Part shown: positions 1-28,625 of the stretch, piece after piece
Layout of the letters: each line of letters opens with the position of its first letter
How positions within the stretch are numbered: position 1 is the first letter of the stretch
DNA from: a virus
IMG/VR virus record: IMGVR_UViG_3300037258_000069
Span: 1 to 28,625 of that record
DNA: 28,625 nucleotides
Direction: 5' to 3' (one strand)
Translations under genes and position numbers: made by a program
Notes under the pieces: model-generated
Told to the model about the DNA's origin: nothing
Databases searched by the model: none
The model's input: the letters and a program-made list of their open reading frames with translations, nothing else

Positions 1-1283
1 AGCAGCAGTTCGCCGGGCTGCAAGGTGGAGGCCTCGTTCTGCCGGCCGCGGGTAATGGTGATCGTGTCCCGCTGGTAAGTCTGGCTGGTGATGTCCGTCC
101 AGGCGCCGTTGACAAACAGCTCGACGAGCAGGGTAAGCGGGACCTGCGGGAAGATCGCCGGAAGCGCGATGGTCCCGGACCCGTGAAGGGCCAGCGGGCC
201 GAGGGCGAACGACCCGGCTACGTTGAAGGTGTTAGCCGTGATGAACGACGCGGAGGAAGACAGGGCCAGCGGGCCGAGAGCGAATGCCCCGGAGACAATG
301 AAGTTACCGGTGGTAGCTGAGACTGGTGCGGACAGGGCCAGCGGTCCGAGAGCGAACGACCCGGAGACTGCGAAGGACCCCGGGGTGTTGACGTTGTCGA
401 TGAACGTGGTGCCGGTTGCTTCACTGTCGTCGATGCCGGTGTACACGTTGTAATAAAGGCTGGAAGCGTCGAATGAGTAGGTCTTAGACCACTGGTTAGT
501 CCAGGTAACGCCGTCGGGAGCAGTGTCGAAGAGGACTGTCCCGCCGGATTCCCGGATGCGCCACCAGGCGTGACTCGTCGCGTTATAGGCAATGGTAGAG
601 CTGGTGGTCACCACGCCGTTCTCGGCAACCACGGAGTACAAGTTAGGCGTCGCGTAAGAGATACCGAAGTAGTTACCGTCGTCGTTGATCAGCTGGAAGC
701 CGGTTTCAGTAGCCGTGCCGACAAACGGGGTCACCTGGGCGTACGCGTACGTTCCGCGGACATCGTAGTAACCGGTCGACCCCAGGCTGGAGCTGTATGA
801 CGTGTCGCACTGGATAGCGCACTGGTTGCCGGTGACCGTGACGGTACCCGTCGTCTGGTTCCACACCGAGTCCAGGTCGTTCACCGTAAACGGGTCGACC
901 AGGGTGGAGGTGGCAACGCCAGGCGTGCTGACGGGGAAGAACACCAGGGTGATACCGGCCGCGTAGGAGAAGGGGTTTGTCCAGGACCCTCCGCCGGTAA
1001 CAGTTAGCTGCCCGGTGCGCGTTCCGCCCGTCGCTGAGCTGGTGTCAATCGCGGTGTGCGCGACTGAGCTGGTCCCGCCGTCGTTCACTGAGCTGGTGAA
1101 ACCGTTGGCACCGCCGGTTGTCCAGGTGTTAGTTCCTGCGGACGCTTCCGTGCAGGCAGCAAACAGGGCCAGGGTGCCGTAGGCGGGGCTGACGGTCGGC
1201 GCGGAAATAGAAGACACGACTGCCGCTGCTGCCTTGGGGGCGATAAACGGCTGGTGCGGGAACCCGCGGTTGAAGATAGCCAT
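1..1283 (-). CDS. Modular minor tail protein, 3' end outside window
   Basis: An open frame starts at ATG 1283 and runs off the left edge without a stop (427 codons visible). GAGGGAG lies 9 bases before the ATG and overlaps the stop of the upstream gene. In order it shows an N-terminal beta-rich domain (about residues 1-118), a jelly-roll/LamG-like module (about 126-300, with the signature SHAWWRIRES), three copies of a 14-residue repeat beginning V-[SA]-G-[SA]-F-A-L-G-P-L-A-L (306-319, 330-343, 355-368), and a C-terminal stretch near 378-427 (VELFVNGAWTDIT, then ITITRGRQNE). That last stretch resembles the N-terminus of actinophage minor tail proteins; the match is from memory of the family. 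The jelly-roll module and repeats are shared with the 1094-aa protein at 2585-5869, so this is probably a fusion of an adsorption/carbohydrate-binding module to a tail-tip protein. The reading frame and repeats are seen directly; binding function is inferred. Confidence 0.85.
   Translation of the reverse strand, partial: MAIFNRGFPHQPFIAPKAAAAVVSSISAPTVSPAYGTLALFAACTEASAGTNTWTTGGANGFTSSVNDGGTSSVAHTAIDTSSATGGTRTGQLTVTGGGSWTNPFSYAAGITLVFFPVSTPGVATSTLVDPFTVNDLDSVWNQTTGTVTVTGNQCAIQCDTSYSSSLGSTGYYDVRGTYAYAQVTPFVGTATETGFQLINDDGNYFGISYATPNLYSVVAENGVVTTSSTIAYNATSHAWWRIRESGGTVLFDTAPDGVTWTNQWSKTYSFDASSLYYNVYTGIDDSEATGTTFIDNVNTPGSFAVSGSFALGPLALSAPVSATTGNFIVSGAFALGPLALSSSASFITANTFNVAGSFALGPLALHGSGTIALPAIFPQVPLTLLVELFVNGAWTDITSQTYQRDTITITRGRQNEASTLQPGELL
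180..368 (-). repeat. Three copies of the 14-codon VSGSFALGPLAL repeat
   Basis: Copies lie at 180-221, 255-296 and 327-368, in frame on the minus strand and spaced 75 and 72 bases apart. The two rightmost differ at 6 of 42 bases. They encode the linker-like repeat between the jelly-roll module and the minor-tail domain of the left-edge gene. Related copies are at 3644-3754, 4886-5002 and 13554-13595. Confidence 0.9.
385..905 (-). repeat. Jelly-roll (LamG-like) module, copy 1 of 3
   Basis: This encodes about 175 residues closely similar to two modules in the gene at 2585-5869. Shared landmarks are a Trp near the start (DSVWNQT versus DTVANWAN), a Cys-Ala/Gly-Ile stretch, YAYAQ, ETGFQL, SHAWWRIRE, a phenylalanine strand with S/APDGxxW, and a closing TGTxxxxNVN. 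The fold assignment as a concanavalin/LamG-type beta sandwich is an inference from the pattern. Confidence 0.75.
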
Positions 1284-1297
1284 TGGCTACGACTCCC

Positions 1298-2011
1298 TCA
1301 CCATAGTGATGCCGCGCCAATCGCCTGCCGCAGGTAGACCCCCGCTGGAGTCGTTACTACTGCCACTCCCGGCTGGATCTCCGCAAGGGCGAACGCGTTG
1401 GTGGCAGCCGTGTTGGTGAAGCCCATGGAGATGGCGGTGCCGCCAGTAGACAGGGACGCGGCCTCGATGCACGCCGAGGTGTCTCCGTTCGGCCCGGCGC
1501 TGTACTTCCCGTAAATCGAGGTAGTCGCGTTAGCCGTCAGCGTCTTAGCGCCAGAGCTGGTACCGAATCCGCCGACGCACTGCGATCCGGTAGTGCCAGG
1601 GGTGATCGACAGGTGCGTGTTGGACGCGTCAGCGATTGCGGTGACACCGCTCTGGGACGCAGCAGCAGCGGCGCCGGCGAACTGCCGGGTGATGATCGAT
1701 ACCCCGTCAGCAGTCCCGCCGGCGACAGTAACGGCAAAAGCAACAGTCGCGGCACCGGACCACGCATCCCGCACGTAGACGAAAGCGAGGCCCGTGTTTG
1801 TTGTCTGGTTGGTTTCCGAGACCAGCAGCGTCCAGGACCCGGAACCGGAAGTATCGGTCAGCGTGGCACTGACGAAAGTTAGCCCGCCTCCGTTACCAAC
1901 GCCGACGATAGCTACTTGGAGTGCTCCGGACGTCGGGGTGTAGGAGCCGGTAGTAACTGCCCCGGTATCGGACGTCACGTACGCGGCGCCCGCGGTCTCG
2001 GTCAGTGCCAT
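1298..2011 (-). CDS. Tail-associated beta-rich protein
   Basis: The protein has 237 aa, with ATG at 2011 preceded by the strong ribosome binding site AGGAAGGAGGG. It is rich in Ala, Thr, Gly and Ser. The first half shows alternating hydrophobic strands (ALQVAIVGVGNGGG, SWTLLVSE, LAFVYVRDAWSG) of the kind found in phage tail proteins with one or more beta-sandwich domains. The same type of pattern occurs at the C-terminus of the 1094-aa protein upstream (GDLLIAVI, then YGWTLIYGE, then AAYWLVAAGSDS). It lies in the tail-tip cluster downstream of the tape measure, and its stop codon overlaps the ribosome binding site of the next gene. It is most likely a structural or receptor-binding accessory; no catalytic motif was seen and the exact role is unknown. 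Confidence 0.8.
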   Translation of the reverse strand: MALTETAGAAYVTSDTGAVTTGSYTPTSGALQVAIVGVGNGGGLTFVSATLTDTSGSGSWTLLVSETNQTTNTGLAFVYVRDAWSGAATVAFAVTVAGGTADGVSIITRQFAGAAAAASQSGVTAIADASNTHLSITPGTTGSQCVGGFGTSSGAKTLTANATTSIYGKYSAGPNGDTSACIEAASLSTGGTAISMGFTNTAATNAFALAEIQPGVAVVTTPAGVYLRQAIGAASLW

Positions 2012-2035
2012 TTACCCTCCTTCCTGACTATGTAG

Positions 2036-2052
2036 TCTTCGTATTACGAAGA
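2036..2052. promoter_or_regulatory. 17-base dyad in the 45-base gap between tail genes
   Basis: TCTTCGTATTACGAAGA is a perfect inverted repeat with 8-base arms around a single central base. It sits in the gap between the genes at 2057-2551 and 1298-2011, just upstream of the latter's ribosome binding site. A one-base centre is poor for an RNA hairpin but typical of a protein operator site. No promoter elements stand out beside it. Confidence 0.5.
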
Positions 2053-2056
2053 TTGT

Positions 2057-2551
2057 CTACTCTCTCCAGATCACATAGGCCAGGGCAGACACTGAGGTTG
2101 TCGGGACGGTGATCGTGCAGATGAGGAACGCAGAGACAGGCACCATCGGTTCGCGGCCGAGCGGGAACTGCTTCACGTAGGTGTTAGTGCTCAGCAGCTG
2201 GGCGTCGTAGATCTGCGTGGTGGTGGCAACCGGGGCGACCGAGTTGGTGGCACCTGCGAGCAGCCAGTCAGAAGTACAGCCGGAAGCCGGGGCACCAGGG
2301 GGACCGTACGCGGAGATAGTGCCCGCGGCCATGTGAGTCAGTACGGACGTGGTGCTGGTTTCCCGCAGGTCCACGATCACGCCTGCCGGCGTCCCGGTGA
2401 ACGACACCCCGTACTCGACAAGGCTGATCTGCTTGGTGGACGGCGTGGCCAGCTGGAACAGCACCGTCGCGGAAGTCCCCGTGGTTACCGGGATCACGCT
2501 GCCTGTGGTGGGCGTCGCGAAAGTGCCGGTGAAGTACAAATTCTCGGCCAT
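2057..2551 (-). CDS. Small tail-associated structural protein
   Basis: The protein has 164 aa, with ATG at 2551 and AGAGGAGA 5 bases upstream. It is dominated by Thr, Val, Ala and Ser, without signal peptide or membrane segment. The segments ISLVEYGVSFTG and VIVDLRET recall small beta-rich phage structural proteins whose core begins with an E-[WY]-G-V-S-F-type strand; I recognise this only loosely. It lies between the GH16 tail protein and a beta-sandwich tail protein and is expected to be part of the tail tip or a side fibre. No enzymatic motif is visible. Confidence 0.8.
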   Translation of the reverse strand: MAENLYFTGTFATPTTGSVIPVTTGTSATVLFQLATPSTKQISLVEYGVSFTGTPAGVIVDLRETSTTSVLTHMAAGTISAYGPPGAPASGCTSDWLLAGATNSVAPVATTTQIYDAQLLSTNTYVKQFPLGREPMVPVSAFLICTITVPTTSVSALAYVIWRE

Positions 2552-2584
2552 CAGTTCTCCTCTTTCCCTTCCAGGTTACGGGGA

Positions 2585-5500
2585 TCAGCCCGAGGCGTAT
2601 ATGCCGTAGCTGTCGAACCAGCCGGTTGTGCCCGTTGTGTCGTACTGGGTGATCTCGTACAGCGTCGCGGTCATTGCCCCGGTGCCGGTCAGCGTGCAGG
2701 TGAACGCGGGAATAGAGTCACTCCCGGCGGCGACCAGCCAGTACGCGGCGACGTAAGCATGCGGGGAGACCGCGGTGTTTCCTTCGCCGTAGATAAGCGT
2801 CCACCCGTACGGGTACGGCCCGGCTGCGCCCGTGCTGCTCAGCGCGAGGTCGTCCATCCAGAACGGGCCGATGCTGGCCACGCCGGGGTTGATGCCGAAC
2901 CGGACGCTGGTGATCGACGCGGACGCGGTGTTTACGCTGGCCGCGGTGGTCTGCGTTTCCGTCGCGGTCGTTCCGTCTACCTGCTCGTACAGGCTGACAG
3001 AAAGCTGCCCGACGGTGGCGGAGCCAGTCAGGAAGCCTTCCAGCCGGAACCACTGGTTGAGCGGGATCGTGTTCGTGGTCGTCAGGACGTCGGTACCCGC
3101 GGAGCCGTCGAGGGCGATGACACCGGAGCTGTTGACGTTGACTGACCCGCAGTACGTGCTGGTGGCCACCCACTCGACGAGCCGGAAGCTGGACGCGGGG
3201 AACGCGGTGAAGTAGAAGTAGCCGCGGAACCACAGCTGGCTGCCGGACAGGTTCCACGCTGCGTAGGACGCCTGAACAGACGACCCGGTCGAGACCTTAG
3301 CGGACAGGGACCCGTGCGCTGAAGTGGAGTTGTCGAAGGCAATAGAAGTGCCGGTTCCGCTGCCGATCGCGGTGAACTGGGTGTCACCCGGGGCGGCCGA
3401 GTTGCTGGTGCTGACCGTGGTGCCGGACGTGCCGCCCTCGAAGGTGTTCTCCAAGGTGGTAGTAGACAGCGCCGGAACCGGGGGTGTTACCGAAGTAGCC
3501 GCGGCAGCCGTGATAACTGCGATAAGCAGGTCTCCAGCGGTGTCCGTTTGCCCGGTGCCGAGAACCGGGGTTACCGATCCGGATGTAGCCCGGGTCAGGG
3601 TCGGGGTGCCAACGTAGCTGAATGCCTGAACGTAGCTCGCGGCAGCTGACAGGGCAAGAGGACCGAGGGCGAACGCGCCGGAGACAGTGAACGTCCCCGC
3701 GGTAGTCGCGGAAGAGGACAGGGCAAGAGGACCGAGGGCGAACGCGCCGGAGACTGTAACCGGGGTGACGTTGATGTTGGTGACGTTGCTGGTCCCGGTG
3801 CCGGTTCCGGTTCCCGCGAAGACAGCGACCGTGCAGCCGTTTACTGAGAACGCGTACGCCGTTGACCACAGCTGTGCCCAGATGACTCCGTTCGCCGAGG
3901 TCTCGAAGAACAGCGTGCCGCTCGATTCCCTTATCCGCCACCAGGCATGGCTCGTCGCGCTGTAGGTAACGGTAGGGCTGCTCGTGGTCGTACCGTTCTG
4001 GTACAAGGTGGCGTACATCAGACCGCCCAGGTAACCGAGCTCCGCCTCGTACGAGCCTATAGACGACCCGGTACCGTCCCCGACGAACACCTGCAGCGCC
4101 GTCTGGGCGGTGGCTGAGATAAACGGCAGGAACGCGCCGCCTACCGAGCCGCCCTGCAAGTTGTACGTGACGGAGCTGATCAGCTCGGAATCGTAGCTGG
4201 GGTCAGCCTTGATCGAGCACTGGCTGCCCGCGACGGATACGGTGCCGAACGACCACGCCCACAAGGTTGACAGGTCGTTAGAGTCGAACCCGTCGGACAG
4301 CGTAGAGATAGCCGCCGGGTTAACGTTTACGTTAGTGAAGTACGAGGTACCTGTGGCGTGCGTCGTGGTGTTACCAGCGTAGACACTGATGAACAGCGCG
4401 GTGACGTTCATCGTGTACGCCGTCGAGTAGAACAGGGTCCAGTTAAGCCCGTCGGGACTGACGTCGAAAAAGAGCATTCCGGTCAGTTCGCGGATGCGCC
4501 ACCAGGCGTGCGTGCTCGCGTTATAGGTAACAGGTGGGCTGCTTGTGGTTACCCCGGCCTGGGTCAGGAAGATCGCCAGGGTTTCCTCGGAGTAGTCAAA
4601 CGTGATGCTGTTACTGCCGTCCGCGTACAGCTGGAAGCCAGTCTCGGATACAGCCGTCCGAAACGGGGCAAACTGCGCGTAGGCGTAAGAACCCGTCAGG
4701 TTGTACGTGCTGGTCGTCTGCAGGCTGCTGGAATACGCGTTGTCCGACTGGATACCGCACCAGCCGTTGCCCACGGCGAAAGTACCCGTGCTGTTCGCCC
4801 AGTTGGCTACCGTGTCGTCAGATCCGAACTGGTCAGTGAAAGACGCAGTAGACCCGGCTCCGCTAGTTCCGGAAACCGTTGCCGAGCTGCTCAAGGCGAG
4901 TGGCCCCAGCGCGAACGAGCCGGACACCGTGCTGCCCGTGCCCGTCGTGGCGGTGACCGAGCTGCTCAGGGCGAGTGGCCCCAGCGCGAACGAGCCGGAC
5001 ACCGTGGTGTTAGTCCCGGAGGTGTTCGGGTCCGGGCCAGCGGGCGCCCAGATCCTGACGTAGTCCACCTTCATCGAGTCGATGGGCAGTGCGGAAGCGA
5101 CGGGGGTACCGCTAGTGGCTTTCGCGATGTGTACCTGGAGGATCGGGTACAGGATGCCGTTGGCCGCGGTGAAATTCCACTCACTAGACGGGCTGCCGCT
5201 CGACGGGGTGATCGGTGAGCTGGTGTTAAGCACCCCGTCTACCCACGTCGTGATGCTGTTCTCGGTGTAGTCCACCCGGTAAACGTGAAACACGCCGCCG
5301 CCGACAGTGCTGGTCTTCGAGTTTCCGAACGCCGTCGGGTTGGAACCCGGGCCTCCGTAAAAGCTGCTCTCAGACACCGTCGGCTGGGGGCTTGACTGGC
5401 CGCCGTCCCCGGCTTCCATCAGGTCAATCTCGGCGTAGTCCGCGTTGGTGTTGGAGTTACTGCCCAGGAACCAGCAGACTGTCCACAACCCGCTCAGCGC

Positions 5501-5869
5501 GTTTACGGCAACCCTGAACTCACACGACTGGTTGAGCTGCATGGCGAACTTGGGGGTGCCCGCACTCTGCTCACCGGTGGCAGACGCGTCTACGTAAGCC
5601 GACGGCCACATGTTTGACGGAGCTCCGCCTGTCCCCTGCGGCCCGACGGTAAACACCAGGTTGCTGGCCCCGTCCTGGTGCAGGTACGTCACCGTCCCCG
5701 GGTACCACACAAGCTGGTCGGTTCCGTTGAACAGGCCAGACCCGACGGCGATGTTCCAGATAGCAGTGCTGGGCAGCGTGTTAGCGATGCCGCTGCTCAT
5801 GTTGTGGGTGACGCCGTTCGGGTCAACCCAGGTGCCGCCGCTGAAGTCGTCGTTCAGAATGTAACTCAC
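2585..5869 (-). CDS. GH16-type glycoside hydrolase tail protein with jelly-roll modules
   Basis: The protein has 1094 aa, with GTG at 5869 just after the tape-measure stop. Residues 1-275 look like a family 16 glycoside hydrolase: LWTVCWFLG, then DYAEIDLMEAGDG with the catalytic pattern E147-x-D149-x-x-E152, then FHVYRVDYTENSITTWVDG, and MKVDYVRIW near 266-274. GH16 enzymes cut beta-1,3/1,4-glucans or related polysaccharides by a retaining mechanism. Next come two short repeats (290-303, 315-328), two jelly-roll modules (about 343-517 and 523-702), two more short repeats (706-719, 729-742), and a C-terminal beta-sandwich (748-800 and 1015-1080) that appears split by another jelly-roll domain (803-1012). 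Position behind the tape measure suggests a tail-tip depolymerase or adsorption protein. The enzyme call rests on motif and layout; the substrate is unknown. Confidence 0.85.
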   Translation of the reverse strand: MSYILNDDFSGGTWVDPNGVTHNMSSGIANTLPSTAIWNIAVGSGLFNGTDQLVWYPGTVTYLHQDGASNLVFTVGPQGTGGAPSNMWPSAYVDASATGEQSAGTPKFAMQLNQSCEFRVAVNALSGLWTVCWFLGSNSNTNADYAEIDLMEAGDGGQSSPQPTVSESSFYGGPGSNPTAFGNSKTSTVGGGVFHVYRVDYTENSITTWVDGVLNTSSPITPSSGSPSSEWNFTAANGILYPILQVHIAKATSGTPVASALPIDSMKVDYVRIWAPAGPDPNTSGTNTTVSGSFALGPLALSSSVTATTGTGSTVSGSFALGPLALSSSATVSGTSGAGSTASFTDQFGSDDTVANWANSTGTFAVGNGWCGIQSDNAYSSSLQTTSTYNLTGSYAYAQFAPFRTAVSETGFQLYADGSNSITFDYSEETLAIFLTQAGVTTSSPPVTYNASTHAWWRIRELTGMLFFDVSPDGLNWTLFYSTAYTMNVTALFISVYAGNTTTHATGTSYFTNVNVNPAAISTLSDGFDSNDLSTLWAWSFGTVSVAGSQCSIKADPSYDSELISSVTYNLQGGSVGGAFLPFISATAQTALQVFVGDGTGSSIGSYEAELGYLGGLMYATLYQNGTTTSSPTVTYSATSHAWWRIRESSGTLFFETSANGVIWAQLWSTAYAFSVNGCTVAVFAGTGTGTGTSNVTNINVTPVTVSGAFALGPLALSSSATTAGTFTVSGAFALGPLALSAAASYVQAFSYVGTPTLTRATSGSVTPVLGTGQTDTAGDLLIAVITAAAATSVTPPVPALSTTTLENTFEGGTSGTTVSTSNSAAPGDTQFTAIGSGTGTSIAFDNSTSAHGSLSAKVSTGSSVQASYAAWNLSGSQLWFRGYFYFTAFPASSFRLVEWVATSTYCGSVNVNSSGVIALDGSAGTDVLTTTNTIPLNQWFRLEGFLTGSATVGQLSVSLYEQVDGTTATETQTTAASVNTASASITSVRFGINPGVASIGPFWMDDLALSSTGAAGPYPYGWTLIYGEGNTAVSPHAYVAAYWLVAAGSDSIPAFTCTLTGTGAMTATLYEITQYDTTGTTGWFDSYGIYASG
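3644..3754 (-). repeat. Two copies of the VSGAFALGPLAL repeat
   Basis: Copies at 3644-3685 and 3713-3754 differ at only 2 of 42 bases, spaced 69 bases apart. They separate the second jelly-roll module from the C-terminal beta-sandwich of the 1094-aa tail protein. Confidence 0.9.
3764..4303 (-). repeat. Jelly-roll (LamG-like) module, copy 3 of 3
   Basis: This encodes residues of about 523-702 of the 1094-aa tail protein. It shares SHAWWRIRES, FFETSANGVIW and the closing TGTSNVTNINV with the other two modules. It abuts copy 2 with a five-residue gap, so the two form a tandem duplication. Confidence 0.75.
4319..4843 (-). repeat. Jelly-roll (LamG-like) module, copy 2 of 3
   Basis: This encodes residues of about 343-517 of the 1094-aa tail protein. 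Landmarks are SYAYAQFAPF, ETGFQLYADG, THAWWRIREL, SPDGLNWTLF and TGTSYFTNVNV. By eye it is more similar to the module of the left-edge gene (385-905) than to its own tandem neighbour in the YAYAQ and ETGFQL strands. Confidence 0.75.
4886..5002 (-). repeat. Two copies of the VSGSFALGPLAL repeat
   Basis: Copies at 4886-4927 and 4961-5002 differ at 1 of 42 bases, spaced 75 bases apart. They join the GH16-type domain to the first jelly-roll module. The near identity points to a recent duplication or gene conversion. Confidence 0.9.
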
Positions 5870-5871
5870 AG

Positions 5872-8800
5872 CTAACCACCCAGCACCTTCTGGAGACCGC
5901 CCTTTTTCCGGATGGTGTACTGCAGGTCAGTCAGCTGCCGGTCGGTCAGCCCGAGGGTCTTGAAGCTCTGGCCCAGTTCCAGCGTGATGCTCATGCCTGA
6001 CCCGCCAACGGCCTCGGGCGCTCCGGTTCCGTTGTAAGCCATCGTGTAGCCGGGCTTCAACCATCCGCCGTTGTCGTAACTGACCGCGCCACCGTGCGCG
6101 TACCCGTGGCCGGACCCGATGCCCATGCCGTTGGACTCCAGGGACGGCCCGTACACATGATCGGCATAGTTCAGCGCGGCGGCGATGTTGGCCAGCGGGT
6201 TGTAAATGTCGGTGCTGGTGCCAGGCCAGTGATACTCGTCGAACGTCGGCTGGATCACCTGCATGAGTCCCTTAGACGGGGTTCCCAGCAGGGCGTTCGA
6301 GTCAGTCAGGTTGATAGCGTTCGGGTTACCGCCGCTCTCCGTGCTCATCTGGTACAGCACGTTGTTCTGCAGGGCAGCCGAAAGGCCCTCCATCGACAGT
6401 GCCTGCGCGACAGTGGCTGCCCACTGGCTGACTCCGGCCGACGGGGTGTAGTTGATGTTTCCGGCAGCCGCGGTAGCGGCCTTCTTGGCAGCAGCCTGGA
6501 ACGCCGTGTTTTCCTGCTGCGCCCACAGCTTTGCGGTAGCTGAACCCCACGAGCCCTCCTGCGAGGCAGCGAACGACCCGGGAGCGTTGAAGTCCACACT
6601 TCCGCCGGAGGCGTACTTGCGGCTGTTAACAGCGTCCAGGAAGTGCATGCCGTACTTGTTGACCGCGTCTGCCTGGACCACGTACTCGCCGTCAGACAGC
6701 ATCGCCGGGATCTTGTCGCCCCGGGGCCCACCGGGTCCTGACATGTAACCGCCGGCTGCCTTGCCGATGAACACAAGGCTGGACGTCTCAGGGTTTTCCC
6801 CTGGGAGGTGCGAGATCGCGTCGAGGGTGCCCTGTGCGGTGGCCGTTACCCCGACGCTGACTGTCTTGCCCTTCAGCGCGTTGATGGCTCCTTGCAGCTT
6901 GGGCAGCGAAGTCTGCCACAGGGTGTCGGCCTGCTTCTTGGTTAGCCCGAGGGAACCGGTGGCGAAAGCGTCGAACTCATCGTGCGCCTTGGACGTGCTG
7001 CCGGTCAGCGTAACGAACTGGGCGCCCAGGGACACCGCCGCGGACTTAGTTGACAGGCTGTTCAGCCCGGTCTGCTTGATGGCCGTGTACAGGTTCTGCA
7101 TCGGCTTGAGGCCGCCGGTGCTCGTCAGCGTCACCTGGGCCATCGCCTGGTTTAGCTGGGAGCTCATCGCGGCCGACAGGTTCTTCGCGGCCTGCGTCAG
7201 GTTCGCCGTGCTCAGCGTCAGGGTGGCCTGCTGCTTGTCGAGGTCGGTTTCCGCCCCCTGGGTATTCCCGACCCACTTGGTCAGCGCGGTGAAGCTGTCA
7301 ACACCCTGGAACCCGGCGATCTGGGCGAGAGCGAAAACCTCCGCCGTCGCCTCCTTCGACCCGGCGGCCAGTGGCAGCATCTGCGCGACGACGTCCTTGC
7401 CTGCCTTAGCTAGTGCATCCTGCGCGGTAGCCGTGTTGCCTGAGGCAGCCGCCATCGTCTGCAGGTTGCCGTACAGGGTGACAGCCGAGGTTATCTGCTG
7501 GTCAAACGCCTGACGGGCAGCGAGGGAAGCCGTTGATGTGCCGTTCATTGCCGCACCGACTGCGGCGAACTTGTCCTTGAGGTTACCGACCTTGATGGTC
7601 AGCGTTGCCCCGGCGCCCCCCGTGCTAGCCAGCGAGGAAGACAGCTCGGTGAGGCCCTGCTCGAACGTAGCGAACGACGAGTCGCCCCCGGTGACAATAC
7701 CCAGCCAGGCACTGTAAGCCTGCGCTAGCTTCTGCGCGTCAGTAACCTGGGCGGCCTGAGTTACATTGAGAGCGTTCAAGGCTTGATTCAACGCCCCGAC
7801 ACCCGGGGTCATCACCTGCAGCTCCTTGGCGTACCCGGAGACCATCGTGTTGATGGTCATCCAGTTGTCAGCCCCGGAGCCGAGCAGCTGGTTCGAGGTG
7901 ATCTGCGCGCCGGAGGCGAGGGCCAGCGCACCGGGGATTGTCGTGCCGTACGTAGCAGCCAGCGCGCCCAGGTTGACATTGACGTTCTCCTGCTGGGCGT
8001 TCAGCTGGGACAGGCCGCCCTTGTAGGTGCCAAGCGACTGGGTGGCTGCCTGGACGCCCTGGTTCATGCCATCGAGCCGGAATTCCACGGTGCCGCTGGT
8101 GCTGGCTACCTTCGACTGCGCGGTGGACACGTCGCTGGCAGCAGCGGTGATCTTCGCGTACGTCTGCGCTACCCCGGACGAAAGTGAGCTCTCTAGCTGG
8201 GCCAGCGACGCGTTCTGCACGGTCTTCTGGATGCTCGAATTGAAGTCGTCCGCCGCAGTCTTGCTGGCCTTCAGGTAAAGGACGACGGCAGTCAGCGCGC
8301 CGATCATCAGGCCAACGCCCGCGATAACCGGCCCGGTGCCAATTTCCTCCAGCGCGCCGCCGACGTTCAGTGCGCCCGCAGAGATCTTGTTTTCTGAGCC
8401 GAGGAACTTCTCCGCGAAGGTGGCGATGCTCAGGCTGGCGCTGGCTGCCCCGTCGACCAGGCCCGAAAACAGCTTGGCCCCGATGGTGCCGGTGAGGCCG
8501 CCGTAAAGTATCGCTCCGTGCAGCTTCAAGAACGCCGCGAGGACCGGCTCGATACCAGAGACAACCGCGGCACCAGCATGCAGCCCGGCGTCCCCGAAAT
8601 TCAGCAAGACTTCCGCGTATCCCGGGACGGCTCGCATCAGGCTGCCGAGGATAGAGCCAACGGCTTCAAACGAGTCGATCAGCTTAAGAAGGTCGTCGCT
8701 CGCCTGGTTGATGAAGTTGCCGCCAGCAGACGACGAGAACGCGATCGCCGCCTTAGCCGCCAGCTGATCAAACGCCCCGCCGAGCTTAGCCAGGTCGGGA

Positions 8801-9828
8801 CCGAGCTCACCCGAGTGCGTCTGAATGGCGTTCAGGGCGATGCCGAAGGTTTCCAGCACGCTCGGCCGAACCGCGGAGGACAGGGACTGCCCCTGGGTGG
8901 CCAGCGACTTGAACGCCTGCCCGGTACCAGTGGCTGCCACGTTCATGTTCTGCAACTGCTTGCCGACCATTTCCACGGTCGGGGCAGCGGTCAACCCGAA
9001 GGCGGCAGCTGCGATAGTGGCCGGCACCCAGATCGCCAAACTCTCAACAACGGCTTCTGTCATAAGGTGCCAGCCGTTAGTAGCGTTAATCAAGTGGCCA
9101 GCGAGCTTTACCATTCCGTTGTCAGAATCGTGCAGCGCGGGGAGGGCCATCCCCAGGGCTCCGCCAAACAGGGGGATCGCAGTGCCCCCGATGTTCATTA
9201 GTGTCCGAAACCAGTTTCCACTAATGATGCTTACCCTGGATATCTCGTCTCCGGCCCCACTGGCAGCACTGATCAGACTCCCCGACGACGCATCCGATGC
9301 CGCGCTCAGCAGGGCAAAATCCGCGGCCACCTTCTTGATCTTCTCGTCCATCGCCGTGAGGGCGGCCTCAGCTGCTGCCGTGCCGGTCACGCCGACGTTG
9401 TCGCTAATGTTGTCGGAGCTAGCCCCCTGAAACGCTGTCGCCTTGGCCAGGCTGGCGTCATCGACGGCAAACTTAACCGGGATGGTCTCGGTCAGCCCCT
9501 GGATCGCGGCGAGCTTAGCCGTCAGGTCGGCCTCGTTGATGTTGATGTCGAGGAGGTCGGAGATCTTCTGCTGCTCGATCGCGCGCTTGAGGAACTCCAG
9601 CTGGGACATCACCTTGCCCGACGGGACGTTGATGTCGATGATGTCCGCGATGCCCAGCGCCTGCATCTTGGCGCGCAGTGCCATCAGGGACGAGTCGAGG
9701 CCTGCGGTCTCCAGCCCGACCCGGATATTGCCGGCGTCCGCGAGGACAGCCTTAAGCTCCTCGACCCGGGCGAGCACGGAGGCGAAAGCCGGACCGGTGG
9801 CGTCGTTACCGCGGATGGTGACGGCCAC
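5872..9828 (-). CDS. Tape measure protein with lytic transglycosylase-like domain
   Basis: The protein has 1318 aa from GTG 9828; a TTG one codon earlier is also possible. It is the longest gene here and follows the G/GT chaperones, as tape measures do. It is Ala-rich and largely helical, with hydrophobic segments near residues 259-284 and 499-520 that could enter the membrane during DNA ejection. Near the C-terminus, about 1145-1235, there is a soluble lytic transglycosylase-like domain: STESGGNPNAIN with candidate catalytic E1164, then GLMQVIQPTF (1187-1196), then a Asn-Tyr-Ala-Asp helix. Such domains open peptidoglycan for DNA entry. No good ribosome binding site precedes the start, which is 4 bases after the stop of the HNH gene, so translation is probably coupled. 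Using the usual rule of about 1.5 angstrom per residue, tail length would be near 200 nm. Confidence 0.93.
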   Translation of the reverse strand: MAVTIRGNDATGPAFASVLARVEELKAVLADAGNIRVGLETAGLDSSLMALRAKMQALGIADIIDINVPSGKVMSQLEFLKRAIEQQKISDLLDININEADLTAKLAAIQGLTETIPVKFAVDDASLAKATAFQGASSDNISDNVGVTGTAAAEAALTAMDEKIKKVAADFALLSAASDASSGSLISAASGAGDEISRVSIISGNWFRTLMNIGGTAIPLFGGALGMALPALHDSDNGMVKLAGHLINATNGWHLMTEAVVESLAIWVPATIAAAAFGLTAAPTVEMVGKQLQNMNVAATGTGQAFKSLATQGQSLSSAVRPSVLETFGIALNAIQTHSGELGPDLAKLGGAFDQLAAKAAIAFSSSAGGNFINQASDDLLKLIDSFEAVGSILGSLMRAVPGYAEVLLNFGDAGLHAGAAVVSGIEPVLAAFLKLHGAILYGGLTGTIGAKLFSGLVDGAASASLSIATFAEKFLGSENKISAGALNVGGALEEIGTGPVIAGVGLMIGALTAVVLYLKASKTAADDFNSSIQKTVQNASLAQLESSLSSGVAQTYAKITAAASDVSTAQSKVASTSGTVEFRLDGMNQGVQAATQSLGTYKGGLSQLNAQQENVNVNLGALAATYGTTIPGALALASGAQITSNQLLGSGADNWMTINTMVSGYAKELQVMTPGVGALNQALNALNVTQAAQVTDAQKLAQAYSAWLGIVTGGDSSFATFEQGLTELSSSLASTGGAGATLTIKVGNLKDKFAAVGAAMNGTSTASLAARQAFDQQITSAVTLYGNLQTMAAASGNTATAQDALAKAGKDVVAQMLPLAAGSKEATAEVFALAQIAGFQGVDSFTALTKWVGNTQGAETDLDKQQATLTLSTANLTQAAKNLSAAMSSQLNQAMAQVTLTSTGGLKPMQNLYTAIKQTGLNSLSTKSAAVSLGAQFVTLTGSTSKAHDEFDAFATGSLGLTKKQADTLWQTSLPKLQGAINALKGKTVSVGVTATAQGTLDAISHLPGENPETSSLVFIGKAAGGYMSGPGGPRGDKIPAMLSDGEYVVQADAVNKYGMHFLDAVNSRKYASGGSVDFNAPGSFAASQEGSWGSATAKLWAQQENTAFQAAAKKAATAAAGNINYTPSAGVSQWAATVAQALSMEGLSAALQNNVLYQMSTESGGNPNAINLTDSNALLGTPSKGLMQVIQPTFDEYHWPGTSTDIYNPLANIAAALNYADHVYGPSLESNGMGIGSGHGYAHGGAVSYDNGGWLKPGYTMAYNGTGAPEAVGGSGMSITLELGQSFKTLGLTDRQLTDLQYTIRKKGGLQKVLGG

Positions 9829-9832
9829 CAAA

Positions 9833-10300
9833 TTAGGGATGACGCACCTCCCGCACTATGTCACTAACGGTCTGCTGAGACAGCCCGTACTCAATGGCTA
9901 GCTGCCGCTGACTCACCCCTCCGCGATGCCAGGTGCCCTGACCTGTACCGTACCCCTCGCGGTATCGCCTCTGAATTTCCGCCCGGATGCTCGGTTCTAT
10001 CAGCCCCGTGTATCTCCCTCGCCCGCGACCGCGCTCCACCATGTCACGATGGTTGTCAGCCGAGGTTCCTTCGTACAAGTGCTCAGGCTGGATACACGGC
10101 GGATTGTCGCAGTGGTGGCACGCCTGCATCCCGGGCAGCAACGAGCGGCCTAGCTTGGCCATGAGCGCCCGACGGTGAGCCAGATCGTGCTTATGGTGCC
10201 CTGGCGCACGGATAGCAACGGGAACGTAGACCTGTACGTAACCCTTCGGCAAACGGAGACCAGGTGCCTCTATGCAGGGAGATTCACCCCAGTTAGGCAT
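9833..10300 (-). CDS. HNH homing endonuclease
   Basis: The protein has 155 aa, with ATG at 10300 and GGAGGAG 5 bases upstream inside the end of the GT coding frame; the two overlap by 8 bases. The HNH core is clear: C61-HH-C64, C69, then P72-E-H74, an EGTSADN segment with N83, and D86. This is the layout of small phage HNH_3-type nucleases with an added Cys cluster. Residues 129-150 (VSQRQLAIEYGLSQQTVSDI) form a helix-turn-helix that probably gives site specificity. It sits between the tail chaperones and the tape measure, which are usually adjacent, so it is most likely a free-standing mobile endonuclease. It may recognise DNA at the cognate empty junction; that is inference. Confidence 0.9.
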   Translation of the reverse strand: MPNWGESPCIEAPGLRLPKGYVQVYVPVAIRAPGHHKHDLAHRRALMAKLGRSLLPGMQACHHCDNPPCIQPEHLYEGTSADNHRDMVERGRGRGRYTGLIEPSIRAEIQRRYREGYGTGQGTWHRGGVSQRQLAIEYGLSQQTVSDIVREVRHP

Positions 10301-10876
10301 CAGGCTCCTCCAGGTCAGGCCGCGCCGCGGCGATTATCTTCAGCATCCGTATGAAGCCGGTGTCTTCCCGGGCCAGCTGAGAAGGAAGGCAGTGGAACCG
10401 CTCGCACAGCCCCACCATCATCTCCGCCTCCGCTAGCTCGCCTGGCTTGACGACAAGCTCGCCAGAGCTGTGGCTTCCTCCGGGGAAATCCCGCCAGAGC
10501 CTGATTTTCCCATTAGCTCGTCGGGCACGTTGGTCAGCTCTTCCATCCACCGCCGCACCAGGATGGTCGACAACCGGGAGTCAAGCTTGTCCAGCTCGTC
10601 CTTGCTGACCGCGACGGCCTTGTTCTTCCGGACCAGGTTCCAGCTGCGCACGTGCGCGAAGAACTTCTCCTGCACGTACTCACTGGAAGCAACGTTAGCC
10701 TGAGCTTTCTCCGCGTCCGTCTTGCCCGTCACCGTCGTCATCCAGCCGCGCATCATCTGGTTGTACTCGCCGATAGTCATGCCGGAAACGAGAACTTCGA
10801 GCCCCTGGTACGTGCCTGAGCCGAAGCTGATCTTGTACTCCGAGATGGTGTCCTCGATGTCGAAGCTCACGGTCAC
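10293..10876 (-). CDS. Tail assembly chaperone GT (frameshift product)
   Basis: This is the fusion made when ribosomes slip -1 at GGGAAAA (10505-10511). It reads 10876-10505 in the G frame, then re-reads base 10505 and continues to the TAA at 10293. That gives 124 residues of G plus 70 residues, 194 aa in all. The joint reads ELMGK then IRLWRDFPGG. The T part contains MVGLCERFHCLPSQL and FIRMLKIIAAARPDLEEPDA, typical of the T half of actinophage GT proteins. In lambda-like phages G and GT act as chaperones that bring tail tube subunits to the tape measure and are absent from the virion. The T frame has no convincing start of its own with a ribosome binding site, which supports the frameshift. 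Confidence 0.88.
10433..10876 (-). CDS. Tail assembly chaperone G
   Basis: The protein has 147 aa, with GTG at 10876 overlapping the previous stop by four bases (GTGA). It is acidic and helical with an N-terminal beta-rich part (MTVSFDIEDTISEYKISF). Its place between the major tail gene and the tape measure is that of lambda gpG. A slippery heptamer lies 23 codons before its stop, and a second frame continues past it. The fraction shifting is unknown. The call rests on synteny and the frameshift more than on family motifs. Confidence 0.88.
   Translation of the reverse strand: MTVSFDIEDTISEYKISFGSGTYQGLEVLVSGMTIGEYNQMMRGWMTTVTGKTDAEKAQANVASSEYVQEKFFAHVRSWNLVRKNKAVAVSKDELDKLDSRLSTILVRRWMEELTNVPDELMGKSGSGGISPEEATALASLSSSQAS
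10505..10511 (-). other. Programmed -1 ribosomal frameshift site GGGAAAA
   Basis: In the G frame the bases read G-GGA-AAA, the ideal X-XXY-YYZ slippery pattern. After slipping, the tRNAs pair with GGG and AAA. The -1 frame is open from here to 10293 and encodes the T domain. Lambda uses the closely related GGGAAAG at the same place. Confidence 0.9.
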
Positions 10877-11145
10877 GCCTTCTTACCGGGGGCGTGCGCG
10901 GCCATGTAAGCGCGCTCCTCGTCAGTGAACTCAACCTTGACCCGCTTACCGCGCCGGGGGGAGATAGTGCCTGAGGACTGCTCCTGGAGCTTGCGGGTGC
11001 GGGCGTTGTAAGAGGCGTGATTAGCTGCTTCCGCCGCGGTGACGATACCGCTGGCACCACCGGTCGCCGCGAAGGCAATCGCGTGCAGCAGCTTGTGCCG
11101 GATGCGCTTGTCCTTGCGGACGATAACGACCTGGGGCTTTCCCAT
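10873..11145 (-). CDS. Small basic protein of the tail module
   Basis: The protein has 90 aa, with ATG at 11145 and GGAGGGAG upstream. It is strongly basic at the N-terminus (VRKDKRIRHKLLHAIAF) and in the middle (SPRRGKRVKVEF), with a small Ala/Gly-rich hydrophobic stretch at about 22-40 that is too weak for a confident membrane segment. It is the first gene after the hairpin that follows the major tail gene and overlaps chaperone G by four bases, so it is translated with the chaperones. I do not recognise the family. A tail-assembly accessory or a positively charged DNA/RNA-binding protein are both possible. Confidence 0.75.
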   Translation of the reverse strand: MGKPQVVIVRKDKRIRHKLLHAIAFAATGGASGIVTAAEAANHASYNARTRKLQEQSSGTISPRRGKRVKVEFTDEERAYMAAHAPGKKA

Positions 11146-11176
11146 CGCTTTCTCCCTCCGGGTTACCGGGTTAAGG

Positions 11177-11209
11177 CCCTCCCCCGAGACCCGGTGGCCC
11201 GGGGGAGGG
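11177..11209 (-). terminator. Hairpin downstream of the major tail gene
   Basis: There is a perfect 10-base inverted repeat, CCCTCCCCCG (11177-11186) with its complement at 11200-11209, around a 13-base loop. It lies 40 bases after the stop of the major tail gene. No U-run follows on the minus strand, so it may be a partial terminator or an RNA-stabilising hairpin that sets the high ratio of tail tube to chaperone. Confidence 0.7.
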
Positions 11210-11248
11210 TGTCTTCAGTATACGTGTGATAACCTACGACAGCTAACG

Positions 11249-11680
11249 TTACGCGTGCGTGCCCCAGAGCGGGACAGTACCGTCAGACAGCTGGCCGGGA
11301 ACCTGCCACGTAAGTTCACCCGTGTTAGCCCGAGTGATCTGGTAATCGCTCAGCACGCAGTTGTTCACCAGGCTGGGCGCACCCGTCGCCGCGCCAATCG
11401 GGTCAAGCTCCACCGACCGGGTGGCCGAGGTAGACGGGATTGTCTTGAGCACGTCGTGCGAGGCGTTGGCCGTCGCCGAGTTGAACACGCCGTTCAGGGT
11501 GACGGTGAAGTCAGCCAGGAGCAGAAGAGTCTCGTGCGCTGACTTGTCGACGCCCGTGGTGTCCTGAGTTCCCCGGGGCGTAGTGAAACTGTAGTTAGTG
11601 ACGTCGTTGCTGATGGTCCGAGCGGTGCCGCCAGAGTCCTGGACGAGGACCGCGGACCCAAGGCCACTGGTCTTTGCCAT
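11249..11680 (-). CDS. Major tail (tube) protein
   Basis: The protein has 143 aa, with ATG at 11680 and GAGGAT 5 bases upstream. It begins MAKTSGLGSAVLV and ends with RANTGELTWQVPGQLSDG and VPLWGTHA, a pattern I associate with actinophage tail tube subunits. It precedes a strong hairpin and the G/GT chaperones, as expected for the most abundant tail protein. The protein at 12168-13121 shares the KTSGLG start and a D-x-T-T-x-V-x-K-S-A segment, so the two are likely paralogues. Which of them forms the main tube is not certain. Confidence 0.8.
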   Translation of the reverse strand: MAKTSGLGSAVLVQDSGGTARTISNDVTNYSFTTPRGTQDTTGVDKSAHETLLLLADFTVTLNGVFNSATANASHDVLKTIPSTSATRSVELDPIGAATGAPSLVNNCVLSDYQITRANTGELTWQVPGQLSDGTVPLWGTHA

Positions 11681-11682
11681 GG

Positions 11683-12168
11683 TTATCCTCGATTCCTTTC
11701 GGTGTTGATGCGGTCGAGGTGCTCAGCGCAGTCCTCAGCCCATTCGGTGCCGTTCTTGTGAACGCGACGCTGCCCGGCCGGGTTACCCCGCCAGTCGCCC
11801 CCGACAGTGAGGAACGTGGCTGGCCGCTCTACGCGGACCTTGTGCCCTCCCGCGAAGCACGGCGTGCCCGGGGGGAAGGTGAACTCAGTGATGGTGCCTG
11901 GCGGCCGGTTCTCCGTGAAGCTGCGGCCGGTCTTTCCCTTACGGATCATGTCCGCGAGGATGGCGCCCTGTCCCGTCGAGACGTCCAGCTTCGTGACGAA
12001 CCCGTTGGCGAAGTCAGGGCAGTCCGCTTCCTCACAAGTAGCAGAGCGCCAGTGCGTCGCCAGCGGCAGCTTCATCTGGTACGTCTTGTACGCCAGCGGG
12101 CTAGCCAGCGGAGCAAGCCGCGAGACGAAAGTGTTACCGAACGGAACCTGCACCATCCCGCGGCCCAT
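11683..12168 (-). CDS. Unknown protein between two tail proteins
   Basis: The protein has 161 aa, with ATG at 12168 overlapping the upstream stop by one base (TGATG), so it is translationally coupled. Three cysteines lie at residues 45, 50 and 104, with a CEEADCPDF segment. There are many basic residues near the C-terminus (GQRRVHKNGTEW, CAEHLDRINTERNRG). No membrane segment or known catalytic motif is seen. Position between two major-tail-type proteins suggests a small structural or assembly protein. I do not recognise the family. Confidence 0.75.
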   Translation of the reverse strand: MGRGMVQVPFGNTFVSRLAPLASPLAYKTYQMKLPLATHWRSATCEEADCPDFANGFVTKLDVSTGQGAILADMIRKGKTGRSFTENRPPGTITEFTFPPGTPCFAGGHKVRVERPATFLTVGGDWRGNPAGQRRVHKNGTEWAEDCAEHLDRINTERNRG

Positions 12169-13121
12169 CAGAAGACAACTCCCGCGGAGCCGTTACGGCA
12201 GAAGTTAACCGCGAACTTGGCGTAGCTGAAGGTTCCGGTCGTGATCACCTTGGTGAACTCATTGATCGTCGCGGTGTTAACCGTCGCTAGCCGCTGCGCG
12301 CCGACCGTCGTCATCGCCGTCGTAGTCAGCCCGGTCGTCGCGTACGTGCCGCCAGAGGTAGTCGCCGACTGGATGTCTATGGTGACCGAGGTACCGACGA
12401 ACGCCATCAGGTGAAAGTACGCCTGACCGCCGAACGAGCTGCCAGCTCCGTCGTCATGCGCGGTACCGGTTGTCGCCGCCGTGTCAATGCGAGCCCCTGG
12501 GGTCAGCTGCTCACCCCACTCCAGGCCGAACGCGTTGCCCATCGCCTGCACGGAGAAGGTAAGCGACGCGTCAGTGCCGCGGGTGCCGTCGTAGTTGACC
12601 TGCTTGGCGTTAACGCTAGCCGCCGGGTTGCCGATCGCCTGGCCGCGGAAGTAGCTGACAACCGTGTCCGTGCGCGGCAGTGCCGACAGCGCGGTGTACC
12701 CGAAGCCCACCGTTGTCCACACCCACGTCGGGCTGCCCGTGTAGGTAACCGCGATAGACCCGAGTGGCGGGAGAAGGTAGGAGCCGTCACCTGTGCCGAC
12801 CTGCGTGCCGTTGATGACAACACTGGTGACCGTGCCCGCGGAGATCGTCACCAGCACCGGATCGTTGTAGGTGCTGACCTGCGCGACGGTGGTGGCCGGG
12901 AACGACGGGGTGCTCACCGAGGTGACCGGGTCGAAGAACGCGGTGAAGTCGATCTCGCCCTGGCGCAGCGAAGTCTGCCGTACATAGGCTGACTTGTTCA
13001 CCGTGGTGAAGTCGAGGACGTCCTTCGGCGTCGCGATCTTGGACACCGCGTTGACGTCCCCGGACAGGTCGAACCCGCCGACATAGAACGCGTCGCCTAG
13101 CCCGCTGGTCTTAGTGGACAT
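12168..13121 (-). CDS. Major-tail-type structural protein
   Basis: The protein has 317 aa, with ATG at 13121 and AGGGGAG 5 bases upstream. It begins MSTKTSGLGDAFYVGGFDLSG, then DFTTVNKSAYVRQ, then an inserted small beta domain at about 80-135 (DPVLVTISAGTVTSVVING, then LLPPLGSIAVTYTG). It ends with a beta-rich stretch (LEWGEQLTPGARID, FGGQAYFHLMAFVG, QRLATVN, FSYAKFAVNFCRNG) like that of actinophage major tail proteins. It is more than twice the length of its probable paralogue at 11249-11680. It may be the tube protein with an extra surface domain, or a second tube-related subunit. Confidence 0.78.
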   Translation of the reverse strand: MSTKTSGLGDAFYVGGFDLSGDVNAVSKIATPKDVLDFTTVNKSAYVRQTSLRQGEIDFTAFFDPVTSVSTPSFPATTVAQVSTYNDPVLVTISAGTVTSVVINGTQVGTGDGSYLLPPLGSIAVTYTGSPTWVWTTVGFGYTALSALPRTDTVVSYFRGQAIGNPAASVNAKQVNYDGTRGTDASLTFSVQAMGNAFGLEWGEQLTPGARIDTAATTGTAHDDGAGSSFGGQAYFHLMAFVGTSVTIDIQSATTSGGTYATTGLTTTAMTTVGAQRLATVNTATINEFTKVITTGTFSYAKFAVNFCRNGSAGVVF

Positions 13122-13138
13122 CTACGCTCCCCTGCCTC

Positions 13139-13552
13139 TTACGTCTGAACCTGGGTGATCTGGATGCCGCTGCCGCCGACAGCAACGGTCGCACCGCCGG
13201 TAAGCGTCAGCGACGGGGAGATATTCAGGTCCGCCCCCGAGGTGCCAACAGAACCCGTCATCACAGTGGCTGAGCCCGAAGTAACCAGCGCCACGTAACC
13301 CGCGGTTCCGGCCGAAGCAGTTCCTGACGAGACCGTGTTGGCCGTCGCAGTGCCGCCTGAACCAGAAGCCGTCGCTGTCGGGAAAGCCGTCGAACCGAAC
13401 GTCAGGGTGGCAAGCAGCGTCCCCGTGAGAGAGCCGTTAACCGCGGGCTGCGTACCCGTACGAATCTGAATGGTGCCACTGTTCAGCAGGGCGGCTACCG
13501 CGTTTATGCTGGCCACAACGGTAGCGTTGTTCCACAGGGGTGAGTTAGCCAC
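13139..13552 (-). CDS. Small neck/tail structural protein
   Basis: The protein has 137 aa from GTG 13552, chosen because AGGAG (13562-13566) lies 9 bases upstream; the frame opens at a TTG at 13561 that has no room for a ribosome binding site. It is rich in Ala, Gly, Thr and Ser, with SINAVAALLNSGTIQIRTG near the start and TLLATLTFGSTAF. Small phage structural proteins with a helical start and a core of the form LLATLTF are common near tail genes. It overlaps the end of the 37-aa gene by 8 bases. Exact role unknown. Confidence 0.78.
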   Translation of the reverse strand: MANSPLWNNATVVASINAVAALLNSGTIQIRTGTQPAVNGSLTGTLLATLTFGSTAFPTATASGSGGTATANTVSSGTASAGTAGYVALVTSGSATVMTGSVGTSGADLNISPSLTLTGGATVAVGGSGIQITQVQT

Positions 13553-13658
13553 GAAATTCAACTCCTAGCGGTGGGAGCGAGAAGCTGCCACTGACGGTGA
13601 ACTCCATCGGGGGGTCCTCCGGCTGCTCGTCGGGGCAAGTGCCGTTCTCTTCAGGCAT
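13545..13658 (-). CDS. 37-aa protein carrying the VSGSF repeat
   Basis: This very short gene has ATG at 13658, GAGGAA 5 bases upstream (overlapping the stop of the previous gene), and TAA at 13545. The protein opens with an acidic Pro-rich segment (MPEENGTCPDEQPEDPPMEF) and ends with TVSGSFSLPPLGVEFRG. The second half matches the VSGSFALGPLAL repeat found seven times in the two large tail-tip genes. Strong ribosome binding site, tight packing and the shared motif support a real gene. Its product could be a small neck or tail decoration peptide; this is inference. Confidence 0.7.
   Translation of the reverse strand: MPEENGTCPDEQPEDPPMEFTVSGSFSLPPLGVEFRG
13554..13595 (-). repeat. Divergent copy of the VSGSF repeat
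   Basis: This encodes VSGSFSLPPLGVEF in the 37-aa gene. It matches the tail-tip repeats at V-S-G-S-F-x-L-x-P-L. It differs from them extensively at the DNA level, so it is an old copy or convergent. Confidence 0.6.
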
Positions 13659-13667
13659 CAGAGTTCC

Positions 13668-14135
13668 TCACGGGGTCTGCACCCACAGGTCGTTGATAAT
13701 GCAGGGGATGGTTATATCGAAAACCCGCATCGTTTCGCTGCCTATTTGCAGGTATCCGGCTGTTCCGCCTAGCCGGGCCCCGTACATGCCCAGCAAGTCG
13801 ATGTTCTGGATCGTGCCGCCCAAGGTGAAGTTCTTGGAGTAGGCACCGATCAGGGTGGTCGCCGCGATCATGATCCGCGGGTCGATGTCGTCTTCCGGCT
13901 TCTGCAGCATGTTCCCGTAGATGCGGCTGGTCAGCACGACGTACCCGCTGGTCGACGCGAGCCCTGACGCTTCGCCGATCGGGGTAATCTCCTGTACCCA
14001 GATCGCGTTAGTCAGGCCGCTGCCGGGGGCAGACTTCGGCTCGTGCGTGTTGACCCGGCGGAATATACCGAGCTGCATCGAGATGGACTCGACGGCGGAG
14101 ACCAGGCTGTTTACCGCGGCGACGTCGAAGGTCAT
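13668..14135 (-). CDS. Tail-completion/terminator-like protein
   Basis: The protein has 155 aa, with ATG at 14135 in a four-base ATGA overlap with the upstream stop. The N-terminus is helical (VNSLVSAVESISMQLGIF), followed by beta strands (GSGLTNAIWVQEITPIG, YVVLTSRIYG, ETMRVFDITIPCIIND). This helix-then-strand layout and its place third after the connector fit a tail terminator or head-tail joining protein that caps the tail tube. The call rests on synteny and length; there is no diagnostic motif. Confidence 0.8.
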   Translation of the reverse strand: MTFDVAAVNSLVSAVESISMQLGIFRRVNTHEPKSAPGSGLTNAIWVQEITPIGEASGLASTSGYVVLTSRIYGNMLQKPEDDIDPRIMIAATTLIGAYSKNFTLGGTIQNIDLLGMYGARLGGTAGYLQIGSETMRVFDITIPCIINDLWVQTP

Positions 14136-14629
14136 GAGTTCAGGTCCGCAACGTACGGGTCGAGAGCTCGCTCAGCGGTTGTCTCCGCGCGCATCCCGGC
14201 AACTGTGGCGGCAACCCGGAACCCGTGATAGCCCTTGAACCGGGTTGTCTCATTACGAGAACCGGTGCCCTCAAGCCAGGGGCCGTACATGCTGAGCCGG
14301 GTGGTGACAACCAGGTCCGTCACCGGGTTCTCCACCGTGATCGGCATCGTGTACGTGCGGTTGACCAGGTGCCTTCCCTTGCGCGGGTGGTTGTGAACGT
14401 TGTCCTTCGTCCAGAAGCCTTCCCACTCGAACACCCGGGAACTGCCGATGATGGTCAGCGTCGACAAGAACACCCCGTGATTGACCCGGATGTTCCCGGT
14501 GAACGAGGCCGCCGCGGTCCTCTTGACGTCGTTGGCGATGGCCTGCCGGACAGCAGTAACGCCGCGCGCCATGATGGCGGCAGACCGGCCGTCGAAAACT
14601 GGCCCTGAAGTGTCTACGGTGTTTTCCAT
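14132..14629 (-). CDS. Neck/tail-completion protein
   Basis: The protein has 165 aa from ATG 14629, which overlaps the connector's TAA by one base (TAATG). An in-frame start 15 codons upstream lies inside the connector and is less likely. It has a basic helical N-terminal part (MARGVTAVRQAIANDVKRT), then strands, with a His/Lys/Arg-rich stretch (DNVHNHPRKGRHLVNRTY). Position and size are those of HK97 gp10-like neck proteins, though similarity to that family is weak by eye. Confidence 0.8.
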   Translation of the reverse strand: MENTVDTSGPVFDGRSAAIMARGVTAVRQAIANDVKRTAAASFTGNIRVNHGVFLSTLTIIGSSRVFEWEGFWTKDNVHNHPRKGRHLVNRTYTMPITVENPVTDLVVTTRLSMYGPWLEGTGSRNETTRFKGYHGFRVAATVAGMRAETTAERALDPYVADLNS

Positions 14630-15705
14630 TACACCGCCCGCTGCCTGACCTGGCGCCCGTACGAGGTGTAGCACTGGGTACGGATATCACCCAGGCTGCC
14701 GCCCATCGTGTTCCTGGCCCCAGGCACGTCTAGGGACTTCTCGTATGTCGTCGCGTACCCGGTGGTCTTCTGGAACACGTAGTTAAGAGACTCAGCCACG
14801 GCCAGCTCGTGCACCAGATCGGGAATTAGCTGCAGGGAAACTGGGGCACTGTTGCTGTGTGAAGCAGCCGTGGTGCCGCCGAATGCACGTGCAACTGCAC
14901 ACGACCGCTGGGCGAGGATCGTCGTACTAGCACTGTGCACCGTCAGGACCGATCCGTTATACGCGCGCTGAACCGTTGCTGAAGATCCGGCAGAGGACAG
15001 CACCAGCATCCACTCAGCGTCGACCTGGATGACCTCACCCGCGTTGATGCCGCTGCCGCTTACGGTGAGCACGTTGTCGTTAGATTCCGCCGTGGTACCG
15101 CCCGAGCTAAGCGTCAGTCCGGTCGTGCTCCAGGTCATGTCACGAACCAGCATCGACTCGCTGTCGACGATCAGCACGTCGCCCACCCCGACAACGGAGC
15201 TGTCACTGACTGGCACGGTCGTCACGGAGCTGTTGACGCTCGACGTGATCGTCCCGCCAGGCTCTGTCTGGTTCCAGTACCCGGTTATACCGGTGATCAG
15301 CACGTCCCGCTGCGGAGTAGGCCCATTGCCGAACGAGTAACTCTTGCTGCGGTCCAGCTCCATGTAACGGTACGGCGGGTAGTAGTTGCTGCTGCCCGAC
15401 CAGAAGATAGCGGAGTTCGGGATTACCGTGCCGCCGCTGGTAACAACCGGGACGAGGGTGGTGACGTCAGCTAGCTCAGCCTTGTCGAACCAAATCCGCC
15501 AGGCGTAAGCGCGCGTGAAATTCGGCCACTCGTAAGCGACGGTCTTGACGTCGTTCCAGAACCTGCGGTGGCATAGCGTGTCGACAGCCCGGGAACCAGC
15601 TTCAATGGCTGAGTCAACGTGACGGATATAGTCCTGTGTCTGCTGAAGGTCAGGAGCACTCATCAGGTCCTGGCGCGTGCAGTAGGTCGCACGGTTTACA
15701 GCCAC
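14629..15705 (-). CDS. Head-tail connector with beta insert
   Basis: The protein has 358 aa, with GTG at 15705 and AGAGGTGA just upstream. The N-terminus (ATYCTRQDLMSA, then a helix with AVDTLCHRRF) and C-terminal helix (LVHELAVAESLNYVF) look like head-tail adaptor proteins that sit below the portal. Between them, about residues 155-265, is an insert with two related beta motifs, VDSESMLV (180-187) and VDAEWMLV (228-235), each followed by a strand-rich stretch. The second reads VQRAYNGSVLTVHSAS, similar to a beta motif common in phage connectors and tail proteins. The insert makes the protein longer than simple adaptors of about 100-200 aa. Confidence 0.82.
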   Translation of the reverse strand: MAVNRATYCTRQDLMSAPDLQQTQDYIRHVDSAIEAGSRAVDTLCHRRFWNDVKTVAYEWPNFTRAYAWRIWFDKAELADVTTLVPVVTSGGTVIPNSAIFWSGSSNYYPPYRYMELDRSKSYSFGNGPTPQRDVLITGITGYWNQTEPGGTITSSVNSSVTTVPVSDSSVVGVGDVLIVDSESMLVRDMTWSTTGLTLSSGGTTAESNDNVLTVSGSGINAGEVIQVDAEWMLVLSSAGSSATVQRAYNGSVLTVHSASTTILAQRSCAVARAFGGTTAASHSNSAPVSLQLIPDLVHELAVAESLNYVFQKTTGYATTYEKSLDVPGARNTMGGSLGDIRTQCYTSYGRQVRQRAV

Positions 15706-15767
15706 AGTTCACCTCTTCCGCCACCTGGCTCCGCTTACAGTCGCCTGCCTGTCGCCGTACCAGGCGG

Positions 15768-15780
15768 TGTGCTAAGCACA
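15768..15780. repeat. 13-base dyad in noncoding gap
   Basis: TGTGCTAAGCACA is an inverted repeat with 6-base arms and a single central base, in the 197-base gap before the connector gene. It directly abuts the 13-base repeat at 15779-15791. It could be an operator; no protein partner can be named. Confidence 0.4.
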
Positions 15781-15791
15781 GGATAGCTGGT
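15779..15791 (-). repeat. 13-base intergenic repeat, copy 1
   Basis: ACCAGCTATCCTG on the minus strand occurs exactly here and at 23290-23302, both in noncoding gaps. The core TATCCT matches the -10 hexamer at 4 of 6 positions, but no good -35 is seen. Confidence 0.45.
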
Positions 15792-15810
15792 CAGGACGGG
15801 TAAAGGGAGG

Positions 15811-15893
15811 GGTGCGCCGGCGGAAGCTGACACGGTCCGGCTCCGCTTCCGCGCGCGGGGTCAAGACCGTAAGAGGCTCCCGCTCGGCGCACC
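15811..15893 (-). other. Structured noncoding element before the connector gene
   Basis: Nested inverted repeats start about 10 bases after the stop of the 68-aa gene. The outer arms are GGTGCGCCG (15811-15819) and CGGCGCACC (15885-15893). The inner arms are GCGGAAGC (15820-15827) and GCTTCCGC (15845-15852). A third pair, ACGGTC (15832-15837) and GACCGT (15865-15870), would cross the inner stem, as in a pseudoknot or alternative fold. No U-run follows. It may be an attenuator, RNA-processing site or structured RNA. The rest of the gap (15706-15810) holds the dyad, the 13-base repeat and the connector's ribosome binding site. Confidence 0.5.
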
Positions 15894-15902
15894 TTCAGGC
15901 TA

Positions 15903-16109
15903 CTAGAGCCCGGAGTGCAGGATCGGGTCGTAATCGTCGGGGTAGGTGAAGTTCCCGAAAGGGCAGTACCAGACACCGGGCTGCGACGGAGGGCCTAGTT
16001 GAAGCGGCTGACCGTCATGGGGGCACGCGACCGGGATCTGCTGGTTGTAGTACTCCTGCACTGCGGCGTTGTCCTGAATGATGCTGCGCAGGTCCCAGCC
16101 CATAACCAT
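15903..16109 (-). CDS. Small Cys-containing protein
   Basis: The protein has 68 aa from ATG 16109, with AAAGG 7 bases upstream; a second in-frame ATG two codons later is too far from it. It contains VACPHDGQPL (Cys29) and VWYCPFGNFTYPDDYD (Cys49), a pattern that recurs in small phage proteins next to head-tail genes. With only two Cys and two nearby His it may bind a metal weakly or across subunits. It ends the accessory head cluster; a structured noncoding gap follows. Function unknown. Confidence 0.8.
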   Translation of the reverse strand: MVMGWDLRSIIQDNAAVQEYYNQQIPVACPHDGQPLQLGPPSQPGVWYCPFGNFTYPDDYDPILHSGL

Positions 16110-16126
16110 GAGCGTGCCTTTCAGGA

Positions 16127-16459
16127 TTAGCTGGCAGGCGCGGGCGGCACCACAGAAGCGACAGAAGCCACCGAGGCGTCGAGGGCCGACTGCGCACTGG
16201 CGATCTGCGCGACCGCGGCGTCGAGGGCCGAGGTGTCGATCGACGGGGGGAGAGCGGCGAGTGCCTGCTCGATAACGGGAACCGCGACGGCGATCGTCGC
16301 CACGTTAGCCTGAACGTCGGTAACCAGGCCGGTGAGGGCGGCTACCGCAGCGTCGATGTCACTCTGCTGCGTCATTATTTGCTCCAGTCTCCAGATGATG
16401 ACGGTTTCTAGCTGCGCGATGCGCTGAAGGATCTGCCCGTTACTGATCGCGTCGGGCAT
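16127..16459 (-). CDS. Helical Ala-rich protein, probably coiled coil
   Basis: The protein has 110 aa from ATG 16459, with GAGG 2 bases and GGAG 9 bases upstream. Residues 6-60 form heptad-like helix (ILQRIAQLETVIIWRLEQIM, then IDAAVAALTGLVTDVQANV), followed by a second Ala/Ser-rich helix and a Pro-rich tail (VVPPAPAS). This resembles short trimeric or dimeric coiled-coil phage structural proteins. No membrane or catalytic motif is seen. It is probably co-translated with the zinc-ribbon gene just upstream. Role unknown; a head accessory or fibre stalk protein is plausible. Confidence 0.8.
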   Translation of the reverse strand: MPDAISNGQILQRIAQLETVIIWRLEQIMTQQSDIDAAVAALTGLVTDVQANVATIAVAVPVIEQALAALPPSIDTSALDAAVAQIASAQSALDASVASVASVVPPAPAS

Positions 16460-16463
16460 AACC

Positions 16464-16856
16464 TCACTCCTTCGGCAGAGCGCTGAGCCGGGCGGCGAGC
16501 GCGTCCTTCGGAAGCGTGCCAGCAGGGCCAGAGTAAGCGACGCCGCGCGCCTTGCACAGCTCTACCAGGTCGCGCACCGAGTAGGAGCTGTATCCAGCGT
16601 CAGCCTCCTGCTCGTCAGGAACAGCCTCGTCCGCCACCGGGTCAGGGCCGTTACCGCGGTCTGGGTCGTGCTCGGAGTTGTCTTCGACCACCGGGACAGC
16701 CTCGTCGGGGAAGGGCAGCTCGTCCTGGACAGGCAGAGTCTGGTCACTGAATCCGCCGCTCGTTACCTTCGGCATATCCGGCTCCTTGAAGCACATCGGG
16801 CAGAACGTGAGGGAACCGGCAATGGCCTGGCACCCGCAATGAGGGCAGTTCCACAT
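16464..16856 (-). CDS. Zinc-ribbon and SAP/HeH-like protein
   Basis: The protein has 130 aa from ATG 16856, with AGGAG 6 bases upstream overlapping the previous stop. A four-cysteine zinc ribbon stands at the N-terminus: C4-xx-C7 (plus C9) and C19-xx-C22. A long acidic, Asp/Glu/Pro-rich linker (about 30-88) follows. The last 38 residues (SVRDLVELCKARGVAYSG, then PKDALAARLSALP) look like a small helix-extended-loop-helix fold of the SAP/HeH type, often found in phage virion proteins and thought to bind nucleic acid or a partner. It probably has an accessory head role; inferred from position. Confidence 0.82.
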   Translation of the reverse strand: MWNCPHCGCQAIAGSLTFCPMCFKEPDMPKVTSGGFSDQTLPVQDELPFPDEAVPVVEDNSEHDPDRGNGPDPVADEAVPDEQEADAGYSSYSVRDLVELCKARGVAYSGPAGTLPKDALAARLSALPKE

Positions 16857-16865
16857 CGGGTTCTC

Positions 16866-17378
16866 CTACAGGGCCGTGATCGTCGCGCCCGTGTCGTAAG
16901 GGAAGTAAGACACCGACCAGGTGATCGCGCCGGTGCTGGTGGCGACCGTGGTGACGTCAATGGTGCCCGCGGGGACTAGCAGCAAACCACCGCTAGTTAT
17001 CGGCACGCCCTGACCACCTGACGTTGTATTCCACAGGAACGTGCCGTCCGCTCCCGACGACAGCAGCGCGGTGGCCTTCGCCTGCGGGACAAGAAGAGAC
17101 ACACCAGCCACCTTGCCAGTCAGGTCCAGCGTGGCGCAGAACGAAGCCGTTGACGCTGACCCGCCCGTCGGAGTGTTGCCGACCGACAGCGTAGTCGCCT
17201 GCGTCTGGATGACCGTAGACACGACGCCCGTCAGGCTGGTGACGACAACCCGGCCGCCGGCGACAGTGAAAATGTGCCCTGTGGTTGAGGCAGGGAGCGT
17301 CTTCGCGCCGCCGGTGACCAGCGCGCCGTAGTGCGCCGCGAACAGCTGTGCCGCCTGCGCGGCCGGGTTGATGCCCAT
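16866..17378 (-). CDS. Capsid accessory protein, paralogue B
   Basis: The protein has 170 aa from ATG 17378, one base after the stop of paralogue A and without its own clear ribosome binding site, so probably coupled. Two segments align with the gene upstream: LPASTTGHIFTVAGGRVVV with LPAGVAGNIFVVSGGRCLI, followed by TTLSVGNTPT with CTLSVGALPT. The C-terminal ATSTGAITWSVSYFPYDTGA aligns with ATNTGSVQWDLFYVPVDDGA. It is beta-rich with no Cys pairs or membrane segment. Tandem duplicates right after the major capsid gene are good candidates for decoration or cement proteins; I recognise no family. Confidence 0.82.
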   Translation of the reverse strand: MGINPAAQAAQLFAAHYGALVTGGAKTLPASTTGHIFTVAGGRVVVTSLTGVVSTVIQTQATTLSVGNTPTGGSASTASFCATLDLTGKVAGVSLLVPQAKATALLSSGADGTFLWNTTSGGQGVPITSGGLLLVPAGTIDVTTVATSTGAITWSVSYFPYDTGATITAL

Positions 17379-17379
17379 G

Positions 17380-17850
17380 TCAGGCCGCTACGATCGCGGC
17401 GCCGTCGTCAACCGGGACGTAGAACAGGTCCCACTGGACGCTGCCGGTGTTGGTGGCGGACGGCGTGATCGTGATGAAGCCGGTGTCGACTACAGCAGGG
17501 AAACCGCCTGCCAGCGTGATGCCAGCCTCAGTCGCGATGTCGGCGATCAGGGCACCGCCGGGGTTGGCCCCGAAGTGCGAGCCGATTGGCGCGGCGATGA
17601 TCGAAGTGGCTGTGCCCAGATTAGTGGCAGAACCGGTACCGACCGTCGGGAGCGCGCCGACAGACAGCGTGCACGCCTGATTCTGGATCGCCGTGGTGAC
17701 CTCGCCGAACAGCACGTTGATCAGGCACCGGCCACCGGAAACGACGAAGATGTTCCCGGCTACACCAGCGGGCAGCGCCGCGGTCGCCCGGTTAACGTGG
17801 ATGCCGTACAGGAGCTTGCGCAGCTCCTTGCCGGCCAGGAAGTTCGCCAT
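17380..17850 (-). CDS. Capsid accessory protein, paralogue A
   Basis: The protein has 156 aa from ATG 17850, 3 bases after the previous stop, with only a weak G-rich stretch upstream. It begins MANFLAGKELRKLLYGIHVN (helical, basic) and continues as a beta-rich protein with the conserved blocks described for its downstream paralogue. The pair probably arose by tandem duplication followed by divergence. A role as a decoration protein or minor capsid subunit is inferred from position and paralogy. Confidence 0.82.
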   Translation of the reverse strand: MANFLAGKELRKLLYGIHVNRATAALPAGVAGNIFVVSGGRCLINVLFGEVTTAIQNQACTLSVGALPTVGTGSATNLGTATSIIAAPIGSHFGANPGGALIADIATEAGITLAGGFPAVVDTGFITITPSATNTGSVQWDLFYVPVDDGAAIVAA

Positions 17851-17853
17851 GGC

Positions 17854-18318
17854 TTACGCCCCCAGGATCGCGAGGTTAGCCGGGGTACGCGCGACAGCCA
17901 GGTCGTGAAGGATCGCGGTGACCGTGGTGGTCGAGGTGCCGGTCGCCTTGATGTACGAGTAGCCGTCCGCGAACTGGGTGGCGTAGACCGTGATGACGCC
18001 GACGTACGCCGTGGTTCCGGCAAGAGCGATCGAGTTGGTGGTCCACACCGAGGTCTGCTTGGTCCAGGCAGCCGTGCCAGTGGCGACGGTGTTCTGGTAC
18101 CAGAAGCCGGTCTGGCCGAAGCCGTGCGCCGTGGTCCAGGTGGAGTTGGTGCCAGCCGCGTACGTGGTCGCGCCGACCAGCGCGAGAGACGAGGTACCGG
18201 ACGACACCACGACGAAGGACACCGCGTTGGCGTTCTTCAGCGAGAAGTAGACACCGCCAGCCTGGGCGATGACGTCGTAGACGCGCCCTAGTCCCTGCGC
18301 GGCCTGAGTAGTAGGCAT
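17854..18318 (-). CDS. Small beta-rich capsid accessory protein
   Basis: The protein has 154 aa from ATG 18318, with AAGGAG 5 bases upstream. The ribosome binding site can pair with a CTCC five bases before it, a weak sequestering hairpin. It is rich in Thr, Ala, Val and Ser, with strands such as VYFSLKNANAVSFVVVSSG and TAYVGVITVYATQF. The C-terminus (TAILHDLAVARTPANLAILG) is more helical. It is the first structural gene after the capsid/endonuclease junction. Not recognisably related to the two paralogues that follow, though similar in size and style; perhaps a head decoration protein. Confidence 0.78.
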   Translation of the reverse strand: MPTTQAAQGLGRVYDVIAQAGGVYFSLKNANAVSFVVVSSGTSSLALVGATTYAAGTNSTWTTAHGFGQTGFWYQNTVATGTAAWTKQTSVWTTNSIALAGTTAYVGVITVYATQFADGYSYIKATGTSTTTVTAILHDLAVARTPANLAILGA

Positions 18319-18383
18319 TTCAGCTCCTTACGGGAGTTATTCGGGCTGCTGTCTTGGCCTGCGGGCGCTACTGCGCAGGTTGC

Positions 18384-18983
18384 TTACTCGGCCGACCGCG
18401 GGGGAGGGCCTACTTTTGCTGCTCTCAGGTTAGCTGCCACGCGTTCCATGCGGCCAGGGTCGTCACCGAAGTAACCGATGCCCCGGTTGCACGGGTCGCA
18501 AGCGATGCCGCGGATGCAATTACCGCACGCCGTATTGCCTGTGCAGCACCCGTGGTCGTGGTCGACGTGCACCTTGCGCGGCTCGTCGAGGAGTAGCCGG
18601 TCACCGCACAGGTAACAGCACCCGTTCTGGCTGTCGATGAGTTGCTGCCTGTACTCCGGCGTGATCCGGTACCACAAGTGCTGCTTCGTGGCCTTGTCGC
18701 GAGACCGGGGGTGCTTGGCGTACCAGTCTTTGTTGAGTTGTGCCCGTCGGGCGCGTTCTTCCGGAGGCAGGTTCGCAACCCGTTCACGTTCCTGCCTCCG
18801 CCTCTCATCACCCGTCGGGCCGACCCTAGCTTCTCGCTGACTTTCGAGGATGGCAGCCCGGTTACGCGCGTAATGCTGACGGGATGCTTCCCGCTGGCGC
18901 GCACCGGCTGCCTCCTCCGAAAGCCTCGGCCTGCTGTGCTTCTCACAGGTGCACCCTGGTTCACACTTACTGCGTCCTGGCAT
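18384..18983 (-). CDS. Endonuclease VII-like homing endonuclease
   Basis: The protein has 199 aa from ATG 18983, with AAGG close upstream. The recombination-endonuclease-VII/HNH core is clear: C123-xx-C126, the VDHDH segment (140-144), GIACDPCNRGIG with C162-xx-C165 and N166, and a GDDP turn at 173-176. An N-terminal Cys cluster (CEPGCTCEKH, residues 7-16) and a long Arg/Glu-rich helical region (25-100) precede it. T4 endonuclease VII resolves branched DNA, but free-standing copies in structural operons of actinophages usually behave as mobile endonucleases. It lies between the major capsid gene and its accessory genes. The 20-base gap upstream has TACAAT, possibly a weak own promoter. Confidence 0.9.
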   Translation of the reverse strand: MPGRSKCEPGCTCEKHSRPRLSEEAAGARQREASRQHYARNRAAILESQREARVGPTGDERRRQERERVANLPPEERARRAQLNKDWYAKHPRSRDKATKQHLWYRITPEYRQQLIDSQNGCCYLCGDRLLLDEPRKVHVDHDHGCCTGNTACGNCIRGIACDPCNRGIGYFGDDPGRMERVAANLRAAKVGPPPRSAE

Positions 18984-19003
18984 GCACCTTATTGTACGCT
19001 ATT

Positions 19004-20461
19004 CTAGCGGCTTGCCAGCTGCACGAAAGCCGATAGGCTCGTTGAGCTGCCATTATGAGGAGTCAAGGCGCTCTGTAGCCAAGGTCGACCATCGACGCGC
19101 TCGATGAGGCGGAACACCGTCTGGTCCTGCTTGAAGTTCACCTGGTCGGAGCTGGCGACTTCAACGGACTGCCGGTCACCGATCAGGTAGTAGGACAGGT
19201 CGACGAACGAAATGTCGCCGCTGGTGCCGAGCGGGCCGACCTTCTCAGTGAAGTACACCGGACGGCCGAGGATCGACATCGGGGGTGAATCCGCACCGGA
19301 CATGCCGGGGAAGTTGCCGACCATGACGCCGCTGCCGCCGGTGCCGACCGACAGGGCCATCGTCATCAGCTGCTTGAGCGTGTCGTGCGAGGCAATCCAC
19401 ACGGCGCTGCCGAGGCTCGTCGGGAGCATCGACTGGTACATGCCGAGGATGTTTTCCCAGACGATCGTCTTGGTCTGCTGGCCGGACTCCGCGGGGACCG
19501 AGATGGCAGCAGGGCAGTTGATGAAGCCCTGGGGAGTGCCAACGCCGCTCTCGTTCATGAAAGCGTTGTCTTCATACCAGCTCAAGCCCTTGGGGATCAC
19601 GTTGTCGAAGATCCCGCTGAACGCCGGAGCGTCCTGGAGGAGCTCGTTGGGCACGGTGAACGTCGCGGCAAGCTTCTTGGCAGTGAGCTGAACGCTGTTG
19701 AAGGTGGCCTGCGTGTCACCGATCGTCGCGGCCTCTTCCGTCCAGCTGAACTGCACACCGCCGAACACCGAGGACACGTGGCTGGTGTCGTCGATCGCGG
19801 GGACCCGCAGGGACAGGGTGCTCATCGGGAACACCGTCGCCCGGGACCGGACCAGCGCCTGCTCCAGCGCGAGCATGAACAGCTCGGACCTCATGAGCTC
19901 GGGGATCAGGAAGCCGCCCGCGCCGGGGTCCTCCGAGGAGAACGAGTTCTGGAACGACTCGACAAGGTCCAGCTTGCGGATCAGCTCCGCCTTGTTCCGA
20001 CCGGTCGTAGCCGAGTTCTTGTACCGGATCGCCTGGCAGTACTCGCCGATCGAGTGGAACCGGTCCGCCTCGGGGACAGCAGCTTCCAGCGCGGCACCCC
20101 TGGACGTCTTGTTGTAGACGCTGCCGCGGCCGTGAGCGAGCGCCGCCGTTCCGTCGAGGGAGAAACCTGGGCGGCCCGCGTTAAAGTTGACGCTGTTACC
20201 GATGTTGAAGGAAGGCGTCTTCACGCCGTTCTCGCGCATCAGGTCGAACAGCACCGCCTGAGCCTGGGTCCGCAGCTCGGCCGCGTAGTCGCCGTTAGCA
20301 CCGCCGCTCTTGGACAGGTACTCAGCGCCGTACTGGTTCCAGAACGCCTTCGCGGAACCGTCAGCCTGCGCCTCGGGAGAGAACAGCGCGGTGACGTTGT
20401 CCTTGTTGCTCAGGAACTCCCGCAGCCCGTCGGGGTCGTTGGGGACGTTGATCTTAGGCAC
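19004..20461 (-). CDS. Major capsid protein, HK97 fold
   Basis: The protein has 485 aa from GTG 20461, with AAGGGG about 10 bases upstream in the end of the protease gene. Residues 1 to about 175 are a charged helical and linker region of the type that serves as an internal scaffold (delta domain) and is removed by the maturation protease. The HK97-like body starts near SEDPGAGGFLIPELMRSELF (177-196). It continues with TLSLRVPAIDD, FSWTEEAATIGD, LAATFTVPNELLQDAP and GVGTPQGFINC, all typical of phage_capsid family members. It follows portal and protease in the standard order. No separate scaffold gene is present, consistent with a fused delta domain. Confidence 0.95.
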   Translation of the reverse strand: MPKINVPNDPDGLREFLSNKDNVTALFSPEAQADGSAKAFWNQYGAEYLSKSGGANGDYAAELRTQAQAVLFDLMRENGVKTPSFNIGNSVNFNAGRPGFSLDGTAALAHGRGSVYNKTSRGAALEAAVPEADRFHSIGEYCQAIRYKNSATTGRNKAELIRKLDLVESFQNSFSSEDPGAGGFLIPELMRSELFMLALEQALVRSRATVFPMSTLSLRVPAIDDTSHVSSVFGGVQFSWTEEAATIGDTQATFNSVQLTAKKLAATFTVPNELLQDAPAFSGIFDNVIPKGLSWYEDNAFMNESGVGTPQGFINCPAAISVPAESGQQTKTIVWENILGMYQSMLPTSLGSAVWIASHDTLKQLMTMALSVGTGGSGVMVGNFPGMSGADSPPMSILGRPVYFTEKVGPLGTSGDISFVDLSYYLIGDRQSVEVASSDQVNFKQDQTVFRLIERVDGRPWLQSALTPHNGSSTSLSAFVQLASR

Positions 20462-20468
20462 TTCGGAT

Positions 20469-21596
20469 TCACCCCTTCAGGGCGGTAGCCATGAGCGCGC
20501 CGATCGCGCCCAGGTCGGTGGAGTCGTCCGGAGACGCCTTAAGGGAACCGTCGGAGTTCCAGTTATCCGGGATCTTCGACGACAGGCCGAGCGCGTCGGC
20601 GCGCTTGATGACGTGCTTGCGGATCGCGTTGTGGTCAGCGCCGCCGCGGCCAACCGCGTGGATCGCGTTGTCTAGATCCTGGGCATCAGCGATCGGGTAG
20701 GAGCCGTCGGGCATTGCCTGGCCTGAAGAGGCCATCTTGTCCCGGTCGGCCTGCTTGTACTTGTCCGCGTTGACCAGCAGGGCCGGTGACCAGTTTCCAG
20801 GCATCGGCTTACCCTGCTTTCCGTCGGGGTCAGCCGGGATCGCCTTCAGCTGCTTGCCGTCCGCGGAAAAGTAGTCGTGGTCGGTGTCGCCTTCAGCGGT
20901 CGCGTCGTTGTCGCCGTCGCCGTCGGGGTCGAACACCCACTTGCCGTCGCGCTGCACCCAGCCGCCGTTACCCGCGTTGACAGGGCGCCGCTGCAGCACG
21001 TTGGAGGGCCCGCGCCTCGGGTCGTACACGTAGTCGGCCAGCCCCTCGACGCACGCCTGCTGCGCGTCCAGCCATGTCTCTGCGGCCATCATCGTCAGGA
21101 AGTCACCTGCCGAGCGGCCGGTCCGGTCCGCGTAAATCGAGGCGATGTTGGCGGTTTCAGCGTCAAGTACCTGCGCCATCTTGCGGAGGTCGGCTGCGTC
21201 ACCGGCTGCGAAGGCCTGCCCGTTGTGAATCATCATCTTGGCGGTCTTCGCCATGCCGAGCTTGCCGGGGGAGGCTGCCATTGCAATAAATGACGCGGCA
21301 CTAGCGGCAATCCCGTCGATGTACACCGATACGTCCGGGTGACGGAGAAGCTGGTTGAAAATGGACAGTCCGTCGAAAATTTCGCCGCCGGGCGAGTTGA
21401 TGTACAGGTCGATCGGCCCGTCGATGCTGTCCATCTGGTCGTTGAAGTCCGCGGCGGAGGTGCCGAAGAAGCCGATCTCGTTGTAGAGCATCACCTGGGT
21501 CGGGCCTGCCGCCTGGTTGACGATCTTGAACCATGACTGGCTGGGCTGGCTACGGGCGTAGTTCCGCAGGCGCTGCCGCATTTCCGCTGGGTTCAC
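20469..21596 (-). CDS. ClpP-like head maturation protease with C-terminal extension
   Basis: The protein has 375 aa from GTG 21596, chosen because AAGGAG lies 6 bases upstream and it gives a GTGA overlap with the portal stop; a GTG one codon earlier is possible. Residues 1-190 are a ClpP/S14-like protease: LYINSPGGEIFDGLSIFNQL, the nucleophile motif GIAASAAS (Ser99), MMIHNGQ (His124), and by spacing Glu173 in the place of the usual Asp. After an acidic Asp/Gly linker, residues of about 290-360 (MPDGSYPIADAQDLDNAIHA, then IRKHVIKRADALGLSSKIP) form a helical domain also seen at the ends of other phage proteases. The protease processes the capsid assembly during maturation. Confidence 0.93.
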   Translation of the reverse strand: MNPAEMRQRLRNYARSQPSQSWFKIVNQAAGPTQVMLYNEIGFFGTSAADFNDQMDSIDGPIDLYINSPGGEIFDGLSIFNQLLRHPDVSVYIDGIAASAASFIAMAASPGKLGMAKTAKMMIHNGQAFAAGDAADLRKMAQVLDAETANIASIYADRTGRSAGDFLTMMAAETWLDAQQACVEGLADYVYDPRRGPSNVLQRRPVNAGNGGWVQRDGKWVFDPDGDGDNDATAEGDTDHDYFSADGKQLKAIPADPDGKQGKPMPGNWSPALLVNADKYKQADRDKMASSGQAMPDGSYPIADAQDLDNAIHAVGRGGADHNAIRKHVIKRADALGLSSKIPDNWNSDGSLKASPDDSTDLGAIGALMATALKG

Positions 21597-23002
21597 CACT
21601 TGCTCCTTGCGTACGGCTGCCCGTTCATCCCGATCAGCTTCTTCATGTAGTTGGTGACCTCGTCCGCGAGGCCGGAGTCGCTGTCGGCTGGCTTCTTGGC
21701 CGCGGTCGGTAGCTCAGGGGCGGCTGTGGCCCAGCCTGGGGGTACCGCTGGTTCCTGCGTCGCCTTCTCGATGATCTCCATGTCGGGGAGACCGACACCT
21801 TCGAGGGCTGCGTGCGGTTCGACCCCGGCGTTGACGAGCGTGGCGAAGGCATCGCACTTGGCGGCCATCTCCGCGTTGGCCTCTTCCTGGTTAACCGACC
21901 CGGGCTTGTCGTAGTCGAATTCTATGTTCGCCCCGGTGGCGCCAAACATGGGGACCAGCTTTGAATTCAGCGTGTTCTTGCGCCGGTCGAGCCGCGGGAC
22001 CTGAAGCTGACTGATGAATACTTCCTCAGCCGTTTGCGCGTTAGCCCGGTTAACGTCCTCAACTGTCCCTAGAAGCGCCTTGTGCATTCGGTAGGCTTCA
22101 CGAACCTCATCACGATTCGCCAGTCTCAGGTCGCCGTATTCCAGGTCCCTGTTCGTCTGCGTCCCGGCTATCCAGGTGGCGCCCATTTCCAGGATGCCGA
22201 CCCGGCCCGCGTTACTGATGCCCATGTGCGACTCGCGCCAGCGGGCGACGAACTCGTCGTAGTCGGTGTCCTCGACCTTGTCCGGGAAGCTGATGATCCC
22301 GTCGGGCTGGGCGCCGTTGAGGAACGTGTTGCGCATGTAGTCGGTCGCGTAGTGCTGCTGCTGAATGTTAGGCATGATCGACGCGATCGGGGAAGTACCG
22401 CGGAACGGGTCAAGCGGGTCCGGGATCTTCTCCTGGATCACCTGCCAGAGATCTAGCGGTATCTGCTGACCGTCGTACGAGTTGTACACCCAGCCGGCGA
22501 GGTACCCGTTCTTGTCCGGCACCGGCTGCATCCGGTCGGGCCGCACGTACCACATGCTGGTCGGCATCGCTGAGGCGTTCGCCCTGTCCAGCACCCAGAA
22601 CGTTTCCCCGGCGAGCTCGAAGTGCTGATTAGAAGCTTCGCAGAACTCAAACCGGGTCATGAACGCGTTCGGGTTGTTCCACAGGGTTAGCGCCGCGTGC
22701 TGAATGATCTCCGTGCGGTTGTCGTCGCCAACGTCAGCGGTGGAATACCGCCTGCGACCATCACGAAACTTCTTGTACAGGTGCCATTCAGGCTGAGCCG
22801 CGGTCGACGCGAGCAACGACACGATCGCGTACACAGTGCCGCTCATGCCGTAAGCACGGAGCTGCGCGTCCTTCGACTGCGTGCCGGTGCCGAGCTGGAA
22901 GACGCTGCCCTGCCGGTAGCCGTACGGCGCGAGTGGTACTGGCGGCTGCTTACCCGGCTGGCTGGCGGCAGCATTGCGGAGACGCTTGAGGCCCGACTTC
23001 AC
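21593..23002 (-). CDS. Portal protein
   Basis: The protein has 469 aa from GTG 23002, overlapping the upstream membrane-protein gene by four bases (GTGA). HK97-type portal features include RAYGMSGTVYAIVSLLASTA, then AQPEWHLYKK near the start, LDLWQVIQEKIPDPLDPFRG, TSPIASIMPNIQQQHYATDY, FLNGAQPDGIISF, and a helical C-terminal part with HKALLGTVEDVNRANAQTAE. The last 60 residues are Pro/Ala-rich and probably disordered. Portals form a dodecameric ring through which DNA enters and leaves the head. Order terminase-portal-protease-capsid matches the family. Confidence 0.95.
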   Translation of the reverse strand: MKSGLKRLRNAAASQPGKQPPVPLAPYGYRQGSVFQLGTGTQSKDAQLRAYGMSGTVYAIVSLLASTAAQPEWHLYKKFRDGRRRYSTADVGDDNRTEIIQHAALTLWNNPNAFMTRFEFCEASNQHFELAGETFWVLDRANASAMPTSMWYVRPDRMQPVPDKNGYLAGWVYNSYDGQQIPLDLWQVIQEKIPDPLDPFRGTSPIASIMPNIQQQHYATDYMRNTFLNGAQPDGIISFPDKVEDTDYDEFVARWRESHMGISNAGRVGILEMGATWIAGTQTNRDLEYGDLRLANRDEVREAYRMHKALLGTVEDVNRANAQTAEEVFISQLQVPRLDRRKNTLNSKLVPMFGATGANIEFDYDKPGSVNQEEANAEMAAKCDAFATLVNAGVEPHAALEGVGLPDMEIIEKATQEPAVPPGWATAAPELPTAAKKPADSDSGLADEVTNYMKKLIGMNGQPYARSKW

Positions 23003-23283
23003 GTACGGCCAGCCGGGTCGTCGTCAGCGATCATGAGCTCAATGACCCACAGGGACACGCCGGTGACCAGCCAGCCCAGGACGTGCCAGTGGAACGCGGC
23101 GAAGTCGACGCACCCGGTGCCAAGGACGGTCAGTGGCATGTCTAGGAGCCGCGCTAGTGACGTCCGGTGGGGCGCGATAACCGCGCGGGCAGTCGTCAGC
23201 ACAGCGGCTAGGGCCAGGCGCGCACGGGGGTTACGGCCTGGTCGCGCTGCTGGTCGGGCTAGACGAACCGGGGTTGCCACCAC
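22999..23283 (-). CDS. Small single-pass membrane protein
   Basis: The protein has 94 aa from GTG 23283, with AAGG 6 bases upstream. The N-terminal half is Arg/Ala-rich (RPAARPGRNPRARLALAAVL). One confident membrane segment lies near residues 66-86 (FHWHVLGWLVTGVSLWVIEL), followed by an acidic tail. An internal ATG at 23139 would give a 46-aa form but lacks a ribosome binding site. It lies between the packaging genes and the portal and is coupled to the portal by a four-base overlap. Function unknown; no holin-like pair of helices. Confidence 0.7.
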   Translation of the reverse strand: MVATPVRLARPAARPGRNPRARLALAAVLTTARAVIAPHRTSLARLLDMPLTVLGTGCVDFAAFHWHVLGWLVTGVSLWVIELMIADDDPAGRT

Positions 23284-23289
23284 ACCTTG

Positions 23290-23302
23290 CAGGATAGCTG
23301 GT
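23290..23302 (-). repeat. 13-base intergenic repeat, copy 2
   Basis: This is an exact copy of ACCAGCTATCCTG (also at 15779-15791). It lies 6 bases before the GTG of the membrane-protein gene, in the 47-base gap after the small Cys/His protein gene. Confidence 0.45.
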
Positions 23303-23330
23303 GAAACGGTTGTGCAACAGCCACGTGAGG

Positions 23331-23555
23331 CTACCCGACGACAGACGCCTGAACCAGGTTGCTCTTCGGCGTAGTAGCTACTTGCCGCTTGCGGTGCATA
23401 ACGCAGGACGGGACGGCGACGAGTGAGGCCATCTGCTGGCCGCCGATCCCGAACGCCTGAACGTGCGGCACCAGGGTGACCGCCTTCTCAACCTTGTCGA
23501 GGGTGATCTGGCCAGCGCAGTGCTCGTCAACGCAGAACACGCAGAGCATTTCCAT
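23331..23555 (-). CDS. Small Cys/His protein, possible zinc binder
   Basis: The protein has 74 aa from ATG 23555. AGGAAGG at 23569-23575 lies 13 bases upstream and overlaps the terminase stop codon. It has C5-xx-C8 (plus C13) and C51-xx-H54, which could form one split zinc site. Between them is a short hydrophobic segment (VQAFGIGGQQMASLVAVPS) of a length unlikely to span a membrane. A small gene of this kind between terminase and portal is common in actinophages, but I do not recognise its family. A nucleic-acid-binding or folding role is possible. Confidence 0.75.
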   Translation of the reverse strand: MEMLCVFCVDEHCAGQITLDKVEKAVTLVPHVQAFGIGGQQMASLVAVPSCVMHRKRQVATTPKSNLVQASVVG

Positions 23556-23573
23556 AACCGGGTTTGTTCCTTC

Positions 23574-24947
23574 CTAAAGACGGCCGCGCCGCAGCGACAC
23601 GCCTGACTCGAATGACCTGAACCTGAGCCGCCCGACGAGGTCCTTCTGGGCGACCGCGTAACGGAGTGCATCACAGCTGTGATCGTCTTGCTTAACGGGT
23701 GCTTCCCGCAGGTTTTCTGTTCCTGGTTGTGCTCGCTGGTCCCATACGTAGGTGGTGATTTCCTCTTCAAGGCACGTTGGCCGTCGGGATGCGAGAAGCT
23801 TCGGGTCTTTATGTACAACGGACTCGCGGCAGATGTACAGCCGGGGAAAACCTTTTCCGTCCTTGCGCAGTCGTTCCGACACCGCGTCAATTCCGGGCTT
23901 CACGTCTTTCTTCGCAGCGATCGTCGTCCGCCCAAGGTGCCGTTCTAGCGTGGCGCGGTCTTCCGCGTCGTGATCGCAGACAATCCGGCTCGGCGGCGCT
24001 GGGTCCCTGTCTATTACCTTCTGCATTTCCTTGGCAGCGTCCTCGACGAGTAGCCCCGTCTGGTACAGCTCCCGGTAAACGTAAAGCCGGTCGTCGGGCG
24101 AGACAGCGACCCACATGGCGACGAACGGGTTGTTGAACCCGAAGTCGACCGAGATGAAGCGCTCCCATTCCTTAGGCGGGAAGCCTCCGGGGAACGGGTC
24201 AACCAGGTGAACAGCAGGATCGAACTCGTCGTATACCAGTCCTTCCGCGGCAACCCACTGCCCGAGCAGGAACCGCTGGCGCCTAATGGTCGGCAGCCCG
24301 TCTAGGCGGTCAAGGTAGTCCTTGCCGAGCGCCGTCCATTCTTGTGCCTCACTATCCCAGTAAGCGGGGTTATCCGTGTGCTGCCCGTACAGGATCTTGC
24401 AGCGCCCGGTGTCCGCACGGACCTTGAGGTGGTGCGTCGGGGCGCCAGGGTTAGTGAGCATTAGCAGCTGCTGATAGGGGAGCACGCCGTTACGCAGCCG
24501 GGTGACGAGAACGTCGAGGTCTTCGCTGTCGGTTTCGATTGCCTCGTCGACCAAGATCAGGTCGAACTCCATCGACAGGTACTTCTCGCGCTTGTCCAGG
24601 CCGCCGACCATCAGCACCGACCCGTTGAAGTACCGGTACGCCGCGGGCTCGCTGCCACTGCCGCCGTAGTACTTGACGTAGTTCCCCTTGATCGCTTCGG
24701 CGGCGACCTTGTGCTTGTACGTCTTCATCGTGCTCCCGACGAGCGCGACCTGGGTCTTGCGCAGCACGAGGCACGACAGCCCTGGACGGGTCATACAGAG
24801 CACGTGCAGCTTCAGAAGGGCAGCCTGCGTCTTCCCGGTCCCGGCGGGCCCTGAGATCAGCAGCTCCTTGCTGCGGTCCTTGACGAGCTGCGCGTTGGCG
24901 CCGCGGAGCTGGACCCGGATCTCGGTGTCAGCTGTCGCCGTCGGCAT
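23574..24947 (-). CDS. terL: Terminase large subunit
   Basis: The protein has 457 aa from ATG 24947, with GAGGG 9 bases upstream. The frame stays open to 25259, but the extra 104 codons only shadow the small-subunit gene. The ATPase has Walker A GPAGTGKT (33-40), Walker B LILVDEA (130-136, D134/E135) and a coupling segment MLTNPGAPTHHL (163-174). The nuclease has ISVDFGFNNPF (D268), VCDHDAED (D325) and DDHSCDALRY (D426), matching the RNase H-like acidic triad. It drives DNA packaging into the prohead through the portal and cuts the concatemer. The gene overlaps the small subunit by 20 bases. Confidence 0.96.
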   Translation of the reverse strand: MPTATADTEIRVQLRGANAQLVKDRSKELLISGPAGTGKTQAALLKLHVLCMTRPGLSCLVLRKTQVALVGSTMKTYKHKVAAEAIKGNYVKYYGGSGSEPAAYRYFNGSVLMVGGLDKREKYLSMEFDLILVDEAIETDSEDLDVLVTRLRNGVLPYQQLLMLTNPGAPTHHLKVRADTGRCKILYGQHTDNPAYWDSEAQEWTALGKDYLDRLDGLPTIRRQRFLLGQWVAAEGLVYDEFDPAVHLVDPFPGGFPPKEWERFISVDFGFNNPFVAMWVAVSPDDRLYVYRELYQTGLLVEDAAKEMQKVIDRDPAPPSRIVCDHDAEDRATLERHLGRTTIAAKKDVKPGIDAVSERLRKDGKGFPRLYICRESVVHKDPKLLASRRPTCLEEEITTYVWDQRAQPGTENLREAPVKQDDHSCDALRYAVAQKDLVGRLRFRSFESGVSLRRGRL

Positions 24948-25431
24948 CGTCCAGGCCCTCGATGACGTAGCGGAGCGACCCGGTGATCTGCACCTCGGGG
25001 CGGGCGTCGAGACCGAGGAGCTTCCGCTCAGCCTCGTCGATCTTGTGCAGCCGGTCCATCGCCGCGAGCACGATGCTGTCGTCTTCCAGCGGCTCCCCGA
25101 AGATCGGCTGGCCGTCGTCATCGCTGCCAAGGATCTCAGAGACGACGTGACCCTGCTGGACGACGACGTGGCGCCGGTCGAGGATATCCTGGGTAACCCC
25201 GCGCATCTGATGCAGCCGGGCGACGTGCTCCGCGCGGTACGCGGCGACGTTAGGCTCAAGGATGCGCTCGATACTCGCGGCGAAGTCCTTGTGCACTAGC
25301 CCGAGGCTGACACCCAGTTCCTTGGAGATCTCCCGGAAGGTGAGTCCCTCCTCGCGGAGCTCGATAACGCGAGCGCGCCGCCGGGTGATCTCAAGCTCCT
25401 TGTGCTTGGCTGTCGCCGGGTTAACCGTCAT
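24928..25431 (-). CDS. terS: Terminase small subunit
   Basis: The protein has 167 aa from ATG 25431, with AGGTGA close upstream. Residues of about 29-51 (GLTFREISKELGVSLGLVHK) form a helix-turn-helix for DNA recognition, followed by a helical oligomerisation region (AAYRAEHVARLHQMRGVTQD, then LAAMDRLHKIDEAERKLLG) and an acidic C-terminus. This is the usual layout of terminase small subunits, which select the packaging start site and stimulate the large subunit. It directly precedes and overlaps the large subunit gene. Confidence 0.9.
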   Translation of the reverse strand: MTVNPATAKHKELEITRRRARVIELREEGLTFREISKELGVSLGLVHKDFAASIERILEPNVAAYRAEHVARLHQMRGVTQDILDRRHVVVQQGHVVSEILGSDDDGQPIFGEPLEDDSIVLAAMDRLHKIDEAERKLLGLDARPEVQITGSLRYVIEGLDDADGDS

Positions 25432-25472
25432 CGTTCACCTGCAATCGTTCATCCGGGTCTGACCAGCGTACT

Positions 25473-25835
25473 TCAGTCCAGGTCCAGTGGCGGCTCGTCC
25501 TGGTTGTACCTCCGCAGTTCCTCGTAGCAGTCCAGGGCCGGCCCGTTACCTGCGATCAGGTCGATGCTGTAAGACCACCCGTTGGCAACCGCCCGGGGTC
25601 CACGGCCCCGCGACAAGTCCGGCTCGTTCACCGCAGTGAGGGAGTACCGGGTTCCGTCGAACCTTGCGACTACCAGGTGGTTGCGGACGAGCCTGTCAAC
25701 TACGGCGTAGGCATCGCGCAGGGTCTCGTTCAAGGACTTATCCCGTACGTGATCGGCCACCGCCATCTTGGTGCAGCCGGGGTGCTCTTCCACGTACTTG
25801 AGCGCCGCTGCCATCCGTTGCCCTGTCCTCGCCAT
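25473..25835 (-). CDS. Winged-helix-like DNA-binding protein
   Basis: The protein has 120 aa from ATG 25835; a GTG five codons earlier is possible. Neither start has a clear ribosome binding site, so the message may begin close by. Residues 1-70 (GQRMAAALKYVEEHPGCTKM, AVADHVRDK, DAYAVVDRLVRNHLVVARFD, GTRYSLTAV) fit a winged helix: three helices then a two-strand wing. The C-terminal 45 residues are different (ANGWSYSIDLIAGNGPALDC). It is the first gene of the leftward late operon and could regulate the operon or take part in packaging; this is inference. Confidence 0.75.
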   Translation of the reverse strand: MARTGQRMAAALKYVEEHPGCTKMAVADHVRDKSLNETLRDAYAVVDRLVRNHLVVARFDGTRYSLTAVNEPDLSRGRGPRAVANGWSYSIDLIAGNGPALDCYEELRRYNQDEPPLDLD

Positions 25836-26166
25836 GACGCCAGCGTACACACATGGGTGTTTAACCGGGGGCGTGTCACGCTGGGTGTACCCCTGCTCGA
25901 TCCTGCCTCATCGGCCATAGTCCTGATAGCCCCAGAATTTCCTGACTGCGGGTCCACCTCGGTACATCTCCCTGATACCTACCTACTACTACCCCCCCCC
26001 CTCCCCTTTTACAGAAAGTAAGAAATACTAGTACTACTAAGTATATATACAGGTCAGGCAGGGTTTTTCTGGCGCTACGGCTGAGGCTACGACTGATGCT
26101 ACGGCTGGGTCTATGAGAATCCGTCGAATGCTTGTTCTCCACCGTTACCGTCCCGTGACAAAGAGA
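25836..26166. other. Noncoding AT-rich region, candidate origin/promoter/packaging region
   Basis: No convincing gene is found in about 330 bases. It contains an A/T-rich stretch at 26007-26050 with a TATATATA run, a run of ten G on the minus strand (25992-26001) next to GGGG, and three 12-base direct repeats (26074-26109). The composition contrasts sharply with the GC-rich genes around it. It lies between the primase gene and the packaging genes, so an origin, a late promoter or a packaging (cos/pac) site are all possible. A TATACT match to a -10 box is present on the minus strand but no good -35. Confidence 0.55.
26074..26109 (-). repeat. Three 12-base direct repeats (iteron-like)
   Basis: Three head-to-tail units GCTACGGCTGAG, GCTACGACTGAT and GCTACGGCTGGG (plus strand) share GCTACGRCTGRK. 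A fourth unit decays into TCTATGAG. The 5-base core GCTAC recurs in the terminator stem at 26194. Tandem units of this size near a primase gene resemble iterons. Confidence 0.65.
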
Positions 26167-26204
26167 TAGCCCGTAGCTCCAGTTTGGACTAGGGCTACGG
26201 GCTA
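26167..26204 (-). terminator. Intrinsic terminator after the primase gene
   Basis: There is an 11-base perfect stem, TAGCCCGTAGC (26167-26177) with its complement at 26194-26204, and a 16-base loop. It starts 10 bases after the primase stop. On the minus strand it is followed by TATCTCTTTGT, a T-rich though not pure run. It separates the replication transcript from the late operon. Confidence 0.75.
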
Positions 26205-26214
26205 GGCCGCCAGG

Positions 26215-28625
26215 TCAGCGGTAAGCGGGATTTGGATACTGTCCGTAACCATTAACGCCCGGCTGGAACAGCGTGACCGGCTTCAGCTTCCAGTTGGCGT
26301 AGCACTTCTTCTGCTCGCCGGCCGGGCCGCGGCGCACTACTTCCAGTTCTGGTACCGCTGCCCGCAGCATCCTTCCGAACGTCCTGATGTCCCCGGTGTA
26401 ACTGCCCCGCGGCCCGGCCCACCTGATCCAGTCCTGGTACACCTCCTGGATCTGGACCCACTCACCCGGTGCCTGCACAAGCCTTTCCTCGGCGAACACC
26501 AGGTACTCGCTCGACCCCTCGCGCAGCTCGTCCCGTGACGCCGACGAGGAGACCGTCTCGATGAACCGCCCGCAGTACTCCAGGTCGGCCAGGCCTTCCA
26601 GCGCCCAGTTGATGATCCCCGGAAGCTCGGCCAGCACCGCGGCCTTCAGCGTGATGTCCTCAATGCCGTAGAACGAGCGCTTCATGGTGAGCATCACGAA
26701 CCGGCTGGCAACCGCGCCCGCGGCGTCCGGGAACTGCGGGATCTCGTTGCTCATGAGCGCGAACCGGACCGGGAGCACCCCGGTGACCGCGCCGCCCTTG
26801 TGCTTGCGCTCGACGTCCAGGGGGTCCTCGCCGCTGATCGCCAGCAGCCGCTCGGTCATCAGGTGCCGGTCGTCTTTCGGTGACAGCCGCATGTCCGAGA
26901 CCACCGCGAGGGTCTTGCCGAGCAGCGGCTCCAGGCCGAAGTGCTGCCCGAGCGAGCCCAGCGTCGGCCCGGAGAAAGCCCCGGCGGACAGCGCCTCCAT
27001 GACCCGGGCGATCGTTCCCTTGCCCGCCCGCTTCGGCCCGGTGACGAGCAGGATCTTCCCAAGGTCGGTGCGGCCGGAGATAACGTACCCGAACCACTGG
27101 CGCAGCAGCCGGATGCTGTCCGGGTCACCGGCCCACAGGTCATGCAGGAACTTGAGCCACCGCGGGCAGGTCGCGTTAACGTCCCAGGCGGCGTTGACGT
27201 GGGCGAGCCCGAAGAACAGCGGGGTGGGGTCGAGCAGGACGCGGTTCCGGATGTCGAGCAGCCCGTTGGCGCACGGGATGACGACCGGGCCGGAGCCGTT
27301 GAGCCAGCCGCCGCGGGCTGTGGACGCCGGGACCAGCGCGACGGACGACAGGGCGTGGATGACGTTCCCGACGACGGCCCGGTTGGGCACCCACCGCTTG
27401 GTGTCGGTGCCGCCCTCCTTGTTCTGCGTGGTGTAGACCGCCTTGCGGGTCAGGTCGTAGACGGTGCGCTCCATTGCCTCGTCCTCGAACACGTCCCAGT
27501 GCGTGCCGTTCCATTTCATCCAGGACTGGTCGCGCCGCATCAGCGTCGGCAGCCCCCGGTAGCTGTACCGGGCGTGGATGAAGTCGGCGACGGCCAGCGG
27601 GGCGAACGGCGGCGGGAGGACCAGCGCGCCCTCGGGCGTCTTCATGTCCGGGGGTGTAGCACTTACCGTTGTTTGAACTTGTTCGGTTTCACTGACGGTA
27701 GTAACCGCAGGCCGGGGCACGTAGGAAGGCAAAGTTTCCCAGGCCTGGTCGGCGGCAGCCAGTCGCTGCTGGGCGGCCTCGTCACCGTTGAACGCGGCAA
27801 GCTGGTCGTTGGCCCGGACCTCGGTGTAGTCCCCGTACCCGGCTGCGCGCAGGGCCAGCTCGGCGGCGGTGAAGTCCCCGTCGTGGTTGAAGACGGCGTA
27901 CGCCTCGAACTTCCCGACGCTAACCGGAGTCTTGGTGCCGAACGAGGTCGAGCTGGAGAACACGGTCAGGGTGTGCTCTTTAGTGAGCGCGGACCTCTTG
28001 GAGGTAGCCAGCGGGTGCAGCCAGGAGTCGTCGCCGTTGTGCGTCCCGGACAGCTCCCAGCCCTCGTCGGTGAGGATGTCCGCCCACTCGTGCTCGGCGG
28101 CGTACGCCATCCCCGCGGGCCCTCCGGACCGCTTCACCCGCCCGGTGCTGCCTCCCCACTCGCTCGCCTGAGGCACCCAGGTGGACAGCTCGGCGGCGAC
28201 ATTCGCCAGCTTCTCCCGCTCGCCCCAGGTGATGTCCGCGACGGTTTCCGGTGACCCGGCGGCGAGCACGTACGGCTTGCCGAGCTCGTGGCACTCCTTC
28301 TCCGTTGGCGCCACCACGGTGTAGCCGCCCTGGCCGCGGGTCTCGATCAGCGTCTTGGCGAGCCTGGTCTGCTCCCCGCGCTTGGTGTCAGCCTTGGTCC
28401 ACGGCCGGACGGCCATCTCCTCGTCGGTCTCGGCGCGGCGGGCGAATACCTCGTTGCCGCCGACGGGCTGGTCACTGATCCGGTACAGCACGTGGATGCC
28501 GCCCGACGGGGAGAACTCCAGGTAGCCGCCCGCGATCCGCTGCCACAGCGCGGTCATCTTGTAGTTGGCGAGTAGCTCGGTGAACTGGGTGTAGACGCCT
28601 TCATTCCAGGCACGGCCCTCGAACT
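26215..28625 (-). CDS. D5-type primase/helicase, 5' end outside window
   Basis: The frame is open to the right edge with 22 codons beyond the first visible Met (ATG 28557), so the true start lies outside; at least 802 residues are visible. The N-terminal visible part (GGYLEFSPSGGIHVLYRISD) looks like the end of a primase-polymerase domain. The C-terminal half is a superfamily 3 helicase of the P4/D5 type: LLRQWFGYVISGRTDLGKIL precedes Walker A GPKRAGKGT at 27013-27039, followed by VVSDMRL, the basic segment VERKHKGG, and FALMSNEIPQFPD with ASRFVMLTM. Such proteins make primers and unwind DNA at the phage origin. An intrinsic terminator follows, then a candidate origin region. Confidence 0.93.
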   Translation of the reverse strand, partial: FEGRAWNEGVYTQFTELLANYKMTALWQRIAGGYLEFSPSGGIHVLYRISDQPVGGNEVFARRAETDEEMAVRPWTKADTKRGEQTRLAKTLIETRGQGGYTVVAPTEKECHELGKPYVLAAGSPETVADITWGEREKLANVAAELSTWVPQASEWGGSTGRVKRSGGPAGMAYAAEHEWADILTDEGWELSGTHNGDDSWLHPLATSKRSALTKEHTLTVFSSSTSFGTKTPVSVGKFEAYAVFNHDGDFTAAELALRAAGYGDYTEVRANDQLAAFNGDEAAQQRLAAADQAWETLPSYVPRPAVTTVSETEQVQTTVSATPPDMKTPEGALVLPPPFAPLAVADFIHARYSYRGLPTLMRRDQSWMKWNGTHWDVFEDEAMERTVYDLTRKAVYTTQNKEGGTDTKRWVPNRAVVGNVIHALSSVALVPASTARGGWLNGSGPVVIPCANGLLDIRNRVLLDPTPLFFGLAHVNAAWDVNATCPRWLKFLHDLWAGDPDSIRLLRQWFGYVISGRTDLGKILLVTGPKRAGKGTIARVMEALSAGAFSGPTLGSLGQHFGLEPLLGKTLAVVSDMRLSPKDDRHLMTERLLAISGEDPLDVERKHKGGAVTGVLPVRFALMSNEIPQFPDAAGAVASRFVMLTMKRSFYGIEDITLKAAVLAELPGIINWALEGLADLEYCGRFIETVSSSASRDELREGSSEYLVFAEERLVQAPGEWVQIQEVYQDWIRWAGPRGSYTGDIRTFGRMLRAAVPELEVVRRGPAGEQKKCYANWKLKPVTLFQPGVNGYGQYPNPAYR

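What the first reader, a model, noticed from the sequence alone, without database searches (positions are those of the whole stretch)
180..13595. A short VSGSF(A/S)L-x-PL repeat shared by three phage genes, eight copies
Seen in the sequence: seven copies of a 14-codon repeat in two tail-tip genes (180-221, 255-296, 327-368, 3644-3685, 3713-3754, 4886-4927, 4961-5002) and one divergent copy (13554-13595) in a 37-aa gene. Copies come in pairs or a triplet spaced 69 to 75 bases, and within the pairs they differ by only 1 or 2 bases. They always sit between larger domains. Inference: a small bead-like or beta-hairpin unit that joins domains, docks onto the virion, or serves as a DNA-level recombination handle for swapping adsorption modules.
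Basis: partly seen in the sequence, partly recalled or inferred. Interest (0 to 1): 0.7.

Follow-up and report, generated by a model that had tools for sequence, protein, structure and literature searches.

The report
Phage-specific linker repeats in tail proteins
A phage known from metagenome sequence has seven near-identical copies of a short water-repelling peptide at the joints between the presumed sugar-binding and sugar-cutting parts of two tail-tip proteins, and each related phage has its own version of the peptide at the same joints, which suggests selection on the protein rather than copying of DNA.

Summary
All eight stated copies exist at the stated coordinates. Seven (VSG[SA]FALGPLAL, 69-75 nt spacing) are a real repeat. 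The eighth, in the 37-aa ORF, is probably a look-alike: its orthologues carry another motif (ITxxGGIxLxxLGGG).

Two related viral contigs carry repeats at the same junctions (GH16-like|2|ConA-like x2|2|C-domain; ConA-like|3|tip core), each with its own consensus: FALGPLAL (window), VALGPLA (G001), [VI]AVPKPxL (G002). Copies in different arrays of one phage are 75% identical in protein; copies at the same junction of different phages 43%. Between the window's arrays codons match at random (40%, 38% expected) while residues are 91% identical, and the longest shared DNA word is 13 nt. The arrays are kept alike as protein, not as a DNA recombination handle.

Best reading: a hydrophobic strand-turn-strand spacer between presumed carbohydrate-binding or -cutting beta-domains of an actinophage-like adsorption apparatus. 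About half of the scanned phage proteins with this ConA-like domain carry a short repeat beside it. One of three module rearrangements falls inside an array. AlphaFold failed (pLDDT 28), so fold and oligomeric state are untested.

The parts
180..221 (-). repeat copy a3, VAGSFALGPLALHG
255..296 (-). repeat copy a2, VSGAFALGPLALSS
327..368 (-). repeat copy a1, VSGSFALGPLALSA
3644..3685 (-). repeat copy b4, VSGAFALGPLALSA
3713..3754 (-). repeat copy b3, VSGAFALGPLALSS
4886..4927 (-). repeat copy b2, VSGSFALGPLALSS
4961..5002 (-). repeat copy b1, VSGSFALGPLALSS
3..1283 (-). tail-tip protein, N-terminal 427 aa (gene runs off the record): N-domain, ConA-like domain, 3 repeats, start of the phrog_5313-type tip core; orthologue of 1583 aa in G001
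375..926 (-). ConA-like (beta-sandwich) domain 3, adjoining array a; the fold name is inferred
   Evidence: about 40% identical to the two domains in the 1094-aa protein
3..155 (-). start of the conserved tail-tip core (in Streptomyces phage Vondra the gene begins here)
2585..5869 (-). 1094-aa tail protein: GH16-like | 2 repeats | ConA-like | ConA-like | 2 repeats | C-terminal domain
5030..5869 (-). GH16-like (beta-1,3-glucanase family) domain with the ExDxxE motif EIDLME
   Evidence: hmmsearch against PDB chains E 9.5e-10; motif read
4319..4852 (-). ConA-like domain 1
3761..4318 (-). ConA-like domain 2
2816..3478 (-). about 220-aa module inside the C-terminal domain, absent from the G001 orthologue; its ends are not at repeats
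1298..2011 (-). 237-aa tail protein; in G002 its homologue is fused after ConA3 and one repeat, i.e. lies within array a
13545..13658 (-). 37-aa small acidic ORF with the look-alike 'eighth copy' (13554-13595); judged not a member
13139..13552 (-). 137-aa virion protein (phrog_3758-like); likely start GTG 13552, with its AGGAG inside the end of the 37-aa ORF

Best explanation
The seven copies are a short protein-level joint in the tail-tip adsorption apparatus of an actinophage-like virus with a long tail. Each unit is a roughly 10-residue hydrophobic stretch (strand - Gly/Pro turn - strand pattern, G-S-h-A-h-x-x-x-A-h) plus a 13-15-residue Ser/Thr/Gly-rich spacer. Two or three units separate a GH16-like glucanase domain, three ConA-like (presumably glycan-binding) beta-sandwiches and the conserved tip core. 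Shown: the repeat, its junction positions in three phages, conservation of the unit core over its spacers, protein-level constraint without DNA identity between arrays, and a phage-specific consensus. Inferred: that the units form small ordered beta elements that set distance and orientation of the glycan-acting domains on the virion, and that the shared consensus reflects a common structural demand, packing or binding partner.
For: Same junctions and copy numbers (3+2+2) in G001. G002 has 2+2+1+2 at the same junctions with 69/75-nt spacing. Between the window and G001 the unit core is 48/63 identical over seven copies, and the spacers between copies 12/64. Same-phage, other-array protein identity is 0.75, against 0.43 for other-phage, same-array; the observed labelling is the best of 216 permutations (p 0.028, the lowest possible). 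Codon identity between arrays in the window is 0.40 against 0.38 expected, with residues 0.91 identical; within arrays 0.84. Flanking domains: GH16-like, ConA-like x3, phrog_5313 core. Eight of 17 scanned phage proteins with this ConA-like domain, two of them G001 and G002, have significant short repeats beside it, so repeat joints here recur.
Against: No structural support: both AlphaFold2 models failed (mean pLDDT 28.5 and 27.7), so ordered hairpin and disordered spacer are not told apart. Only three phages carry this repeat, so the consensus pattern rests on three lineages. That the ConA-like domains bind glycan is inferred from fold class and neighbours, not tested; the fold class itself is not confirmed by a structure.
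Confidence: 0.65

Rival explanations
1. Docking motif: all copies bind one virion partner (or pack on each other in an oligomer), and the consensus drifts in step with that partner, giving each phage its own version in both proteins.
For: Phage-specific consensus shared across two proteins without DNA homogeneity. Precedent for a baseplate linker that inserts into clefts of the hub protein: Claus gp26 (PMC13252515).
Against: No partner is identified. Other phages with the same ConA-like domain use unrelated repeats or none.
Confidence: 0.2
2. DNA-level recombination handle for swapping adsorption modules.
For: In G002 the 237-aa domain lies between repeat 1 and repeats 2-3 of array a, so one module boundary is inside an array. 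Units within an array are nearly identical and could cross over unequally.
Against: Between arrays at most 13 nt are shared exactly and codons are random. The about 220-aa insert and the C-domain/N-domain fusion in G002 are not at repeats. The sequence differs so much in G002 that it cannot mediate exchange between these phages.
Confidence: 0.08
3. Neutral by-product: linkers tolerate anything, and slippage or gene conversion repeatedly re-seeds short repeats there, giving phage-specific arrays.
For: Very similar DNA within arrays. Many phages have unrelated repeats at this kind of junction. Homogenisation by DNA exchange soon after the phages split cannot be excluded, because synonymous sites between window and G001 are saturated too.
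Against: Between arrays the residues stay 91% identical while codons are at random, and the core is conserved over its spacer between phages. A neutral sequence would have lost both.
Confidence: 0.07

Closest known systems
Interdomain linkers of baseplate accessory proteins (BppU of mycobacteriophage Douge; gp26 of Claus)
   Same: A linker joins a virion-attached domain to a carbohydrate-binding beta-domain at the tail tip (PMC13033339); Claus gp26 has a linker that inserts into clefts of the hub protein (PMC13252515).
   Different: The Douge linker is one 15-residue segment; here hydrophobic units are repeated 2-3 times and share one consensus across two proteins.
Fibronectin III repeats suggested as linkers in lambda gpJ and reported in T5 pb3/pb4 (PMC7291167)
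   Same: Repeated beta units between structural and receptor-binding parts.
   Different: FnIII is a domain of about 90 aa (general knowledge); these units are 23-25 aa and match no Pfam family.
Triple beta-spiral shaft repeats (adenovirus fibre; from general knowledge)
   Same: Short repeats of alternating hydrophobics around a Gly/Pro turn.
   Different: Shaft repeats come in long continuous rows; here 1-3 units with polar spacers. Trimerisation not tested.
Other short repeats next to the same ConA-like domain (L041, L042, L043, L044, L051, L052)
   Same: Short repeats, best period 18-38 aa in the scan, at the junction of the same kind of domain in phage proteins.
   Different: Unrelated sequences; some polar, such as the Ser/Pro-rich one in L051.

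Membership tests
This repeat family (joint repeat, three phages) | G-S-h-A-h-x-x-x-A-h core in 69-75-nt units at GH16-like/ConA-like/tip-core junctions | tested here: met
   Seven window copies, seven in G001, seven in G002; single copies deviate at one or two positions
This repeat family (joint repeat, three phages) | Eighth copy in the 37-aa ORF shares the repeat's history | tested here: not met
   Small proteins at the same place end in DITMTGGIMLPSLGGGN (G001) and contain VITAEGGISLAKLGGG (L037) and do not fit the profile; shuffle p about 0.007-0.017
Triple beta-spiral shaft repeat | Trimeric interleaved beta structure | not testable with these tools
   No multimer prediction; monomer models failed
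Triple beta-spiral shaft repeat | Many consecutive repeats of about 15 aa | tested here: not met
   Units of 23-25 aa, at most three in a row
Collagen-like Gly-X-Y shaft | Continuous Gly-X-Y triplets | tested here: not met
   Sequence has no such triplet run
Known curated repeat or domain family | Match in Pfam or PHROGs confined to the repeats | tested here: not met
   No such hit; the PHROG hits cover flanking domains
GH16 (flanking domain, not the repeat) | Family similarity and ExDxxE catalytic motif | tested here: met
   PDB GH16 chains, best E 9.5e-10; EIDLME in the window, EIDMEE in G001. The Pfam score is under its cut-off (18.5 against 22); activity not tested
DNA recombination handle | Long identical DNA shared between sites | tested here: not met
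   Longest word between arrays 13 nt

The most novel reading that the evidence does not exclude
Each phage has a virion-wide 'docking code': all joint repeats in its two tail-tip proteins are kept alike by selection because they bind one shared partner or one another, and the code changes in all copies together between phages.
Probability: 0.2. Interest if true: 0.65.

Novelty: new variant of a known kind. Interest (0 to 1): 0.4.

Why it matters
Domain joints in phage tail proteins are usually treated as featureless linkers. Here the joint is constrained at protein level and is the same in two proteins of one phage but different between phages, which gives a testable handle on how adsorption modules are positioned and exchanged. 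If such joints prove general, they mark domain boundaries in otherwise unannotated tail proteins.

Tried and rejected
Search for the exact repeat in IMG/VR (0 hits). A looser single-unit pattern gave 13 stretches, of which only G001 is a true relative. A tandem pattern in 84,980 prokaryote genomes gave 0, but that pattern asks for one Gly codon and the LGPL form, so it would miss many variants; the tail-tip N-terminus found no relative there either. tblastn of the 70-aa array in 50,697 phage records: none, though the low-complexity filter may hide hits. The 37-aa protein in phage records: none. The 37-aa gene as part of the system: rejected as above; the more distant relatives L030-L034 have no gene between tail terminator and major tail protein, and in G006 the 137-aa gene has only an 11-codon leader. 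Two AlphaFold2 jobs with two-sequence alignments failed; no fold search was run on them because a low-confidence model gives meaningless matches. Recombination handle: rejected as the main role.

Full report
Observation. The eight segments are present as stated, with the stated spacing. Seven are near-identical in protein. Bases differ by 1 and 2 of 42 in the two pairs and by 6-12 in the triplet. In the predicted proteome of the window (9,272 residues) the only other good match to their profile is the segment in the 37-aa ORF.

The eighth copy. The 37-aa ORF lies just before a 137-aa virion protein (phrog_3758-like), whose likely ribosome-binding site AGGAG overlaps the end of the 'repeat'. 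In G001 (IMG/VR contig 3300037258_000491) the small protein at the same place is MTEWQQDPLPFDEEDVHDEEWHAEHDITMTGGIMLPSLGGGN. In L037 it is MSEETPDPGGADEQAEVPPVITAEGGISLAKLGGG..., beside a homologous 137-aa gene, there after the tape-measure gene. The family motif is ITxxGGIxLxxLGGG. Shuffled proteomes match the repeat profile as well in 2 to 5 of 300 runs. A link cannot be excluded, but the simplest reading is a look-alike.

Where the seven sit. The 1094-aa protein begins with a GH16-like domain (PDB GH16 chains, best E 9.5e-10) that keeps the ExDxxE motif (EIDLME; EIDMEE in G001). It then has 2 repeats, two ConA-like domains, 2 repeats and a C-terminal domain. The 427-aa fragment has an N-domain, a third ConA-like domain (about 40% identical to the other two), 3 repeats and the start of the tail-tip core (phrog_5313 in the G001 orthologue). 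'ConA-like' is my name for the fold, inferred from sequence pattern. In Streptomyces phages Vondra and Dagobah the gene starts at the core, so the N-terminal domains with their repeats look like an addition in this lineage.

Relatives. G001 (62-67% identical) has the same 3+2+2 copies at the same places, written GSVALGPLA. A third virus (contigs G002 and G006, 99.9% identical over 11 kb) has mostly GS[VI]AVPKPxL at the same junctions with the same 75/69-nt spacing. The units are conserved over their spacers: 48/63 identical core residues over seven copies between window and G001, against 12/64 in the spacers.

Phage-specific consensus. Copies in different arrays of one phage average 0.75 identity; copies at the same junction in different phages 0.43, no more than those at different junctions (0.44). 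With three phages the exact permutation p is 0.028, the lowest the design allows. In the window the arrays are 0.91 identical in protein, but their codons match only as often as random draws from the phage's codon usage (0.40 against 0.38), while copies within an array match at 0.84. The arrays are therefore old, constrained as protein, and not kept alike by recent DNA exchange; within an array copies are young. Homogenisation by DNA exchange soon after the phages split is not excluded, because synonymous sites between phages are saturated too (0.52 and 0.51 against 0.49 and 0.50).

Recombination. Three module differences were seen. An about 220-aa module in the window's C-terminal domain is absent from G001, and its ends are not at repeats. 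In G002 the C-domain is fused to the N-domain away from repeats. In G002 the homologue of the window's separate 237-aa protein follows ConA3 and one repeat, and the next ORF, overlapping by ATGA, starts with two repeats and the core: the array of three is split 1+2 around a module. One of three is no strong case for a handle, and the shared DNA between arrays (13 nt at most) speaks against it.

Generality. Of 17 phage proteins with this ConA-like domain (G001 and G002 among them), 8 have a significant short repeat beside it, of other sequence in the other six. So repeat joints at this kind of domain recur.

Mechanism. The unit core is hydrophobic (96th and 98th percentile of all 10-mers in the window's proteins for the window and G001 forms, 83rd for G002), alternating around a Gly/Pro turn, unlike a plain polar linker. 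I infer a small beta element that spaces the glycan-acting domains. AlphaFold2 gave unusable models, so this step is inference. Mycobacteriophage baseplates give the nearest parallels: a flexible linker between a ring domain and a carbohydrate-binding module in Douge (PMC13033339) and a linker inserted into the hub in Claus (PMC13252515).

Limits. The window and its relatives are metagenome fragments; the host is not known, and 'actinophage-like' rests on similarity of the tip core and of the putative tail terminator to Streptomyces phages. Only three lineages carry the repeat. Relatives very near the window may be left out of the searched collections, as the tools state.

Noticed in passing
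window 5030-5869 (-): Tail protein begins with a GH16-like beta-1,3-glucanase domain that keeps the ExDxxE catalytic motif; a possible tail-borne glycan hydrolase.
   Followed up: partly
window 11249-11680 and 12168-13121 (-): Two major-tail-like proteins (143 and 317 aa, both phrog_9522-related); the third virus has two copies of the shorter one, 78% identical in DNA.
   Followed up: no
window 10293-10876 (-): Two overlapping ORFs (147 and 85 aa) a little before the tape-measure gene, in the place where tail assembly chaperones with a programmed frameshift are usual; slip site not examined.
   Followed up: no
window 9833-10300 and 18384-18983 (-): Two ORFs with HNH-like Cys/His motifs (by eye); the second also occurs in G001.
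   Followed up: no
window 5872-9831 (-): Tape-measure protein with an SLT transglycosylase domain.
   Followed up: no
L037, G001, G006: The 137-aa virion protein gene moves: between tail terminator and major tail gene (window, G001), after the tape-measure gene (L037), before the terminator (G006).
   Followed up: partly
L005 (Streptomyces phage Hiyaa gp13): Another short repeat family (LGxAxxxTxxHAL...) beside a ConA-like domain (by eye).
   Followed up: no
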